A program made the translations under genes and the position numbers. The notes beneath the pieces were generated by a model that was given only the letters and a program-made list of their open reading frames with translations, was not told where the DNA came from and searched no databases. From Terriglobus sp. TAA 43 (GTDB lineage: Bacteria; Acidobacteriota; Terriglobia; Terriglobales; Acidobacteriaceae), in the NCBI RefSeq assembly GCF_000800015.1, contig NZ_JUGR01000002.1, positions 434,001 to 498,000 of the forward strand: a stretch of DNA of 64,000 nt. Direction: 5' to 3'. Of the stretch, positions 1-64,000 are shown piece after piece. Every line of letters starts with the position of its first letter. The first letter of the stretch is position 1.

Positions 1-197
1 CTGAGCATTCCAATGGAATGGTTGACCGGTGGGGTGGAGTTTGTAGCGACCCACCGTCGCCTTTCCATTCGAATCCAAAGCTATGGCCGGGAGTTGATGT
101 AACCGAAGACGTGAATAAAGAACTACATGTTTCCGTATCCCCTACTAGGTAATTTGCTTCGCACTCATATAGCTGACTTTGAGGAGACGGTTTCTGA
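1..197. other. Left edge of window, no gene assigned
   Basis: Two forward frames are open from the window edge. Frame 1 runs to a TAA at 100-102 and frame 3 to a TAA at 150-152, so the 3' end of a gene starting left of the window could lie here. Neither short translation matches a family I know, so no CDS is called. Bases 150-197 should carry the promoter and leader of the next gene, but I see no clear promoter boxes. Confidence 0.3.
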
Positions 198-998
198 ATG
201 GATGAGACGCAAGAATTAGCCAAAGACCTCATCACGGGAACCATCTCAGAGACGACTGCAAAGGTCTTGGAGACGGAGGTATCCCGTAACCTGCTCCTTC
301 CCGCTGCACAAGAAGTTGGGAAGATGATGGGCCAAGTAGCAGAGATCGCACGCTTCTATGCCAATGATGCCGCTGAGAAGATTTTCACCAAGTGGAGCGA
401 GAACCGTAAGGGGCGGCCCGTCACGAAGGAGGAGTACAAGCGTGTTTTGCCCTTGCTCCCTTCGGTTGCGTTCGCTATTGACGACGAGATGCACGATAGT
501 TGGGCGCGTTTACTCCAAGCTACGAGTGAAAGCCGAGATGGTGTGCTCCCGTCTTTCGGTCAAACGCTTTCGCAACTGACACCGGAAGAAGCGCGTTTCT
601 TAGATCGGATTTGGAAACATGTAACGGCTCCAAATCCTTACAACTCCGGCAAGAGATTCGGGAGAGACGAACTCACCCTCCTAGACCTTCGTGACCTCTA
701 CAGGCCTCAACTCAATGCGCCTAGCCCCGCCGAGATGAGAGTTCTTAAGAGCCGCATGACCGCCGAGCAGATCGAAGCGTTTGAAGAGATGACCAATTTC
801 GAACTGATTATCAACGATCTTGAACGACTGGCCCTTCTGGAAAAGGTTGTGAAATTTGGCGCTGATAGCCCATCTATTCACGAGATTGCTGGCGAGAAGG
901 TCTCGATTCCCGGTCGCAGCGGCACAATGACTAGATATGCCCTCTCTCAATACGGTGTCAACTTTATCCAGGCAGTACGTCCTCCGGTGGGAAATTGA
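198..998 (+). CDS. Abi-alpha (DUF4393-like) putative abortive-infection protein
   Basis: A 266-residue soluble protein with no signal peptide. The N-terminal half is helical. The middle has the pattern of the Abi-alpha family: LLPSVAFAIDDEMHDSWARL followed by a proline-serine stretch and LSQLTPEEARFLDRI (residues about 85-140). The end has a hydrophobic segment with the family-like pattern NDLERLALLEKV then YALSQYGVNFIQAV. Family members are associated with abortive infection against phage, but their mechanism is not settled. The start has GAGGAG at 181-186, about 11 bases upstream. Base composition looks more AT-rich than the rest of the window. The gene lies next to a tRNA-derived attachment scar at 1176-1220, which fits cargo at the edge of an integrated element. 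The family call is from pattern recall, not a search. Confidence 0.65.
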   Translation: MDETQELAKDLITGTISETTAKVLETEVSRNLLLPAAQEVGKMMGQVAEIARFYANDAAEKIFTKWSENRKGRPVTKEEYKRVLPLLPSVAFAIDDEMHDSWARLLQATSESRDGVLPSFGQTLSQLTPEEARFLDRIWKHVTAPNPYNSGKRFGRDELTLLDLRDLYRPQLNAPSPAEMRVLKSRMTAEQIEAFEEMTNFELIINDLERLALLEKVVKFGADSPSIHEIAGEKVSIPGRSGTMTRYALSQYGVNFIQAVRPPVGN

Positions 999-1175
999 AA
1001 AGAGCCACGCTGATGCAGGTCGTGCTGCGGTTGCAGTCGGTCAGCGTGTGATTCAAAAATCTGGGGCCACCTTCGGTCCAGACGTGGGTCCAGGGTGCCT
1101 AGCAACGGATAGTCTTAGCGGGTCTAACCTATGATTTCAAAGGGCTAAATAGCTGAAATTCAGTCCCTGAGAAAA

Positions 1176-1220
1176 CTCCTAAGGCGAAGGTCGCAGGTTG
1201 GACTCCTGCCCGGGTCACCA
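1176..1220 (+). other. 3' half of tRNA-Arg(CCT), probable attachment-site scar
   Basis: The segment reads as a tRNA from the anticodon loop to CCA: loop CTCCTAA at 1176-1182 (anticodon CCT at 1178-1180), variable loop AGGTC, T-stem GCAGG/CCTGC at 1193-1197 and 1205-1209, acceptor strand CCGGGTC at 1210-1216, discriminator A and CCA at 1217-1220. Bases before 1176 do not form an anticodon stem or D-arm, so no complete tRNA is present. The T-loop reads TTGGACT, with G at the position that is nearly always C56, so this copy would not be functional. Tyrosine integrases commonly recombine within anticodon loop to 3' end, which makes this a good att candidate. The intact copy would lie outside the window to the left. 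Confidence 0.65.
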
Positions 1221-1813
1221 TTAAACCTCTTAAAATATGTTAGATGCGGTAGCCGACAGGCATGCTGCGATCGGCATTCGGGGCTGTTGACCTTTGAGGT
1301 CGCTCTGATCGGTAGATCACGTTTCCAGTCAGTCGCTGTAATCCCGCTGAGCGAATCGTTGAAGCTCCGGAATGAGGAGAGCGCCCTGGTCCTGGTGCCA
1401 ATCCTCCTGTGTTCTCAGGTCACCGTTGTGCAAGAGAGAGTCGGGACTCCGCCGGCTGATGGAAGGGTATTGCGACCTCATTCTTCCGCGCCACAATGCG
1501 CACAAAAAGGAAGGGCAGCCCTTTAAGAGCTGCCCGGAGGAATTGTGACAAGTGCACTCTGCCCTCTTGCAGAGTGCTGTTGCAAGCCTGTTCATGCAGC
1601 GACGGCCTCTCAGTACATGCACTAAAGCCCCCCTTAAAAATAAGAATCTAAAAGGTATAAGCCAAAAGCACCACATCTCCCTCCCAGAAATTCCGTGCTT
1701 GCTCAATGGTCTGACCAATGCCTAGAATTGGCCGCTTTAAGAAAGTGGTCCTACCTCGTGATGAAGCAGAGACCACATGCAACGGATAGTTAGCCCTTTC
1801 GGAGGACCACATC
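1221..1813. other. 593-bp non-coding stretch before the first receptor gene
   Basis: No convincing gene. Open frames on both strands lack family resemblance and ribosome-binding sites. A hairpin GGGCAGC / GCTGCCC lies at 1513-1519 and 1529-1535, without a T-run. The 3' end should hold the receptor promoter and leader. A clear Shine-Dalgarno sequence, GGAGG, is at 1801-1805. Confidence 0.5.
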
Positions 1814-4800
1814 GTGAGACCCATCCAATTCCCTTCGTGCGTGCGGAAAGGTCTGGCGCAGAATGCAGTGCGCCTGATGCTGCTGGCAGGCGCGACCGCT
1901 CCCGTGATGCTTCCAGGCATGATGATGGCGCAAGCAGTCAACGGATCATTGCTTGGAACCATCACCGATCAAAGCAATGCAGTCGTTCCCGGCGCAACCG
2001 TCACCATCACCGAAGTTAAGAGCGGCGCTACTAAGACCACCAAGACCAACGAGAGTGGTGTATATGACTTCGAAGCGCTCCAGCCCGGTACCTACCAGGT
2101 GTCTGCCGTACAGTCCGGTTTCAAGGCAGCAAAGGTTGAAAACGTAGCAGTCGTTGTGAACACCACGAGACGTGTCGATCTCTCCATGGCGGTGGGCTCA
2201 ACGGACGAATCGATCACAGTAAGCGCAGCCAGTGAAATTTTGAAGACTGACCGTGCCGACGTAGCGGTGGACATCACCTCACAACAGGCGGAAGACTTGC
2301 CGCTGGGAACCAACCGCAATGTGCAGGGACTGGTTGCCCTGGCACCCGGCGCCACCAAGCCGCACTTGGTTCACTCCAACTTTTTCAACGCGCAGGCCTC
2401 GCTTTCCACGGAAGTCAATGGCCAGTCCCGACTCGCGAACAACCTTGAAATTGAAGGTGTGGACGACAACGAACGTTCCGGCCTGCTTCAGGTGCTCATC
2501 CCGCCGAGCGAAGCAATCGAAAGCGTGAACGTCTCCACCGCGAACTATCAGGCCGAGTTTGGTCGCGTGGGCGGCGCCGTCATGGACATGATCCTGAAGT
2601 CGGGTACGAACTCGATTCACGGTCAGGCGTATGAGTTCAATCGCATCAGCGCGTTGGCTGCGAAGACCCGCTTTCAGACGACGGCAATGGCGCCTTCGGT
2701 CTACAACTACACCGGTGGAAACATCGGCGGCCCCATCATCAAGAACAAGATCTTCCTATTCGGTGACTATCTTCACATCGCCGATCATCAGGGCCAGTTC
2801 AACACCGTATCGGTGCCGACTGCCGCCTTCCGCGCAGGCGATCTGTCAGCCGGTGGAACCAACGTCTACGATCCTGCCACCGGCAATCAAGCCACCGGTA
2901 CAGGACGTACGCAGTTCAACTATCAGGGGCGCCCAAACGTCATCGACCCGGCACGTATCAGCCCGATCGCAACACGCATCCTCGCCATGGTGCCGTTGCC
3001 GAACATCAACGGCACGAGCCTGACGAATAACTACAGCAAGAACACACACTTCGTTCGCACATCTAATTCGTTCGACGTGAAGGCAGACGCCAACATCCAC
3101 AACGAAGATCACCTCTCCTATCGCTATAGCTGGCAGAAGGTAGATCAGAATCAGGAACCGATCTTCGGACTCGCCGGCGGACCGGCACAGGGCGCAAATA
3201 ACGCCAGCGGTACGCAGACGGCTTACAACACAGCGTTGAACTACACGCGCGTGTTCTCACCTCGCTTGTTGGCTGAAGTTCGACTCGGTTTGAATCACTA
3301 TCGCAACAAGGCACGGCAGGTGGATTACGGTACGACCGCTTCTTCAGCTATTGGCATTCCAGGCGTCAATGTGGATGCCAACACCAGCGGTCTCACCAGT
3401 ATTAACCTTGGTGGCGGTCTGCCCAGCAACCTGGTCGGTACGGGCGCTTCGTATCCGTGGGATCGTGGCGAAACGAACATCGATCTCGTAAATAACTGGA
3501 GCAGAGTGGTTGGAAACCATGGCATCAAGTTCGGCATTGAATATCGCCGCGTTCGCGATGATTTGTTCCAGGGACAGGTTTACGGACAACGAGGCGTGTT
3601 CGCGTTTACCGACGGCCAGACTGCGTTGAATGGTGGACCGAAGACAGGTATTGCCAATTACATGGCAAGCTTCCTGTTGGATATCCCGGGCAGCGGAACC
3701 GGCCGTGACGTAGGCGTAAAGGATGCGTCGTGGAGAGAGAACCAGGTCTTTGCCTATGTACAGGACACATGGCAGGCGTCGCCAAAGTTGACGTTGAACT
3801 ACGGCGTGCGCTGGGAGTTCTATGATCCGCCGACTCCGCGAAAGGCTGGCGATTACTCCAACTACGATCCGAACACCAACTCACTCATTGTGGCTGGCAT
3901 CGGCTCCAATCCTATGAACATTGGCTTGGCGACACGTTACCGGTATTTCGCACCCCGCCTCGGTGTTGCATATCGTACGGATGCCAAGACTGTTATCCGT
4001 GCGGGTTACGGCATCAGCTACCAGTCGTGGCCAGATAACCTGAACACGTACGCGACGAACTTCCCGCTGAAGCAGAACAACGCGTACAACCCGTTGAACA
4101 GCTATACGCCGGCACTCCGCGCTGATGGCACACCGGCCTCCATGGCTGGTGGCTTCCCTGCTCCGTTGCTGGCAAACGTACCGAGCAACGGCATCATCAC
4201 CAACGCGCCATTGGCAGCGTACTACGCGATCAACACAAAGTGGAATGCCCCGTACACACAGTCCTTCAATGCCGCAGTTCAACGCGCGTTGCCCGCTGGA
4301 TTCGTGTTGGATATTGCATACGTTGGCAACGTAGGCATTCGTCAGCCGCAGTACTACAACCTGAACGCAGGCTTCGTTGCTGGGGCCGGTGCTGCGGGCC
4401 AGCCGGAGTACGCTCCCTTCGGCAGAACGCAATCCACCACAACCTTCGCGCAGGCAACTTCCAACTACAATTCGCTGCAGGTAAAGCTGGACCACAGATT
4501 TAACAATGGCCTTTCAGCAACAACCTCTTACACGTATCAGAAGGGTCTTGGTTACGTAACGTCTAACAGCACGGGTGTCGGCAGCACGAACTTCTACATC
4601 AACTTCAACCGCAACTACTCGCGCCTGGCGAACGACAGAACCCACACAATCGTCCAGAGCTTCATCTATCAGCTCCCCTTCGGTAAAGGGAAGAAGTGGG
4701 TGAACTCGGGTTTTGCCAGTCACGTCGCAGGCGGCTGGCAGGTTACGGGCGTGATGTCGATTGAGACAGGCACTCCGTTTTCTGTAACTGCCAGCGGCAC

Positions 4801-5182
4801 CACTCTGAATGCACCGAGCAATACACAGGTGGCAAACATCAATGGCAAGTTCCGCAAGACGCACGGCATTGGCACAAGCACAACATGGTTTGATACCTCG
4901 GTGTTCAGCCAGCCTTTGACCGCAGCCTACGGCAACACGGGACAGAATGCGTTTGTCGGACCTGGCTTCTTCAACCTGGATGCATCGCTGTTCCGTTCCT
5001 TCGCTATGACGGAGCGAGTCATCCTGGAATTCCGTGCAGAAGCCTTCAGCCTCACCAATACGCCGCAGTATGGAAACCCCAGCAGCATCATAACGAACTC
5101 TGACTTCGGACAGATCAACGCCTCAAGCGGCGGCGCATCGGGTAACCGTACCGTCGAACTTGCTGGCAAGATACGGTTCTAA
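1814..5182 (+). CDS. TonB-dependent receptor, Oar-like, with carboxypeptidase-regulatory domain
   Basis: A 1122-residue outer-membrane receptor. The GTG start at 1814 has GGAGG eight bases upstream. The first 41 or so residues form a signal sequence ending near MMMAQA. Residues about 42-130 are a CarboxypepD_reg beta-sandwich (GTITDQSNAVVPGATVTI, then ESGVYDF and LQPGTYQVS). A plug-like region follows, then a very long barrel ending in KIRF with the terminal Phe expected for outer-membrane insertion. This architecture is abundant in Acidobacteriota and is presumed to import large or TonB-dependent substrates; the ligand cannot be read from sequence. It is followed at 178 bp by a second receptor of the same design. 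A hairpin terminator at 5205 suggests separate transcripts. Confidence 0.93.
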   Translation: MRPIQFPSCVRKGLAQNAVRLMLLAGATAPVMLPGMMMAQAVNGSLLGTITDQSNAVVPGATVTITEVKSGATKTTKTNESGVYDFEALQPGTYQVSAVQSGFKAAKVENVAVVVNTTRRVDLSMAVGSTDESITVSAASEILKTDRADVAVDITSQQAEDLPLGTNRNVQGLVALAPGATKPHLVHSNFFNAQASLSTEVNGQSRLANNLEIEGVDDNERSGLLQVLIPPSEAIESVNVSTANYQAEFGRVGGAVMDMILKSGTNSIHGQAYEFNRISALAAKTRFQTTAMAPSVYNYTGGNIGGPIIKNKIFLFGDYLHIADHQGQFNTVSVPTAAFRAGDLSAGGTNVYDPATGNQATGTGRTQFNYQGRPNVIDPARISPIATRILAMVPLPNINGTSLTNNYSKNTHFVRTSNSFDVKADANIHNEDHLSYRYSWQKVDQNQEPIFGLAGGPAQGANNASGTQTAYNTALNYTRVFSPRLLAEVRLGLNHYRNKARQVDYGTTASSAIGIPGVNVDANTSGLTSINLGGGLPSNLVGTGASYPWDRGETNIDLVNNWSRVVGNHGIKFGIEYRRVRDDLFQGQVYGQRGVFAFTDGQTALNGGPKTGIANYMASFLLDIPGSGTGRDVGVKDASWRENQVFAYVQDTWQASPKLTLNYGVRWEFYDPPTPRKAGDYSNYDPNTNSLIVAGIGSNPMNIGLATRYRYFAPRLGVAYRTDAKTVIRAGYGISYQSWPDNLNTYATNFPLKQNNAYNPLNSYTPALRADGTPASMAGGFPAPLLANVPSNGIITNAPLAAYYAINTKWNAPYTQSFNAAVQRALPAGFVLDIAYVGNVGIRQPQYYNLNAGFVAGAGAAGQPEYAPFGRTQSTTTFAQATSNYNSLQVKLDHRFNNGLSATTSYTYQKGLGYVTSNSTGVGSTNFYINFNRNYSRLANDRTHTIVQSFIYQLPFGKGKKWVNSGFASHVAGGWQVTGVMSIETGTPFSVTASGTTLNAPSNTQVANINGKFRKTHGIGTSTTWFDTSVFSQPLTAAYGNTGQNAFVGPGFFNLDASLFRSFAMTERVILEFRAEAFSLTNTPQYGNPSSIITNSDFGQINASSGGASGNRTVELAGKIRF

Positions 5183-5204
5183 ACAGATACCTCCAACTTC
5201 CCTC

Positions 5205-5235
5205 GGCGGCCGTCCTCTGGATGGCCGCCTTTTTA
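5205..5235 (+). terminator. Hairpin terminator after first receptor gene
   Basis: GGCGGCC at 5205-5211 pairs perfectly with GGCCGCC at 5223-5229 and is followed by TTTTT. It lies 22 bp after the receptor stop. The sequence from here to about 5272 recurs in altered form at 10869-10934. Confidence 0.8.
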
Positions 5236-5272
5236 TTGGCCCTGTTGTTACACAGTCAACACGTCGCTTATC
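5205..5272 (+). repeat. Dispersed intergenic element, copy A
   Basis: This block includes the terminator hairpin and a downstream box GTTGTTACACAGTCAA (near 5243-5259). Copy B at 10869-10934 shares about four in five aligned positions, including the whole 16-base box. Both copies lie roughly 90-110 bp upstream of a forward gene for a secreted or outer-membrane protein. It may be a regulatory region copied with receptor genes or a shared operator. Its function is unknown. Confidence 0.6.
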
Positions 5273-5360
5273 GGTGTTTGCAGTCTTTCCTTCGTGAGCG
5301 TAAATTGGCGAGGCAAAAAAACGTTTCAATTTTCTGCGCCCATTTTCAGGAGAACCATCT

Positions 5361-8300
5361 ATGAACACACCACGCGGTCTATGGTGCACGGTAGCACTGG
5401 TAAGCCCTCTACTTCTGATAAGTGCATCAGTGCACGCTCAAAGCAGCTTCGGTCAAATTTCAGGCGTTATCACTGACCAGACCGGTGCCGATATTCCTAA
5501 CGCAAATATCTCCATCACTTCGGTCACAACTCAGGTAACGCGCACGGCAATTTCCGATTCCGGCGGGAGCTACATCGTCACAAACCTTCCCATCGGGGAA
5601 TATGTCATCTCCGTCAAGCAGTCCGGCTTTCGCGAAGCGAAGCAGTCCAATGTCACCATCACCGCCGACGCGAAGGTGACCTCAAACTTTTCCCTGCAGC
5701 TCGGTCAGCTTTCCGAAGTAGTTGAAGTTCAAGGTGGCGCGATTGAAACACTGAACACCACCTCTGGTGAGGTATCCCGAGTCATCGACGCCAAGCAAGT
5801 TGAGAATCTGGCGCTGAACGGACGCAACTACACCCAGTTGCTCACACTTGTGCCCGGCGCGGTCGTGACCAATCCTGACATCTTTGCGGTTACAACATCA
5901 CTCGCTTCAAACAATCAGACGATCAACGGAAACCGGTCTGACTCCAACAACCTTACTGTTGATGGAGCCTATAACCAGGTGGCAGGATCCAACGGCTCGC
6001 TCATGAACAATGTGGGCGCCGATTTCATCAGCGAAGTTAAGATCAATACCTCGAATTCGTCTGCGGAATACGGTCGAACCCAGGGACCGACGTTCAACAT
6101 CGTCACAAAGAGCGGAACGAACGCGTTTCATGGTGGCGCTTTTGAGTTCCATCGCAACAACTACCTGGACGCCACGAACTATATTGCTCGCAAGAAAACG
6201 CAGCTGATCTACAACGACTTCGGCTTCTTCGTCGGCGGCCCTATCCTTCGAGACAAGCTTTTCTTCTTCGTAGGAGAAGAATGGAAGCGGCTACGCGCGC
6301 AAGCCACCGCGAGCACCTTTACAGTGCCAACAACGGCAATGTTGAACGGAGATTTCAGTGCTCTCTGCTCTGCATCTAAGGACGCCGCTGGAAATCCCGG
6401 AGCGTTCAATGGTGCAGGCGTCTGTTCGGCCGTCAGCGGTAGCTTTGGCCAGTTGTATTACCCAGGTACAACTACGCCGATACCGAACAACAACATCTCG
6501 TCGCTGATGACGGTCGACGGCAAAGCGATTGCGAATATATACAAAACGATCACTGCAGGCGGGTTGAGCTATCGTGATGGTGGCATTCCATCGAACAATC
6601 TGACGCTGGCCCCTTCCAACCCTCTGAACTTCCACCAGGACCTTGTGCGGCTGGACTACGTCATCAACCAGAAGCACTCATTGTTTGCCCGCTGGATTCA
6701 TGATCAGAACACCCTGATCGATCCCTTTGGCACGTTTGCCAATGGTGGCATTCTCAACACCACTCCAACGACGCGTAACCGCCCGGGACAGAGCTACCTC
6801 ATCAGCGAAACTTGGACCATTCGCCAGAACCTGATCAATCAGGTGCAGGCGAACGCCAGTTGGGCTGCGCAGCGCATCCCGCCATATGGCGATAACTGGA
6901 AGCGAGAGACCTATGGGTTCGCCTTCAACAAGCTTTATCCGGGAGTGGGCCCGTATCCAAACGGTATTCCGATCGGGAACATCACCAACTATGCGGGTTT
7001 CCAGGGCCCCAACTTCTCGCTCATGTCACCATCCACTGACATTCAGGTTGCAGACAATGTCACGTATGTGAAGGGCGATCACAATATGAAGTTCGGTGTC
7101 GTCTATATCCGCGACCGCGTGGATCAGAATGGCCGCTCCAACTACACCGGAACAGTAACCTTCAACCAGAACGGAACCGCCGCCGCCCGTTCCAGCAACT
7201 GCGGCCAGGCGGCCTTCAACACGACCTGCTATTCCCTGTCTGATGCCTTCCTGGGTAACTTCCAATCGTATTCAGAGAACAGTGCAGATCCGGTGGGCCA
7301 TTTCCGCTTCAATCAGATTGAAGGCTACGTACAGGATCAATGGCGCGTCACGAGGAATCTGAGCCTTGACCTTGGGCTTCGATACCAGTGGCTCCAGCCC
7401 TTCTACGCTCAGGGAAACAACCTGACCAACTTTGATCCTGCGGTATATAACACCGCGAACGCCGTAGCAGTGACTCCCGGCGGTACGCTGGCCAACCCCG
7501 GCGTAGGCAATCCATACAACGGTCTTATCCGCGTCGGCGATGGCGTACCCCAGGATCAGCAGAAGCGGGTGCCAAATGTAAACACTTCTCTTTTCGGTCT
7601 GATTCCAGCAGGTGCGCCTCGCGGATTCTACAAGATGAATGGAGCCGTCGGACCGCGCTTCGGCTTTGCCTATGCTGCGGATGACAAGACATCAATCCGA
7701 GGCGGCGCTGGCCTCTTCTTCTATCGTCCACAAGGCAACCTGGTTTTTAGCCAGCTCAACCTGCCGCCATTCCTCCAGAACACGCAATTCGGCGTTGGCA
7801 ACCTCGCAACACTGAACTCGCTTTCCGCAAGCAGTACGGGATTGCAGGCGGGCATCAGTGCCGTAGATCCCAAGGGCAAGTCTCCCTACACATGGCAGTA
7901 CAGCCTGGGTGTTCAACGGCAATTGCCGGCCAAGGTTCTGATCGAAGCAAGCTACGTAGGAAGCGTGGCACATCACCAGTTGCGCCAGCCAAACATCAAC
8001 ATTCCTGACTTGGCGCCAGTCTTTGCCAATCAAAATTCCGCGTCACCAAATTCGTCGATCGCCGCGTTCAATCCTTACCTCGGATTCAATGCAATCAGCT
8101 CCAACCGCTTCGACTCCAATTACAACTACAACTCTCTGCAGTTGTTTGCTTCCAAGCGTAGCGGGGCGCTCACAACGACACTCTCCTACACGTATTCCAA
8201 GGCGTTGGGAGACTCCTCGGGCAACAACATCACGCTGGAAAAATGGCGTGATCTCCAATACAACTACGGCCCGCTTTCAAACGACCGCCGTCAAGCGTTC

Positions 8301-8840
8301 GTCGCAAGCTTCACGCTGCAGGCTCCGGAGTTGAAAGGCCGAAACTTCCTGCTGCGCGAGATCGCAGGTGGTTGGCAACTCAGCGGTGTCGCACGACTTC
8401 AAAGCGGCGCATACTACACCATCCAGCAAACATCCACTATTCAGCTCGGTACAACCCGTGCTGATTACACGCCAGGGCAAGGACGTGTCTACAACCCCCA
8501 CGCGGGCCTTTGCGGCTATCTGAACAATGGCGGCGGTGGTACCTGCAACGACAGCGCAAAACCCTACGTGACCACCCCGAAGGCTCAGGCTAGTCACTAC
8601 GGCAATGCGCCCGTGGGTGGGGTCGTCGGTCCGGGGCTGGCACAGACAGACGCGACCCTCTCCAAGACGTTCCCGTTTGGCGAGATCGCACGGCTCAAGT
8701 TGCAGGCTGACATGTTCAACGTTCTGAACCGGACAAACTTCAACGGACTGAATCTGAACACCAGCAGCAGTAACTACGGCACCATTTCGTCTGCATTTCC
8801 CCCGCGGCAGATGCAGCTTGGTGCACGAATTCTGTTCTAA
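5361..8840 (+). CDS. TonB-dependent receptor, Oar-like, with carboxypeptidase-regulatory domain
   Basis: A 1159-residue outer-membrane receptor with the ATG at 5361 preceded by AGGAGA. The signal peptide ends around SASVHAQS (residue about 27). The regulatory domain spans residues about 30-120 (GQISGVITDQTGADIPNANI, then SGGSYIVTNLPIGEYVISV). The plug begins near ARVIDAKQ-like residues 145-160, with NGRNYTQLLTLVPGA, a hallmark of this receptor class. The barrel ends in ARILF. It is a paralog of the receptor upstream but quite diverged from it. The GH2 enzyme downstream is convergent. A role for the pair in glycan uptake is possible but is inference from neighbourhood only. Confidence 0.93.
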   Translation: MNTPRGLWCTVALVSPLLLISASVHAQSSFGQISGVITDQTGADIPNANISITSVTTQVTRTAISDSGGSYIVTNLPIGEYVISVKQSGFREAKQSNVTITADAKVTSNFSLQLGQLSEVVEVQGGAIETLNTTSGEVSRVIDAKQVENLALNGRNYTQLLTLVPGAVVTNPDIFAVTTSLASNNQTINGNRSDSNNLTVDGAYNQVAGSNGSLMNNVGADFISEVKINTSNSSAEYGRTQGPTFNIVTKSGTNAFHGGAFEFHRNNYLDATNYIARKKTQLIYNDFGFFVGGPILRDKLFFFVGEEWKRLRAQATASTFTVPTTAMLNGDFSALCSASKDAAGNPGAFNGAGVCSAVSGSFGQLYYPGTTTPIPNNNISSLMTVDGKAIANIYKTITAGGLSYRDGGIPSNNLTLAPSNPLNFHQDLVRLDYVINQKHSLFARWIHDQNTLIDPFGTFANGGILNTTPTTRNRPGQSYLISETWTIRQNLINQVQANASWAAQRIPPYGDNWKRETYGFAFNKLYPGVGPYPNGIPIGNITNYAGFQGPNFSLMSPSTDIQVADNVTYVKGDHNMKFGVVYIRDRVDQNGRSNYTGTVTFNQNGTAAARSSNCGQAAFNTTCYSLSDAFLGNFQSYSENSADPVGHFRFNQIEGYVQDQWRVTRNLSLDLGLRYQWLQPFYAQGNNLTNFDPAVYNTANAVAVTPGGTLANPGVGNPYNGLIRVGDGVPQDQQKRVPNVNTSLFGLIPAGAPRGFYKMNGAVGPRFGFAYAADDKTSIRGGAGLFFYRPQGNLVFSQLNLPPFLQNTQFGVGNLATLNSLSASSTGLQAGISAVDPKGKSPYTWQYSLGVQRQLPAKVLIEASYVGSVAHHQLRQPNINIPDLAPVFANQNSASPNSSIAAFNPYLGFNAISSNRFDSNYNYNSLQLFASKRSGALTTTLSYTYSKALGDSSGNNITLEKWRDLQYNYGPLSNDRRQAFVASFTLQAPELKGRNFLLREIAGGWQLSGVARLQSGAYYTIQQTSTIQLGTTRADYTPGQGRVYNPHAGLCGYLNNGGGGTCNDSAKPYVTTPKAQASHYGNAPVGGVVGPGLAQTDATLSKTFPFGEIARLKLQADMFNVLNRTNFNGLNLNTSSSNYGTISSAFPPRQMQLGARILF

Positions 8841-8857
8841 CCAAACAGAAGAAACTC

Positions 8858-8891
8858 AAAAGGGGAGCGGCTCTTCAGCCGCTCCCCTTTT
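8858..8891. terminator. Bidirectional hairpin terminator
   Basis: A perfect 15-bp inverted repeat (arms 8858-8872 and 8877-8891, loop CTTC) with an A-run on one side and a T-run on the other. It lies between the convergent receptor and GH2 genes and can end both transcripts. Confidence 0.92.
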
Positions 8892-8901
8892 GCATGGACC
8901 G

Positions 8902-10785
8902 CTATTCTGCTTTGCCGATGCTGTGTTCTGTGTACGCCTTTCGAACTACGTCGGCTGCCTTCTTCTTTTCCATGCGTTCCGAGAACAAACCTTTGCGGTT
9001 ATATCCATCCTGCAGCTTCGGAATGTTGCGGGTGGTGGACCTGAAATCCATCAAAACCCATGGCGTGACGCCCCTCACCTGCGGAATCTTCTGCATCATC
9101 TTGAACTGATGTTCCAGGACATTGGCCTCTTGTTCTTCCGTCCAGCGATCATGCTCGCCTCCGTGATTCCCGTACTTGGCCTCTGCGCCAAACTCTGAAA
9201 ATATCAGCGGCTTGTTTACCGAGAAGGTCCACGCCTTGCGATCCGCGTCTTCCGGCTGTCCCTCGTACCATCCGATGTATTCGTTCTGACCGACCACATC
9301 CAACGCCTGCATCAACTGATCATCCTGACGGACCTGATCCTCACTCACTTTAGGCCCGATCAATGCCGAGGTAATCAGGCGAGTCGGGTCTGTGCGGCGT
9401 GCCTCGTTTGCCAGATCGGTGAGAAACTTCGTGCGCACCGGATTATTCGGTGTTTCATTCGATACGGACCAGAGTATGACCGATGCCTTGTTGCGATCGC
9501 GTCGAATCATCTCGTGCAGCATGATCACCGCCTTGTCATACACATCGCTCTTGTCGAAAGAGATGCGCTGCCACAGAGGAATTTCGGACCACAGCATAAC
9601 CCCTGCCCTATCCGCGTATCGTTCCATCCGTTCATCGTGGGGATAGTGACAGAGACGCGCAAAGTTGGCATTTATCTGTTGGAGCATGCTGAACAGGTTC
9701 TTCACGTCCTCATCCGTCGTAACGCGTCCACCCCGGATCGGAGCCTCCGCGTGCACATTCGCTCCCTGGAGGAAAACCGCTTTGCCATTGAGCAGAATCT
9801 TCGTACCATCCGCGCGAACGTCGCGGAAACCTATGTCATCGGTCACCTCATCCGTACCCGACACAAGGACAACCCGATACAGTTTGGGTGATGCGGGTGA
9901 CCACAAGCTTAGGTCGGTGGCATTGACCGTGAACTCCGCCCGTTCGTCCGCGTTGGTTGTGAGTGTTTTCTCCACGCCTGCCTCAGGAATCCGCAACGTT
10001 ACGGATGTTCCGGCAGGCGCATCCTGCACATGAACGTAGCCGGTGAGCGTATGCGCATCCTTCGGTGAGAACGTCGCGCCATGTTGCAGATGAACGTCAT
10101 AGTCGTCGATGAAGTGAGCCGGCACCGTCACCAGAGAAACATCGCGTGTGATACCGCCGTAGTTGAACCAGTCATAGGACACGCTGGGGATGTCGTCTCT
10201 GTGGCGAGTTGAATCCACGGCAATCACCACGGCATTGGAGCCGGCATGCGCCGCTCCGGTCACCTCGCAATCGAACGGCGTGAAGCCGCCTTCATGCTGG
10301 CAGATGCGTTTGCCATTGACCCAGACGAACGATCTGTAATTCGCTGCGCCAACATGCAGAAAGGTGCGCGTTCCCGGTTTCGGCTCCATCGGAACATCGC
10401 GCTCGTACCAGACAACGCCTTCAAAACGGAACAGTGTCGGATCCTGCGTGTTCCAATCGCCCGGAACCTTCAGCGTCGGAGCTGTGCTGAAGTCATACTC
10501 CGAGTTGTGAGGACCTGACGTGATATTCGGATGAGTATTTTGCGCATAACCACCATCACGCACATTGCCTTTGTCGTCGTACAGTTCCCGTGCGGGCGGC
10601 TGCTCCACCAGGTAATGCCAGTCGCCATTTAAGGATTGTGTATGTCGATGATCGACGCCAACAATCAATGTCCGCAGAGGCTCTTGAGCGGAACCACAAC
10701 GTAGTGTCAGGGCAAAGATTAAGGCCGCTGTAGCGCCTCGAAGCAGAGGCTTCAAAGACCATTGGGCCGCGTGAAGATCAGGCAT
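8902..10785 (-). CDS. Secreted GH2 beta-glucuronidase-like glycoside hydrolase
   Basis: A 627-residue enzyme with an N-terminal signal segment (hydrophobic residues about 15-33, end CGSAQ). Domains follow the GH2 order: jelly-roll sugar-binding domain (about 45-220, with YRSFVWVNGKR), Ig-like domain (about 220-325) and TIM barrel (about 330-627). The predicted acid/base is E444 in SVSNE and the nucleophile E531 in FSEFGAEA. NRK at 596-598 (DGYNRKGLF) matches the NxK motif that recognises the uronate carboxylate in beta-glucuronidases, which favours a glucuronidase over a galactosidase. The start has GGGAG a few bases upstream. A perfect palindrome GCGGTACCGC at 10820-10829 lies 35 bp upstream. 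The gene converges on the receptor pair, consistent with breakdown of a uronic-acid-containing glycan. Confidence 0.9.
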   Translation of the reverse strand: MPDLHAAQWSLKPLLRGATAALIFALTLRCGSAQEPLRTLIVGVDHRHTQSLNGDWHYLVEQPPARELYDDKGNVRDGGYAQNTHPNITSGPHNSEYDFSTAPTLKVPGDWNTQDPTLFRFEGVVWYERDVPMEPKPGTRTFLHVGAANYRSFVWVNGKRICQHEGGFTPFDCEVTGAAHAGSNAVVIAVDSTRHRDDIPSVSYDWFNYGGITRDVSLVTVPAHFIDDYDVHLQHGATFSPKDAHTLTGYVHVQDAPAGTSVTLRIPEAGVEKTLTTNADERAEFTVNATDLSLWSPASPKLYRVVLVSGTDEVTDDIGFRDVRADGTKILLNGKAVFLQGANVHAEAPIRGGRVTTDEDVKNLFSMLQQINANFARLCHYPHDERMERYADRAGVMLWSEIPLWQRISFDKSDVYDKAVIMLHEMIRRDRNKASVILWSVSNETPNNPVRTKFLTDLANEARRTDPTRLITSALIGPKVSEDQVRQDDQLMQALDVVGQNEYIGWYEGQPEDADRKAWTFSVNKPLIFSEFGAEAKYGNHGGEHDRWTEEQEANVLEHQFKMMQKIPQVRGVTPWVLMDFRSTTRNIPKLQDGYNRKGLFSERMEKKKAADVVRKAYTEHSIGKAE

Positions 10786-10850
10786 GATTCTCCCTCGTAC
10801 TATCCGTAAATGACTGACAGCGGTACCGCGCCCAAGCCAGCAAAACAGCT

Positions 10851-10876
10851 CAGCCGCGACTTCAACAACGCGGCTG
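10851..10876. other. Perfect inverted repeat in divergent intergenic region
   Basis: CAGCCGCG at 10851-10858 and CGCGGCTG at 10869-10876 pair perfectly around a 10-base loop. It lies between the divergent GH2 and 11038 genes and overlaps repeat copy B. It can fold as an alternative to the hairpin at 10869-10893, an arrangement that would suit a switch, but this is speculative. Confidence 0.45.
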
Positions 10877-10934
10877 TCCTTTGGATGACCGCGCTTTTAA
10901 TTCACCCAGTTGTTACACAGTCAATGCATTGCTT
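10869..10934 (+). repeat. Dispersed intergenic element, copy B
   Basis: This copy matches the block at 5205-5272, including GTTGTTACACAGTCAA at about 10910-10926. It keeps a terminator-like fold: CGCGG at 10869-10873, CCGCG at 10889-10893, then CTTTT. Unlike copy A it lies between divergent genes, so there is no upstream forward transcript to terminate. That points to a leader or regulatory role for the next gene, or to the remnant of a lost receptor gene. Confidence 0.6.
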
Positions 10935-11037
10935 CATAGAGCCGCTTGGCACAATGCTGACGTCATAACAGCCATTACCGAAGTATCACCCAAGTGCCAT
11001 GCACACGAGTACTATCTGTACCGAGGGTGATAGACAT

Positions 11038-11838
11038 ATGCGGACTTGGCGGCTGGGAACGGTGGCAGTGTGCATGGCCAGTGCCGTGAGCATAGGGGCG
11101 CAGCAGCAGGTGCAGGGCGATCCCGAACCATATTCGCACCTGTCGAATGGTGGCCTTAACCACTCGTTGACGGCTTTCGTGGTGCAGGGACAGCCCTTCT
11201 CCGCGCAGCAGGTCGCCAAGACAGGCAAAACGCTCCAGGATGGCACAAACATTGAGCACTTCGGCCATCATGCGATCTATCGCGACTCCGAAGGGCGTGT
11301 GCGCGTCGAGCAGCCGTGCGGTTGCGCGCCGGACCACGACCAAAAAGTCGAGATTTATGTGATGGATCCGGTTGCTGGCACGATGACGACCTGGCGACAG
11401 GGTGCCGGCGAACCCCAGGTGGCCAAGGTCACGAAATGGGAGGCGAAGACACCGGAGTCGGTTGAGGCACAGCGCTCTGCGGCAAAGCTGATGCGCCAAT
11501 CAGTTGGGGACAGCGCGAGACCGCAGCCGGTCAGCACAGTGTCTGAAGACCCGGTCCAGATGCTGGATAACGTTCCGGTACGGGTGGTAAAAGTGACAAC
11601 GGTAGTGCCGGCAGGGCGTAGTGGCAACGACCGTCCGATCACCAAGATACACACTGCGTGGATCTCGGATGACCTCAAGCTGGTCATGATGGAGCAGTGG
11701 CAGGATCCACGCGCGGCGTTACGAACAGTGGGTCTGGCGGAGTTGATCCGTAAGGAGCCAAATGCGGCGCTATTTCGATCTCCGCAGGGTTACACAGTGA
11801 AGACGGTCGAGAAGCCCAACGAAGGCCTGAGGTACTGA
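11038..11838 (+). CDS. Secreted protein of an Acidobacteriota paralogous family (copy 1)
   Basis: 266 residues from the ATG at 11038, which has GAGGGTGA seven bases upstream; an in-frame ATG at 10999 has no such site. Residues about 1-22 form a signal peptide ending SIGAQQ. The family pattern is visible in order: LQDGTNIEH, IYRDSEGRVRVEQ, MDPVAGTMT, a GNDRPI segment, WISDDLKL, DPRAALRT and EPNAALFRSPQGYTVK. The same order occurs in the genes at 46614-47489 and 47582-48379. No catalytic motif is recognisable. This copy alone has a Cys-Gly-Cys after the RVRVEQ segment. It lies downstream of repeat copy B, which may carry its control region. Function unknown. Confidence 0.8.
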   Translation: MRTWRLGTVAVCMASAVSIGAQQQVQGDPEPYSHLSNGGLNHSLTAFVVQGQPFSAQQVAKTGKTLQDGTNIEHFGHHAIYRDSEGRVRVEQPCGCAPDHDQKVEIYVMDPVAGTMTTWRQGAGEPQVAKVTKWEAKTPESVEAQRSAAKLMRQSVGDSARPQPVSTVSEDPVQMLDNVPVRVVKVTTVVPAGRSGNDRPITKIHTAWISDDLKLVMMEQWQDPRAALRTVGLAELIRKEPNAALFRSPQGYTVKTVEKPNEGLRY

Positions 11839-12215
11839 ATGAACGAGATGGCTAAATCGTAGGTTGTTCACTTTCTGATAGGTGTGCGCCGGTCTCGATA
11901 AGTCGGCTTTGTAGCTAAGCCGGTGTCTTACTCCGATTGAAGCGCGTGCCGCTACCCGAAAGAGTGACGCGTCGTTCAACCTCGTACGTTAAGGTCGAAC
12001 CATGCAGCCTCATCTGCTCGCGCCCATCTCCCTTCGAAGCACTGCGTCAGCCGCATTGGCCTCTCCAAGCTGCCGCAACTTTGAAACATGAGATCTCCTG
12101 GCCCGTGCAGTATGTCCGCGCCGCCGAAGTCGCAAGCTGGAGCGACTCGCCTTCGAACAGCGGTAGGTATAAACTTGCCTTCCACACAAACGTTCCATCC
12201 AACCAAGGAGAGACT
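11839..12215. other. 377-bp non-coding stretch before dps
   Basis: No gene seen. A frame in register with dps is open from 11937, but the clear Shine-Dalgarno AAGGAGAG at 12205-12212 places the dps start at 12216. A weak hairpin CGGCTT / AAGCCG lies at 11904-11909 and 11917-11922 without a T-run. The dps promoter should be here; I cannot point to convincing boxes. Confidence 0.5.
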
Positions 12216-12731
12216 ATGTCCACCGTCGATGAGTTGAAGAGCCGTCAAGCCGCATCCCTGCACACACCGTCTGGCATCGCGCCGGAAAGTGTGAAAGAGA
12301 TCGCAGGAGCGCTGAATGTTCTGCTGGCAGACGTATTTGCGCTCTATCTCAAAACTAAGAATTTCCATTGGCACATGAGTGGACCGCATTTTCGGGACTA
12401 CCACCTGCTCCTCGATGAGCACGGTGACCAGTTGTTTGCCATGACAGACGATATTGCGGAACGGGTTCGCAAGATCGGCGGAACCACGGTGCGGTCGATC
12501 GGTCAGATCGCACGTCTGCAGCGGGTGCTCGACAACGATGCGGAGTATGTCACCCCCCAGGACATGCTCGCGGAGCTGGGTGGCGATGAGCGTGAACTCG
12601 CCGCGCGGATGTTAGCAGTTCACGATCTCTGTGGCGAGGCGCAAGACGTTGCAACGGCGAGCCTCCTCGAAAACTGGATCGATCAATCCCAGCGTCGCGC
12701 CTGGTTCCTCTTCGAAACGACACGCGCCTAA
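12216..12731 (+). CDS. dps: Dps family DNA-binding ferritin-like protein
   Basis: 171 residues, the usual Dps length. The core motif is present: KNFHWHMSGPHF, then DYHLLLDEHGDQL and DDIAERVRKIGG, which supplies the His, Asp and Glu ligands of the inter-subunit ferroxidase site. The C-terminal helices carry LLENWIDQSQRRAWFLFET. Dps dodecamers oxidise and store iron and shield DNA under oxidative stress and starvation in the cytoplasm. The N-terminal tail is short, with few lysines, so the DNA-binding mode is uncertain. The start at 12216 is set by AAGGAGAG three bases before the spacer. It is a single-gene unit with long flanks on both sides. Confidence 0.93.
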   Translation: MSTVDELKSRQAASLHTPSGIAPESVKEIAGALNVLLADVFALYLKTKNFHWHMSGPHFRDYHLLLDEHGDQLFAMTDDIAERVRKIGGTTVRSIGQIARLQRVLDNDAEYVTPQDMLAELGGDERELAARMLAVHDLCGEAQDVATASLLENWIDQSQRRAWFLFETTRA

Positions 12732-12793
12732 AGAAGTCCGCCGCAAACCTCAAACAGATTCTCGATCGCTTCAGATCGCGCGAGGATCGCATG

Positions 12794-12825
12794 CGCCCCG
12801 CACACTCCGTTGAGTGAGCGGGGCG
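12794..12825. other. GC-rich hairpin after dps
   Basis: CGCCCCGC plus ACTC at the left pairs with GAGT and GCGGGGCG at the right with one small internal mismatch. There is no T-run after it, so it is at best a weak terminator for dps. Confidence 0.4.
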
Positions 12826-12959
12826 TTCGGCAGCCGGAGCTGGCAGCTCGTACATACATTCATAGTCATGCTCTTATCTGCCATCATTGCTGAGCGACAA
12901 ACTTATGACATTCCAGAAACATAAAGCTTCACCGGTGTGGCGTCTCATACATCAGTGTC

Positions 12960-14021
12960 ATGAGAGCCGCATATATCCAACGCGTCGCCACAGCCGTCCC
13001 AGACCATAACGTTCACCATGCGTTTGTCTCCTTCGCTGGAGAGGCCCTACGTGAGAGCCGCGAACAGGCTCTGTTCAAACGCATGGCAGAGCGCTCAGGC
13101 ATCGATAGCCGTTACTCTGTGCTCTCTGTTCAGGCACGTGAACACACGGATGATGTGAGCGCCTACGAGTGGTATCGGGAACGTGCTTTCCCTTCAACTG
13201 CCGAACGCATGCAACTGTTCGAGCAAAGCGCTCCCATTCTGTTGCGCCGTGCTCTCGACAACTTGAACTTGACATCCTCCGAGCGCCAGAGCATCAAACA
13301 CGTGATCGTGACGTGCTGCACAGGTCACTATGCTCCTGGACTCGACTTCACAGTCATCGAACATTTGGGACTTGATTGCGAAGCCTCAAGAACGATGATC
13401 GGTTTTATGGGCTGCTATGCCGCGGTCAATGGCCTCCGCCAGGCTCAGAGCATCGTGCGATCCGCGCCAGATGAGAGCGTGCTTTTGGTCAACCTTGAAC
13501 TTTGTTCGTTGCATCTGCAAGAGACCAAAGACCTTGGGGAGATGCTTGCTTTTCTGATATTTGCGGATGGATGCGCGGCGACCTTGATCTCCTCTCAGAA
13601 AGCTGGCTTCGCCATCGACTCCTTCCGATCACTTTCTATCCCTGACAGCCGCGACCTGATCACGTGGAGAGTTGGTAACAATGGCTTTCTCATGCATCTG
13701 TCTGGAAAGGTGCCACCTGCGATTGAGTCCTTCCTTCGCGAGGAAAGAAACGCGTTACCTGAAGCGGATGAGATTGCGCTATGGGCGATTCACCCCGGCG
13801 GCAAAACGGTGCTTGACGCCGTCGAACGCGGTCTATCGTTAACGCCTGAGTCTCTCGCAGCCTCGCGCGAGGTGCTGCGTCGATTTGGCAACATGTCATC
13901 GTCCACAGTCATGTTCGTGCTCAAAGATCTCATGCAGTGTGCGCGGTCAGGAGATCGTGGAGTTGCTATGGCGTTTGGGCCCGGCCTGACTGCTGAGACA
14001 ATGAGATTCCATGCGGTTTAA
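12960..14021 (+). CDS. Type III polyketide synthase (chalcone/stilbene synthase-like)
   Basis: 353 residues with the thiolase fold and full Cys-His-Asn triad of type III synthases: C152 in GFMGCYAAVNGL, H278 in AIHPGGKTVLD and N311 in FGNMSSSTVMF. The C-terminal GPGLTAE loop is also present. The enzyme should condense an acyl starter with malonyl-CoA units and cyclise the chain to a resorcinol, pyrone or phloroglucinol. It heads an overlapping operon with a methyltransferase and an FAD oxidoreductase, the same logic as the srsA-srsB-srsC phenolic lipid operon of Streptomyces, where the product is an alkylresorcinol modified to a quinone. Starter and chain length cannot be read here. The start ATG has no strong Shine-Dalgarno sequence. 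Confidence 0.93.
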   Translation: MRAAYIQRVATAVPDHNVHHAFVSFAGEALRESREQALFKRMAERSGIDSRYSVLSVQAREHTDDVSAYEWYRERAFPSTAERMQLFEQSAPILLRRALDNLNLTSSERQSIKHVIVTCCTGHYAPGLDFTVIEHLGLDCEASRTMIGFMGCYAAVNGLRQAQSIVRSAPDESVLLVNLELCSLHLQETKDLGEMLAFLIFADGCAATLISSQKAGFAIDSFRSLSIPDSRDLITWRVGNNGFLMHLSGKVPPAIESFLREERNALPEADEIALWAIHPGGKTVLDAVERGLSLTPESLAASREVLRRFGNMSSSTVMFVLKDLMQCARSGDRGVAMAFGPGLTAETMRFHAV

Positions 14022-14727
14022 CTTAGTAGATCTATCAACACGCGTCGATCTCGATGAGTTGATGGATGGCCCCTGTACTTACGAAGACTATCGATCATGC
14101 CTGCAAAGCCTCGAAGATGTGAACCAGTTACTTCATGGCTACCAGCCCACTCTCGAATGGCTCAGGACACACTTCGGGAAACAGGATCGCCCGTTGCATT
14201 TGGTTGACGTCGGCTCTGGTGGCGGAGGGCTACTGCGCCACATCGAAAATGATAGGGCCTTTCGCGGACAATTCGCCAGCCTGACGGGCATTGATCTAAA
14301 CCCACGGGCAGCGCGCTTCTGCAATGAGGAGACAGGGACTGACTCAAGCGTGGAATGGTTCACGGGTGACGTATTCACCTATCGACCACCGCACAATATC
14401 GATCTCGTTGTGAGCTCCCTCTTCACGCATCATCTGACTGAGGATGAGATCGTGCGGTTCATCCAGTGGATGGAGAATCAAGCACGAGACGGTTGGTTTA
14501 TTAACGATCTTCGCCGCAGCGCATTCTCCTTCTACAGTTTCCGCGCACTCGCGTGGGCCATGCGGTGGCATCGTTTCGTCCAGCATGATGGCCCGGTCTC
14601 GATACGACGCGGTTTCCTCCCTGAAGACTGGATACGCATGTGCACGGCTGCAGGGATTTCACAAGACTCGATTCGAATCCGCAACGATGGCCCAGGACGG
14701 CTCTGTGTTTCCAGGATCAAAACATGA
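14011..14727 (+). CDS. Class I SAM-dependent methyltransferase of the polyketide operon
   Basis: 238 residues. SAM-binding motif I is LVDVGSGGGGLLRHI (about residues 67-81), followed by an acidic ID at the end of strand 2 (LTGIDLNPRAARF) and a motif like DLVVSSLFTHHLTEDEIVRF. It overlaps the polyketide synthase by 11 bases and the next gene by 4, so translation is coupled. Most likely it O- or C-methylates the aromatic polyketide. It is of the soluble class I type, unlike SrsB of Streptomyces, which as I recall is a membrane isoprenylcysteine-type methyltransferase, so this operon is an analogue and not a direct match. The target position is unknown. Confidence 0.88.
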   Translation: MRFNLVDLSTRVDLDELMDGPCTYEDYRSCLQSLEDVNQLLHGYQPTLEWLRTHFGKQDRPLHLVDVGSGGGGLLRHIENDRAFRGQFASLTGIDLNPRAARFCNEETGTDSSVEWFTGDVFTYRPPHNIDLVVSSLFTHHLTEDEIVRFIQWMENQARDGWFINDLRRSAFSFYSFRALAWAMRWHRFVQHDGPVSIRRGFLPEDWIRMCTAAGISQDSIRIRNDGPGRLCVSRIKT

Positions 14728-15851
14728 ATCGCGCATCGATCGTCGTCGTTGGAGGTGGCCCTGCAGGGTCTGCGACGGCGACTCTATTGGCACGCTCAGG
14801 GCATGCTGTGACACTCGTAGAAAAATCAGCATCGGCCCACGAGACGGTATGCGGTGAGTTTCTCAGTGGTGAAAGTTGTGCCTATCTCCACGCGCTTGGA
14901 GTATGCGTGAAAGAGCTTGCTGCTCGCCCCATTCATACATTGCGAATTGCCGCGAACACGTGTATCGCAGAGCAGCCCCTGCCCTTTGCTTCGTGGTCGT
15001 TGCGTCGCTCAGTGCTGGATGAAGCTTTGCGCGAAACCGCTGCTGCTGCAGGGGTGACCGTCGTTCGAGGCACTTCTGTCGAAGAGCTGCTCCAACAACC
15101 GGCAGGCTGGGCAGTTCGGCTCTCCGATGGCCGCGTACTCGCCTGTAATGAAGCCTTTCTCGCGACAGGTAAGAATGATTTACGCGGTCGAGCACGAGGA
15201 AAAGGCAAACAGAACGATCTAGTTGCATTCAAAGTTCATCTGCAGCTTTCTCCCGAACAAACCGAAGATCTGAGAGAGTGCATCGAGTTGATCACCTTCC
15301 ACGGAGGCTACGCCGGTCTGCAACTGGTCGATGGAGACCTCGCAACCCTTGCAATTCTCATCAATAAGAAGACGCTTCACCAACATGGTCCGCAGTGGAA
15401 CCGGGTGCTACCTTATCTCCTCAAGTCCTCAGACCATCTCGAACGCAGACTGTCTGCGTCGCGGATCATCTTCGAGCGCCCGCTTGCACTTTCTGCCCTT
15501 CCCTACGGCTATCAACGAGCAGGAAGCAACGACGGATTGTGGGCGGTTGGAGACCAGGCTGCAGTCATCCCATCCTTTACTGGAGACGGTATTTCCATCG
15601 CTCTCCACTCGGCGTTTCTTGCCACTGAGAGCTACGCTGACGGCAAGAGCGCCGACCAGTACCAACACGAGTTGGCTTCTCAACTCCGCTATCCGATCAC
15701 GTTGGCAACGTATCTGTCGCGAAGCGTTATCAACGTACCGAGACTCGTCGAGATCGTGGGCCGATGGCCGAGCCTGATCACCTACCTCGCCCGATCCACC
15801 CGTATCCCACAGCGCTATCGCAAGTATTCGGAACTCTTACACGATTGCTGA
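14724..15851 (+). CDS. FAD-dependent oxidoreductase (geranylgeranyl reductase/monooxygenase-like)
   Basis: 375 residues from the ATG at 14724, which overlaps the methyltransferase stop as ATGA. The N-terminus is a dinucleotide-binding fold, VVVGGGPAGSATATLLARSG, followed by LVEKSASAHETVCGEFLSG. The second FAD motif is GDQAAVIPSFTGDGISIAL (about residues 280-300), typical of the p-hydroxybenzoate hydroxylase/geranylgeranyl reductase superfamily. In this operon it probably hydroxylates or oxidises the polyketide ring, as SrsC does in the phenolic lipid pathway, though saturation of a chain is an alternative. The C-terminal helical part is basic. There is no signal peptide. Confidence 0.88.
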   Translation: MNRASIVVVGGGPAGSATATLLARSGHAVTLVEKSASAHETVCGEFLSGESCAYLHALGVCVKELAARPIHTLRIAANTCIAEQPLPFASWSLRRSVLDEALRETAAAAGVTVVRGTSVEELLQQPAGWAVRLSDGRVLACNEAFLATGKNDLRGRARGKGKQNDLVAFKVHLQLSPEQTEDLRECIELITFHGGYAGLQLVDGDLATLAILINKKTLHQHGPQWNRVLPYLLKSSDHLERRLSASRIIFERPLALSALPYGYQRAGSNDGLWAVGDQAAVIPSFTGDGISIALHSAFLATESYADGKSADQYQHELASQLRYPITLATYLSRSVINVPRLVEIVGRWPSLITYLARSTRIPQRYRKYSELLHDC

Positions 15852-15867
15852 TATCACGAAGGTTCTC

Positions 15868-16320
15868 ATGTCTCTCGCACGAATGATCGCCCGAATGGCG
15901 CCACTCCTCGCACCGCTATTTGCTCTCGGGGCAATAGCTCAAGGCATTGCCGGAACATGGAAGGAACCAACCGGTTCCGTCATCCAGATCGACTCATGCG
16001 GACACGATCTTTGCGCTCGCCTGATCGCAATCAGCAAAGCAGCTCCGACCGACGTGGACATCAACAATCCTGATCCCACAAAGCGCACGACGCCACTCTG
16101 CGGGCTACTCATCGGACGAGGATTCCAACCCACTGATACAGACCATGCGGAAGGCGGCTTTCTCTACGATCCGAAGTCAGGCAAAACGTATCGAGGCTCA
16201 ATGAAGGCTGATGGCGACCGCCTGGAACTGAGAGGATACGTCGGGGTCAAATTGTTCGGACGCACCGAAACGTGGCAACGTACAACACAACCATCGCCCC
16301 CGTGCGGCACAGCGCGCTGA
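15868..16320 (+). CDS. DUF2147 family secreted protein
   Basis: 150 residues. A hydrophobic signal segment (about 7-26) is followed by the DUF2147 pattern: IAGTWKEPTGSVIQI, CGHDLCARL, DINNPDPTKRTTPLCGLLI, GGFLYDPKSGKTYRGSM, LELRGYVGVKLFGRTETWQR. The fold is a small calycin-like beta-barrel that may bind a lipophilic ligand; no enzyme activity is established for the family. The gene starts 16 bp after the FAD oxidoreductase with GAAGG upstream, so it is probably the last gene of the polyketide operon. A lipid-binding role for a periplasmic protein beside a phenolic-lipid-type pathway is attractive but unproven. Confidence 0.85.
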   Translation: MSLARMIARMAPLLAPLFALGAIAQGIAGTWKEPTGSVIQIDSCGHDLCARLIAISKAAPTDVDINNPDPTKRTTPLCGLLIGRGFQPTDTDHAEGGFLYDPKSGKTYRGSMKADGDRLELRGYVGVKLFGRTETWQRTTQPSPPCGTAR

Positions 16321-16527
16321 CAACCTAAGGGGGCTTTACGCCCGCGCGCGGCAATGTGCGCGCCCTTCTCGACGTACTCAATGGCCGCGGCGCGATCTCT
16401 TCGCCTGTCCGGCCACCATCCGCTTCTCTTTTAACCCATACTTTTCATGGAGATAGCCCTACCGCCCCAGCAATTTGCTCGAGCGAGCCACCGGATGGCC
16501 TTGCTCGGCTTTTACACTGGAAACAAG

Positions 16528-17259
16528 ATGTACACGGTCGCAGCCTTCTATCGATTCTTCGCCCTCGCCGATCCGCAGAACCTGCGCGACGAACTGCATG
16601 AGACGTTTGCCCTCACTGATCTGCGCGGCACCACACTGTTGGCTCCCGAAGGAATCAACGGCACGATGGCCGGCTCTGCAGAGACGATGGAGAAGTTTCT
16701 GAATCTGTTGGCAGAGCGTGCCGGTTTAGACAGCGCCGAGGTGAAATTTTCTTACAGCGAAAAGCCACCCTTTCGTCGTCTGAAGTTCAAGCGCAAGCGC
16801 GAGATCATCACCTTTCGCACGGATGAGCTAGTGGATCCTGCACGACCCGGCAAGTATGTTGAGCCCGAAGGTTGGAATGAATTGATCTCCAGCCCCGATG
16901 TGCTTGTATTGGATACACGCAACACGTATGAGACCGAGATTGGTACCTTCGAGGGTGCCGTCATGCCCCCGCTGGAGAAGTTTTCGGATTTCGCGCAGTG
17001 GGTGCAGGAGCATCTTGATCCAGCGCGGCATACGAAGGTGGCGATGTTCTGCACGGGCGGAATACGTTGCGAGAAGGCTTCCGCTTACATGCTGCAGCAA
17101 GGCTTTCCGGAGGTGTATCACCTGCGTGGCGGCATTCTGCGTTACCTGGAAGAGACGCCGGCAGAACAAAGCCAGTGGAAGGGTGATTGCTACATCTTTG
17201 ATGAACGGATCGCGGTGCGACACTCGGACCTGCGGCCGGAAGACTCCTTCAGAGACTAG
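16528..17259 (+). CDS. trhO: tRNA uridine(34) hydroxylase (rhodanese domain, YceA/TrhO family)
   Basis: 243 residues from ATG 16528, where the family N-terminus begins (YTVAAFYRFFALADP). In-frame starts at 16447 and 16495 are also possible, since none has a strong Shine-Dalgarno. An N-terminal acylphosphatase-like domain (LLAPEGINGTMAGS) precedes a rhodanese domain (about 115-220) with the active-site loop CTGGIRCEKAS, catalytic Cys at about 175. TrhO hydroxylates U34 of certain tRNAs using O2, the first step to 5-methoxyuridine or carboxymethoxyuridine. It is a stand-alone gene here, ended by the hairpin at 17292-17324. Confidence 0.9.
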   Translation: MYTVAAFYRFFALADPQNLRDELHETFALTDLRGTTLLAPEGINGTMAGSAETMEKFLNLLAERAGLDSAEVKFSYSEKPPFRRLKFKRKREIITFRTDELVDPARPGKYVEPEGWNELISSPDVLVLDTRNTYETEIGTFEGAVMPPLEKFSDFAQWVQEHLDPARHTKVAMFCTGGIRCEKASAYMLQQGFPEVYHLRGGILRYLEETPAEQSQWKGDCYIFDERIAVRHSDLRPEDSFRD

Positions 17260-17291
17260 CTGCGGCTTCACGAAGACATTCACACAAATGC

Positions 17292-17324
17292 GATGCCCAG
17301 GCTCACCGGATGAGCCTGGGCATC
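17292..17324. terminator. Bidirectional hairpin between convergent genes
   Basis: A perfect 14-bp inverted repeat (arms 17292-17305 and 17311-17324, loop CCGGA). It lies between trhO and the convergent DUF4252 gene. The T-tract is weak (GTTATT). Confidence 0.75.
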
Positions 17325-17352
17325 GTTATTGACCCTGCACTTGAATGCACCC

Positions 17353-18198
17353 TTATCGAGGCGAAGCAGGACTTGCCGGTGTGGCTGGTGTAGCCGGAGT
17401 TGCGGGTGTCGGCGGCGTAGCCGGTGTGGCGGGAGTAGCTTTATTGCGGGAATAGCTGTGGCTGCTGCCGCCAGTGATACCCATGAGCGGTCCCATCGCG
17501 CTCGCGCCTGCTCCGTGCGAAATGCCCATCACTCGGCCCATTGCGCCATTAACGTCTTCCATGCGGAAGTGGCCGCGAATATGAACAACATTCACTTCGC
17601 GCGATTCCGCGTTGAGGATGACCATATCGCTGATAAAACCATCGCCACCACTCTTGATGACGATGTCATTACTCTCGCCGTCGCTTTCGTTGCGAATGAC
17701 ATGAGACCATCCGTTCCCCTCGAGCTTGCGACGCAGACCGTCCAGATCACTCCTCTGATACTGGCCCTTCTGCGCAAACTCGTAGTTACGAACGGTGATG
17801 AGGTCGATCTTGGAAGAGAGATCGGCGTAACGGCCATTGTTGCCAGCAAGAGCCATCATGTTCTTGTCGAGATTGACCTCGTTGCGCTCCTTCGCATTTG
17901 CACCCAGACGATCAAGACCATCCATCAGGTCATCTTTCGTCTGCGGATCAAACCCGACCGTGGCAGGTTGCTCTGTAACCACCGTCGACCCGTCGTCGTG
18001 TGTTGTGACGGAATACGTATGGGCGGCTTCGCCAGTAAAAGAAGCCGTCAGAGTCGTTGTGCCCGATCCGCTACGCATCGCCAACAGATACGGCTGTTTA
18101 GGAGAAGGCGTGGTGGCAGTCTGTGCGTGGGCCACCGCAGTACAAACCGCCAGTAGAGCTGCTGTCGCGAGTCGCCGGGGAGAAAGAATTTCGTTCAT
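17353..18198 (-). CDS. DUF4252 protein with C-terminal Thr-Pro-Ala repeat tail
   Basis: 281 residues from the ATG at 18198, which has GAGGA eight bases upstream; a TTG 15 bases further out is less likely. A signal peptide ends near VAHAQ. Residues about 95-205 match DUF4252: LDKNMMALAG, VRNYEFAQKGQYQRSDLDGL, GNGWSHVI, DMVILNAESREVNVVHIRG. The last 28 residues are an (Ala-Thr-Pro)n tail. DUF4252 proteins are often encoded with ECF sigma and anti-sigma genes in Acidobacteriota and Bacteroidota, as here. Their function is unknown. It is the last gene of the sigma operon. Confidence 0.85.
   Translation of the reverse strand: MNEILSPRRLATAALLAVCTAVAHAQTATTPSPKQPYLLAMRSGSGTTTLTASFTGEAAHTYSVTTHDDGSTVVTEQPATVGFDPQTKDDLMDGLDRLGANAKERNEVNLDKNMMALAGNNGRYADLSSKIDLITVRNYEFAQKGQYQRSDLDGLRRKLEGNGWSHVIRNESDGESNDIVIKSGGDGFISDMVILNAESREVNVVHIRGHFRMEDVNGAMGRVMGISHGAGASAMGPLMGITGGSSHSYSRNKATPATPATPPTPATPATPATPASPASPR
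17356..17439 (-). repeat. Coding tandem repeat (Ala-Thr-Pro)n
   Basis: Degenerate 9-bp units encode ATP and ASP triplets at the C-terminus of the DUF4252 protein. The unit number could vary between strains by slippage. The encoded tail is likely an extended linker. Confidence 0.75.
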
Positions 18199-18231
18199 CG
18201 TGCCTATCCTCAAAACCTGAGTTCTAAAAAG

Positions 18232-18645
18232 CTATTTCGCCAGTTCCAGTGCGATCTGGGTAAAGCGGGCTGCCTGGGTGCGCCCCATGCTGGTGTCCAC
18301 CTGATCCAGAGCGTGGTTGGTCAACTGCAAAGCAAGATCAAGCTGCTGCTGTGCTTCCGCTGCGCGTCGCGCTTCTCGGACGTGGTGCAGATGCACCATG
18401 TCGCCACCGATGGCAAAGAGAAGCGTTGCGGCAATGGCGGTCCACCATCCGGCACGCTTGTGCGCCGAGGCAAAAACGGTTAGGCGACTCTTCTGATTTC
18501 GCGCAGCTTCGCGGGTCGCGACACGCTGCATGACGCGATCCGTAAATCCCTCCGGTGCGGGCACGTGGCGCATGCATGCGCGCAGGTCGTGCTCCAGCTC
18601 CTCAACTTCGATCTGTTCGTTCTGCTCGAATTTATCCACGAACAT
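18232..18645 (-). CDS. Membrane anti-sigma factor candidate without zinc-finger Cys
   Basis: 137 residues. An N-terminal cytosolic part (LEHDLRACMRHVPAPEGFTDRVMQRV) resembles the anti-sigma helical region but has only one Cys and no HxxxCxxC. One membrane segment is at about 66-82 (WWTAIAATLLFAIGGDMVHL), followed by a helical domain rich in Ala and Gln. It overlaps the upstream sigma gene by 14 bases, so the two are translationally coupled, and it precedes the DUF4252 gene. Position and topology suggest it holds the sigma factor at the membrane until a signal arrives. Confidence 0.75.
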   Translation of the reverse strand: MFVDKFEQNEQIEVEELEHDLRACMRHVPAPEGFTDRVMQRVATREAARNQKSRLTVFASAHKRAGWWTAIAATLLFAIGGDMVHLHHVREARRAAEAQQQLDLALQLTNHALDQVDTSMGRTQAARFTQIALELAK

Positions 18646-19153
18646 ACTCCTTCAAAACAACTGATCCTTTGCGGCGTAAAAGTTGCAAGCCGCGCTGCAA
18701 ATGGCTCTTTACGGTGGCCACGGGGTCGCCGGTGGTACGGGCGATCTCTTCCGGTGTTAGGTCTTCGCCATAGCGAAGAACCAGCACGGTACGTTGTGCC
18801 TCGGGCAGGCTGAGCAGCATGCGTTCCATAGCAACCCCCATGGAACCGCAATCTGATCCGCCGGAATCGCCGGGTCGGTCATGCTTGTCTTCCCACTCGT
18901 CGGACTGCCCCTCTGGCCGAACCTTGCGGCGCCGGAGAGCGTCTGTCGAGCGGTGGGTAGCGACGCGACGAAGCCAGTGGCGCACGTGGTCCGCGCTTTC
19001 CAGCCGAGGAAGCCAGTTATGCAGCTCCAGGAAGACATCCTGCGCCACTTCCTCCGCCAGACCGCGGTCGCCGACAAGGCGCAGCGCCACGGAAAAGACC
19101 ATGGAGCTGTGGCTCTCAACGATGGCGCGAAACTCGTCTCCGGTTGCCGTCAC
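18632..19153 (-). CDS. ECF RNA polymerase sigma factor
   Basis: 173 residues with sigma2 (AIVESHSSMVFSVALRL, then AEEVAQDVFLELHNWL) and sigma4 (LPEAQRTVLVLRYGEDLTPE followed by EIARTTG, then VATVKSHLQRGLQLLRRK, the helix-turn-helix that reads the -35 element). The linker between them is charged and acidic. It is first in a leftward operon with an overlapping anti-sigma gene and a DUF4252 gene. Autoregulation is usual for such operons. I did not find a secure ECF promoter in the 163-bp gap to rbfA. Confidence 0.92.
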   Translation of the reverse strand: MTATGDEFRAIVESHSSMVFSVALRLVGDRGLAEEVAQDVFLELHNWLPRLESADHVRHWLRRVATHRSTDALRRRKVRPEGQSDEWEDKHDRPGDSGGSDCGSMGVAMERMLLSLPEAQRTVLVLRYGEDLTPEEIARTTGDPVATVKSHLQRGLQLLRRKGSVVLKEYVRG

Positions 19154-19316
19154 CCGATTTTTTCCTTACTCCTCGAACAGCCTGCTCACTCTTCAATACG
19201 TCCTACATGGCCGGGGCGAATGCAGGAAGTTAACGGTAGCTACAAGTTTTTTATCAGCCAAGGTTTCCACAACCCTGCTTTGGTATCCTGAACTGTCAGA
19301 AATAGGGAAGGTTGCC

Positions 19317-19718
19317 ATGCCGGAACATCGCGCAAGAGAACATCATCGGAACCGCGTCCAGGAGACGCTACGGGAAGAGATTGGCGTCATCATTGACGGC
19401 GAGCTTTCCGATCCGCGGATCGGGTCGGTGACGGTGACAGAGGTAACGCTGGAACCAGGCGGTAAGAGCGGCCATGTGTATGTGGCGGTGAACGGCGACG
19501 ACGGGGATGAACAGCGCGCGCTGGATGGCCTGCGCGCTGCCAATGGATACATCCGCGCTGAGTTGCTGGACCGCATGGGGACACGGCATATACCGCACCT
19601 GTCGTTTCAGATTGATCGATCCGAGAAAATTAATGCCCGGATGGATACCCTGCTGACACGGATGAAGAAACGTGAAGGACGGCGACGGGCCGGAGCCACG
19701 GAGGCAAATCCATCCTGA
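19317..19718 (+). CDS. rbfA: Ribosome-binding factor A
   Basis: 133 residues. The KH-like fold is recognisable: HHRNRVQETLREEIGVII, ELSDPRIGSVTVTEVTLEPG, HVYVAV, AANGYIRAELLDRMGTRHIP, LSFQIDRS. RbfA binds the 30S subunit and helps mature the 5' end of 16S rRNA. The ATG at 19317 has AGGGAAGG upstream; the frame is open well upstream but shows no homology there. It overlaps nrnA by one base (TGATG), a frequent bacterial gene pair. The infB/rimP genes that often precede rbfA are absent from this side. Confidence 0.93.
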   Translation: MPEHRAREHHRNRVQETLREEIGVIIDGELSDPRIGSVTVTEVTLEPGGKSGHVYVAVNGDDGDEQRALDGLRAANGYIRAELLDRMGTRHIPHLSFQIDRSEKINARMDTLLTRMKKREGRRRAGATEANPS

Positions 19719-20767
19719 TGGCGTCACCGTTGCGCTATTCCAATGATATGTCGCAGGACTTTGATCCGCAGCCTGGACCGGCGGAGACTCCTCTACAGCA
19801 GATTGCAGAGGAGATTCGGCAGCATCGCCGTTTCCTGGTGACCTCACATGCTCGCCCGGATGGCGACGCGGTGGGATCGACCCTAGCCATGGGAAGCATC
19901 CTGCATCGCATGGGCAAGGACGTAGACATGGTCCTGGCCGATCCAGTCCCGCAGGTGTATCGGACGCTACCGGGCATTGCGCGGATTCGGCAGTCGCGTG
20001 AGGTGGACGCATCCGCCTACGACGTTGCCATCATTTTGGAATGCGATGGGACATTGCGTACTGGTCTGACCGGCCTGGATGACATGCGTCTCCTCAACAT
20101 CGATCATCACCTGACAGGCGTCGACTTCGGTACGTTGAACTGGATTGATCCGGAAGCGTCGGCAGTAGCAGCAATGGTGTTTGAAGTGGCAATAGCACTG
20201 GGTGTGGATGTGACCCCGGCGATTGCCACCTGCCTTTACACAGCACTGATGACAGATACGGGGTCGTTCACATATCCCGGAACTTCCGCGGATACCTTTA
20301 CGCTGGCCCATGCGCTCATCGATCTGGGCGCGAAAGCAGACAGCGTGGCCCGAGATGTGCTGTACAGCGTTCCGGCGTGTCGTATTCAGTTACTGGGTCG
20401 CGCGCTGTCACGGATACGGATCGAGCAGGGTGTGGCCTGGTCGTGGATCACGCAGGATGACCTGGCAGAGTTCCAGGCAACCGATGAGGATTCCGAGGGC
20501 ACCGTGAACTATCTGATCTCCATCGCGGGCGTGGAAGCCGCCGTATTTCTTCGGGAAACAAACGGTGAAATTACGGGGTTCAGAACCTCGTTGCGATCGA
20601 AATCAAGCGTGGATGTTTCTGCTGTAGCCAGTCGACTTGGCGGTGGCGGCCACAGGAACGCCGCGGGTTGCACGCTGGAGGGATCGTTCGACGCTTCCGT
20701 GGCGCGTGTCCTGGCTGCCATGTATGAAGAGATCGAACGTGCCACATCAGCCGGGACTGTCTGTTAG
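19718..20767 (+). CDS. nrnA: DHH/DHHA1 phosphoesterase, NrnA-type oligoribonuclease/pAp phosphatase
   Basis: 349 residues. DHH motifs are in order: HARPDGDAVGST (about 45-56), ILECDGTLRTG (catalytic Asp region), NIDHHLTG (about 122-129) and MTDTGSF. The DHHA1 domain ends with the RNA-binding GGGGHRNAAG at about 307-316. NrnA degrades very short RNAs and converts pAp to AMP. A start at the Met of MSQDFD (19748) is also possible, but the TGATG overlap with rbfA favours 19718. The protein has no signal peptide. Confidence 0.92.
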   Translation: MASPLRYSNDMSQDFDPQPGPAETPLQQIAEEIRQHRRFLVTSHARPDGDAVGSTLAMGSILHRMGKDVDMVLADPVPQVYRTLPGIARIRQSREVDASAYDVAIILECDGTLRTGLTGLDDMRLLNIDHHLTGVDFGTLNWIDPEASAVAAMVFEVAIALGVDVTPAIATCLYTALMTDTGSFTYPGTSADTFTLAHALIDLGAKADSVARDVLYSVPACRIQLLGRALSRIRIEQGVAWSWITQDDLAEFQATDEDSEGTVNYLISIAGVEAAVFLRETNGEITGFRTSLRSKSSVDVSAVASRLGGGGHRNAAGCTLEGSFDASVARVLAAMYEEIERATSAGTVC

Positions 20768-20790
20768 CCTCAGATTCGGCATCCCAAACG

Positions 20791-22659
20791 GTGAACGCAC
20801 CCATACAGAACGAATCGGCAACTCCGCCGGATGATGTTTCCACGCAGCCACTCGGTTGGCGCGCATGGATGCAGACGGAAGCTGCATGCACGCTGCGCGA
20901 ATTGGTGGTGCTATGCGTTGTGACAGCGCTGCTGTTGTTCTTTGGACTTGTGCCATTTCGCATAGGACCAGCTGTCATCTCACAGCCAGCCATCGGCCTG
21001 GTAGGCGCGGATGAGCCGCGGTACGCGCAGATTGCCGTGGAGATGTTGGAAGAACATTCCGCCGTTTGCCACACATTAAACGCGAAAGTGATTCCGCGGT
21101 CGCTGCGTTGGCCCGATATCAAAGCGAGTTTCGCGTGCGCCGAGGGCGGAACGATTACGCCCATTCTGTACGGACATCCGTGGCTGGAGAAGCCTGCGCT
21201 GTATTACTGGCGCACCATGAGCTTCTACAAGGAATTCGGTAAGAGCGATTGGTCGGCGCGTTTGTCGAGCGCAACAGGCGCGTTTGCGCTGGTGTTCCTC
21301 ATCTTCCTGCATATGCGAAGATTCCGCCCTGGCGGACACCTCGATGCCGCACTGATCACAGCATCTGCCGTAGCAATTGTTGCCTTTGCGCGCGGTGCAA
21401 GTACCGACATGCAGCTTGCAGCACCGTTCTGTATCGGCATGCTGGGTTGGTACGCATGGTATGAAACCGGGAAAAAATTCTGGCTGTTTGATCTGTACTT
21501 CTTTGGCGCCATTGCCACTCTGGCAAAGGGTCCGGTGGCGATCTTTCTCTCAGTCAGCATCATCCTGCTGTTTGTTGGATTAAGACGCGAATGGCAGGTG
21601 CTGCGTCGGATGATCTGGATGCCGGGCATTTGTCTGTTCCTGGCCATCGTGTTGCCATGGTTCATCGCGGTGCAGTTACGCAATCCTACGTTCTATAAGT
21701 TCTTCCTCTTTGAGCAAAACCTCCAGCGATTCGCGTCGGACCGTTATCAGCATCACCAGAACCCGTTTTATTACCTGATTGTGCTGGTCCTGGCACTGAT
21801 GCCGTGGACGATCGTGGCACTGCGAGCACTGTGGGATTCCGTTGACATTGCGTGGTCAGAATGGCGCGTACGGCATAAGCCTGCACGCTACCTGGGACAC
21901 ACCCGTGCAGGCGATGCATTTCCCGAGTTTCTCGTGTTGTGGGCCATCTTTCCTGTGCTGTTCTTTTCGTTCTCCGGATCAAAGTTGCCGGGGTACATCC
22001 TGCCTGCGATTCCTCCGATCACGATTCTGACCGGCGACTATCTGTATCGTGTGCGCCGCACAGGATTGCCGCGCTGGCTGCTGGTTTCGCACGGTGTGAT
22101 GTGTGGCCTTCTCACGTTCGTGCTGCTGCTTTGCCCGCAGTACATGGTGTATCAGCGCATGATTCCGGCAACACGGACGTTGCTGTCGGCGGGTTCGATT
22201 GCGCTGGTGGCCGGTGTCGCTATTGTGCTGCTGACGCGTCGCTTTGGTCTGCAGTGGCTGAGACCGTTAACGCTCGTACCGCTCTTGTGCCTGCTGTTCT
22301 TCCTGCTACAACGCAATGGATGGCTGCTGGACGAGAACTATTCTGCACGGCCCATGGCACGGCAGATTCAGCAGATGGCGCCAGATGTGAGACTGCTGGT
22401 GACTCACCATATCCGACGCGATACAGATTACGGCTTGTGCTTTTATCGGAATCAGCCGTTGCGGCATTATCTGCAGGAAGAATCTGCGACAGAGAAGCAG
22501 AGCGTGATCACAGGGATTCCGAATGAGGAGCACATCCTGGTGATCCGATCGGACGATACTGCTTCGTTGCAGAAACTGCTTCCCTGGCGACATTACAAGC
22601 TGATGTTTGTGAATGTGTGGCAGGGGCTGGCCGTATATCGCGTGGATGCCCTGCAATAG
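20791..22659 (+). CDS. ArnT/PMT-type membrane glycosyltransferase (GT39/83-like)
   Basis: 622 residues with about a dozen membrane segments. The first periplasmic loop has the catalytic-type motif ADEPRYAQIAVEML, and HPWLEKPALYYW matches the second conserved loop of ArnT-like enzymes. A soluble C-terminal domain follows residue about 520. Such proteins transfer a sugar from a polyprenyl phosphate carrier to lipid A, protein or another periplasmic acceptor. The substrate is unknown. The GTG start at 20791 lies 23 bp after nrnA; an insert of about 35 residues (Cys-containing) separates the two loop motifs, which is unusual for ArnT. Confidence 0.87.
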   Translation: MNAPIQNESATPPDDVSTQPLGWRAWMQTEAACTLRELVVLCVVTALLLFFGLVPFRIGPAVISQPAIGLVGADEPRYAQIAVEMLEEHSAVCHTLNAKVIPRSLRWPDIKASFACAEGGTITPILYGHPWLEKPALYYWRTMSFYKEFGKSDWSARLSSATGAFALVFLIFLHMRRFRPGGHLDAALITASAVAIVAFARGASTDMQLAAPFCIGMLGWYAWYETGKKFWLFDLYFFGAIATLAKGPVAIFLSVSIILLFVGLRREWQVLRRMIWMPGICLFLAIVLPWFIAVQLRNPTFYKFFLFEQNLQRFASDRYQHHQNPFYYLIVLVLALMPWTIVALRALWDSVDIAWSEWRVRHKPARYLGHTRAGDAFPEFLVLWAIFPVLFFSFSGSKLPGYILPAIPPITILTGDYLYRVRRTGLPRWLLVSHGVMCGLLTFVLLLCPQYMVYQRMIPATRTLLSAGSIALVAGVAIVLLTRRFGLQWLRPLTLVPLLCLLFFLLQRNGWLLDENYSARPMARQIQQMAPDVRLLVTHHIRRDTDYGLCFYRNQPLRHYLQEESATEKQSVITGIPNEEHILVIRSDDTASLQKLLPWRHYKLMFVNVWQGLAVYRVDALQ

Positions 22660-22735
22660 GAACCAAAGAGGTTCCCCAATCAGATAAACCCCGCAAAACA
22701 AAGACAAAACCGTCTACTCTCAGCGATGAGAAGAC

Positions 22736-23731
22736 GTGCTGGAACGATACGACATACGTGATTTGCGGCTGTACACGGGCCGCGACCTCCGCGAATTGCT
22801 GGCGGAAGAAGGAAGACTGTGGCACGAACGGTTGCGGTGGGATTATTCCGAGTCCATCGCTCTACTGCTGGGCTATCTGGATTCGCGCATTCTGCCGGGT
22901 TTTGTAGCGGTAGAACGCACGACCGGCGCGGTACACGGCTATTGCTTCTCTGTATATGAAACGCAGAAGGCCGTAGTGGGCGACGTGTTTGCCATCGGTG
23001 AAGATGCTCGCGATTTGGAGGTTACTTTGCTCCATCACTTGCTGCCCATGTTGCAACATACGCCTGGTGTGGACAGGGTTGAATCGCAACTATTGTTGGA
23101 AAGCAGCGAACTGCAGGAGCCATTTCAGGAACATGAGTTCCGTGCACATGCACGGTTGTTTATGGAAGCCGAACTGCCCGACCTGCGAGAGCTGATCCCG
23201 GAAGGAAGTCTCGTTCGACGGGAAGATGAAGTACTGCCGAAACTGCCGCAACACCTGAAGCTGGTGCGATGGACAGCGCCGTACTATCAACCTGCTGGCG
23301 ACCTGATCCATCGCGCGTACGAGGCCCACGGAGACTCCAACATCAATGATCAGTACCGCACGGTGCAGGGCTCACTGCGGTTTCTCCACAACATCGTTCG
23401 CTTTCCCGGCTGCGGTGTGTTCGATGCAGAGAACAGCTTTGTAGTTCGGGATGAGCGTAGCAGTCAGCTTGAGGCAATCGCGCTGGTATCCAAAGTGGAC
23501 GTTGGCGTGGCGCACATTACACAGCTTTGTGTGTCGCCAAGGCGACGCGGCTATGGAATGGGCAAAATGCTACTAAGGCATGTGGCGACACAACTGGCAC
23601 AAAAGGGTACGCAAGCAATTACGCTCACCGTGACTGAAGCAAACACTGCCGCAAAGACTCTCTATGAGAGTCTGGGATTTCGAACACGGCTGGCATTCTG
23701 CGCCAATGTGTGGACTCGCAACGGCAGGTGA
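22736..23731 (+). CDS. GNAT family N-acetyltransferase
   Basis: 331 residues, GTG start. The acetyl-CoA motif A is at the C-terminal domain: ITQLCVSPRRRGYGMGKMLLRHVA (about residues 262-285), followed by AITLTVTEANTAAKTLYESLGF, typical of GNAT motif B. The N-terminal half has a second, weaker GNAT-like fold (VGDVFAIGEDARDLEVTLLHHLL), so this may be a tandem GNAT protein. The substrate cannot be inferred. It follows the glycosyltransferase in the same direction by 76 bp and is ended by a strong terminator. Confidence 0.85.
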   Translation: MLERYDIRDLRLYTGRDLRELLAEEGRLWHERLRWDYSESIALLLGYLDSRILPGFVAVERTTGAVHGYCFSVYETQKAVVGDVFAIGEDARDLEVTLLHHLLPMLQHTPGVDRVESQLLLESSELQEPFQEHEFRAHARLFMEAELPDLRELIPEGSLVRREDEVLPKLPQHLKLVRWTAPYYQPAGDLIHRAYEAHGDSNINDQYRTVQGSLRFLHNIVRFPGCGVFDAENSFVVRDERSSQLEAIALVSKVDVGVAHITQLCVSPRRRGYGMGKMLLRHVATQLAQKGTQAITLTVTEANTAAKTLYESLGFRTRLAFCANVWTRNGR

Positions 23732-23771
23732 AGGCTTACCTGCCATACACACAACAAGAGTTCAAGAAGAA

Positions 23772-23799
23772 ATGGGCCCGCACAAGCGGGCCCATTTTT
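23772..23799 (+). terminator. Rho-independent terminator
   Basis: ATGGGCCCGC / GCGGGCCCAT (23772-23781 and 23786-23795) with loop ACAA and a TTTTT tail, directly after the GNAT gene. It also lies just beyond the end of the convergent small gene. Confidence 0.92.
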
Positions 23800-23816
23800 C
23801 TTTTCACTCGCTCGCA

Positions 23817-23954
23817 TTAGCGCGCGCAGTAGCGATGATGGTGGTGATAGCGCCACTCACGGCATCCGTGACGGTGATGATATTGAGCATCGGCATTCAC
23901 CATCATGGTGGCGATACCAGCAAGAAAGACAAGGGAGAGGGTTAGCTTTTTCAT
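23817..23954 (-). CDS. Small secreted histidine-rich peptide
   Basis: A 45-residue product, MKKLTLSLVFLAGIATMMVN at the start, then an ADAQ cleavage site near residue 24. The mature part of about 22 residues has seven His (YHHRHG and YHHHH), two Cys and several Arg. A Lys-Lys start, hydrophobic core and Ala-x-Ala-like site make an ordinary Sec signal peptide, which random sequence rarely gives. The composition suggests binding of a metal such as Ni, Cu or Zn in the periplasm. No strong Shine-Dalgarno is visible, the main weakness. It sits between the GNAT terminator and queF. The function is unknown. Confidence 0.65.
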   Translation of the reverse strand: MKKLTLSLVFLAGIATMMVNADAQYHHRHGCREWRYHHHHRYCAR

Positions 23955-23998
23955 GACACGTTGTGATGCGTGCCATGTTGCTTCGACTGCCCGATGGC

Positions 23999-24421
23999 CT
24001 ACTTTGACGGTGTGGTCTGGTGATGCGGACGCGGATACGTCGCCGTGACCACAGTGCTGATACCACCGCGAGGACGGAAGTCACCCTTTACTTCAGCCCA
24101 GATGGGTTCGCACGCCGCGACCATATCGTCAAGAATGCGGTTGCAGATGTTTTCCTGGAAGATGCCTAGGTTGCGATAGCAGAAGAGATATTCCTTCAGA
24201 CTCTTCAGCTCCAGACATTTGTCCTTTGGCATGTAGCGGATGATGATGTGGCCGAAGTCCGGCAGACCGGTGCGGGGGCACACGCTGGTGAACTCCGGGT
24301 CGTCGATGAGGATCTCGTAGGAGCGGAACTGGTTCTGCCACGTCTCGATGGCGGGCATGGGCTCTTTGGTACCGGCGGCGGCGTGCTCGTCGGTGTAGAG
24401 CGGGCTGGTGTTGGTCATCAT
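23999..24421 (-). CDS. queF: NADPH-dependent 7-cyano-7-deazaguanine reductase
   Basis: 140 residues, the short single-domain QueF form. The nucleophilic C48 lies in FTSVCPRTGLPDFGHI with D55 following, and the QueF motif ELKSLKEYLFCYRNLGIFQE binds NADPH. The enzyme reduces preQ0 to preQ1 in queuosine synthesis. It starts 21 bp downstream of the frameshifted DUF6351 gene on the same strand, so it may be cotranscribed with it. No preQ1 riboswitch is visible in the short gap. A second Met directly after the first gives an equivalent start. Confidence 0.94.
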   Translation of the reverse strand: MMTNTSPLYTDEHAAAGTKEPMPAIETWQNQFRSYEILIDDPEFTSVCPRTGLPDFGHIIIRYMPKDKCLELKSLKEYLFCYRNLGIFQENICNRILDDMVAACEPIWAEVKGDFRPRGGISTVVTATYPRPHHQTTPSK

Positions 24422-24442
24422 AATTTTGTTATTCCCTGCCCT

Positions 24443-26580
24443 CTATTTTAGCGTTTTTGCTGGATTTTCGATGGCAGGCGGCTGGTAGACGAGGTTCCTG
24501 GGAGATGGCCCGAACGACGGCCACGGGATGAGCGGCACCTGGTTGATGCCGGGTTTTGACCAGTCACAGACACCATTGGGGAAGATGGTTTTGAGTCGAG
24601 CGAGGTCGTCTGCGCTGAATGGCGCTTTGTAATCAGTGAGATCAACGGGCTTGAGCGTACATTTCAGGACGTTTCCGGCAAGCGGTCCACCGGCCTCGTG
24701 GCGCGCGTTGGAATAAACAGGATAGTCACGCTGGCAGGGGCTGGTAGCGTCCTGAAAGACGAGCTCGTCGCGGGTGAAACGGCCCTCCGTGAAGCAGCCG
24801 TCGACGCCAGTAGAGGGTTTGTTGCGGAGGACTTTGTCGCGCTGTGTACCGGGGCGCGCGTCGCCTTTGTATGCCGTGATCCAGTGATTGAGCAGGTCCT
24901 CCGATGCTGCGTCGGTGACGATGTTGCGCCAAAAAACCATGTTCGCGGAACTGCCGTTGGCCTGACGGACACGGTCTCGTAGAGCGAAGTGAAACCAGCC
25001 GTAGTGGTAACCGCCAGTCTCTTTCGATGTGCCGTCGTCCACGATAGGGATAGAAGCAAGGCCACCCCCCCACTGAGCATCAGGCCCGACTGATAGGTGC
25101 GACGGATCGCGTCGAGATTGCCCTGGGTCCGCGATGAGACGTAGTTCGAATCGTTGTCGACTCCGCCGACCTTTTCATTGAGATCAAGGAACTGAGTAGG
25201 AGTGATGACGCCGCGATTCAGCGCGCTGAAACCGTATTGCACACCAGTGTTGTCGAAAGGACGAAGAGCGAAACCAGTCTGAGGATCGACGCCGTAGGCA
25301 TTGCGTGCCCAATCAAAGATGGTGGGGCGTGCTCCCGTGGGATTCTTATCCGGGTCGTAGCGAAGTGGCCGTGGGACTGCGTCCTTCCACATGGCAGAGA
25401 AATAGCCCTTGATGTCGTCGCGGTGCGGAACCGGGTCAGTGCGTTGCGCCTGATTCGCCGCGTCCATCATCGCGTCAACGGAGGGATAGCCGCCTATGGC
25501 CGCCTGCTGCACACCCGTGAGTGCGAGCGGCGCAGTGGACTGGAAGTAGTGCATGAGCAGATGCGCATCGAGCCCAGCAAGCGCAATGGCGAGTGCGTCA
25601 GGAAACGTTGCGCGAATCATCACGCCATCGATCAACCCAGGGAAGGCGTCGGCGATTTGCAAGGACGTGTATGCACCACCAGAGCCGCCGATGGATATCG
25701 TCCAATCCGGCACTCCGAATGTTTCGATGAAGTGTTCCTTGCCCATAGCCGTGGCTTCACCGGCAAGGATGGCGTTGCAGGAGTTGCTGGTGTGATTCAG
25801 CGTGTTGGAGAAGAGCGCGTCGCCCTGTGCGAGCCGTTCGCGATCCAGCGTGGAGACACCGAGCGCTGAACCTTGGACGTACCATCCGGCCGGGCATCCT
25901 GAGCCCTGCAATGCGACAAGATGATGATTCCATCCGCGCGGCGGAGCAAAGGGCGTAGGTTGCGGTTCGCTGGTGGGATCGTGAAGAACGGCGTTCTGGT
26001 AAATGCCGCGATCCATCGTTCCTGTCTCCACCCGGACGATGAAGTTAACCGTGTTGCCGGATGCTGTGGTGGTAATCGCAACATCACGCGGGACTTTGGT
26101 GAAGTCCTTCAGCGACTTGAATTGCAGCGAGTTCTTCGGCAGATAGACGTACTGAACAACCGTGCGCGCGGAGCAGTTTTCATCCAGCGGTTTCCCCAAC
26201 GTCGTCCCATCAGGAAGTTTGAAATCGTTGGTCTGGCAGATGAACGGTGCCATGCGCGGGCCCGAGAAAACTGGGCCTTCGATGGGATAGTTCGTCAGCG
26301 TGAGCGATGTGGTTCCGCTACGCAGTGTGTTCGCGCCGTTGCGCAGGCCGGTGATGAGTGCAAGGTAATTACCCTGCCCTTCAAAGTGGAAGGCACGGCT
26401 CACGTCTGTGCCATTGAGCGTAACGGCTGGCTTCGCTGCAAGTGTGTGCAATTCCACAAGAACATCGCCACCGGTAACCAGCGATGCGTCGGTTGAAATG
26501 GCTTTGAGCGTGGTTTGCGAGAGCGCGGGCAGTGTGGCCGCGATGAATCCTGCTGCGAGAAATGCTGTCCGTATGAGCAC
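24443..26580 (-). pseudogene. DUF6351 family secreted protein, interrupted by a frameshift
   Basis: The coding sequence reads from a signal peptide (MLIRTAFLAAGFIAATLPAL) through FSGPRMAPFICQT, GWNHHLVALQGSGCPAGWY and an alpha/beta-hydrolase-like nucleophile elbow ISIGGSGGAY (about residue 295) to LMLSGG. At a run of seven C on the plus strand (25065-25071) the frame changes. The expected C-terminal part (VDDGTSKETGGYHYGWFHF to LVYQPPAIENPAKTLK) continues in another frame to 24443. Adding one base or removing two restores a product of about 712 residues, the normal length for the family as far as I recall. It is either a sequencing error, a phase-variable tract or a real pseudogene. The activity is unknown; an esterase is plausible. 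Confidence 0.8.
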
Positions 26581-26603
26581 GGCAGCATGATACTTTGCCG
26601 GGG

Positions 26604-27482
26604 TTAGTTCTCTGAAAGATGGTCGAGATGATCGAGCACGATTATCTCCACGGGCTGTTTCAGTGATTCCAACTTCAAGCCAAGTTGTTTGCGCAGCGCT
26701 TCCTGAAAGCCCTGTCCATCCGCGTCTGCTCCAGCGGCTGCCTGTGCGTAGGGCGGTACGAAGTCAAGAACGAAATCAATGTTGCCGGTAACGCCGGTGT
26801 CGTTGATAACCGGGCGGCCAAGGTCGCCCCAACCCGTTAATGAAGTAGCGAAAACATTGATCGGCATGTCGCGCGCGCCGATGCGGAAATGAGTGCTGGC
26901 GCTGCCGGAGAGAAGCAGCAGCCCGCCACATACTTCGGGATAACCGTCTGCGTCGGCGTCAACGGTAGTCTTGCCCTCAAAGTCTTTGGAACAAGCCCCG
27001 GTATGTTTGCGGAAGTGTGGCCCAAGGGCGTCGGGCTTTACCAGTTGCATTGAATACACTGGCGCCGTGCGCATTTCATTATGGACAACAAGGCCGAATC
27101 GGTCCGCGAGCAGCGAACGCATCATGAGGCGAAGTTCATCCTTGGTGACATCGGTCTTGTCAGTGCGCGCCTGGATGTCGAACCGCGCTTCAGTTACCCA
27201 TTTGGGAGCCATGTCGCGGAACGCATCTTGTTGAGGGATGCTCATGCGATACGCGAAAGAGACAAGCAACAAAAATCCCATGTCGCGGATGTTGAGCTGG
27301 CCACCGGTGGGTGAATAAACATTTCCAGGTCCGAGCGGGACATTTGTCTGCGGGGCTTCACCACCCGGTCCCTCAACGGACTTATTCTCGCGAACGGAAG
27401 CGACATCGAAAGCAAGTTTCTGTTGCGCCGCCATAGGAAGCGCGAGCGCGAGCATTGCGATCAGACTTACGAGCATTCGCAT
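26604..27482 (-). CDS. TIGR03435 family secreted protein
   Basis: 292 residues with a signal peptide ending MAAQQ. The family hallmark FDVASVRENKS follows at once, then GGQLNIRDMGFLLLVSFAYRM, WVTEARFDIQARTDK, LRLMMRSLLADRFGLVVHNEMR and a C-terminal DTGVTGNIDFVLDF. TIGR03435 is a large paralogous family found in soil Acidobacteriota, often linked to membrane or peptidase-associated genes. The role is unknown. It lies 24 bp upstream of the DUF6351 gene on the same strand and just after the reductase gene, so a leftward cluster from 30016 to 23999 is possible. Confidence 0.9.
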   Translation of the reverse strand: MRMLVSLIAMLALALPMAAQQKLAFDVASVRENKSVEGPGGEAPQTNVPLGPGNVYSPTGGQLNIRDMGFLLLVSFAYRMSIPQQDAFRDMAPKWVTEARFDIQARTDKTDVTKDELRLMMRSLLADRFGLVVHNEMRTAPVYSMQLVKPDALGPHFRKHTGACSKDFEGKTTVDADADGYPEVCGGLLLLSGSASTHFRIGARDMPINVFATSLTGWGDLGRPVINDTGVTGNIDFVLDFVPPYAQAAAGADADGQGFQEALRKQLGLKLESLKQPVEIIVLDHLDHLSEN

Positions 27483-27507
27483 ATCGCATCCAGCCTATCG
27501 CAACTCG

Positions 27508-28530
27508 TCAGACGAGGCCGAGGTCGAAGAGGCTGTCTGCGCTGGAGTTGAGAGCTTCTTCAATGGAACGCGGTTGCCAGCCAAGGAGTTGCTGTGCTCT
27601 TGCTGACGTTGCCTGTCGGCGTTTGCCAAGCTGCGGAATCAGGTCTTTTGCGTCGGGCTTGATGAGAGCAAAGAGTCGAATCATCCAATCCGCCACCTCT
27701 CGTTTCGGCAGCTTGGCACCACGCTCTCCAAGGTGTTTGCGCAGGATGTTTGCGTATTCAATAAACGGGACGGCGTTGCCGCTGATGGCAAGAAAACGCT
27801 GCCCATTCGCCTCAGGTCGCGTCATCGCAAGCAGTTCAAGGTCAGCAACGTCACGAACATCCACGGCACCAAACGCAATCCGAGGGACACCGGGAAATTC
27901 GCCTCTCAACATGCGTTGCAGAATCTGCACAGATGCGGAAAGTTTCGGGCCTAATGCGGGACCAAAAATGCCGACTGGATTAACCGATGCAAGTTGAAGA
28001 TTGCCGCCTTCGCGCGCAAGGAAGTCCCATGCGGCGCGTTCGGCGATGGCTTTGCTTCGAATGTATGGACTGACGTCATCACCATCTACGTTCGTCCAGT
28101 CTTCTTCTGTAAACGGCGTGGCACGATCCGCATGCCCGTAGCCGATGGCTGCAAAAGAACTGGTAAGAACGACACGCTCCACGCCTGCATCGCGCGCTGC
28201 TCGAAGTACACGCAGTGTGCCTTCGCGCGCGGGCGTGGTCAGATCCATCGTCTTCTCATCTTTGCCGAAGAAGAACGGCGACGCGACGTGCAACACATAA
28301 CGACAACCTGCAACAGCCTCAGGCCATCCAGCGTCTGATGTCAGGTCAGCCGTGCTGAATTCAACGCGGCTATCACCCAGACCGGCGCGTATCAACATAT
28401 CGCAGACCTCATGACTACGATCGAGCGAGCGCACCGTGGTGCGAACCTGGTAGCCCTGACGCAACAATGCAACGATGCAGTGGATACCGACAAAGCCAGT
28501 GCCACCGGTAACAAGAACAAGATCGCTCAT
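27508..28530 (-). CDS. Extended SDR, dihydroflavonol-4-reductase-like aldehyde reductase
   Basis: 340 residues. The Rossmann motif TGGTGFVG is at the N-terminus, DLTSD and HVASPFFF line the cofactor site, SSFAAIGYG gives the Ser region and YIRSK supplies the catalytic Tyr-x-x-x-Lys (about residue 157). These enzymes reduce aldehydes or ketones with NADPH. The substrate is not indicated by the neighbours. It is a cytoplasmic protein of normal family length, transcribed leftward with TIGR03435 26 bp downstream. Confidence 0.9.
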   Translation of the reverse strand: MSDLVLVTGGTGFVGIHCIVALLRQGYQVRTTVRSLDRSHEVCDMLIRAGLGDSRVEFSTADLTSDAGWPEAVAGCRYVLHVASPFFFGKDEKTMDLTTPAREGTLRVLRAARDAGVERVVLTSSFAAIGYGHADRATPFTEEDWTNVDGDDVSPYIRSKAIAERAAWDFLAREGGNLQLASVNPVGIFGPALGPKLSASVQILQRMLRGEFPGVPRIAFGAVDVRDVADLELLAMTRPEANGQRFLAISGNAVPFIEYANILRKHLGERGAKLPKREVADWMIRLFALIKPDAKDLIPQLGKRRQATSARAQQLLGWQPRSIEEALNSSADSLFDLGLV

Positions 28531-28575
28531 GATGATTTGGATTCCAGTCTGGTTCGAAAGAACAAAGATTTTCGC

Positions 28576-29001
28576 CTAGCGTGGCGCGATGGGTTTGAAC
28601 GGACTCAGACGTGGCGTATCGAAAGTAAGGTCAGCGTGACCTGGTGCTGGATGAAGCACCTTGGATGGACGTCCCTGGCTTCGCATACGAGAGACGGCAT
28701 CCTCCCATGACGGCAATGCGTCTTCATCCGTCTCCCAATGCGTTACGCTAGCCTGATCGCACCAATGCAATAACTTTGGCATGGCTGCCTTGTGCGCTCC
28801 GGAAGTCATGTAAGCACGCATGCTTCCTGGACTATCCCACAACGTCATCGTCCAGAAAGTCCGCTTGCGGTCCGGCAACAGCGAACCCTTTCGAAAGCCT
28901 GCGGCGCTGCGCACCTGCGACTCCGACCGTAGTGCATACACCATGAATCCCGGGAGGAATCGCAGGGAACGAATACGCAGACGTGTGAGACTGACATGCA
29001 T
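28576..29001 (-). CDS. DUF3291-like protein (monooxygenase-like ferredoxin fold)
   Basis: 141 residues. The pattern SLTRLRIRSLRFLPGFMVYAL, then AAGFRKGSLLPDRKRTFWTM, DSPGSMRAYMTSGAHKAAM and LLHWCDQASVTHW matches a family related to antibiotic biosynthesis monooxygenases and spheroidene monooxygenase. The fold is a dimeric alpha-beta barrel that can bind haem or a small aromatic. No function is known. It is 7 bp from the GH43 stop on the same strand, and it follows that gene in transcription. Confidence 0.8.
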   Translation of the reverse strand: MHVSLTRLRIRSLRFLPGFMVYALRSESQVRSAAGFRKGSLLPDRKRTFWTMTLWDSPGSMRAYMTSGAHKAAMPKLLHWCDQASVTHWETDEDALPSWEDAVSRMRSQGRPSKVLHPAPGHADLTFDTPRLSPFKPIAPR

Positions 29002-29008
29002 CCGATTA

Positions 29009-30016
29009 TCACCTCGGTGAAGTCATGGGCTCGTTGATGGGCGCTGGCTTGCCGAAGTTCGGCGTGCCGTCTGCACTCCACGTAAAGGGCTGAATGCGAG
29101 GCGAACGATGATTACCGCAGCCTTGTCCCGGTTCTGGATTGGCGTGATAAACAATCCAATTCTGACCGTTAGGCGCATTGAAGAATCCGTTGTGGCCTGG
29201 GCTGTACGCATGTGCCGATGCGTCTGTTGTGAAGAAAGGATGATCGATCTTCGTCCAGCTCTTTGCGTCCAGCAGATTTGCGTTCGTCTTTGCTTCCAAC
29301 TCGCCGAGCGAATAGAAGTCCGTCCAGCACCCATTGGCTGAGAATGTGACGAAGACCTTATCGCCATGCGGCAGAAACTCCGGACCTTCATTGACACTAA
29401 CGTGACGCCCCGGCAGATCTCCGTGCAATTCCCATTCGTATGTGGGTTTACCGATGAGCGTACGTGGACTGTCGATAGTCCAAGGGCTACTCATGTGAGC
29501 GATGAAGATATCCTGCTCGCCGTCGTGATCACCCTGCCAACCTGACCAGATGATGTAATGCTGACCGTGATGCTCGAAGACAGATGCATCAATGGCCCAC
29601 TTGTCTGTGCTGTCAGCAACCTTCCCCTTCAGCGTCCATGTACCCTGCGTGGGATCGTCTGATGGATTTTCGACAACGTAAATGCGATGTCCTTCATTCT
29701 TCCCCGCGTCCGCGGCAAAGTAGATGTACCACTTGTTTCCCCAACGATGCAGCTCCGGTGCCCACAGTTCCTTCGACCACTCGTGGCCGGGCTCGGGTGT
29801 CCACACGACGACAGGCGCAGCCTTGTCCAAAGCAGCCGTATCCGCAGTCTTGCGAATCTGCAGATCCTTGCCCGTGGTGTTCATGTAGAAATACGAACCC
29901 TTGTAACGAATCACCCACGGATCGGGGCCATGATCGAGCACGGGATTCGTGAAAGTGGACTGCGCCAAGGAGATGGCCGCGAAAAGAAGCGTGGCAAGAA
30001 GGGATCGAATACGCAT
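29009..30016 (-). CDS. Secreted GH43 glycoside hydrolase (arabinanase/arabinofuranosidase-like)
   Basis: 335 residues from the ATG at 30016, which begins a good signal peptide (end SLAQS). The frame is open upstream but the extra 24 residues look non-native. The five-bladed propeller triad is visible: D32 in HGPDPWVIR (base), D143 in WAIDASVFE (pKa modulator) and E210 in VNEGPEFL (acid). The N-terminal TNPVLDHGPDP is typical of GH43. The likely activity is on arabinan or xylan side chains. The long WELHGDLPGRHVSVNE loop precedes the acid residue. The C-terminal RSPRIQPFTWSADGTP fits the family. Confidence 0.9.
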   Translation of the reverse strand: MRIRSLLATLLFAAISLAQSTFTNPVLDHGPDPWVIRYKGSYFYMNTTGKDLQIRKTADTAALDKAAPVVVWTPEPGHEWSKELWAPELHRWGNKWYIYFAADAGKNEGHRIYVVENPSDDPTQGTWTLKGKVADSTDKWAIDASVFEHHGQHYIIWSGWQGDHDGEQDIFIAHMSSPWTIDSPRTLIGKPTYEWELHGDLPGRHVSVNEGPEFLPHGDKVFVTFSANGCWTDFYSLGELEAKTNANLLDAKSWTKIDHPFFTTDASAHAYSPGHNGFFNAPNGQNWIVYHANPEPGQGCGNHRSPRIQPFTWSADGTPNFGKPAPINEPMTSPR

Positions 30017-30136
30017 CGGGGTTGATTGTAGACCGGCAACGAGCATCGCCCACACAAACAAGCGCAAAAGCAGAGAACAGGACCGCACCCGTGCGGCGAT
30101 CCAGCCCTATCGGAAGAAACGCAGGAGACGGCGTCC

Positions 30137-30460
30137 TTAGTGCGATGTGTACTTCAGGCCGAGGATGGAACCGATCAGCATCGTCAGAAAGAGCAGACGC
30201 GGCGCTGTTGCCGGTTCATCAAAGAGTGCGATACCCAGAATGGCTGCACCCACAGCACCAATGCCCACCCACACTGCGTAAGCAGTCCCGATGGGAAGCG
30301 TCTGCGCGGCGCGTGCCAACAGATACATGCTGCCCGCGAGAGCGATGAGGGTAAAGATGCTAGGAAACAAGCGGGTGAAACCGTGTGTGTATTTCAAGCC
30401 AACGGCCCACGTGGTTTCAAGAAGACCCGCGACAAAGATAAGAACCCAGGGGTTCGACAT
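30137..30460 (-). CDS. gdx: SMR family guanidinium exporter (Gdx/SugE)
   Basis: 107 residues with four membrane helices. The key Glu15 lies in the first helix (AGLLETTWAVGLKYTHGF), with the SugE/Gdx-type WAVGLKYT motif and not the EmrE pattern. GTAYAVWVGIGAVGAAILGI is the signature in helix 3. Proteins of this kind export guanidinium with protons as dual-topology dimers. A guanidine-III aptamer ends 16 bases before the ATG and strongly supports guanidinium as the substrate. The start is preceded by GGAG at 30471-30474 on the complement. Older annotation as a quaternary ammonium pump is less likely. Confidence 0.94.
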   Translation of the reverse strand: MSNPWVLIFVAGLLETTWAVGLKYTHGFTRLFPSIFTLIALAGSMYLLARAAQTLPIGTAYAVWVGIGAVGAAILGIALFDEPATAPRLLFLTMLIGSILGLKYTSH

Positions 30461-30476
30461 AAAGAGACGCTCCGCT

Positions 30477-30517
30477 GCGTCGTCTTGTCCTTACCGGGTA
30501 CGGCGCGTCTCGTCCGG
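30477..30517 (-). promoter_or_regulatory. Guanidine-III (ykkC-III) riboswitch aptamer
   Basis: On the complement the sequence reads CCGGACGAGACGCGCC then GTACCCGGTAAGGACAAG and ACGACGC. From memory it differs from the crystallised Thermobifida fusca guanidine-III aptamer at only about four of 41 positions and keeps the CCGGACGAG, GTACCCGG and AGGACAAGACG blocks that form the pseudoknot. It ends 16 nt upstream of the gdx start and abuts its Shine-Dalgarno. In this class ligand binding usually exposes or frees the ribosome-binding site, so gdx translation should rise with guanidinium. Confidence 0.92.
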
Positions 30518-30586
30518 ATCGAAAATCGATAGGTTAGATTTTGCGTTTCCTTTATAAGGGTACCATTCTGCGGCTCCCTCTAAACC

Positions 30587-30619
30587 ACGAAAAGGCCCGC
30601 GATTTGCGGGCCTTTTCGT
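30587..30619 (-). terminator. Terminator of the M48 protease gene
   Basis: A perfect 14-bp inverted repeat (arms 30587-30600 and 30606-30619, loop GATTT) with A- and T-runs in the arms. It lies just after the M48 stop and upstream of the gdx leader, so it isolates gdx from the transcript above. Confidence 0.9.
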
Positions 30620-30634
30620 TTGATTGAAGATGTT

Positions 30635-31843
30635 TTAATCACGGCGATTGAGCACCGGACGGTTGTCATTACTGTTGCCGCTGTCCTGCGTGCTGGCTGG
30701 GTCGGTGTTACTGGCGGAGGTACGGCGAAGCGTGGGCTTGTTGCCGTCCTTGCCACCGTCGACCTTGCGCTTGTTCTGGAGGCGCGCCAGGCGTGCCTTG
30801 ATGTCGTCAAACTCCGACGATGTGACCAGATAATCAGGACGCGCGGGGAGAATTGTTGCGATCTCCTGCTCGGAACGGTCGATACGATCCGGCGTCTGCG
30901 GATGATCAGAGAATGCCCGCGCCAAAACGCCCGGCTTGCGCTTCTCTAACGCGTCCAGCTTTTCAAACATGGTAATGAGACCCTGCGGATCGTAGCCGGA
31001 ACGATAGGCATACTGAATACCGAGATAGTCAGCTTCCGCCTCGAAGTTACGCGAGAACTTCAGAAAGCCAAGCGGAATGGCAAGCTGCGATGCTTCGTAG
31101 ATGCCGTACGCCGTATAACCACCCATGAAGATCAGCGGCACCGTGGAAAGCTGCATGTACTCCAGACGCGTCATCTGGCGGGCGGCATGGTGGGCGCAGA
31201 CATGCGCAATCTCATGCGCCATCACACCAGCAAGTTCGCTCTCATTGTCAGCGGCGAGGATGAGGCCACTGTTCACGTAGAAAAAGCCACCAGGCAAAGC
31301 CATGGCGTTAATCTCGTCGGAGTCGATGACCTTGATGGTGAACGGCACCTTCGCATCGGAGTTCTTCACGATGTTCTGGCCAACGCGGTTCACATACTCA
31401 ACGATGACGGGGTCTGTGATGAGGTGCGAGGAACGCTCAATCTCAACGGCGTAAGACTTGCCATTGCGAACTTCCCAGTCGGTCGAAAACCAGTTACCCA
31501 GTCCGCGGCCGCCGATGTCGCGCGTACCTGTGGCACTGACATCTTCTTCCGAACCCTTCTTGATGTCTTTCTTCAGTTCGTCGCCCGGCTCCGGAATGGG
31601 CTGATTATTATTCTTCGCGGCTTCCGCACGCGCCTTGTCCATATCGTCTTTGGTTGCCGTCACTGGGCCGTCGCCGGTGGGGCCGCCGTTCGTGGGCGCC
31701 TTCGATTGCGGCGTATTGCTAGGGTTAGAAGACGTAGGTGTCTGCGTGGAAGTGGGCGTTTGCTGACCGGAGGTTTGCGCAACCACGGGCACGACCGGAA
31801 CGGCGGCAAGAGTGGTAAGGAGAACCAGATTCTTCAGTTTCAT
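30635..31843 (-). CDS. Secreted M48 family metalloprotease
   Basis: 402 residues from the ATG at 31843 (GGAG eight bases upstream). A signal peptide ends near VVAQTS. A low-complexity Thr/Pro/Ser linker spans about 25-65. The M48 domain has INAMALPGGFFYVNSGLI, the zinc motif HEIAH at 210-214 and the third ligand in RNFEAEADYLG (Glu about 268). The C-terminal tail is polar and disordered. It is BepA/YfgC-like in layout, but I see no TPR domain. Such enzymes usually work on periplasmic or outer-membrane protein quality control. It is divergent from the DinB gene. Confidence 0.92.
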   Translation of the reverse strand: MKLKNLVLLTTLAAVPVVPVVAQTSGQQTPTSTQTPTSSNPSNTPQSKAPTNGGPTGDGPVTATKDDMDKARAEAAKNNNQPIPEPGDELKKDIKKGSEEDVSATGTRDIGGRGLGNWFSTDWEVRNGKSYAVEIERSSHLITDPVIVEYVNRVGQNIVKNSDAKVPFTIKVIDSDEINAMALPGGFFYVNSGLILAADNESELAGVMAHEIAHVCAHHAARQMTRLEYMQLSTVPLIFMGGYTAYGIYEASQLAIPLGFLKFSRNFEAEADYLGIQYAYRSGYDPQGLITMFEKLDALEKRKPGVLARAFSDHPQTPDRIDRSEQEIATILPARPDYLVTSSEFDDIKARLARLQNKRKVDGGKDGNKPTLRRTSASNTDPASTQDSGNSNDNRPVLNRRD

Positions 31844-31980
31844 AGAGGAAGCTCCCGGGCGCACGAAGCCCTATGCTGTTAGACGCAGTTTACGCCCGGA
31901 AGTTACGGTTTGGCGCGCCGCTGGAAACACCAGCTAACACACCTATCGAAGTCTGTTCCGCCCTGCGTATACTGCCCTCC

Positions 31981-32541
31981 ATGCTTCGTTCCGTCGTTTT
32001 CGCAGCATCGCTGTTGGTCGCGACCGCACTTCCTGCGCAGTCACCCGCCGCGCCCGCCACCCTACGCTCCATTCTGTTGGAGCAGTTGCGCTCGTCGCAT
32101 AACAAAGCAGAGTGGTTCACTCCGGTGAACACGGCCGTAGCGGGCATGTCTCCAGAACAGGCAAGCTGGATTCCTAAAAATGCGGCTGGCAAGGTCGACC
32201 CGGAAAATAACCACTCCGTGGGGATGCTAACCGCGCATCTTGTCTTCTGGAATGAACGGTCTCTCCAGCAGCTTCGCGGCGAGAAACCGGCCCAATTCAG
32301 CGGCAATAACGATGAAACGTTTAACAAATTCGATGCCAAGAGCTGGGCAGACATGGTTTCCCGGCTGGATAAGGTGATGACCGGATTCGAGGAGTGGACG
32401 GAGCACGCCTCCGATGCGGACCTGGCCAAGGCCGCCAGCACACTCGCACACGTCGGAACGCATAACGCGTACCATACCGGCCAGATTCTGTACGTACGCA
32501 AGCTGCAGGGTTCCTGGAATCCGGCCAACGGAGTCAAGTAA
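31981..32541 (+). CDS. DinB-like four-helix metalloenzyme-fold protein, secreted
   Basis: 186 residues from the ATG at 31981. A signal peptide (end ATALPAQS) precedes a DinB four-helix bundle. Candidate metal ligands are His in GMLTAHLVFWNER and the HVGTHNAYHTGQ cluster near the C-terminus (HxxxH). DinB/YfiT folds include thiol transferases and hydrolases, but most members are uncharacterised. Export is a noticeable feature, though common in Acidobacteriota. It is transcribed away from the M48 gene and may share its 137-bp promoter region. Confidence 0.86.
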   Translation: MLRSVVFAASLLVATALPAQSPAAPATLRSILLEQLRSSHNKAEWFTPVNTAVAGMSPEQASWIPKNAAGKVDPENNHSVGMLTAHLVFWNERSLQQLRGEKPAQFSGNNDETFNKFDAKSWADMVSRLDKVMTGFEEWTEHASDADLAKAASTLAHVGTHNAYHTGQILYVRKLQGSWNPANGVK

Positions 32542-32619
32542 GACTCTAGCGCAGAAACGCGGCTTAACAGTAAGCTGACACATACACCTTCACAAGACAT
32601 TTCAAGGACCATCTGTCGA

Positions 32620-33876
32620 ATGACCAAAGTAAAACTTGCAGCAATGATGTTCCTGGAGTTCTTCATCTGGGGCGGATGGTACGTAACTGTCAGCACCTGG
32701 GTGAGCCAGACGCTGCACTTCACCGGTGTGCAAACCGGGTGGATTGTAGGCAGCACTGCCATTGGGGCGCTCGTCTCACCGTTTCTTGCAGGATGGGTTG
32801 CGGATAACCTGATGCCCGCGCAATACATGCTGGCACTGCTCCACCTCATTGGCGCCGTGCTGCTGTATCTGGCGTCGAATCAGACACACTACGGCCCGCT
32901 GTACGGCATCATCCTGACCTACGCGGTTCTCTTCATGCCCACGCTGGGGCTGGCGAATACGGTCGCATTCCGCCACATCAACAATCCCAAGACGGAGTTC
33001 GCACCCATCCGCGTTCTGGGCACCATTGGCTGGATCTGTGCTGGCCTGCTAATCAGCTACTTCCACGCCGACGCCACTGCCCTGCCTCTGCGCATCTCCG
33101 CGGTTGCCTCCGTAGTGATGGCCTTCTACGCGCTAACGCTGCCCTCCACACCACCGCAGGCCACCGAACCCTTCTCCGTGGGCAACCTGTTCCCGGTGGA
33201 AGTGCGCCGCATGTTCCGCGATAAAAGCTTCCTGATCTTCGCGATAGCGTCCTTCCTCATCTGCATTCCGCTGCAGTTTTATTACGCTTTCACCAACCCC
33301 TTCCTGAACCAGCTGCAGGTGCACAACGCAGCCGGCATTATGACCGGCGGCCAGATGAGCGAACTGGGATGCATGCTGCTCATTCCATGGTTCTTCCGCC
33401 GCCTGGGCGTAAAGTGGATGCTGGTGAGCGGCATGCTGGCATGGGTGCTCCGCTACGCTGCCTTCGCTTACGGTAACCCCGGTTCGGGCGTGTGGATGCT
33501 GTGGCTTGGCATTCTGCTGCACGGCATCTGCTATGACTTCTTCTTCGTCACGGGCCAGATCTACACCGACCGAAAGGCTCCATTGGCCTACCGCAGCGCC
33601 GCACAGGGCCTGATCACGCTGATCACCTACGGTGTGGGCATGCTGGTGGGTGCATGGCTCAGCGGCGTTGTGGTGGACAAGTACGCCACCACACTGGCCG
33701 ACGGCACCACAGCGCACAACTGGCATGCGATCTGGATTGTGGCGGCAGGCCTGTCGCTGGTGGTTCTTGTGCTATTCACCGCCGTCTTCAAAGACAACGA
33801 AGACAAGGCAGACTCCACACTGGGCACTACGCCCCTAGTAGTGGAAGGGACTGCTGTGGCAGAAGGCACGGTCTAA
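32620..33876 (+). CDS. Nucleoside permease, NupG-like (MFS, NHS family)
   Basis: 418 residues, twelve predicted membrane helices. The start MTKVKLAAMMFLEFFIWGGW matches the NHS family N-terminus (MMFLxFFxWGxW), and NTVAFRHINNPKTEFAPIRVLGTIGW and YDFFFVTGQIYTDRKAP are family-typical. NupG-type proteins bring nucleosides in with protons across the inner membrane. In soil bacteria, relatives may carry other small molecules. It follows the DinB gene by 78 bp and ends in a clear terminator. Confidence 0.88.
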   Translation: MTKVKLAAMMFLEFFIWGGWYVTVSTWVSQTLHFTGVQTGWIVGSTAIGALVSPFLAGWVADNLMPAQYMLALLHLIGAVLLYLASNQTHYGPLYGIILTYAVLFMPTLGLANTVAFRHINNPKTEFAPIRVLGTIGWICAGLLISYFHADATALPLRISAVASVVMAFYALTLPSTPPQATEPFSVGNLFPVEVRRMFRDKSFLIFAIASFLICIPLQFYYAFTNPFLNQLQVHNAAGIMTGGQMSELGCMLLIPWFFRRLGVKWMLVSGMLAWVLRYAAFAYGNPGSGVWMLWLGILLHGICYDFFFVTGQIYTDRKAPLAYRSAAQGLITLITYGVGMLVGAWLSGVVVDKYATTLADGTTAHNWHAIWIVAAGLSLVVLVLFTAVFKDNEDKADSTLGTTPLVVEGTAVAEGTV

Positions 33877-33898
33877 AGAAACACAACAGAAGCAGAAA

Positions 33899-33932
33899 GG
33901 GGATGCGGGTTCTTCGCATCCCCTCCTCTTTT
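33899..33932 (+). terminator. Rho-independent terminator
   Basis: GGGGATGCG at 33899-33907 pairs with CGCATCCCC at 33915-33923, followed by TCCTCTTTT. It lies between the permease and the convergent isomerase gene. Confidence 0.88.
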
Positions 33933-33951
33933 GTTCACACAGCCGCAGCTT

Positions 33952-34917
33952 CTACGTCCACCACGGTTCTACCTGCGGTTCTGTCAGTAGCACGCGGCTG
34001 AGCATATTGATCGCGGAGCTTAGACCTTCGTGGATGCTGACGAGTGCGTCCTCATGCTCGATGGAAAGCACGTAGTCATAGCCCGCGAGGCGTAGAGCAG
34101 ACGCAACAGCTTTCCATTCGAGTTCGCTATGCCCCCAACCGACTGAACGGAAAAGCCACGAACGCTGCGCCATGTGGCGATAGCTCTTCGTGTCCAGCAC
34201 ACCATTTCTGGCGCGATTGTTCGGGGAGATGAAGACGTCCTTCGCATGGAAGTGGAAGATGGCCTCGCCTAGGTCTGCAATCGCCGTGGGGATATCGATG
34301 CCCTGCCACCAGAAATGGCTCGGATCAAAGTTCACACCGATGCTCTTCCCTGCAGCTTCACGCAAACGCAACGCCGTTTCAGGGTTGTACACAACAAACC
34401 CCGGATGCGCTTCGAGCGCAACACGTATGCCGCGATCCGCCGCAAAAGTGGCTGCTTCTTTCCAGTAAGGAATCACGCGTTCGTTCCACTGCCAATCGAG
34501 TGCATCAGAGTATTCCGGCGGCCAGGGAGTGGTGATCCAGTTCGGGATTTTGTCATCGGGACCTGCGCCCGGACAGCCGCTGAAGGTATTCACCACGGGG
34601 ACTTCCAGCAGTTGCGCAAGCTGGACCGTTTTGCGAAATACCTTATCTTCACGCGCAGCTACTGCAGTATCTGGATGAATGGAATTGCCGTGGCAAGAGA
34701 GTGCGCTAATGATGCGTCCGGTGTCTTCCACGCGGCGCCGGAAATCCATTGCGCGTTGCGGCGAGGCAAGCAGATCATCCAGGCCAACATGGCTGTCGGT
34801 CGTAAAGTTGCCTGTGCCAAATTCGAGAGTCCGCACTTGCGGATACTTCTTCAACTCTTCCAAAAGCTGATCGAAGTTCAGTTGCCCGAAGACGGCTGTG
34901 AGAAGACCTAGTTTCAT
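33952..34917 (-). CDS. Sugar phosphate isomerase/epimerase-like TIM-barrel protein
   Basis: 321 residues from the ATG at 34917, with AGGA upstream; the open frame beyond this shows no homology. AP-endonuclease-2 superfamily fold with metal-site-like motifs: LEFGTGNF, SCHGNSIH, LEAHPGFVV (Glu ligand), VNFDPSHFWWQG (Asp and His) and FHFHAKDVF, SIEHED. Such proteins isomerise or epimerise sugars or inositols. It lies 22 bp downstream of a GntR regulator on the same strand, suggesting that the sugar, or a product of it, is the regulator's effector. Confidence 0.87.
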   Translation of the reverse strand: MKLGLLTAVFGQLNFDQLLEELKKYPQVRTLEFGTGNFTTDSHVGLDDLLASPQRAMDFRRRVEDTGRIISALSCHGNSIHPDTAVAAREDKVFRKTVQLAQLLEVPVVNTFSGCPGAGPDDKIPNWITTPWPPEYSDALDWQWNERVIPYWKEAATFAADRGIRVALEAHPGFVVYNPETALRLREAAGKSIGVNFDPSHFWWQGIDIPTAIADLGEAIFHFHAKDVFISPNNRARNGVLDTKSYRHMAQRSWLFRSVGWGHSELEWKAVASALRLAGYDYVLSIEHEDALVSIHEGLSSAINMLSRVLLTEPQVEPWWT

Positions 34918-34939
34918 TGCGCTAATCCTTGAAGCGGAA

Positions 34940-35602
34940 TCAATCGTGAGGATGGAAGGCTGTGACGACGTTTGCCGCAAGCATACGGCCTGCGGCGGCA
35001 CCATTGCCTTTTTCCAAGGCGTCGATCACCTGCCAATGAATGGCCTGCGCGTCCAGGAGATCAACCTGCGCCTTGCCAAGACGTGTGGCGATGCGAACTT
35101 CATACGCCAGCGCCTCCCAGCTTCGCAACAACGCACGGTTGTTTGCTGCAGCCACGATCATGCGGTGGAACTGTACGTCGTGGTGACCGTATGAACTTTG
35201 ATCCTTGTGCCGCGCGGCCGATTCCACGGCGTTCGCCTGCTTACGCAGTGCCGCGACATTGCCTTTGAAATGTTTTGCAGCAGCAACCGCGGCAAGCCGT
35301 TCCAATACCGCGCGCACATCATAGGCATCCTCCACCTGTTTCGGAGTGATCTCGCGAACGCGCGTTCCCTTGTAGGGTTCGGTGATGATGAGATCCATCG
35401 CTTCCAGTTCGCGCAGTGCTTCGCGCACGGGCCCCTGGCTGGTCTTCATCTCGTCGGCAATGTGGAGTTCGACGATGCGCTGACCGGGCGCCATACGACC
35501 ATCCATAATGCGACTCAATAACTCGTGCTTGACGCGATCCGCCATGGACTGGCGCTGTGTGCCATCGGACATGGCATCCATTATGTGGGATTTACGTGAC
35601 AC
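34940..35602 (-). CDS. GntR family transcriptional regulator (FCD domain)
   Basis: 220 residues. The N-terminal winged helix-turn-helix has LSRIMDGRMAPGQRIVE, IADEMKTSQGPVREALRELEA and TRVREITPKQ. The C-terminal FCD domain has HDVQFHRMIVAAANN, with the metal- and ligand-binding residues of the family. The start is uncertain: GTG 35602, ATG 35581 or ATG 35572, none with a strong ribosome site. A perfect palindrome at 35624-35640 just upstream fits an autoregulatory operator. It is upstream of, and probably cotranscribed with, the isomerase gene, whose substrate may be the effector. Confidence 0.9.
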   Translation of the reverse strand: MSRKSHIMDAMSDGTQRQSMADRVKHELLSRIMDGRMAPGQRIVELHIADEMKTSQGPVREALRELEAMDLIITEPYKGTRVREITPKQVEDAYDVRAVLERLAAVAAAKHFKGNVAALRKQANAVESAARHKDQSSYGHHDVQFHRMIVAAANNRALLRSWEALAYEVRIATRLGKAQVDLLDAQAIHWQVIDALEKGNGAAAGRMLAANVVTAFHPHD

Positions 35603-35623
35603 ATGGGAACCGCAATAACAAAA

Positions 35624-35640
35624 GACCTGTATTACAGGTC
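35624..35640. promoter_or_regulatory. Candidate GntR operator palindrome
   Basis: GACCTGTATTACAGGTC has perfect 8-bp arms around a single T and the TGT-N3-ACA core typical of FCD-type GntR operators. It lies 22 bp upstream of the GntR start and overlaps the stop codon of the preceding hddC-like gene. The one-base loop makes an RNA terminator unlikely. Confidence 0.7.
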
Positions 35641-36340
35641 AGCCAAGTGGAATTTGACGCGGCAGCTCTTCCTGCGCACGTGCATAGTCCTCTGGTATAC
35701 CAATGTCGATGAAGTACCCACTCGCAAGAAATGCTGTTGGATGCAGGTCAGAAAGATGCTCCATCAGCACCTGCTCTTCAAAAGAAAAACGCTCCGGCAG
35801 TTGAAGAGTTTCCAGTAAATTGCGCTGCATGAGATAGACGCCCGCGTTGATATATCCCGGGCCCGTACGTCCCTTCTCTGAAAATCCCAGTATGCGTGTT
35901 TGCTCCACTTCGACTGAGCCATAACGTGCGGTGTCAGGAACCGGCATCAGTGCAAGGCTGAGCGTGCTTACCGCGGCAAGATGTTGTCGCTGCATCGAGG
36001 CGTAATCGACAGTAGCAAAGGTATCGCCGTTGAGGACGAAAACGGACTCACTGTGCGCCATGTGCATCGCAGCGCGGATTGCTCCGCCTGTGCCGAGCGG
36101 TTCGTGTTCTTCACAGAAAACAATCTCCAGTGCACCGTCCCAATGTGCGAAGCCATTGCGGATCTCTGAAGCCAGATGACCGATCGAGAGGATGACGCGA
36201 CTAAATCCCTGCTGCTGCAGCGATTGGAGAACATAGCGAAGAAACGGATGCCCAGCGATGGGAGCCATGGGCTTGGGGAGATTAGGTACGACACCAGCGA
36301 GGCGCGTTCCCTTTCCACCTGCGAGGATGATGGCTTCCAT
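35639..36340 (-). CDS. hddC: Sugar-phosphate nucleotidyltransferase, HddC-like
   Basis: 233 residues from the ATG at 36340 (GGAG upstream); an outer frame start overlaps hddA and lacks homology. The N-terminal signature AIILAGGKGTRLAGVVPNLPKP and VLNGDTFATVDY (metal-binding Asp) mark an NDP-sugar pyrophosphorylase. Its position next to an HddA-like kinase supports D-glycero-alpha-D-manno-heptose-1-phosphate guanylyltransferase, giving GDP-heptose for surface glycans. A glucose-1-phosphate or mannose-1-phosphate enzyme is the alternative. It ends the leftward exopolysaccharide arm. Confidence 0.82.
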   Translation of the reverse strand: MEAIILAGGKGTRLAGVVPNLPKPMAPIAGHPFLRYVLQSLQQQGFSRVILSIGHLASEIRNGFAHWDGALEIVFCEEHEPLGTGGAIRAAMHMAHSESVFVLNGDTFATVDYASMQRQHLAAVSTLSLALMPVPDTARYGSVEVEQTRILGFSEKGRTGPGYINAGVYLMQRNLLETLQLPERFSFEEQVLMEHLSDLHPTAFLASGYFIDIGIPEDYARAQEELPRQIPLG

Positions 36341-36359
36341 CACGCGTTGCTCCGTTCTT

Positions 36360-37406
36360 TTAGCGTGCACGCCATGCTGTGGCGCCTTCGACCATGAAAC
36401 TGCATGCCATGGTGCGGCCCGCTTCGGTTGCGTTCAGTGCAGCCTCCACTCGCAAGCGACGCGCAGGATCGACAAGGAACATCATGAAACCGCCACCACC
36501 CGCACCGGATACCTTGCCGCAGTATGCGCCTTCACGCAGCGCCGTGTCATAGAGCGCGTCGATAGTCGCATTGGAAATGCTGGATGCGAGACGCTTCTTC
36601 TGCCGCCACGCTTCTTTCATGATGTCGCCCATGCCGTGCACTTCCCCCCGAAGCAGCGCGGCCTTCATATGGAAGGCTTCCTGCTTCGTACGATGCATCG
36701 CGTCCATGGCATCTTCATTCTTGTCGCGGACATTCTTCGATTCCTCTTCAATGATGGCCGCGGAAGAACGCGATTTGCCTGTGTAGAAGAGGATCAACGA
36801 TGCTTCGAGTTCCGAGATGATATCCGGACGCACACGCAGTGGATTAACCAACACCTGTGTTGTGTCATGAAACTCCATGAAATTGAATCCACCAAAGGCT
36901 GCGGCGTACTGATCCTGGCGACCGCCATGCAGACCAATATCGATACGCTCAATCGCAAACGCAAGCTGCGCAAGGTCGTATTCGCCGAGCGCGAGGCTCC
37001 ATGCTTCATCAAATGCACGCAGCATGGAAACCACCATCGTGGATGACGATCCAAGACCGCTACCCGCAGGCGCATCGCAATGCGTGATGAGCGTAAGCGG
37101 CTCGCGCTGGCCATTGCGATAGTCGGCGATCATACGGTTGTAAACACCACGATGGAGCGAGAGCTTGTTGTTCTCCGGAATAGGAGCATCCACAGGAAAC
37201 TCTTCCACAATGCCAAGATCCTGCGCGATGAAACGGATGCAGTTGTCCGCGTTCGTCTGAAGCGTAGTATGCGCAAAGAGGCTGATGGTGGCGTTGAGAA
37301 CGGCTCCGCCGAAGAGATCGCAATAAGGCGAAACGTCTGTACCACCACCGGCAAGGCCGAGACGAAGTGGGGCACGTGCGCGATAGAGTGGCATGGCGTT
37401 TGGCAA
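36360..37406 (-). CDS. hddA: GHMP kinase, D-glycero-D-manno-heptose 7-phosphate kinase-like
   Basis: 348 residues. The GHMP motifs are PLRLGLAGGGTDVSPYCDLFGG (N-terminal, about 13-34), PAGSGLGSSSTMVVSML (ATP loop, about 112-128) and KVSGAGGGGFMMFLV (about 300-314). The GGGTD start and DQYAAAFGGFNFMEF fit the HddA/FGGY-type heptose or fucose kinases. HddA phosphorylates heptose 7-phosphate at C1 before HddC adds GMP. The partner genes gmhA and gmhB are not in this window. It is 19 bp upstream of hddC and 28 bp from the transferase above. Confidence 0.85.
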   Translation of the reverse strand: MPNAMPLYRARAPLRLGLAGGGTDVSPYCDLFGGAVLNATISLFAHTTLQTNADNCIRFIAQDLGIVEEFPVDAPIPENNKLSLHRGVYNRMIADYRNGQREPLTLITHCDAPAGSGLGSSSTMVVSMLRAFDEAWSLALGEYDLAQLAFAIERIDIGLHGGRQDQYAAAFGGFNFMEFHDTTQVLVNPLRVRPDIISELEASLILFYTGKSRSSAAIIEEESKNVRDKNEDAMDAMHRTKQEAFHMKAALLRGEVHGMGDIMKEAWRQKKRLASSISNATIDALYDTALREGAYCGKVSGAGGGGFMMFLVDPARRLRVEAALNATEAGRTMACSFMVEGATAWRAR

Positions 37407-37434
37407 TCCCTTTCCGAAAGGATGAACGTTCGAC

Positions 37435-38202
37435 TTATGCGTTAGTAGGGCGCGAGAATCGTTCGCACAGGAACAGCCAGATAAAGACCGTGTTCGTATA
37501 AACGTAACGCCACAACAAGCGGCGGGGCTCCAGAATGGCGCGGAAGAGCCATTCCATCCCGATCGCCTGCATCCACGCTGGAGCCCGACGGACCATACCG
37601 CTGATCATCTCAAAGCTACCGCCCACTGCCATCGCAACAGGAACGTTCATGGGGCGAATGTGCTGATCCATGAAAAGCTCCTGCTTGGGCGCACCAAAAG
37701 CGACGAAGAGGATGTCCGGTGCGAAATCGCGAATCGACTCACGCACAGTTTCCAAACCTTCTTCTGTACGCTCAAAGCCAAACGGCGGGCAGTGAACATC
37801 AACGATAAGGTTGGGGCATGTTTTTGCGAGGAGCGCCTTCGTCTTTTCACCTGCGCCGGGGCGACCACCAAGCAGCATCACGCGTTGCGAATAAGCATCG
37901 GCGCATTTGCAGATACGTGTCACCAACTCCACGCCCTGAACGCGATGCGCATGAGAATCGCGCAGTGCGCGCGTGGCAAGAAAAACGGAGATGCCGTCCA
38001 GGACAACTTCTTCTGCGCGACGAATCACGTCGGCGAAGAGTGGCTGCTGATGAGCAGCCACAAACACTTGCCCATTCACAGCAATCACCAGATGGGTAGG
38101 ACCCTTTGTCTCCGCATACTGTACGACACGCATCGCAACTTCGTCGATGGTGCCCGGCTGATACGGCAGATTTCTCACTGATAATGGTGTTTCTGCCGAC
38201 AT
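37435..38202 (-). CDS. WecG/TagA/CpsF family glycosyltransferase
   Basis: 255 residues. The GT26 pattern is seen in ITHLVIAVNGQ-like residues 37-46, EVVLDGISVFLATRAL, VQGVELVTRI, VMLLGGRPG, FVAFGAPKQELFMDQH and AMAVGGSFEMISGMVRRAP. These membrane-associated enzymes add the second sugar (often ManNAc or ManNAcA) to an undecaprenyl-diphosphate sugar. The C-terminus is basic and hydrophobic (LLWRYVYTNTVFIWLFLCERF), a likely membrane anchor. It belongs to the exopolysaccharide arm. An initiating sugar-phosphate transferase is not seen in this window. Confidence 0.9.
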   Translation of the reverse strand: MSAETPLSVRNLPYQPGTIDEVAMRVVQYAETKGPTHLVIAVNGQVFVAAHQQPLFADVIRRAEEVVLDGISVFLATRALRDSHAHRVQGVELVTRICKCADAYSQRVMLLGGRPGAGEKTKALLAKTCPNLIVDVHCPPFGFERTEEGLETVRESIRDFAPDILFVAFGAPKQELFMDQHIRPMNVPVAMAVGGSFEMISGMVRRAPAWMQAIGMEWLFRAILEPRRLLWRYVYTNTVFIWLFLCERFSRPTNA

Positions 38203-38322
38203 GTAAGGGACTTAGGCCTTATGTGTTAGATACACGAAGTATAGCACTAGAAAATCTGCTACTCCTCGTGATTGCAACGTGCGAAACAGTTCGTAAACAC
38301 GGTATTCCCAAAGCGGAACTAG

Positions 38323-39729
38323 TTATAGATTGCTGGCTCCAGCGATCTCTTCATCGACCGGGGCATCCTCGGGAGTGGCGGGGCTAAGGCGACGCCGAAT
38401 CTGCGAACGACTGTCCTGAAGGAAGCCCCAGAGCGGCATAAGGCCGAGGTCACGCTTCGCAGAGAAGCTAACTCCAATAGCATTCACCAGCATGGCAAGC
38501 GCAGTTCCTGCGGCAGCACCCGCGTCAGTGAAACGGGGCGTGAGAGTGCCTAGTCCGACTAGAAGAACAGCGATGGAGACGGCGTTGATCTTCAACAGGG
38601 CGCGTGCATGGCCTGTCATGCCAAGCAGTTCCGGAACAGCCGTGCAGAGGATGAGCGAAAGCTGCCCGAAGAGAAGGATGCGCATGGCCGGTGCGGCCGG
38701 CGCATATCCCGCTCCGAAACGGCTGAGGAAGAACACCGGGTTGATCGCAAGGAGCAACGTGGGCAGCGCTGAGAGAACGGCCGTTATGCCTACGGTCTGC
38801 TGTGCGACGCGACGCAGCGTTGCGCGATCACCCCGGGCCGACGCAGCTGCAAACTGCGGCGACGCAACAGCAGCCATGGCGGAAACCAACAGGTTCAACA
38901 AAAGAACGATGCGCCAGACCACAGCATAGCGAGCAACTTCCGTTGTGGACGCGGCGATGCCGAGAATGAATGGTGGCGCTGATGAAATCGCAAGCTGCAG
39001 AAGTTCTGCGCTGAACAGCTGCACGCCGAGACGCGAGAGCGATGGTACCTCCAGCGTTTGATTTTCCGCATGGCGCACCGGCAACACACGCAACATCAGG
39101 ACCACGCCGAAGATAGCGTTTATCAGCATGGCGGCAATAATCAAGAGCAGCGTGCGATCGACATCTAGGTGTAGCGCGAGTGCACCGGCACAGAAAAGCG
39201 CGGGCCACAACCATTGATAGATCATCTGGCTGGTGGCCACGCGGCCAAGCCCTGCCAATACACCGGCTGCCGCGTTGGCGATGTTCTGCGGGAAGATCGA
39301 GATTGCGCCAATGGCCAACGGAATCGCCATTGCCGGCTTATGCAGAACATAAAGAGCAATCGGCTTTGAGAGGAGCACAAGCGCTGCAGTAATTGCTGCG
39401 GAGTTCACCAGCGTGAGACGCATACCGCGCCATGCGATCCGGCGTGCAGTGCCAGGGAGATCGCGTCCCAACGCAGCAGCTACTTCCCGCGTCATGGCGC
39501 GATCCACGCCAAGCCGCCCCAATCCCGATGCCATGGTCATGACGCTGAACACGATGTAGAACGCCCCTACATCTTCAATGCCTAGCCGCAGCGCGATAAG
39601 CAGATGCAAGCCGTAGCGCGTGGGCAGGTCAAGCAGGCGCGTGCTTGCCGTGGCCAGCGTGCGAGCAAGCGCACCGGCGCGCGACGCGGAGGAGTTAGAA
39701 GCTTCGCGGGTATTAACTGCCATGTCCAT
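38323..39729 (-). CDS. Wzx-like polysaccharide flippase (MATE/MOP superfamily)
   Basis: 468 residues from the ATG at 39729 (MDMAV); an ATG six bases on is equally possible, and no clear ribosome site decides. About twelve to fourteen membrane helices, with VDRAMTREVAAALGRD and a repeated VAS/AAGTALAMLVNAIG pattern, fit the MOP family of undecaprenyl-linked repeat-unit flippases. It overlaps the GH44 gene end by 17 bases, so coupling is likely. The C-terminal cytoplasmic tail is Arg/Pro-rich. It would carry lipid-linked oligosaccharide units to the periplasm for polymerisation. Confidence 0.88.
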   Translation of the reverse strand: MDMAVNTREASNSSASRAGALARTLATASTRLLDLPTRYGLHLLIALRLGIEDVGAFYIVFSVMTMASGLGRLGVDRAMTREVAAALGRDLPGTARRIAWRGMRLTLVNSAAITAALVLLSKPIALYVLHKPAMAIPLAIGAISIFPQNIANAAAGVLAGLGRVATSQMIYQWLWPALFCAGALALHLDVDRTLLLIIAAMLINAIFGVVLMLRVLPVRHAENQTLEVPSLSRLGVQLFSAELLQLAISSAPPFILGIAASTTEVARYAVVWRIVLLLNLLVSAMAAVASPQFAAASARGDRATLRRVAQQTVGITAVLSALPTLLLAINPVFFLSRFGAGYAPAAPAMRILLFGQLSLILCTAVPELLGMTGHARALLKINAVSIAVLLVGLGTLTPRFTDAGAAAGTALAMLVNAIGVSFSAKRDLGLMPLWGFLQDSRSQIRRRLSPATPEDAPVDEEIAGASNL

Positions 39730-41317
39730 GTACAACGAACAGAGTAATGCTTTGCGCAGGAATAACGAATGAAATTACACCGTTGCTGTAACCGGTCGGC
39801 AAAGAAGTCGAAAATTTACCCAACGAAAGCGTGTGCGTCTCCACAGAGCCCGAGGCTGACAAGCCACGCAACGTTAGGTGGGCGCTTACAGCTTCGTGGA
39901 GTTGCTTGTTGACGACCATGATCGTCACGGCATGGTCAGCGGTACGCTCTGCAGCGAATGCGCTAACGTTATCCGAATCAGGTGCGAATGCAGAGATGCT
40001 GATGTCGCCAAAGCTGCCACCGTGCCCGTCGTAGTTGCGATACATCTGCATGGCGAGGCACGTAGGTGAACCGTCGGGTGGTGCAATCCAGCGCGTAGCC
40101 AGAGAGAGGCTTTCGCGACCGAAGATGCCCAATACATCCGCCTGCGCAGTAGCACCATTCATGTGCTTGTCCGCCCCCCAGCTATATTCGGTGATGGCAA
40201 TAGGCGTATCGCGAAAATAATCGCGATCGACCATGGCGCGCAACGATGGAATCAACGCCGTGTTTACGGGAATCCATGGCACATCGTGATAATTCGGGTC
40301 CCACAGTCCACGCGTGGAACGGTTGCGCAGTAGCTGCATGGGTTCGCTTACGTCGTCACTGTACTGATTGCTCTGCGGATAGTAATGCACACTTACCACA
40401 TCCACAGGGTGGCCTGCGGCCTTCCACTTACGAAGCAGCCACGGTAGTAAGTTCACACCACCGGTTTCACGAACACGATCACTAGGAGCGCTTCCCTTTG
40501 TGGACTGAAGTTGATTGTCGAAACCGCTATTGAGCGTTCCGATGGGCGACCATTCTTCCGGCCCGACGACTTTCGCAGTGGGATCGGCCTTATGAATCGC
40601 CGCAGCCAGAGCTAATGTTTTCGCGAGCAATTCCGACGCATGTACACCCTCGGGATGTACATCACGATGACTCTCATGCCAGAGTGAGGGCTCGTTGCCG
40701 AGGAGGTAGTAGCGCGTTTCGCCGGGGCGGCGGTTCTTCAACAGAGAGCGTACCCATACGGCTTCACGCGCGGGTGTATCGGGCTGCATCGCGTCGTTGG
40801 GGTCGTTATGTATAGCGCTACCGTCAAGACGAATGCCGTTGCCGGCCTCAGTCATCCCCTGTGTGTCCGTGGATTTTTGCAGACCGTACTTCGCAATGGA
40901 GTAACTGGACAAACGCGTGTGATTAGGTCCCAGCCTTGCCACCCATCCCATCATGGGGATGGTGATCATGCTGTCCGCGCCGGCACGTTGCGTGAGCGCG
41001 ATGAAGTCTTCACCGTACGGCGCGAGAATGTCCGCTTTGTTCGATGGATAGCTTTCGTAGAACCAGCGGCTGCCTGAGTTTCGTGCTCCAGACTGGTAGT
41101 CATAGACGTCTGCTGCTTCACCGCCGAGGCGGTTCACAGGCGCGCGCAGAAGTTGCAGTTGTTTCGTTGTTCCGAAGTTCACGCCATAGATGAGCGGGCT
41201 GATCGGGTGGCGATTCCTATTCGCGTCCACCGTGATGTTGGTCACGCGCGGCGCGCTCTGCTGCCCGTAGCAAGCAGCGCCTAGAACGGAGCAGAGCACA
41301 AAAGACAAAGTCTTCAT
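39713..41317 (-). CDS. GH44 endoglycanase inside the exopolysaccharide operon
   Basis: 534 residues with a signal peptide ending CYGQQ. The pattern matches GH44: ISPLIYGVNF, NRLGGEAADVYDYQ, YYLLGNEPSLWHESHRDVHP with acid/base E209, VDVVSVHYYPQS and AITEYSWGADKHMNGA with nucleophile E377. GH44 enzymes are endo-beta-1,4-glucanases and xyloglucanases. It overlaps the polymerase gene upstream by 4 bases (ATGA) and the flippase gene downstream, so it is an integral part of the operon. In this place it more likely trims or clears the made polymer in the periplasm than digests plant material. Confidence 0.88.
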   Translation of the reverse strand: MKTLSFVLCSVLGAACYGQQSAPRVTNITVDANRNRHPISPLIYGVNFGTTKQLQLLRAPVNRLGGEAADVYDYQSGARNSGSRWFYESYPSNKADILAPYGEDFIALTQRAGADSMITIPMMGWVARLGPNHTRLSSYSIAKYGLQKSTDTQGMTEAGNGIRLDGSAIHNDPNDAMQPDTPAREAVWVRSLLKNRRPGETRYYLLGNEPSLWHESHRDVHPEGVHASELLAKTLALAAAIHKADPTAKVVGPEEWSPIGTLNSGFDNQLQSTKGSAPSDRVRETGGVNLLPWLLRKWKAAGHPVDVVSVHYYPQSNQYSDDVSEPMQLLRNRSTRGLWDPNYHDVPWIPVNTALIPSLRAMVDRDYFRDTPIAITEYSWGADKHMNGATAQADVLGIFGRESLSLATRWIAPPDGSPTCLAMQMYRNYDGHGGSFGDISISAFAPDSDNVSAFAAERTADHAVTIMVVNKQLHEAVSAHLTLRGLSASGSVETHTLSLGKFSTSLPTGYSNGVISFVIPAQSITLFVVHGHGS

Positions 41318-42621
41318 GGATAGCTGAACCTTGGATCGTTCGCGCCGTAACGTGCACGTTCATGCACCACAATTGCGAGAATCATGGCGAACTCGCCAGG
41401 TGCCATGGTGAGCGGATAGCCAGTGGATATGAGGATGGAATAGATGAGGTAATCCTGCAGCGATCCGAGAAATGCCCCTTGGCGAGACGCGCGGACGTAG
41501 CGTGATTCCCATAGGCCACGCACAGGGATCATCAGCAGAAGTACCGCTCCGATAAGTCCAAACTCAAATGTGATGCCGAGCCACGTAATATCCGCAAGAA
41601 AGAACGAGTGGTTGAAATAGCGGATAAGGCCCATGGGATCCAGCGGCGTGATGGTGCCCACACCGATCAGCCAACGCAAGGGATCGTTGCCAAGAAAAGC
41701 GATGGCTCCTTCAATCGTGCCGCGACGAATGTCGAACCCTGCTTGCGATCCGGTATCGAACGTGGATGCCACATACGGTACCGATAACAGCGCAGCAGCG
41801 GCAAAAGGCAGCAGTGCAAGAATGAGGATGCGGGTCTTCGGCTTGGAGAAGCGTAGCGTGTTTATCGCAAAGACCATGGACAATCCCAATACCGCCGCGC
41901 GCATACGGATCAGTCCCATCACTGCAGCGAACCCTGCAACAGTACCAAGCAGCCACCAAACTTTCTTCTCTGCGAAGAAGCGGCGAAAGCAATAGAAGAT
42001 ACCGATGGTGCCGAAGAGAAACGGCATACGAATACGGTTGCCGCGACTATCGTGGCTGAACATGGGTGCGTCTCCAGCCTTATGGAGCACCTCATAAACC
42101 GATTGCGGCACAAAGATCCACAGCAGGATCAACACTACGAAAAGCACCAGCCCCCAGTAAAGAAAGCTCTTCGCGATCTCGCTGGATGTTGGTTTCAATA
42201 GCCGCAGAAATCCCGTGAAGGAGAAAAAATACAGGATGGGCAGCAGCTTCACCTGCGAGGTGAGACCCAGGAAGAAATTTTGCTGGAAAGAGAAGACGGC
42301 TGTGAAGCTGGGAACAAGAAACAAATACAGCAGCGAAAGCAGAATCTGCCGTGATCCTCGCGGTGCCGGTCCATCCTTCATGGCGAAGAAGCACAGCGGA
42401 AGCGTGAGTATCGGGAACGCCTTCGACAACGCCCACATGGGCGGCAGAACCTTCAGGTAATGAAATACCTCGCCGAACAGTGGCAGAACAGCGAACAACG
42501 TTAGGAAATACGGCCAGCGGATAGGTAGTTCATCCGGCGAATCGATGGTAACAACGGGAGCGCGAAATGCCTTCTGCGTGCGTTGTAGAACGAACGCAGG
42601 TACCCGTTGCTGCTGGATCAC
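41314..42621 (-). CDS. Wzy-like O-antigen/exopolysaccharide polymerase
   Basis: 435 residues with about eleven membrane helices, for example PILYFFSFTGFL and FLGLTSQV and GLIGAVLLLMIPV. A long periplasmic loop, which includes NDPLRWLIGVGTI, is followed by RYFNHSFFLADITWLGI, which resembles the O-antigen ligase/polymerase (Wzy_C) loop. Sequence similarity between polymerases is low, so the call rests on topology and position. It overlaps GH44 and wza by 4 bases each, the ATGA arrangement, giving tight translational coupling. Its job would be to join repeat units at the periplasmic face. Confidence 0.78.
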   Translation of the reverse strand: MIQQQRVPAFVLQRTQKAFRAPVVTIDSPDELPIRWPYFLTLFAVLPLFGEVFHYLKVLPPMWALSKAFPILTLPLCFFAMKDGPAPRGSRQILLSLLYLFLVPSFTAVFSFQQNFFLGLTSQVKLLPILYFFSFTGFLRLLKPTSSEIAKSFLYWGLVLFVVLILLWIFVPQSVYEVLHKAGDAPMFSHDSRGNRIRMPFLFGTIGIFYCFRRFFAEKKVWWLLGTVAGFAAVMGLIRMRAAVLGLSMVFAINTLRFSKPKTRILILALLPFAAAALLSVPYVASTFDTGSQAGFDIRRGTIEGAIAFLGNDPLRWLIGVGTITPLDPMGLIRYFNHSFFLADITWLGITFEFGLIGAVLLLMIPVRGLWESRYVRASRQGAFLGSLQDYLIYSILISTGYPLTMAPGEFAMILAIVVHERARYGANDPRFSYP

Positions 42622-43397
42622 TTAGTCACCGTGGTCACAGGATAGTTGCCGTAGCTATAGCTGAAGTTGCGGCTGAAGGGGATCGTCTTATTGATGTATT
42701 GGTCGATCCACATGTCCACTTCCGTGATCTTGCTGCGGGGGACGAAGACCACATCACGCGGTTCCAACGTGGCGATGACGCCATTCGGGTGCCCTTTGGT
42801 GTAGTTCCTTACGCTGACGTAGAAGACATTCGCATGATTGTCCGACGTGCGGCGGATGATCGCCACCTGAGCAGTGCGAGCCATATCAGTCATGCCACCG
42901 GCAGCGATGATGGCCTGCAGAACGTCCATACCTGACACTAGCTGGATGGCACCCGGAGACTTCACCTGGCCTCCCACATAGACTGTGGTGCCATAGCGCA
43001 TGATCGTGATGTCGGGTACGGCATTGGCAGCGATGCCCGCGTCACGGAGCGCGTTGGTAATGACGGAAGCGGCCTGCGTCGACGTGTCACCAGCGAGCAG
43101 GACATTACCCATCAACGGAATGGAGACACGGCCATCAGGACCGATCGGGCCAACGTGGTTCAATTCCGCATTGTTGGGGAAGTTGATTGAAAGTTCATCG
43201 CCTGGGGCGAGGCGATATTCCTCCAGCGTGTAATGAGCGGGAGGTACCGCGGCGGGCTGGGCCGGAGTCTGACCGAACGCTGTGAACGGCATCCACAAAG
43301 TCGAAGACGCAGCCAGTAACAACGCCGCCAAAGGGAAGAGGATGCACCTGTTTTTCCGTGGATAAACCGGAACCATGTCTCCCCCCGCGTCTCTCAT
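42618..43397 (-). CDS. Polysaccharide export protein (Wza-like, SLBB domain)
   Basis: 259 residues. Signal-like segment at about 20-43 (end AFGQT), no lipobox. The Poly_export pattern YRLAPGDELSINF is followed by GPIGPDGRVSIPLMGNVLLAG, then SLBB-like VYVGGQVKSPGAIQLVSGMD with VLQAIIAAGGM. It forms the outer-membrane polysaccharide channel or its periplasmic collar. The start may be the ATG at 43397 or at 43376. First gene of the leftward arm, it shares a 134-bp region with the divergent copolymerase gene. The short form lacks the C-terminal amphipathic helix of E. coli Wza as far as I can judge. Confidence 0.9.
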   Translation of the reverse strand: MRDAGGDMVPVYPRKNRCILFPLAALLLAASSTLWMPFTAFGQTPAQPAAVPPAHYTLEEYRLAPGDELSINFPNNAELNHVGPIGPDGRVSIPLMGNVLLAGDTSTQAASVITNALRDAGIAANAVPDITIMRYGTTVYVGGQVKSPGAIQLVSGMDVLQAIIAAGGMTDMARTAQVAIIRRTSDNHANVFYVSVRNYTKGHPNGVIATLEPRDVVFVPRSKITEVDMWIDQYINKTIPFSRNFSYSYGNYPVTTVTK

Positions 43398-43417
43398 TCA
43401 AAGTGGTATCAAATGTT

Positions 43418-43434
43418 ATTATTGCCTAAATAAT
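43418..43434. promoter_or_regulatory. AT-rich palindrome in the exopolysaccharide divergent region
   Basis: ATTATT at 43418-43423 pairs with AATAAT at 43429-43434 around GCCTA, 20 bp upstream of the wza-like start. A candidate protein-binding site or part of the promoter. Only the symmetry supports it. Confidence 0.4.
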
Positions 43435-43459
43435 GGTGCGGGGTCACGAGAGAAGCACA

Positions 43460-43476
43460 GGTTGGATCTACCAACC
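43460..43476. promoter_or_regulatory. GGTTGG/CCAACC palindrome in the exopolysaccharide divergent region
   Basis: GGTTGGATCTACCAACC has perfect 6-bp arms around a 5-base centre. It lies roughly midway between the two divergent operons of the exopolysaccharide locus, where a shared regulator would bind. No regulator gene is next to it. Confidence 0.5.
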
Positions 43477-43531
43477 GAGATGACGCCATTTGCCTCGATG
43501 CTTTTCCGGTGAAATTACGAAGCGGTTTTGA

Positions 43532-45562
43532 GTGACGACAATTCTTAACCCCACTCCTACGGTTAGCGTCCCGCCCCCCAGGCTTGGGCTGCGTTCCCCA
43601 TCGCTGCGCGATCTCCTGAACATTGCGTTCTACTATCGCCGCCTCGCATTTCTGCTGGCGACGGTGCTGCTGTTGATCGGCGTTCTGGTGGCGTTACTGC
43701 TGCCGCCCTCCTACATGGCTCGAGCGCGACTGTTGGCACTGAACGGGGGCGTGTATGACCTGCAGTCCGGTGGTGTTCCGAATGCGCGTTCACTCACTGC
43801 ACCTCCCGCGGCCGATGTGGAACAGCAGCTTTTGGAAAGTGCCGAACTGCATCGCGATGTGCTTCGACGCGAACTGGGCAATCGTGTCTCTCCAGAAGAT
43901 TTTGAAAAGCGACTGGTCCAGTTTGAAAACCATCTGAAGGTCTCGAAGCTGGAAACCGGCGATGTGATTGAAATCACCTATCGCGATCGCGATCCACAAC
44001 GAGCGGCCGCTGTATTGAAAACGCTGCTGGCGGTGTATTTCGAAGAACGGTCCGAAATTCTCACTTCGGGCCGAGTGGCGTTCCTGACCCAGCAAAGAGA
44101 CAACATTCGTGCCCAGCTCGACGCCGCAAACGGGCAGATTGAAGCCTACGAAAAGCAGCACGGCGTGGTGGACGTGAAGGGTCAGATCGATTCCGCCGTA
44201 CAGTTGGACGGCCAGTTGCGACAGCGCATGGCTGAGGCTGAGACATCGGTTGCTGATGCGCGACGTAGCGTGGATGTGTTGCAGAACAACGCATCCCATG
44301 TGCCGCAGGAAGTGGAGCTGTTCCGCGACAATACGGAAGCCGCACACACCATCGGCACCATGGAATCGGACCTGTTCAAACTGCAGGCAAAGCGTGCAGA
44401 CCTAATGTCGCGCTATCTGCCTACTTCCCCCTTTGTTGCACAGGTGGATGCGCAGATTGCTCAGTTGGAAACGTCGATTGAACAGCAAAAGAAACAGGTT
44501 TCTGTGTCGACGCGAGTGGGCTACAACAGCTTTAAAGATCAGGTCAACGGACAGCTTTCGCAGGCACAGGCCACGCTTGCCGGAGCGCAGGGCCGTTACA
44601 ACGTGTTGCAGACACAAGTCGCCGAATCGCAGGGCAAGCTGAAGGATCTGATCAGTGTTAATGACACTCTGGCACGCCTGACGTCACAGCGCGATCTGTT
44701 GGCAGAAACCGCAAAGAACTATGCAGAGCAGGTGGAGAAGGCGCGCGTCGAACAGAACCAGACGATGACCTCCGGCACCACGAATGTACGCGTGATCGAA
44801 ACGCCCACGGTGCCGCGCAAACGCACTAACTCCCGTTTGCTATTCATTGCCGCGGCTGTCGTGGCTTCTGTTCTGATCACGATCGTGGTGGTCATCGTGG
44901 CATCCAGCATGCGCGAAACCTTCCTCTCGCCGGACGAAGCGGAACGTAGCCTGCACCTGCCTGTGCTTTCAGATATCGCGCGACGCGGTGCTCCAGAACA
45001 GACAGCGCGACGCGCCTTCGGCCGACTGATTGCCGCAGCAGATTCCGTTCCCACTGGCGGTCAGGGCAAGACAATCCTGTTGCTAACCGGGCAGAACGAA
45101 GGGGGCATGGGCATGGTGGCACGCGGCCTGGTGGAGGCACTGGAACCACGCTCGCCGGGACGCGTAGCGTTAGTGCACATGGAAGAAGAAGGCGAGACAC
45201 CTGTAGAAGGTTCCTTGCTGGCGCTTCGCCCGCTGACGAAAGATGCGGTTGTCACGGTTGGCATGACCATGACGCGGTCACGACTGATCAATCTCTTCCA
45301 CGAACTACGCTCCACCTACGACTACGTCGTAGTGACAGCACCGCCTGCCTATCAGTGGTTTGAAAGTGTGGAACTGACCACCGTCGCCGACCTGACCGTA
45401 CTCATCCTTGCCGCGGAAAAAACACGCAGGCCGGTGGTTGAAACGATCTTGACACAGGCCAGCTACATTGGCGGCAACGTGGATGGCCTGGTGATGACAG
45501 GCCGCAAATACTACATACCCGGCTGGCTGTACCGCATGCTGCTGGGACGAGGAACAGCATGA
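43532..45562 (+). CDS. Wzc/GumC-like polysaccharide copolymerase with degenerate kinase domain
   Basis: 676 residues, GTG start. A Wzz-type region with membrane helix 1 at about 38-58 and helix 2 at about 438-465 encloses a long periplasmic coiled coil (RDNIRAQLDAANGQIEAYEK onward). The cytosolic C-terminal domain is a BY-kinase relic: where Walker A should be, the sequence reads LTGQNEGGMGMV, with no GKS/T; the A' region reads VALVHMEEEGE; the Walker B position reads YDYVVVTAPP with Thr for Asp. A tyrosine-rich tail is absent. It should control chain length but not phosphorylate. It overlaps the next gene by 4 bases. Confidence 0.9.
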   Translation: MTTILNPTPTVSVPPPRLGLRSPSLRDLLNIAFYYRRLAFLLATVLLLIGVLVALLLPPSYMARARLLALNGGVYDLQSGGVPNARSLTAPPAADVEQQLLESAELHRDVLRRELGNRVSPEDFEKRLVQFENHLKVSKLETGDVIEITYRDRDPQRAAAVLKTLLAVYFEERSEILTSGRVAFLTQQRDNIRAQLDAANGQIEAYEKQHGVVDVKGQIDSAVQLDGQLRQRMAEAETSVADARRSVDVLQNNASHVPQEVELFRDNTEAAHTIGTMESDLFKLQAKRADLMSRYLPTSPFVAQVDAQIAQLETSIEQQKKQVSVSTRVGYNSFKDQVNGQLSQAQATLAGAQGRYNVLQTQVAESQGKLKDLISVNDTLARLTSQRDLLAETAKNYAEQVEKARVEQNQTMTSGTTNVRVIETPTVPRKRTNSRLLFIAAAVVASVLITIVVVIVASSMRETFLSPDEAERSLHLPVLSDIARRGAPEQTARRAFGRLIAAADSVPTGGQGKTILLLTGQNEGGMGMVARGLVEALEPRSPGRVALVHMEEEGETPVEGSLLALRPLTKDAVVTVGMTMTRSRLINLFHELRSTYDYVVVTAPPAYQWFESVELTTVADLTVLILAAEKTRRPVVETILTQASYIGGNVDGLVMTGRKYYIPGWLYRMLLGRGTA

Positions 45563-46545
45563 AGCTGAGCGCCGTAATGCCGCTGAAGACCACGGGACGG
45601 CACTACGCCGACAATATTCCCCGCTGCGATATTCTCTTCTCTTCCCTGCGCCATTTCTCCACGCCGGATATCTTTGACCGCTTCCTGATCGTCGTTCCGC
45701 ATGACGAAGTGGAAGCTGCAAAGAAGTATTCGCGCGCATGGAACGACTTCCCCATCGAGATTGTCGATGAGAGCGAACACTTCGGTGTCTTCCAGAAGTA
45801 CAACCAGCGCCACCAGATTCGTAACTGGCACCGGCAGCAGATCATTAAGCTGTACGGCTCCGAACTAATTGACACCGAATACTTCCTGGTCTTCGATCCA
45901 GACACGTTCGCCACGCACCCCTTCACCATTGACACGCTGTTGCCCGGCGGCAAAGCGCTGACACATATGCAGTCGCGCGAAATCGAAAAGGTCTTCTGGA
46001 GTAACTCCGCAGAGCTGTTGAAGCAGGACCCACATCTGGAAAAGGACGGCATCTGGCTTACGCCTGTGACCATGTCCGCCACGCTATGCCGTGCCCTACA
46101 CAAGCGCCTGGAAGGCATGTTCAGCATTCCGTGGATGGAGGTCCTTCTACAGCGCTACGCCATGGATTGGACCGAGTACACACTGTACTGGCTGAATGCG
46201 GAACAACAAGGATTGATCGATCAGTTCCACGCCTTCCCGCAACCAGGCGGTGTGGAGTTGCACACCAGTCAAAGCATCTGGCGCGCAGGTACGGGCGGCG
46301 AGAACCTGCAGAAGTGGGATGCTGCAAAGCATTTCTCGCCGGACGACAAAGGCATCTTCGCCGTGATCCAGAGCAACACCGGCCTGAACATCGATCAGAT
46401 TACGAAGAAGCTGGAACCGTACATGCCGATTCAGCGTCAACCGTATAACCGGCAGTTTGACGTGAAACTGAAGATTGCAGAAACCTACTCCGCAATTGTC
46501 CGGCAGGTAATGAAACGGGCAGGCGGCGCATTAGGCGGCCGCTGA
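45559..46545 (+). CDS. DUF6492-like, possible glycosyltransferase of the exopolysaccharide locus
   Basis: 328 residues, soluble. The pattern SAVMPLKTTGRHYADNIPRC, FDRFLIVVPHDEV, WHRQQIIKLYGSELIDTEYF and LVFDPDTFATHPF is that of DUF6492, a family of GT-A-like proteins; the DPDTF segment sits where a DxD motif would. HTSQSIWRAG and FAVIQSNTG are near the end. The likely role is addition of a sugar in the cytoplasm, but no activity is proven. ATGA overlap with the copolymerase gene couples the pair. It closes the rightward arm and is followed by a terminator. Confidence 0.72.
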   Translation: MKLSAVMPLKTTGRHYADNIPRCDILFSSLRHFSTPDIFDRFLIVVPHDEVEAAKKYSRAWNDFPIEIVDESEHFGVFQKYNQRHQIRNWHRQQIIKLYGSELIDTEYFLVFDPDTFATHPFTIDTLLPGGKALTHMQSREIEKVFWSNSAELLKQDPHLEKDGIWLTPVTMSATLCRALHKRLEGMFSIPWMEVLLQRYAMDWTEYTLYWLNAEQQGLIDQFHAFPQPGGVELHTSQSIWRAGTGGENLQKWDAAKHFSPDDKGIFAVIQSNTGLNIDQITKKLEPYMPIQRQPYNRQFDVKLKIAETYSAIVRQVMKRAGGALGGR

Positions 46546-46568
46546 TTTAAACTGCCGATGGCAAATAG

Positions 46569-46594
46569 AAAGGGGACGGTTGCCCCTCCCCTTT
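46569..46594. terminator. Hairpin terminator between convergent genes
   Basis: AAAGGGGA at 46569-46576 pairs with TCCCCTTT at 46587-46594, with a T-run ending it. It lies between the DUF6492-like gene and the leftward paralog gene. Confidence 0.7.
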
Positions 46595-46613
46595 TGTATT
46601 GCTGTTGAAGTGT

Positions 46614-47489
46614 TTACATCCCTGCCGGAGGCGGCGGGGGAGGATTGTCGCCGCCACGGCGTTGTCCTTCCGGCCCACCGAAACCGCGACGTCCGAAGCC
46701 ATGATCCTGAGCAGCCTGCACGGTGTATCCCGTCGGTACCTGGAACAAAGTGGCAACGGGTTCCGCTTTGGTGAGGCCGCTAACCGTCATGGTGTCTGAT
46801 CCGCGGAATGGGTTCACGTCCGAGCGGCTGAGTTCCACCTTCAGGTCCTGCGAGAACCATTCCTCATGCGTGGTGACAATCGGAGCCGTGTTCCCCATGG
46901 TGTTTGCGGGAATGGTGCGCGTGATGCGCTTGCCCGTAGCAACGACACCGGCAATCGTCTTGCTGCCCAGATCGGTAGTGGCAACGTTCTTGTCCTCACG
47001 GGGTCCACGATGTGGAGCGCCTTCCGGCTGGGCCTGCGCATTGTCACCGGCTGGCGGAGGTCCCCCAGGGCCGCGACGTCCTGCGCCGCGAGGCTCAGGA
47101 ATGGCGCGCACAACGGCAATTTTCTTTTCCGTACGAAGCGTCGTAATGGTCTTCGCGACAGGATCAAAGATTGTGATCATCGTGTGCGGCTGGGTATCAG
47201 TGCCATGCGCGGGAAACGTAACCTCTTCACGAGTGCGACCCAACGAATCGCGCGAGACCGTGCGCGTGGCGGTGTGCGTAAGCGTGGTGCCATCCTGCAG
47301 CTTTTCAGTCGCCGTGGTGGTGAAGGTAGCGGAATACGGCGCGTTGGTTACAGGCTGATGTCCGAAGCCGAACCCCATGGGACCGGGGCCTCCGGGGGCA
47401 AATGGGTGAGCGCCCGGCCCGGCGGGTCCCTGAGCCAGGACCGGAAGCGCGGCCAGCAAAACCGAGGCGGAAAGCAGATGCAATTTCAT
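46614..47489 (-). CDS. Secreted protein of an Acidobacteriota paralogous family (copy 2)
   Basis: 291 residues with AGGAG eight bases before the ATG. The signal peptide ends ALPVLAQG. Family segments in order: LQDGTTLTHTATR, SRDSLGRTREEVTF, IFDPVAKTITTL, DLGSKTIAGVVATGKRITRT, IPANTMGNTAPI, EEWFSQDLKVEL and EPVATLFQVPTGYTVQ. The C-terminus is low complexity, rich in Gly and Arg and ending with six Pro. The central insert (GAGRRGPGGPPPAGDNAQAQ) is also low complexity. It lies 92 bp downstream of copy 3 in the same direction, so the two may be one operon. Function unknown. Confidence 0.82.
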   Translation of the reverse strand: MKLHLLSASVLLAALPVLAQGPAGPGAHPFAPGGPGPMGFGFGHQPVTNAPYSATFTTTATEKLQDGTTLTHTATRTVSRDSLGRTREEVTFPAHGTDTQPHTMITIFDPVAKTITTLRTEKKIAVVRAIPEPRGAGRRGPGGPPPAGDNAQAQPEGAPHRGPREDKNVATTDLGSKTIAGVVATGKRITRTIPANTMGNTAPIVTTHEEWFSQDLKVELSRSDVNPFRGSDTMTVSGLTKAEPVATLFQVPTGYTVQAAQDHGFGRRGFGGPEGQRRGGDNPPPPPPAGM

Positions 47490-47581
47490 GGTTCGAACTC
47501 CTGTAGAAGGACGGTCTGATAACTAAAGACGGGGATTTCTAGAGAAAGTGGCACACGGAAGGAAGAAATTTTTCATTCTGC

Positions 47582-48379
47582 CTACTGCGGCTGATTTTGC
47601 TTGCGTTCCGTATAGCCTGGAGGCGGCTGAAAGAGGATTGCAGCAGGGTCCGCAAAGCTGGCAGACTCCAGCAGCATGGTCTGGGTTCCCATGCGCGGGT
47701 CGTCATTCACATTCCGCACCAGGATGCCACCGCCTTCTACGGACATGCAGTTCTCTCGCGTAACGACAATGGGCCGATCGTTGCCAAAGAAATTCACCGG
47801 ATAAGTTTCCTTTGTCCGACGCGACTTGCAGGAAATCCCCTGCACGGTATCGAAGCCGAGGTCTTCGCTCTTGATCTCCGGGCGCATCTCTGCCGATCCT
47901 CCTGGCTGATTCGATAGAACAGCGGCGCCGGAACCTGCCGACGCAATTATGGCTTTAACAGTCTCGGCCCCTAAAGCACCAGCCCCGGTGACAACACCCG
48001 ATGATGACGGGGTAGCAGGCAGCGTTCGCAGACCAGGATTCTGCGCAGGTCGGTGCATTTCAACCCGGATGTATGTGTGAGGCACACTCTGCCCCTCGCC
48101 TTCCTGGTAGAAGTACGTCACTCCGGTGATTGGGTCCACAATGTTCACGCTGCGCATAAGGGTGGAACGGCCCGGCATCTGTATCTCGTTCTCATTCCGA
48201 GTGCGGCCATACGCATCACGAATCATCACGCTATGCGTGGTACGCGTAATGTGCGTGCCGTCCGCAAGCGTCTGTTGGATCGTGTGACTGTAAGTAAAAG
48301 TGCCTGGTTGGCGTTGAGCGGAAACAGTAACCACAGCAGTAGAAACAAGGAACGCAACCACAGACCATCGGGCCAGCAT
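47582..48379 (-). CDS. Secreted protein of an Acidobacteriota paralogous family (copy 3)
   Basis: 265 residues; signal peptide ends VTVSAQRQ. Family segments in order: LADGTHITRTTHS, IRDAYGRTRNENEI, NIVDPITGVTYFYQ, DLGFDTVQGISCKSRRTKE, FFGNDRPIVVTREN, and DDPRMGTQTM with PAAILFQPPPGYTERK. It is clearly related to the copies at 46614-47489 and 11038-11838, but pairwise divergence is high. No catalytic residues stand out. An immunoglobulin- or lipocalin-like beta fold is conceivable. It is first of a possible two-gene leftward unit. Confidence 0.82.
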   Translation of the reverse strand: MLARWSVVAFLVSTAVVTVSAQRQPGTFTYSHTIQQTLADGTHITRTTHSVMIRDAYGRTRNENEIQMPGRSTLMRSVNIVDPITGVTYFYQEGEGQSVPHTYIRVEMHRPAQNPGLRTLPATPSSSGVVTGAGALGAETVKAIIASAGSGAAVLSNQPGGSAEMRPEIKSEDLGFDTVQGISCKSRRTKETYPVNFFGNDRPIVVTRENCMSVEGGGILVRNVNDDPRMGTQTMLLESASFADPAAILFQPPPGYTERKQNQPQ

Positions 48380-48455
48380 CCGAACACGCCTTTCTCTTGC
48401 AGTGAGGCGATTCTAAGCAGGGCCCTGAAAAATCCGCAACGCCAATTTACGCAGA

Positions 48456-49328
48456 TTAAACCGCTGCCAGCGTACGCAGAATGCTGACGTTGCGAAGGGT
48501 ATCACCGGGTTCGTCTACAGGAGTTTCCGCAATGAAGGCACAATGAGCAAAACGCGGATCGCGCAGGATGCGGCGGAAGGGTTCCGGGCCAATGGTGCCG
48601 TCGCCAATGTGTTCGTGGCGGTCAAGCTTGCTGCCCTGCGGCGCCTTCGCGTCGTTGCAGTGCCACACCTTCACTCGCCTTGTGCCGAAGCTTTCTTCAA
48701 TGAGCGCGACTGTCTCTTCATAGCCTTCAGCCGTCACAATGTCGTATCCCGCGACGTGAATGTGGCAGGTGTCCAGGCAAACATCGACTGGAGCGCAGCG
48801 GTCCAGCATGTGGAGCAAATCCGCTACCTGATCCAATTTGCCACCCATGCTGAACTCGCTGCCCGCGGTGTTTTCAATGAGTATGCGGAGTTGTGAGCTC
48901 TGGCAATTAAGACCATCCACAGCGCGTTCGATGTTCTCTGCTGCGTGTTGCAGCGCTTCGGCGCGTGTCAGTCCCTTCCACGAACCAGGATGAAAGACGA
49001 GGAAGTCTGCACCAAGTGCGAGTGCGCGCTCCACTTCACCACGAAACGCGGCAGTCGAGTTCTTGCGCACCTCTTCACTCTGCGAACAGAGATTAATCAG
49101 GTACGACGCATGGATCGTCAACGGAGAGATGTCGTGTTGCACACGCAGCGTACGCATCTTTTCCGCATCTGCAGCGCTCACGACAGAAGGCTTCCACTGA
49201 CGCGGCGAGGAAGAAAATATCTGGAAGCAGTTAGCACCGCAGTCAACTGCTCGCTGCACCGCGGTCCAGGTGCCACCGCTGGTGGAGAGGTGAATGCCGA
49301 TGCGTCGGGGAGAGTTCAAAGAAGCCAC
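48456..49328 (-). CDS. nfo: Deoxyribonuclease IV (endonuclease IV)
   Basis: 290 residues, the usual size. The AP-endonuclease-2 TIM barrel has the metal ligands in order: IGIHLSTSGG, TIHASYLINL, LVFHPGSW, LIENTAG, VCLDTCHIHVAGYD, VWHCNDAKAPQGSKLDRHEH with the family signature, and FIAETPVDEPGD. It cuts DNA 5' of abasic sites in base excision repair and needs zinc. It is a stand-alone leftward gene. A divergent small membrane protein gene starts 75 bp away. Confidence 0.94.
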   Translation of the reverse strand: MASLNSPRRIGIHLSTSGGTWTAVQRAVDCGANCFQIFSSSPRQWKPSVVSAADAEKMRTLRVQHDISPLTIHASYLINLCSQSEEVRKNSTAAFRGEVERALALGADFLVFHPGSWKGLTRAEALQHAAENIERAVDGLNCQSSQLRILIENTAGSEFSMGGKLDQVADLLHMLDRCAPVDVCLDTCHIHVAGYDIVTAEGYEETVALIEESFGTRRVKVWHCNDAKAPQGSKLDRHEHIGDGTIGPEPFRRILRDPRFAHCAFIAETPVDEPGDTLRNVSILRTLAAV

Positions 49329-49403
49329 ACTTTGATGGTAGCGGAGAGCAGACTGCGTGCGAGACTGTGTGTGGTTCTCAACCAGACCCGAAGGGAATGA
49401 GCT

Positions 49404-49820
49404 ATGTCAGCACCGCAGAACTTCCAGAACCACGGACGCTTTGATCCGAAGTTCCACTTCTTCACAATTCCGTTGGCCCTGTTTTGCTTCATAGCTTCGA
49501 TCTTTCATGTGTGGAAGCAGCCCACTCCGCCAAACATTTTGCTAGTGCCCGTTACATTCGTGCTTTTCATGGTGGCCGGCATTGCACGCGGGTACGCGCT
49601 GCAGGTCCAGGATCGCGTGATCCGATTGGAAGAATCGCTGCGCATGGAGCGGCTGGGCATGTCGTCTGCTGGATTAACCATTCGCCAGTTTGTGGCACTG
49701 CGTTTCGCATCCGATGCGGAATTGCCTGCGCTGACGGAACGTGCACGTGCCGAAAAACTTTCGGGCAAGCAGATCAAACAGGCGATTGTGAACTGGCGCG
49801 CGGATTACGAGCGCGTTTAA
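49404..49820 (+). CDS. DUF6526-like small membrane protein
   Basis: 138 residues. The N-terminus SAPQNFQNHGRFDPKFHFFT matches the QxxxNHxRxxPxYH start of DUF6526. Two membrane segments follow (about 20-38 and 48-68: LALFCFIASIFHVWK and NILLVPVTFVLFMVAGIARGY), then a cytosolic helical tail (RLEESLRMERLG, LSGKQIKQAIVNWRADYERV). There is no known function. The end lies 10 bp from the convergent lipocalin stop. Confidence 0.75.
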   Translation: MSAPQNFQNHGRFDPKFHFFTIPLALFCFIASIFHVWKQPTPPNILLVPVTFVLFMVAGIARGYALQVQDRVIRLEESLRMERLGMSSAGLTIRQFVALRFASDAELPALTERARAEKLSGKQIKQAIVNWRADYERV

Positions 49821-49830
49821 TCGTTCGCCT

Positions 49831-50352
49831 CTAACGCGTGCCTGTCTGTTGCGGATAGATCAGTTGGCCGGGGTCGTACCCGGCCTGCTGCACAAGGTTC
49901 AGGATGTGGGTGCGGTCTGCATCAGCAACGTGTGGCGTGCGTGACAGTATCCACATGTATTTGCGAGTAGGTTCGCCGACGATGGCCCATCGATACTCCG
50001 GATCGAGGCCAATGATCCAGTAATTTCCATAAAACGGCCAGAAGAACGTTACTTTGAGCTTCGCATTCGTCACAGAATCAGCCACTTTTGCCCTGCCTTC
50101 AGCGACCTTTGGCGAGCCATCCTGCTGAATGCAGCAATTGTGCACGAGAATTTTCTTGCCATCTTTGGAGTATTCAGCAATGACATCACGCTGGCATTTC
50201 TTTTCAAAGCGATTCGGCAGACGCGCAATCTCATACCACTTGCCGAGATAGCGATTGAGATCAACATGATCGACGGTCTTCAGCGGCAGTTGAGTCATGC
50301 TGGAATTCACCCCTAACGAAAGAAGAAGGACAAGCAGTCCCATACATTTCAC
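49831..50352 (-). CDS. Bacterial lipocalin (Blc-like)
   Basis: 173 residues. A short hydrophobic signal segment without a lipobox Cys is followed by lipocalin motif 1: VDLNRYLGKWYEIARLPNRF, the GxW signature. KVTFFWPFYGNYWIIGLDPEYRWAIVGEPTRKYMWILSRTP carries motifs 2 and 3. The C-terminus GYDPGQLIYPQQ fits Blc. Blc-type proteins bind fatty acids or lysophospholipids near the outer membrane. As no lipobox is seen, this form may be soluble in the periplasm. It has a Cys pair (HNCC) in the middle. Confidence 0.9.
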   Translation of the reverse strand: MKCMGLLVLLLSLGVNSSMTQLPLKTVDHVDLNRYLGKWYEIARLPNRFEKKCQRDVIAEYSKDGKKILVHNCCIQQDGSPKVAEGRAKVADSVTNAKLKVTFFWPFYGNYWIIGLDPEYRWAIVGEPTRKYMWILSRTPHVADADRTHILNLVQQAGYDPGQLIYPQQTGTR

Positions 50353-50433
50353 GATTCCGTTGGATGCGTCGTTGGCTGCCGTGTGTGTTCGAATATCTCT
50401 GGTTTAATTTGCTTAGTTTCTTGCTGTGAAATA

Positions 50434-50463
50434 GAGAAGGCACCCTCTACAGGGTGCCTTCTC
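50434..50463 (-). terminator. Hairpin terminator of the reductase gene
   Basis: A perfect 13-bp inverted repeat (arms 50434-50446 and 50451-50463, loop CTAC) lies 19 bp beyond the reductase stop on the minus strand. The T-tract is short. Confidence 0.8.
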
Positions 50464-50481
50464 TTGTGTTCATGCTCGAAC

Positions 50482-51636
50482 TTAGTACACGTCGAGCTGA
50501 TAACGCTTCTGTTTCTTGAGGTCGTTCAGGTACTCCTGCGCGTGTTCCGGACTGCAGTCCTTGCCGTCAGCAATGGTGTCGAGCAGGGTCTGTTCCACGT
50601 CCTTTGCCATGCGCGACGCATCGCCGCAAACGTAGAAGTACGCACCGCGCTCCAGCCATGCCCACAGTTCTTTGTGGTTCTCGCGCATGCGGTCCTGCAC
50701 GTAGATTTTCTTGGTCTGATCGCGCGAGAAGGCAGTATCCAGACGTGTAAGCGTGCCATCCTTCAGCATGCCTTCAAACTCCTGCTTATAGAGGAAGTCC
50801 GAGGCCGAACGCTGCTCGCCGAAGAAGAGCCAGTTGTTGCCCTTCTGGCCGTGCGCCTGGCGATGCTGCAGGAACGAACGGAACGGAGCCACACCTGTGC
50901 CGGGTCCCACCATGATGACGGGGGTTTCCGTGTCTTCCGGCAGACGGAAGTTTGCATTGGCATGCAGGAAGATGGGCATGGTGCTGCCCTCATCGGCGCG
51001 CTCACCGAGGTGACCGGAGCACAAGCCCTGACGATCCTTGCTATGCGTGTGATAACGCACCACGCGCACTGTAGTGTGCACCGCATCCGGATGCTTCGCC
51101 TGCGAAGAAGCGATGGAATACATGCGGGGCGTCAGGCGCTGCAGCACGGTGAAAAGCTGCTGCGGATCGGTGATTCCGCCGGGATGCTCCGTGATCAGAT
51201 CGAGGAACTCGCGACCCCAGACGTACTCTTCTGCGCGGGACTTGTTGTCCTGTCCGGCGAGCGACTTCAGGAAGTCCAGGCCCGGAACGGATTCCGGAGC
51301 AATCTTGGCGTAGCTGTTCACGCTACCGCGCGTCAGCTTGCCGATGTGCAACTTGGTACGCAGCGCATTGTCCAGCGTGTCTTCTTTCTTGAAGAAGTCG
51401 AGGACCTTCTCGTCGCCCTTGAAATTGAGTACCTTTAGAACTGCTTCCACTTCGCTGTCGCGGTTGGTGGGCTGGATGCCGACTGCGTCGCCGGGCGTGT
51501 AGGCCATGCCCTCTTCTAACGCCAGTTCGATGTGGCGGGTCTCCTTCTCTGAGTCCCGGTCGGTCAACACATAGTTGACCAGCATCTTCGATTCGTAAGG
51601 GCTATTGCGTGTGTATTTCTGCGTCTCAGTGCTCAT
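50482..51636 (-). CDS. CysJ/NADPH-P450 reductase-type FAD/NADPH flavoprotein without flavodoxin domain
   Basis: 384 residues. The FAD domain has YTPGDAVGIQPTN, TPRMYSIASSQ (FAD-binding RxYS) and GLCSGHLGERADEG. The NADPH domain has MVGPGTGVAPFRSFLQHR, LFFGEQRSASDFLYKQE, YVCGDASRMAKDVEQTLLD and a C-terminal aromatic Tyr. The length equals the reductase module of CysJ or P450 reductase, with no N-terminal FMN domain. It should pass electrons from NADPH to a separate flavodoxin, ferredoxin or sulfite reductase partner. None of these is next to it. It is cytoplasmic and has its own terminator. Confidence 0.9.
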   Translation of the reverse strand: MSTETQKYTRNSPYESKMLVNYVLTDRDSEKETRHIELALEEGMAYTPGDAVGIQPTNRDSEVEAVLKVLNFKGDEKVLDFFKKEDTLDNALRTKLHIGKLTRGSVNSYAKIAPESVPGLDFLKSLAGQDNKSRAEEYVWGREFLDLITEHPGGITDPQQLFTVLQRLTPRMYSIASSQAKHPDAVHTTVRVVRYHTHSKDRQGLCSGHLGERADEGSTMPIFLHANANFRLPEDTETPVIMVGPGTGVAPFRSFLQHRQAHGQKGNNWLFFGEQRSASDFLYKQEFEGMLKDGTLTRLDTAFSRDQTKKIYVQDRMRENHKELWAWLERGAYFYVCGDASRMAKDVEQTLLDTIADGKDCSPEHAQEYLNDLKKQKRYQLDVY

Positions 51637-51690
51637 CGTGGTGACTTATAGGTTACCATGCCGACCACTTCAGTCCGCGTTTGCAACGAC

Positions 51691-52047
51691 TTACCCCTGG
51701 TGAAAGTGAAAGAAGTTGCCATCCAGATCCTGCACCGTGAATTGCCGCAAGCCCCAGGGCTTCTCTTCGAGGGGATCGACGATGTTCGCACCCAGGTTCG
51801 TCAGTTCACGATAGGACGCTTCAATGTCTAGAGCGTGGATCCAATGAATCGCGGCCTCAAACGGCGGCTGTCTCTTGCGAAAGAAGATGGTTACGTTATC
51901 GCGTGACACCGCACCAATCTCTTCGCCCGGATAGAGCCACCCGATCTCAAAGCCAAGCACATCCCGGTAATACCGCTGCGCGCGGGGCACATCCATCACG
52001 GGAAGCTCCGGCACAGGCATTCCGAAAACGCTTCGTGTCTGGCTCAT
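51691..52047 (-). CDS. Glyoxalase/bleomycin-resistance fold protein
   Basis: 118 residues from the ATG at 52047, which has GAGGA seven bases upstream. One VOC-type unit: MPVPELPVMDVPRAQRYYRD, VLGFEIGWLYPGEEIGAVSR, ITFFRKRQ-like residues and IDVPLEEKPWGLRQFTVQDL with DGNFFHFHQ at the end, the latter two typical of bleomycin-resistance-like members. Whether it is an enzyme or a drug-binding protein cannot be told. It sits 27 bp upstream of the small beta-barrel gene and on the same strand. Confidence 0.85.
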   Translation of the reverse strand: MSQTRSVFGMPVPELPVMDVPRAQRYYRDVLGFEIGWLYPGEEIGAVSRDNVTIFFRKRQPPFEAAIHWIHALDIEASYRELTNLGANIVDPLEEKPWGLRQFTVQDLDGNFFHFHQG

Positions 52048-52074
52048 GCCAGCTTCCTCAAGGCGCACAGGGAT

Positions 52075-52584
52075 TTAGAGCCGAAAGACAATGCCCGTGG
52101 AGAGTGCGACGGGATTACCAACAGAATTTCCGGAGTAGCCGTTATACGCAACTTCCACTGCACGCCAGTCGATGTGCGGCAGCAAGGTGTACTCAAGACC
52201 ACCATTGATCTGGTATTGGAAGTTTGTGGAACTGGAGCCATTGCTGATAAAACCCACTCCGCCAAGCACCTCGCCATAAATCTTGATGGGAATGACGTGC
52301 GGGACGACTGAGGCGCGGATGCCGCCCAGGCCGCTGGAGAACTGCGCGCTTCCATTCTTCAGGATGGAACCGCGCACGTCGTATCCGATGTGCACCAGCG
52401 CCAGGCTGTGACTGTCGTGGTAGATGCCGAAGGTCGGACCCCAGAAATAGCCATCGCCGCTCGTCAGGTTGTTCGACTGGCCCGTGGCCTGGGCGTAAAT
52501 TGCCGTCTGCGCATGAGTATTCGCGCCGCAGATGATGGAAAGCATGGAAAGTGCAACCGTGGTGGCAATATGACGAAGGCGCAT
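52075..52584 (-). CDS. Small outer-membrane beta-barrel protein
   Basis: 169 residues from the ATG at 52584 (GAGGA eight bases upstream). The signal peptide ends ANTHAQT. The rest alternates hydrophobic and polar residues in strands (YFWGPTFGIYHD, LVHIGYDVRGSIL, FQYQINGGLEYTLL, VALSTGIVFRL), as in eight-stranded OmpA- or OmpW-like barrels. The C-terminal residue is Leu after Phe-Arg, close to the usual aromatic ending. No ligand can be inferred. It precedes the glyoxalase-fold gene and follows the LysR gene by 91 bp on the same strand. Confidence 0.75.
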   Translation of the reverse strand: MRLRHIATTVALSMLSIICGANTHAQTAIYAQATGQSNNLTSGDGYFWGPTFGIYHDSHSLALVHIGYDVRGSILKNGSAQFSSGLGGIRASVVPHVIPIKIYGEVLGGVGFISNGSSSTNFQYQINGGLEYTLLPHIDWRAVEVAYNGYSGNSVGNPVALSTGIVFRL

Positions 52585-52675
52585 GGGGGAAGTCCTCTCT
52601 TTAAAGAGCTTATGTATGTAGACGCCACGAGAGGCCCACATGCGCACCGCAGAATCACGCCAGTTACCCCGCAGC

Positions 52676-53575
52676 CTACAAGCGACCCGTGCGGACATGT
52701 TCCTTTGCCATCTCGCGGAAGTTGCGGAGCAATATGCGATCGCGCCGTGCGGTCCAGCAGACACAAAGCTCCACAAACGCGTTTTTCGCCTTGAGCGGCA
52801 CAAACGCCAGGTCCCGAAACCCGATCTGCTGCCGGTTATACGGCAGGATTGAGACTCCCTCACCCGATTGCACCATGAGAATGACACTGCTCCATACCGT
52901 GGAAACGCTCGCGATCTCGGGCGTGAACCCCGCTGTCATACAAAGCTCGATGACCTTGTCGTAAACGCTGGGTGACGTACTGCGGGACGAGACGACAAAG
53001 CGTTCGCTGGCAAGATCCTTCACATCCAGTCGCTTTGATGAAGCGCGCGGATGGCTAAGCGGAAGAATCGCCACCATGGGGTCATGTTGAATCACTTCAA
53101 AACGAATTTCCCGGCGCATCTGCGGCTCCGGGACGCGTGTAAAGGCGAGGTCAATGCGGCCGTCCTGCAAGGCACGCCACTGCTCTGTGACGTGCATCTC
53201 CATGAGAGTCAGTTCCACACCGGGATGTGTATCGCGGAAATTCCGAATGAGCGCTGGGAAGCCATCGCCCACACCGCCGGCGAAAAACCCGATGCGCAGT
53301 GTCCCAACCTGCCCGCGTTCAGCACGCTGAGCCTCAAGAACAGCGGTACGACTCATCTCCAGCACCCGTCGCGCGTGTTCCAGAAAAATCTTGCCGGGTT
53401 CTGTAAGATCCGTCCGTCGATGACCGCGTTCCAGCAGGCGAACGCCAATCTCGTCCTCCAGATCGGCCATTTGCTCGCTAATGGCGGATTGGGAAACATG
53501 CAGGTGGGTCGCTGCACGGCTGAAGCTCTGCTGTTCCGCAACGGCCACAAGATAACGCAGGTGTCGGAGTTCCAT
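52676..53575 (-). CDS. LysR family transcriptional regulator
   Basis: 299 residues. The N-terminal winged HTH is clear: MELRHLRYLVAVAEQQSFSR, AATHLHVSQSAISEQMADLE, VRLLERGHRRTDLTEPG. The effector domain has the TLRIGFFAGGVGDGFPALI and ILPLSHPRASSKR patterns, two Rossmann-like lobes that bind a small co-inducer. It is divergent from an RND efflux operon 118 bp away, so it likely controls that operon and itself. A T-N11-A box is next to its start. Confidence 0.93.
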   Translation of the reverse strand: MELRHLRYLVAVAEQQSFSRAATHLHVSQSAISEQMADLEDEIGVRLLERGHRRTDLTEPGKIFLEHARRVLEMSRTAVLEAQRAERGQVGTLRIGFFAGGVGDGFPALIRNFRDTHPGVELTLMEMHVTEQWRALQDGRIDLAFTRVPEPQMRREIRFEVIQHDPMVAILPLSHPRASSKRLDVKDLASERFVVSSRSTSPSVYDKVIELCMTAGFTPEIASVSTVWSSVILMVQSGEGVSILPYNRQQIGFRDLAFVPLKAKNAFVELCVCWTARRDRILLRNFREMAKEHVRTGRL

Positions 53576-53584
53576 GCCTCATGC

Positions 53585-53601
53585 TATCGGTTTTTCCGAT
53601 A
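53585..53601. promoter_or_regulatory. LysR box in the LysR-RND intergenic region
   Basis: TATCGGTTTTTCCGATA, perfect 6-bp arms around TTTTT, contains the T-N11-A motif (T at 53587, A at 53599). It lies 10 bp upstream of the LysR ATG, so binding would repress lysR and could activate the efflux operon. Confidence 0.65.
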
Positions 53602-53659
53602 ACTACGCACGGAAGAAACCACGTGCAAATCAGGTGGGCGGGGAATCTGATAGTACAAA

Positions 53660-53675
53660 GGCCGCATCTGCGGCC
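53660..53675. other. Short palindrome before the RND gene
   Basis: GGCCGCATCTGCGGCC, perfect 7-bp arms around TC. It lies 18 bp upstream of the RND start at 53694 and could fold in the leader or serve as a second regulator site. Confidence 0.45.
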
Positions 53676-53693
53676 CGCGAGGATAACCACCGG

Positions 53694-56600
53694 ATGTGGA
53701 TCGTCAAGGTTGCGCTAACACGCCCCTACACCTTTATCGTGCTGGCGCTGCTGATTTTGCTGGCGGCGCCCATCATGATCCTGCGCACGCCTACGGATAT
53801 TTTTCCGAACATCAATATCCCGGTGATCTCGATTGGTTTCACGTATACCGGACTGAATCCGGAAGAAGTGGAAGGTCGGCTGACCACGCCGTATGAGAAG
53901 GCGTTGACCACGCTGGTGGACAACATTCAGCACACGGAATCCACCAGCTACAACGGATATTCGGTCATCCGCGTCTTCCTGCAGCCGGGAGCGTCCCTTG
54001 ACACTGCCAATGCACAGGTCACAGCGGCGTCGCAGTATGAGCTTCGCCAATTGCCTCCGGGCATCCTGCCGCCTCAGGTTATTAACTTTTCTGCGTCCAG
54101 CGTTCCCATCGTTCAAATTGGTGTTTCCGGCGAGGGCATGTCCGAAGCGCAACTGAACGACTACGCTACGAACTTTGTGCGTACGCAGTTTGTCACTGTG
54201 CCGGGTTCCGTTGTGCCATTGCCCTACGGTGGCAAACTGCGTCAGATAACGATTTCGATGGATCAGTCGGCCATGCAATCCAAAGGCATTGCGCCGGGTG
54301 ATCTGCTGGCTGCACTTGCGCAACAGAATGTCGTAACACCTTCGGGAACCATCAAGATTGGTTCCACCGAATATGACGTGCGTCCGAACGGAGCACCCCG
54401 CACCACCGAAGACCTGCAGGGCCTGCCGATCAAGCAGGCGAATGGCAACACTATCTTTCTCCGCGATGTGGCCACGGTAGCGGAAGGTTTCCAATTCCAA
54501 ACGAATGTTGTGCGTCAGGATGGCAAGCGCGGCGTTCTGATCAGCGTGTTGAAGAATGGCAACTCGTCCACGCTGGATGTCGTAAAGGGTATTCGTGGAA
54601 CGTTGCCACGCGCGAAGAGCACGCTGCCGCCGCAGCTGCAGCTAACACCGCTTGGCGATCAGTCCGTATTTGTGCGCGCCGCCGTGGAAGGCGTAATCCG
54701 GGAAGCGATCATCGCTGCGGTTCTTACTGCCATCATGATCCTGGTGTTCCTGGGAAGCTGGCGGTCTACGGTCATCATCGCCATTTCCATTCCGCTGTCG
54801 ATTCTTACATCGGTCATTGTGCTGGGACTGATTGGCGAAACCATCAATACGATGACGCTGGGCGGATTGGCACTCGCCGTCGGCATTCTGGTGGATGACG
54901 CCACTGTCACCATTGAGAACATTGAGCGCTATCTGGAAGACGGCTATCCGCTTCTGGAAGCAATTGAACAGGGCGCCGCGCAGATTTCCGTTCCGGCGCT
55001 TGTCTCCACGTTGTGTATCTGCATCGTGTTTCTGCCGATGTTCTTCCTAAGCGGCGTGTCGCGATTCCTGTTCGTACCGCTGGCGGAAGCTGTAGTGTTC
55101 GCCATGCTGGCCAGCTACATCCTTAGCCGTACGCTGGTTCCTACGCTTGCGATGTATCTGCTGAAGGCACATGCGCATGGCGAACATGCAAATGGCTTCT
55201 TCGCGCGCTTTCAGAGGGGCTTCAATGCACGCTTTGACAAAGTTCGTGACGCCTACGACGGCCTGTTGCGTCGCCTGATTGCAGCACGCAAAGCATTTGT
55301 CCCTGCGTTTCTTGGTCTCTGCGTCTGCTGCATGCTGCTGATTCCTTTCCTGGGGCAGGATTTCTTCCCGGATACCGATAGCGGTCAGTTCACCCTGCAC
55401 GTGCGCGCCCCAACGGGTACGCGTATTGAAGAAGTTGCGAACCTGTTTGATCAGGTAGAGAACCAGATTCGCAAGACCATTCCAGCCGATGAAATGTCCG
55501 GTGTTCTTGACAACATCGGTATGCCGTATTCGTCCATGAATACGCAGCACTTGACGAACGGCACGATCAGCGCAGGCGATGGAGACATCTTCGTCACGCT
55601 GAAAGAAGATCACCACCCCACGGCAAAGTACGTTGAAGCTCTGCGTCGTGATCTTCCGAAGATGTTCCCGCAAGCAACGTTCTACATGTTGCCCGCCGAC
55701 ATCACGACGCAGATTTTGAACTTTGGTATTCCTGCGCCAATCGACATTCAGATTGAAGGCAATGACATTGCCGCGAGCAAGCTGCAAGCCGATAAGATCT
55801 TGGCGCAACTGCGTGAGGTCCCGGGCATGACAGACCTTCGCATTCAGCAGCCTTTTAACGGCCCCACGCTGAACATTAATGTGGACCGCACCAAGGCATT
55901 GCAAGGCGGCTTCACACCGCGGGACGTTTCGCAAAGCTTGCTGAATACCCTGAGCGGCTCGTTCCAGGTAACACCTATGTTCTTTCTGAACTGGAAGAAC
56001 GGTGTGAACTACAACATGGCCGCGCAGACTCCGCAATACAAGATGGATACCGTACAGGATTTGCAGAATGTGCCGATCAATCGCAGCACTTCCATCGCAG
56101 CGGGCACAGGAAATGGACAGCCTACGATCCTCAGTGACATGGCCACGGTATCGCGCGGCACTGAGATGACCGTGGTGAACCACTACAACATCCGTCGCGT
56201 GGTGGATATTTACGGCAGCGTCCAGAATCGCGACCTGGGAGCAGTAAGTCGAGACATCGAGAGGATTCTTGCAAAAGATCGCAAAGAGTTGCCCCGCGGC
56301 ACCTACATCACCCTGAAGGGTCAAGTAGAGACGATGCGCAGCTCCTACATTGGGCTGGTAGGCGGACTTATCTTCTCCATCGTGTTGGTCTATCTGTTGA
56401 TCGTGGTGAACTTCCAGAGCTGGGTGGATCCATTCATCATTATCACGGCGTTACCGGCTGCACTGGCTGGCATCATCCTCTTCCTGTTCCTCACGCATAC
56501 ACGACTGAGTGTTCCTGCACTGATGGGTGCCATTATGTGTATGGGTGTGGCAACGGCGAACTCGATCCTCGTGGTTTCATTCGCCAAGCAACAACTGGAA

Positions 56601-56885
56601 GAACACGGCGACGCCTTACGCGCTGCCATTGAAGCTGGTGCAACACGCTTCCGCCCCGTATTGATGACGGCACTGGCCATGATCATTGGCATGGTTCCCA
56701 TGGCCATGGGAATGGGCGATGGTGGTGAACAAAACGCACCGCTCGGACGCGCCGTGATCGGCGGTCTGCTGTGCGCTACCTGCGCCACTCTGGTCTTTGT
56801 TCCGACCGTTTTCGCATTGATTCACGGACGCAAGAAATCTAATCCCAATCGCAACCAGGAGCAGCTGGCAGAGGTGCATGCATGA
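53694..56885 (+). CDS. RND efflux transporter (HAE-type inner-membrane pump)
   Basis: 1063 residues from the ATG at 53694 (GAGGA about ten bases upstream); the open frame further up shows no homology. Twelve membrane helices and two large periplasmic loops. Helix 4 retains the proton-relay pair in GILVDDATVTIENIERY (the two Asp of AcrB D407-D408). Helix 10 reads MGVATANSILVVSFAKQ, with Ala where AcrB has K940, though Asn is retained. RFRPVLMT keeps the helix 11 Arg. It pumps drugs, solvents or metabolites to the outer-membrane channel. It is followed with a 4-base overlap by the adaptor gene. Confidence 0.93.
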   Translation: MWIVKVALTRPYTFIVLALLILLAAPIMILRTPTDIFPNINIPVISIGFTYTGLNPEEVEGRLTTPYEKALTTLVDNIQHTESTSYNGYSVIRVFLQPGASLDTANAQVTAASQYELRQLPPGILPPQVINFSASSVPIVQIGVSGEGMSEAQLNDYATNFVRTQFVTVPGSVVPLPYGGKLRQITISMDQSAMQSKGIAPGDLLAALAQQNVVTPSGTIKIGSTEYDVRPNGAPRTTEDLQGLPIKQANGNTIFLRDVATVAEGFQFQTNVVRQDGKRGVLISVLKNGNSSTLDVVKGIRGTLPRAKSTLPPQLQLTPLGDQSVFVRAAVEGVIREAIIAAVLTAIMILVFLGSWRSTVIIAISIPLSILTSVIVLGLIGETINTMTLGGLALAVGILVDDATVTIENIERYLEDGYPLLEAIEQGAAQISVPALVSTLCICIVFLPMFFLSGVSRFLFVPLAEAVVFAMLASYILSRTLVPTLAMYLLKAHAHGEHANGFFARFQRGFNARFDKVRDAYDGLLRRLIAARKAFVPAFLGLCVCCMLLIPFLGQDFFPDTDSGQFTLHVRAPTGTRIEEVANLFDQVENQIRKTIPADEMSGVLDNIGMPYSSMNTQHLTNGTISAGDGDIFVTLKEDHHPTAKYVEALRRDLPKMFPQATFYMLPADITTQILNFGIPAPIDIQIEGNDIAASKLQADKILAQLREVPGMTDLRIQQPFNGPTLNINVDRTKALQGGFTPRDVSQSLLNTLSGSFQVTPMFFLNWKNGVNYNMAAQTPQYKMDTVQDLQNVPINRSTSIAAGTGNGQPTILSDMATVSRGTEMTVVNHYNIRRVVDIYGSVQNRDLGAVSRDIERILAKDRKELPRGTYITLKGQVETMRSSYIGLVGGLIFSIVLVYLLIVVNFQSWVDPFIIITALPAALAGIILFLFLTHTRLSVPALMGAIMCMGVATANSILVVSFAKQQLEEHGDALRAAIEAGATRFRPVLMTALAMIIGMVPMAMGMGDGGEQNAPLGRAVIGGLLCATCATLVFVPTVFALIHGRKKSNPNRNQEQLAEVHA

Positions 56886-58150
56886 GTGAGCAACCCCACA
56901 TCGTCGACGCAGAAACCGAGAACGATGCACACAGCGATGTGAACAATATTCAAACTGATGTGGTTCGCGCGCATGCGGAAGCTCATGCGGAACACCACAT
57001 CGACACTCCTGGCAGCATGCGCTCCATCGGCATCCTTTTTGCCGTGGTCGTTCTGGCAGCCATTGGCTACGGCATTTATTCGCGTCGCTCACATGAATCG
57101 AAGCTGCAGGAAACCACAGCGCAGGAGTCGATTCCGCATGTGATCGTGACGCATGCATCCACAGGCTCAAAGAGCGGCCAGCTAACGCTTCCCGGTAGCG
57201 TTTCTGCCTACATTGAAACGCCCATCTATTCGCGTACCAACGGCTATCTGAAAAAGTGGTATTTCGACATTGGCGCGCATGTGAAACAAGGGAGTTTGCT
57301 CGCTGTAGTTGAAACACCGGAAGTAGACCAGCAGTTGATTCAATCGCGCGCAGAGCTGGAGCGCCAGGAAGCCAATGCGCAGCTTGCTGGAACCACTAGC
57401 GACCGCTGGCAAAGCCTGCTGGCCAAACATGCCGTCTCGCAACAGGAAGCAGACCAGGCCCGCAGCAACTACATTGCAGCGCAAGCGGCGGTGGACGCTA
57501 GCAAGGCGAACGTGAAGCGACTGGAAGAACTCCAGAACTACGAGAAAATCATCGCTCCGTTCAGCGGCGTCATTACGGCACGTAATACGGACATTGGTGA
57601 CTTGATCAACGCAGGATCCGGCTCGGCAAATCCTCGTGAGTTGTTTCATCTGGCGGATACGAGCAGGATGCGTGTGTATGCAGCGGTGCCTGAGCTCTAT
57701 GCCGACCGCATTCGAAACGGCGGAGTTGCAACCATCACGCAGGACAGCAGCCCGGGACAGGTCATTAAAGGCAATATCGTCCGCAACTCCAGCGCGATTG
57801 ACCGTACCAGCCGCACACTGAACGTTGAAATCGACATCGATAACCGCGACAACCTCTTACGTCCGGGCGCCTATGTCTTCGTTCATTTTGATCTTCCGGG
57901 AGCCGCGGGAACTTTCACCATTCCAAGCAATACGATGCTCTTCCGCGCGCAGGGAGCACAGGTGGCCGTGGTGAAGGATGACCACGTAGAACTGAAGCAC
58001 ATCAAGATCGGTCACGACTATGGCGACACGGTAGAAGTGCTTTCCGGCGTCACGGCGCAAGATGCGATCATACTCAGCCCGGCGGACTCACTGGTAAACG
58101 GAGCGCAAGTGCGCGTAACCAGCACGGTTGCGCCAAAGGGGCTTGAGTAA
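56882..58150 (+). CDS. RND periplasmic adaptor (membrane fusion protein)
   Basis: 422 residues. An N-terminal cytosolic stretch is rich in His, Asp and Ala (about 1-45), then a membrane helix (IGILFAVVVLAAIGYGIYS, about 49-67). A lipoyl domain (VSAYIETPIYSRTNGYLKKW, then DIGAHVKQGSLLAVVETPEV), an alpha-helical hairpin (about 155-225) and a beta-barrel (APFSGVITARNTDIGDLINA) follow in order. The MFP bridges pump and channel. The long charged His-rich N-terminus is unusual for an anchored adaptor. It overlaps the pump gene by ATGA and the channel gene by one base. Confidence 0.92.
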   Translation: MSEQPHIVDAETENDAHSDVNNIQTDVVRAHAEAHAEHHIDTPGSMRSIGILFAVVVLAAIGYGIYSRRSHESKLQETTAQESIPHVIVTHASTGSKSGQLTLPGSVSAYIETPIYSRTNGYLKKWYFDIGAHVKQGSLLAVVETPEVDQQLIQSRAELERQEANAQLAGTTSDRWQSLLAKHAVSQQEADQARSNYIAAQAAVDASKANVKRLEELQNYEKIIAPFSGVITARNTDIGDLINAGSGSANPRELFHLADTSRMRVYAAVPELYADRIRNGGVATITQDSSPGQVIKGNIVRNSSAIDRTSRTLNVEIDIDNRDNLLRPGAYVFVHFDLPGAAGTFTIPSNTMLFRAQGAQVAVVKDDHVELKHIKIGHDYGDTVEVLSGVTAQDAIILSPADSLVNGAQVRVTSTVAPKGLE

Positions 58151-59619
58151 TGAAGAAACTGCCACTGCTCAGCCTTGGACTTGCGGCGCTGACGTTGACT
58201 GGCTGCCGCGTTGGTCCCACGTATCAGAAGCCGGTATCCATGGCTCCCCCTGCCTTCAAGGAAACGCCTCCCGCCTCGTTTGGTGAAGCGGAAGGATGGA
58301 AGGTGGCACAGCCCGCCGATGCACAACTGCGCGGCGACTGGTGGACGATGTTTGGCGATTCTCAACTCGATGCGCTGGAAGCAAAAGTCGATGGAGCGAA
58401 CCAATCACTGAAGGCCGCCGACGCAAACTATCGCGCGGCTCAGGCTTACGTCGGCTTCTACCGCGCGAACAGGGCACCCACTGTCGGTGTTGCGCCCTTT
58501 GTCGGTGCAACACGTCAATCGACGAACCAGCCTTATTTCAACCAATCCAGCAGTCTCGCCGGTGCCGACGCCGTCGGCAACTTTTCACTCCCCTTCTCGT
58601 TGAACTACGAAGTGGATCTATGGGGACGTATCCGACGCTCGATTGAGTCCGCTGGGGATCAGGCGCAGGCCACCGCTGCAGACCGTGAGAATCTCCGGTT
58701 GTCTCTCCATGCAGAACTTGCACAGGACTACATGGATCTGCGCGCAGCGGATGCACAGCAGAAATTGCTAAGCGAAACAGTGCAGGCCTTCCAGCAGGCC
58801 CTACAACTGACACAGGACCGCTATGAAGGCGGAGCTGCGCCACTCAGTGACGTATCGCAGGCGCGTACTCAGTTGCAGACTGCACAGGTACAGGAAACAG
58901 ATGTCGAAGTACAACGCACACGCCTGGAACATGCCATTGCTGTGCTGACGGGCGAGGCGCCTGCCAACCTGACGATCCCCCGCACACCGTTAACGATTGC
59001 TCCCCCGGTATTCCCCGTTGTACCTGGAATGCTGCCGTCGCAGCTCCTGGAACGCAGGCCGGACATTGCTGCTGCCGAACGTCGCACGGCAGCAGCGAAC
59101 GAACAAATTGGGATTGCGCAGGCCGCGTTCTATCCCACGCTTTCCATCTCTGCGGTAGCTGGTTTCACAGGCACATCCGCTGTGAACTGGTTTACGTGGC
59201 CTTCGCGATTCTTTTCAGTGGGTCCCACGTTCGCCCAGACACTCTATGACCACGGCCGCAGACGGTCCCTTACCGATGTGGCTCGCGCTCAGTACGACAA
59301 CACCGTGGCCGACTACCAACAGACCACGCTGACTGCGTTTGCACAGGTAGAAGACAACCTTGCCGCATTACGCGAGTTGCAGAAAGAAGCCGTGCAGCAG
59401 CACGATGCCACCGCTTCGGCACAACAATCACTGGATCTGTTTAATGTCCGCTACGAAGGCGGCGTGGACACCTATCTGCAAGTGATCACCTGGCAGACCG
59501 CGTTGCTGCAGAACCAGCGCAACGACATCGATCTGCAACGCCGCCAATTGGATTCAACGGTCTTATTGGTCAAAGCGTTGGGCGGTGGATGGAACACTTC
59601 GCAACTCCCCAAACCATAA
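58150..59619 (+). CDS. Outer-membrane efflux lipoprotein (NodT/OprM family)
   Basis: 489 residues. The signal ends in the lipobox LTGC (Cys about 19), then RVGPTYQKPV, the typical NodT start. DWWTMFGDSQLDAL and the TolC-like repeats RYEGGAAPLSDVSQARTQLQ and RYEGGVDTYLQVITWQTALL give the two symmetric channel repeats, with VLTGEAPANL and LLERRPDIAAAERR as further family landmarks. It completes a tripartite pump with the two upstream genes. The TAATG overlap indicates coupling. The terminator lies 23 bp after its stop. Confidence 0.94.
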   Translation: MKKLPLLSLGLAALTLTGCRVGPTYQKPVSMAPPAFKETPPASFGEAEGWKVAQPADAQLRGDWWTMFGDSQLDALEAKVDGANQSLKAADANYRAAQAYVGFYRANRAPTVGVAPFVGATRQSTNQPYFNQSSSLAGADAVGNFSLPFSLNYEVDLWGRIRRSIESAGDQAQATAADRENLRLSLHAELAQDYMDLRAADAQQKLLSETVQAFQQALQLTQDRYEGGAAPLSDVSQARTQLQTAQVQETDVEVQRTRLEHAIAVLTGEAPANLTIPRTPLTIAPPVFPVVPGMLPSQLLERRPDIAAAERRTAAANEQIGIAQAAFYPTLSISAVAGFTGTSAVNWFTWPSRFFSVGPTFAQTLYDHGRRRSLTDVARAQYDNTVADYQQTTLTAFAQVEDNLAALRELQKEAVQQHDATASAQQSLDLFNVRYEGGVDTYLQVITWQTALLQNQRNDIDLQRRQLDSTVLLVKALGGGWNTSQLPKP

Positions 59620-59642
59620 CGGCACACGAATCTCGCTCACGG

Positions 59643-59678
59643 GAAGGACATGGCAAATACCATGTCCTTCTTTTATTT
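59643..59678 (+). terminator. Rho-independent terminator of the RND operon
   Basis: GAAGGACATGG at 59643-59653 pairs with CCATGTCCTTC at 59660-59670, loop CAAATA, tail TTTTATTT. Confidence 0.93.
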
Positions 59679-59709
59679 GGCACATCGTTTTTGTATTCGC
59701 GACATTTAA

Positions 59710-59754
59710 TTGACACTAATCATGTATTCATGGCAATCTAATGCCATGAATACA
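59710..59754. promoter_or_regulatory. Candidate TetR operator: perfect 13-bp inverted repeat over the start codon
   Basis: TGTATTCATGGCA at 59723-59735 is the exact inverse complement of TGCCATGAATACA at 59742-59754, with spacer ATCTAA. TTGACA at 59710-59715 could be a -35 element just before it. The right arm contains the proposed tetR ATG (59746). Such symmetry beside a TetR gene strongly suggests autorepression. Confidence 0.75.
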
Positions 59755-60408
59755 GAGCCGCGCAGCTATTCCAGTCCATTGCGTCAACAGCAAATGGAAG
59801 ACACGCGTCAGCGCATTGTGGAAGCGGCGCTTGCCCTGATCTCGGAACAGCCGCAAGAGGCCTTCTCGCACGAAGAAATTGCACGGCGTGCAGGCATTGC
59901 GTTACGCACGGTCTATCGGCATTTTCCTTCGCGACCAGAGTTACTGGACGCCGTCTGGCAGACAAGTGACAGCCGATTGGAACTGAGCCACTATCCGAAC
60001 ACGGAAGCGGACATGCTCGCCGCAATTGGGCCAGTCTATGCGCGCATGGACGCTAATGCGCCGTTAATGCGCGGCCTTTTGCGATCGAATGCCGGACAGG
60101 AGATGCGCAGGCGGGACAACGAACGCCGTCGCGTTGCAATGGAGCGTGCTCTTGGGTCGGCGACAACGCATCTGGATGCCGCAGGAAAACGTGCCGTTCT
60201 TGGCATTTTCCAATCCATCTTCAGCGGCCGCGCGTGGGAAACAATGCGCGATCGCGCACATCTTCAAGAAGGCGAACCGGCACGCGCCACGGAATGGGCA
60301 ATGCGCACGCTGTTGGCACAGCTTTATCGAGATCAGAAAATTTCGGCACGCGAGGGCCAAAGCCACGCGAAGCCTGCAGCAAAAAGAGCAGCAAAGAAGA
60401 AAGCATGA
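59746..60408 (+). CDS. TetR family transcriptional regulator
   Basis: 220 residues from the ATG at 59746; ATG 59722 and TTG 59710 are in frame but lie in the inverted repeat or before it. The HTH is QRIVEAALALISEQPQEAFS, HEEIARRAGIALRTVYRHFP and SRPELLDAVW, a textbook TetR domain. The ligand domain is unremarkable. The C-terminus is a Lys/Ala-rich tail (AKPAAKRAAKKKA), which is odd for TetR proteins and may bind nucleic acid. It overlaps the cupin gene by ATGA, so that gene is probably its target or partner. Confidence 0.91.
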   Translation: MNTEPRSYSSPLRQQQMEDTRQRIVEAALALISEQPQEAFSHEEIARRAGIALRTVYRHFPSRPELLDAVWQTSDSRLELSHYPNTEADMLAAIGPVYARMDANAPLMRGLLRSNAGQEMRRRDNERRRVAMERALGSATTHLDAAGKRAVLGIFQSIFSGRAWETMRDRAHLQEGEPARATEWAMRTLLAQLYRDQKISAREGQSHAKPAAKRAAKKKA

Positions 60409-60887
60409 TCGCACGCGATTGCAGTGCGAATTTCTCTGCATTGAAAGTGAATCGATACATCATGTCCACAGCAAAGAAGCAGTTTTATGTCTTCGGAGAA
60501 TTGGTCGAAGTCGTTGTGAGCAGTAAGGAAACCAACGGAACATTCTGCGTCATTCGCCAGTATTCAAATCCTGGCGGCGGCCCGCCACCTCACATTCACG
60601 CCAAGGAAGACGAGTTCTTTACCGTCATTGATGGTGAATTCGAAATCTTCGATGGAGCGACGTGGCACCCAATCGATAAAGGCGAGACTGCCTACACTCT
60701 GCGCAACAATCCCCACACTTTTCGAAATCGCGGCAGCGCGATGGGTTGCATCCAAGCAACCGTCATCCCGGGCGGATTAGACGAGTACCTGGAAAGACTT
60801 TCCCGGCTCTCCATGCCGCCGGTGATAGAAGAGGTCGTGCAGGTATCTGACCCTTACGGCATCAGCTTTCTCCCGCCGCAGCACTAA
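60405..60887 (+). CDS. Cupin domain protein
   Basis: 160 residues if the ATG at 60405, overlapping tetR as ATGA, is used; ATG 60462 (141 residues, MSTAKKQF) is a good alternative, as homologous sequence begins about there. A single cupin barrel: GGGPPPHIHAKEDEFFTVIDGEFEIFDG carries the first motif with two His and Glu metal ligands, and NPHTFRN the second His. Its substrate is unknown; relatives include quercetinase-like dioxygenases and isomerases. As the only gene after tetR in the unit, it may be regulated by its own substrate. Confidence 0.87.
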   Translation: MIARDCSANFSALKVNRYIMSTAKKQFYVFGELVEVVVSSKETNGTFCVIRQYSNPGGGPPPHIHAKEDEFFTVIDGEFEIFDGATWHPIDKGETAYTLRNNPHTFRNRGSAMGCIQATVIPGGLDEYLERLSRLSMPPVIEEVVQVSDPYGISFLPPQH

Positions 60888-60906
60888 TACTCTTGCAAGC
60901 AAGACG

Positions 60907-60940
60907 CGAACCGCCGGGACATACTGGCGGTTCGTTCTTT
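60907..60940 (+). terminator. Rho-independent terminator after the cupin gene
   Basis: CGAACCGCC at 60907-60915 pairs with GGCGGTTCG at 60926-60934 around a 10-base loop, followed by TTCTTT. Confidence 0.8.
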
Positions 60941-61019
60941 GCTCACAAGGATGCGCGAAGCCCACTACACTGAAGAGACGCTGTGAGAGCAGCGGTTCAG
61001 AACGAGAAAGCAGCAGACG

Positions 61020-63155
61020 TTGGCAGAGACGACATATCGCGTTCAAGAAGGTTCACCCTCGCCGCGCGGCGCCACGTGGGACGGTCGTGGAACAAACTTC
61101 GCCCTATTCAGTGAAAACGCCACACGCGTAGAGCTTTGCCTCTTTGATGAAAGCGGACAACAGGAATTGCAGCGGATCACGCTGCCGGAATATACCGACG
61201 GCATATGGCATGGATATATTCCTGACGTTGGTCCGGGAACAGCCTATGGATATCGCGTATTCGGACCTTACTCGCCGGGCGAAGGACATCGATTCAATCC
61301 GAACAAGCTACTTCTGGACCCATATGCCACGGCTCATCTGGGCGAGTTGAAATGGGGGCCGGAGATCTTCGGCTACATCATGGAGACCGGCGACGACACG
61401 ACTTTTGACACACGCGACAGTGCAGCATTTGTCCCAAAGTGCCTCGTCACAGATCCACGATTTCCATGGCACGATGCGCCGTTAAAGCCTCGTTCCTGTC
61501 GTGTCGCCATGCAGGACACGATCCTGTATGAGATGCATGTACGTGGTTTCACAAAGCTGCATCCATCGTTGCCTCCGGAATTACGCGGGACCTACGAAGG
61601 CCTGGGCCACCAAGTGGTTGCAGATTACATTGAATCGCTGGGTGTGACCTCAATCGAGTTGTTACCCATCCAAACCTTCATGAATGAGGCGCACCTGCAC
61701 GATCTGCGCCTGACGAATTATTGGGGCTACAACACGATAGGCTTCTTCGCGCCTGACCCGCGCTATGCCGCGCGTCCACGCTTTGCGCTTCAAGAGTTCA
61801 AGTCGATGGTGGCGCAGTATCACGAGCGCTGCATGGAAGTGATTATGGACGTGGTCTATAACCACACAGCGGAGGGCAACGAACGCGGGCCCACGCTCTC
61901 TTTCAAGGGCATTGATAACGCGAACTACTATCGCCTTCACGCAGAAAATCCCCGTTATTACGTGAACGACACGGGCACAGGAAATACTGTCAACGTGAAC
62001 CACCCGCGGGTCTTACAAATGATCTGCGATTCCCTTCGCTATTGGGTAGAAGAGACCCACGTTGATGGGTTCCGCTTCGATCTGAGCACGATTCTTGCGA
62101 GGGAGCTGGGCGGCTTCGACAAAGGTGCAGGCTTTCTGAAAGCCGTCATGCAGGATCCGGTTCTCAGTTCCGTGAAGCTGATTGCCGAGCCGTGGGACAT
62201 TGGGCCCGGCGGTTATCGTGTGGGTGAATTTCCTCCAGGATGGATAGAGTGGAATGACACTTTTCGCGATCGCTCTCGCGCCTTCTGGACAGGGCGCACG
62301 GGCGCAGGTGATTTTGCCAAAGCTCTGATGGGCTCGCCGGAGATTTTCGATCATTTGGGCAGGCGGCCCTGGACCAGCGTGAACTTTATCACCGCACACG
62401 ATGGGTTCACGCTCAACGATCTGGTCAGCTATAACGACAAACACAATCTGGCCAACGGTGAAGATAATCGAGACGGCAGCAACCATAACCTCTCGTGGAA
62501 TTGCGGTGAAGAGGGGCCATCGCAGAACAGCGATGTGAATGCTCTCAGACAGCGCCAGATGCGCAACCTGATGGCGACACTGTTGCTGGCGCAGGGGACA
62601 CCGATGCTGCTGGCAGGTGATGAATTCGCGCGCACGCAGCAGGGCAATAACAACGCCTATTGCCAGGACAATGAAATCAGTTGGGTTGACTGGACACTCG
62701 CTGAAAAGAACGCGCCAATGCTTGCATTTACGCAGCGCCTCCTCGCCCTACGGAGAGCAACTCCACTGTTGCACCGCGGACGTTATCTGCATGAAGGAGT
62801 CGATAGCGAACTGGGCATTCGTGAACTGGTATGGATCGGCGCTGATGGAAATGAAAGTCACCGCGAGGATTGGAATCTCGATTTCCCGGAAACCTTCGGC
62901 ATGCTGATCGACGGACAGGCACGTCGTTCCGGGCTTCCGGAAAAAGGCGGCGCCGAGACTCTGTTATGCGTAGTGAACGACCACCAGGCGAGCGTGCAGT
63001 TCACACTTCCACACGTGGAGCATGAAGGCCAATGGAAGCTTGTACTGTCCACGGAGCAGTTCGAAACGATTGAGGCAACACACGCAGGTGGAGAAACCTT
63101 TCCCTTGGCGCGACTTTCTCTGACGCTATGGAGATACGTCGAGCAGTCGAATTAG
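61020..63155 (+). CDS. glgX: Glycogen debranching enzyme GlgX (GH13 isoamylase type)
   Basis: 711 residues; the TTG at 61020 gives the family N-terminus (VQEGSPSPRGATWDGRGTNF). A CBM48 domain (about 10-110) precedes a GH13 barrel with the conserved blocks VIMDVVYNHTAEGNE, DGFRFDLSTI (nucleophile Asp), LIAEPWDIGPGGYRVGEFP (acid Glu) and FITAHDGFTLNDLVSYNDKHN (transition-state Asp). WNCGEEGPS and LLAGDEFARTQQGNNNAYCQDNE are GlgX/TreX-typical. It cleaves alpha-1,6 branches in glycogen limit dextrins. No glycogen phosphorylase or synthase is in this window. The gene converges on the phospholipase D-like gene with a 4-base overlap of ends. Confidence 0.94.
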   Translation: MAETTYRVQEGSPSPRGATWDGRGTNFALFSENATRVELCLFDESGQQELQRITLPEYTDGIWHGYIPDVGPGTAYGYRVFGPYSPGEGHRFNPNKLLLDPYATAHLGELKWGPEIFGYIMETGDDTTFDTRDSAAFVPKCLVTDPRFPWHDAPLKPRSCRVAMQDTILYEMHVRGFTKLHPSLPPELRGTYEGLGHQVVADYIESLGVTSIELLPIQTFMNEAHLHDLRLTNYWGYNTIGFFAPDPRYAARPRFALQEFKSMVAQYHERCMEVIMDVVYNHTAEGNERGPTLSFKGIDNANYYRLHAENPRYYVNDTGTGNTVNVNHPRVLQMICDSLRYWVEETHVDGFRFDLSTILARELGGFDKGAGFLKAVMQDPVLSSVKLIAEPWDIGPGGYRVGEFPPGWIEWNDTFRDRSRAFWTGRTGAGDFAKALMGSPEIFDHLGRRPWTSVNFITAHDGFTLNDLVSYNDKHNLANGEDNRDGSNHNLSWNCGEEGPSQNSDVNALRQRQMRNLMATLLLAQGTPMLLAGDEFARTQQGNNNAYCQDNEISWVDWTLAEKNAPMLAFTQRLLALRRATPLLHRGRYLHEGVDSELGIRELVWIGADGNESHREDWNLDFPETFGMLIDGQARRSGLPEKGGAETLLCVVNDHQASVQFTLPHVEHEGQWKLVLSTEQFETIEATHAGGETFPLARLSLTLWRYVEQSN

Positions 63156-64000
63156 GGTACTTTGCTTTCCTTGTCCGTTTGCAATTGCGCCGCCTGTTGC
63201 GCCATGTCGCGAAGAGCGAGCAAAACAGCATCGTGAATCTCTTCACGGAATGCGTCACGAACCGTTTGAACCACCTCATCGGGCTCAAACGGGACATCGC
63301 TGTTGGAGCGATCCAACACTTTCTCCAGCACCTGTTCCACCACAGGTTTCATATGAATGTGTTTGGCAACGATTTTCGCCACTCGTCGCACGGGTAGCTC
63401 GAGGGCCGGTTGCACGGCATCCTGCATGGGTTGTGACAGGGCCCAGTCCTGCTCGAACACGTGCATCATCTTCCGAACGGCCGGACCATTTTCAAAGATG
63501 ACGCCAATTTCACGGCGCGCCTCGAGTTCCAGCTTGCGAAGGCTCTGACTACCCAGAAATGCGGATTTTCCGTCGCGAATGATGAGTCGCGAATGGAGAC
63601 GCGTGGGCAGCAGACGGAACGGAAGCGAATACGCCTTCGGCGAGACGCGGCCGATTATTCGCACCTCAACTCCCTGCGTTACCTTGTCTTGCAGAAGCGT
63701 GATGAAGTCTGGATCACTGATCTTCATCTCGTACATCAATATCTGCTTCTTCGCGCCTTTGATGAAATCCATCAGTTCCTTGCGCGCATTCACCGGACTC
63801 ACGACGAGGTGCCTGGAAGTGGAGACATATTCCTTGCGGTGCGCATCGCATTCGAACAATTTGATTGCCTCAGCCACAATTGTCGGCGTGGTGATGGCAA
63901 CAGCAAAGGAACGGCTTAACGTGATGTCGAGGTGCGTGTAGTTGAACGCAAGCAGGTAGAGTTCTTTGCGATCAATGATGAACATTTTGCCGTGATAACG
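63152..64000 (-). CDS. Phospholipase D-like protein, 5' end beyond the window
   Basis: The frame is open to the right edge, where it reads HGKMFIID, the first HKD motif (HxKxxxxD). An internal ATG at 63985 is therefore not the true start. The second motif is HSRLIIRDGKSAFLGSQSL, with Arg in place of Lys (HxR). The part seen has about 283 residues: NYTHLDITLSRSFAVAI after motif 1, a linker, then motif 2 and a C-terminal domain of about 110 residues (helical, acidic). It may be a lipid phosphatidyltransferase-like or nuclease-like enzyme. The Arg substitution could weaken catalysis. Its stop overlaps that of glgX. Confidence 0.85.
   Translation of the reverse strand, partial: RYHGKMFIIDRKELYLLAFNYTHLDITLSRSFAVAITTPTIVAEAIKLFECDAHRKEYVSTSRHLVVSPVNARKELMDFIKGAKKQILMYEMKISDPDFITLLQDKVTQGVEVRIIGRVSPKAYSLPFRLLPTRLHSRLIIRDGKSAFLGSQSLRKLELEARREIGVIFENGPAVRKMMHVFEQDWALSQPMQDAVQPALELPVRRVAKIVAKHIHMKPVVEQVLEKVLDRSNSDVPFEPDEVVQTVRDAFREEIHDAVLLALRDMAQQAAQLQTDKESKVP

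Follow-up and report, generated by a model that had tools for sequence, protein, structure and literature searches.

The guanidine-III riboswitch class was assigned to Actinobacteria and delta-Proteobacteria by Weinberg et al. in 2010 (Table 1 of PMC2864571), and a 2025 review that counts 237 representatives describes it, in the text available, as "mainly found in Actinobacteria" (PMC12186494). Two comammox genomes with guanidine-III have also been reported (PMC11410670). No report of the class in Acidobacteria was found in the papers searched. The term Acidobacteri is absent from the available text of PMC12186494, PMC7736828, PMC7266159, and PMC11410670, while in the portions available PMC8492726 names Acidobacteria solely as carriers of arr and PMC2864571 mentions them only with other motifs.

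The window analyzed here is a 64-kb stretch (64,000 nucleotides) of the genome of Terriglobus sp. TAA 43, and all positions are numbered from its first base. When this stretch was searched with cmscan, the Guanidine-III model RF01763 matched positions 30535-30474 of the minus strand with 58.9 bits (gathering cut-off 36, E = 1.2e-9, model positions 1-67 of 67), and nothing else in the stretch passed a cut-off. With the scan relaxed to E ≤ 0.5, only two further matches appeared, both of them sub-threshold Thr_leader (E = 0.012 and 0.21). An earlier, sequence-only reading of this DNA had called a 41-base minus-strand segment a guanidine-III riboswitch and had proposed the covariance search as its check; the match lies at that place, with a score far above the cut-off. 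As judged from its sequence, the segment is a genuine and well-supported member of this known class, and it very probably would turn on the guanidine-export gene directly behind it. The features of the locus are listed in Table 1.

Table 1. Features of the guanidine-III/gdx locus, in window coordinates.
Feature	Position	Strand	Basis and remarks
GC-rich inverted repeat with A/T ends (aaaaggcccgcaaatcgcgggcctttt)	30590..30616	-	Sequence; a similar repeat occurs in two relatives
Upstream stem-loop AUCGA-UUU-UCGAU	30518..30530	-	Rfam alignment; corresponds to the variable stem that opens the Rfam model
Guanidine-III aptamer	30517-30477	-	41 bases; the Rfam model also takes in the upstream stem
Shine-Dalgarno site GGAG	30470..30473	-	Sequence and motif search; 9 bases before ATG, 3 bases after P2
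Proposed anti-aptamer GCGUCUC	30464..30470	-	Shares the final G of GGAG; putative function
gdx/sugE, predicted guanidinium exporter of the SMR family, 107 aa	30137..30460	-	NF008512

The product of the gene behind the aptamer scored 130.3 bits against NF008512 (cut-off 126). Its closest solved structures were the SMR chains 6wk5 (E = 1e-33), which we take to be Gdx-Clo, and 8vxu (E = 4e-33), with EmrE chains matching far lower (best E = 4.6e-14). The key residues of Gdx-Clo are E13, W16, S42, Y59, and W62, the tryptophan being Gly or Ala in the Qac type (PMC7695847, text available in part), and the window protein has the Gdx-subtype residues E15, W18, S44, Y61, and W64 at the corresponding places. 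The glutamate that the earlier reading had called diagnostic is E15, which aligns with E13 of Gdx-Clo, and the spacing that it had given also held, as the aptamer ends at 30477 and the first base of the ATG is at 30460, with 16 bases between. A Gdx/SugE gene at this distance downstream of the aptamer agrees with the export-gene context of the guanidine-III class.

On the other side of the aptamer, the inverted repeat is the probable terminator of an upstream M48 protease gene, and with a terminator in this position gdx would be its own transcription unit. The repeat was absent from the output of the terminator pattern scan, and no sigma-70 promoter-like site was found for gdx by pattern scan. 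The 17 M48 protease loci of the genus did not demonstrate an empty site: gdx adjoined the protease gene only in the three switch-bearing genomes. The gene behind gdx (30016-29009, minus strand) had a weak resemblance to arabinan endo-1,5-alpha-arabinosidase (E = 8.4e-5, 22.1 bits, cut-off 480), and its place beside gdx was kept in three genomes. A small hairpin, GAACCCCUGGGUUC, was also seen at 30455-30442 of the minus strand, near codons 2-7 of gdx.

The estimate of about four differences from the aptamer of Thermobifida fusca was a fair one: three are G10A, U11C, and G38A, and the fourth is presumably at position 26. Numbering follows the crystal structure paper of Huang et al. (PMC5696562), nt n corresponding to window position 30518-n. 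By sequence, the aptamer would form the H-type pseudoknot of P1 and P2 that the class requires. P1 joins nt 1-4 to nt 21-24 (CCGG/CCGG, 4 of 4 pairs), P2 joins nt 12-18 to nt 35-41 (GCGCCGU/ACGACGC, 6 of 7 Watson-Crick pairs, with C15.A38 mismatched), and nt 5-11 form the third strand. The ligand bases C6, G7, and G17 are all present. Among the nucleotides named in the available text of PMC5696562, the window keeps A5, C6, G7, A8, G9, C15, C16, G17, A19, C20, G24, U25, A27-G29, A30-A33, G34, G37, and C39, and differs only at positions 10, 11, and 38, which sit in regular triplets of the triple helix.

The C15.A38 mismatch was found in 40 of 47 related sequences, including the window, and an A.A mismatch in 3 more. 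Position 38 was A in 46 of the 47 (with C15 in 40, U15 in 3, and A15 in 3), a count that understates G38 in Actinobacteria because three actinobacterial copies with G38 were dropped for want of a recognized start. G38 also occurs in the copy on a Deinococcus plasmid (L121, 1973-2046), which has a third strand longer by two bases. By nearest-neighbor energies, P2 amounted to -5.3 kcal/mol in the C.A form and -12.5 kcal/mol in the C-G form. The mismatch may be a form of tuning, by which P2 would be firm only with the help of the ligand.

The riboswitch is likely to act as a translational ON switch for the guanidinium exporter, with the leader as the off-state partner of the aptamer. The sequence GCGUCUC, which is read as an anti-aptamer, is complementary over its full length to nt 7-13 (GAGACGC; 7 pairs, p = 0.003), and GCGUC, its opening five bases, could form 5 pairs with nt 37-41 of the P2 3' strand (p = 0.053), as assessed with 10,000 shuffles of the window leader in which the Shine-Dalgarno site was kept. 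The third strand and the P2 3' strand of the aptamer are near repeats of each other. In the proposed mechanism, GCGUCUC would pair without guanidine either with the third strand (G7 to C13) or with the P2 3' strand (G37 to C41), and this pairing would leave the aptamer open and GGAG buried. Guanidinium held between G7 and G17 would fix the third strand and the P2 3' strand in the P2 triple helix, which would free the leader and allow ribosomes to start on gdx. The C15.A38 mismatch of P2 would become an A-U pair in the P2-strand off helix, where A38 pairs with U30467, so that P2 of the window should need the ligand more than P2 of T. fusca does.

The free RNA from the aptamer to the ATG folded into the third-strand pairing (-19.3 kcal/mol). 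For longer stretches, with at least nine coding bases, the minimum was the P2-strand pairing, which also involves some bases of the start codon, and at nine coding bases the centroid still showed the third-strand pairing. Fold energies of the whole region were ordinary (z = -0.89, -1.09, and -0.40; -2.02 for the 33-base hairpin alone), and the test of predicted Shine-Dalgarno exposure on locking the aptamer gave a weak result for the window (p = 0.099). The off-state account is plausible and partly supported.

Leaders of related switches were compared in the same way. From 60 pattern matches, 9 were dropped for at least two substitutions (L008, L032, L033, L062, one of two at L159, L177, L131, L176, and L179; L131 and L176 are real aptamers that were lost to misalignment) and 4 for lack of a recognized start (L010, with A38, and L132, L133, and L178, with G38). 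The 47 that were kept were thinned to 23 leaders with at least 6 differences in the last 20 bases, the start and Shine-Dalgarno site of L157 being set by hand. The Myxococcota leaders represent the top scores, since the survey of that phylum gave 65 places and loci were kept for 30 of them.

Complementarity of the 23 leaders to nt 33-41, the P2 3' strand, exceeded that of leader shuffles (combined p = 2.4e-9; 9 of 23 below 0.05) and of shuffled segments (p = 1.9e-5; 8 of 23), and there was also complementarity to nt 5-13, the third strand (p = 3.2e-6; 5 of 23), though all combined p-values given here are optimistic because the leaders share descent. Other segments gave p = 0.007 (nt 2-10) and p = 7e-5 (nt 7-14), and no excess was seen for the control sets of reversed leaders (p = 0.82), complemented leaders (p = 1.0), or the P2 5' strand (p = 0.20). 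The predicted exposure of the Shine-Dalgarno site on aptamer locking was likewise greater than in shuffles (combined p = 8.4e-5, n = 23; 9 of 23 at p ≤ 0.05). In 8 of the 23 leaders, exposure was lost on locking or was no better than the shuffle mean, and these included L005, L072, L154, and L173 despite their strong complements. Among the four leader types of the host family, complementarity was found in that of the window only (p = 0.43 to 1.0 for L004, L006, L007, and L089); the distant acidobacterial copy L005 had leader complementarity with p = 0.001 and 0.029.

The third-strand pairings were built from different letters in different loci: GAGACGC/GCGUCUC in the window and L174, ACGAGGC/GCCUCGU in L005, GAGGCG/CGCCUC in L154, and ACGAGAC/GUCUCGU in L120. 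GUCUC occurred in 3 of the 11 leaders that follow an A10C11 aptamer (window, L174, and L120), and GCCUC in 2 of the 3 that follow G10C11 (L005 and L154) and in one that follows A10C11. Only these single cases suggest that third strand and leader have changed together; co-change is not established, because its direct test, a swap of third strands across the 23 leaders, lowered the fit only slightly (287 vs 273.6, p = 0.084). A more tentative idea, with the balance somewhat against it, is that many guanidine-III riboswitches outside the Actinobacteria share one platform, in which an element fused to the Shine-Dalgarno site complements both strands of the triple helix and the kept C15.A38 mismatch builds in dependence on the ligand. 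If so, ligand dependence would be built into a single aptamer position.

The main effect of the switch could instead be protection of the transcript, with the compact, guanidine-folded aptamer stopping RNase E and leader pairing being secondary. This is unlikely, though such a block is described for guanidine-III in the available text of the review PMC12186494, which cites Richards and Belasco 2021. The aptamer alone would suffice for it, which suits leaders that have no anti-aptamer, such as L004, L007, and L089, but the complementarity of leaders beyond that of shuffles is left unexplained. Much less probable still is transcription attenuation, in which the hairpin at 30481-30466 and its U-containing tail would be a terminator that the ligand-bound aptamer prevents from forming. 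GACGCAGCGGAGCGTC TCTTTATGTC is listed as terminator-like by the pattern scan, which found 4 such sites in 29950-30700 where 1.0 was expected; however, the hairpin has 5 pairs only and the U tract is interrupted, the Shine-Dalgarno site lies buried in the stem and the start codon is reached by the tail, and the pairing recurs in several other leaders that lack a U run. Translational control through the leader is the preferred reading of the locus.

Conservation within the genus was assessed in the three of 19 genomes that carry the switch. None of the 59 columns of the upstream stem and aptamer varied among them, compared with 1 of 16 positions in the leader and 41 of 155 in the stretch just upstream of the stem. 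In gdx there were 51 variable sites, 5 at first, 0 at second, and 46 at third codon positions. A chance or degenerate resemblance without function, for which no favorable point was found, can be set aside in view of the E-value to RF01763, the invariance of stem and aptamer beside a variable upstream stretch, and the presence of gdx next to every acidobacterial copy.

A survey of other Acidobacteriota, as the earlier reading had recommended, gave matches in 8 of 396 sampled genomes at E = 0.001 and in 7 of 396 over the RF01763 cut-off. The host family had it in 7 of 300 genomes, six of them the same genomes as in the phylum sample, and the order of genome G326 in 1 of 72. Eight distinct acidobacterial copies were over cut-off, and all eight stand before a Gdx gene. 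The extension of the class to Acidobacteriota is real but modest, and the switch is sporadic in the phylum. This would place guanidine sensing and export in acidobacteria; we know of no natural source of free guanidine for them.

The expectation that the class belongs mainly to Actinobacteria and Proteobacteria agreed in part with the published range, but copies over cut-off were also found in 61 of 195 Myxococcota genomes (named for the phylum of L018, Corallococcus) and in 8 of 294 Planctomycetota genomes (that of L034, Planctomyces sp.). Further copies before gdx were found in Legionella norrlandica and on the Deinococcus plasmid, both over cut-off, and in MAGs named Bdellovibrionaceae and Cyanobacteria, and actinobacterial plasmid records also contained guanidine-III (L120, L131, L132, L133, and L178). 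In L131 (1481-1543, 42.5 bits), a plasmid of Streptomyces sp. NBC_01001, the next annotated gene, about 80 bases on, encodes an Ohr-family peroxiredoxin rather than Gdx. In three Myxococcota genomes (G834, G845, and G846), two copies passed the cut-off, the second of them scoring about 47 bits. The copy in the Bdellovibrionaceae MAG UBA6776 (L010, 1440-1478) was weak (36.1 bits, model positions 25-64 only) and had a changed P1, with a downstream gdx 70% identical. L008 is doubtful as a guanidine-III copy, with 29.0 bits, below cut-off, and no over-cut-off match on scanning the locus; a pattern match on an archaeal Halorussus plasmid (L177) had no Rfam match and was taken as chance.

The best named relative of the window Gdx was that of Acidobacteriaceae bacterium ZG23-2 (CP085323.1, match at 199179). 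The same coordinate turned up in a genome of the host's own family (G494:C1:199179), which agrees with an acidobacterial host. Seven of the eight closest Gdx genes in the 300-genome family sample (at least 65% identity) had the switch, ZG23-2 being the one without it, and no guanidine switch was found at 14 more distant Gdx loci of the family that were scanned (L098-L111). A Gdx tree of 111 rows and 104 columns required at least 12 changes in switch presence. The acidobacterial switch-bearing Gdx proteins fell in a mixed group of 70 rows (support 93) that also contained Myxococcota, Planctomycetota, and others. Ten further SugE proteins of the family in the tree (L098-L107) lay apart from them, and the Gdx of G326 did not group with the switch-bearing Gdx of Acidobacteriaceae. 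The tree is weak evidence: it is built on a short alignment, it leaves 58 of 108 inner branches open, and long branches meet in it. The Gdx of a Holophagaceae MAG (L056, UBA8503) fell within the Myxococcus group, and contamination is possible; the bases just before its Gdx match read N, and no Rfam match was found in that locus. The earlier reading had offered extension of the class or transfer: Acidobacteriota are now one of several phyla reached, and movement of switch and gdx together between phyla is favored, though not proven, by the patchy distribution and the mixed, weakly resolved tree.

No other guanidine-I, -II, or -III switch was found in the 4.95-Mb host genome. A search for urea/guanidine carboxylase (TIGR02712) gave 7 partial matches, none over cut-off. 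The best of these (501 bits vs 1303.85, positions 1-447) lies beside a biotin-carrier match and looks like an ordinary biotin carboxylase. For the riboswitch itself, there was no blastn match in phage records and no exact-pattern match in viral contigs.

Among known systems, guanidine-II (mini-ykkC, RF01068) likewise precedes gdx, as it did at 7 of 42 gdx loci scanned, from 80 fetched (L024, L027, L028, L029, L031, L035, and L064). Its fold is unrelated to that of guanidine-III according to the available text of PMC5696562, and it is absent from the host genome. The guanidine-III copies before gdx in Myxococcota and Planctomycetota (L014, L018, L141, L174, and others) are closer: all kept copies have A38, many of their leaders have GUCGU or GCGUC beside the Shine-Dalgarno site, and their Gdx proteins are 48-69% identical to that of the window. 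Their leaders mostly differ from the window leader, and the class is common in Myxococcota but rare in Acidobacteriota. With the guanidine-III riboswitch of T. fusca (ykkC-III, RF01763, PDB 5NWQ), as described in the available text of PMC5696562, the window shares the pseudoknot of P1, P2, and third strand, the pocket bases, and a site before the ribosome binding site. It differs in having A10, C11, and the C15.A38 mismatch where T. fusca has the triple positions G10, U11, and C15-G38, and in the distance from the end of the aptamer to the ribosome binding site, which is 16 nt in T. fusca, whereas GGAG of the window starts 3 bases past P2.
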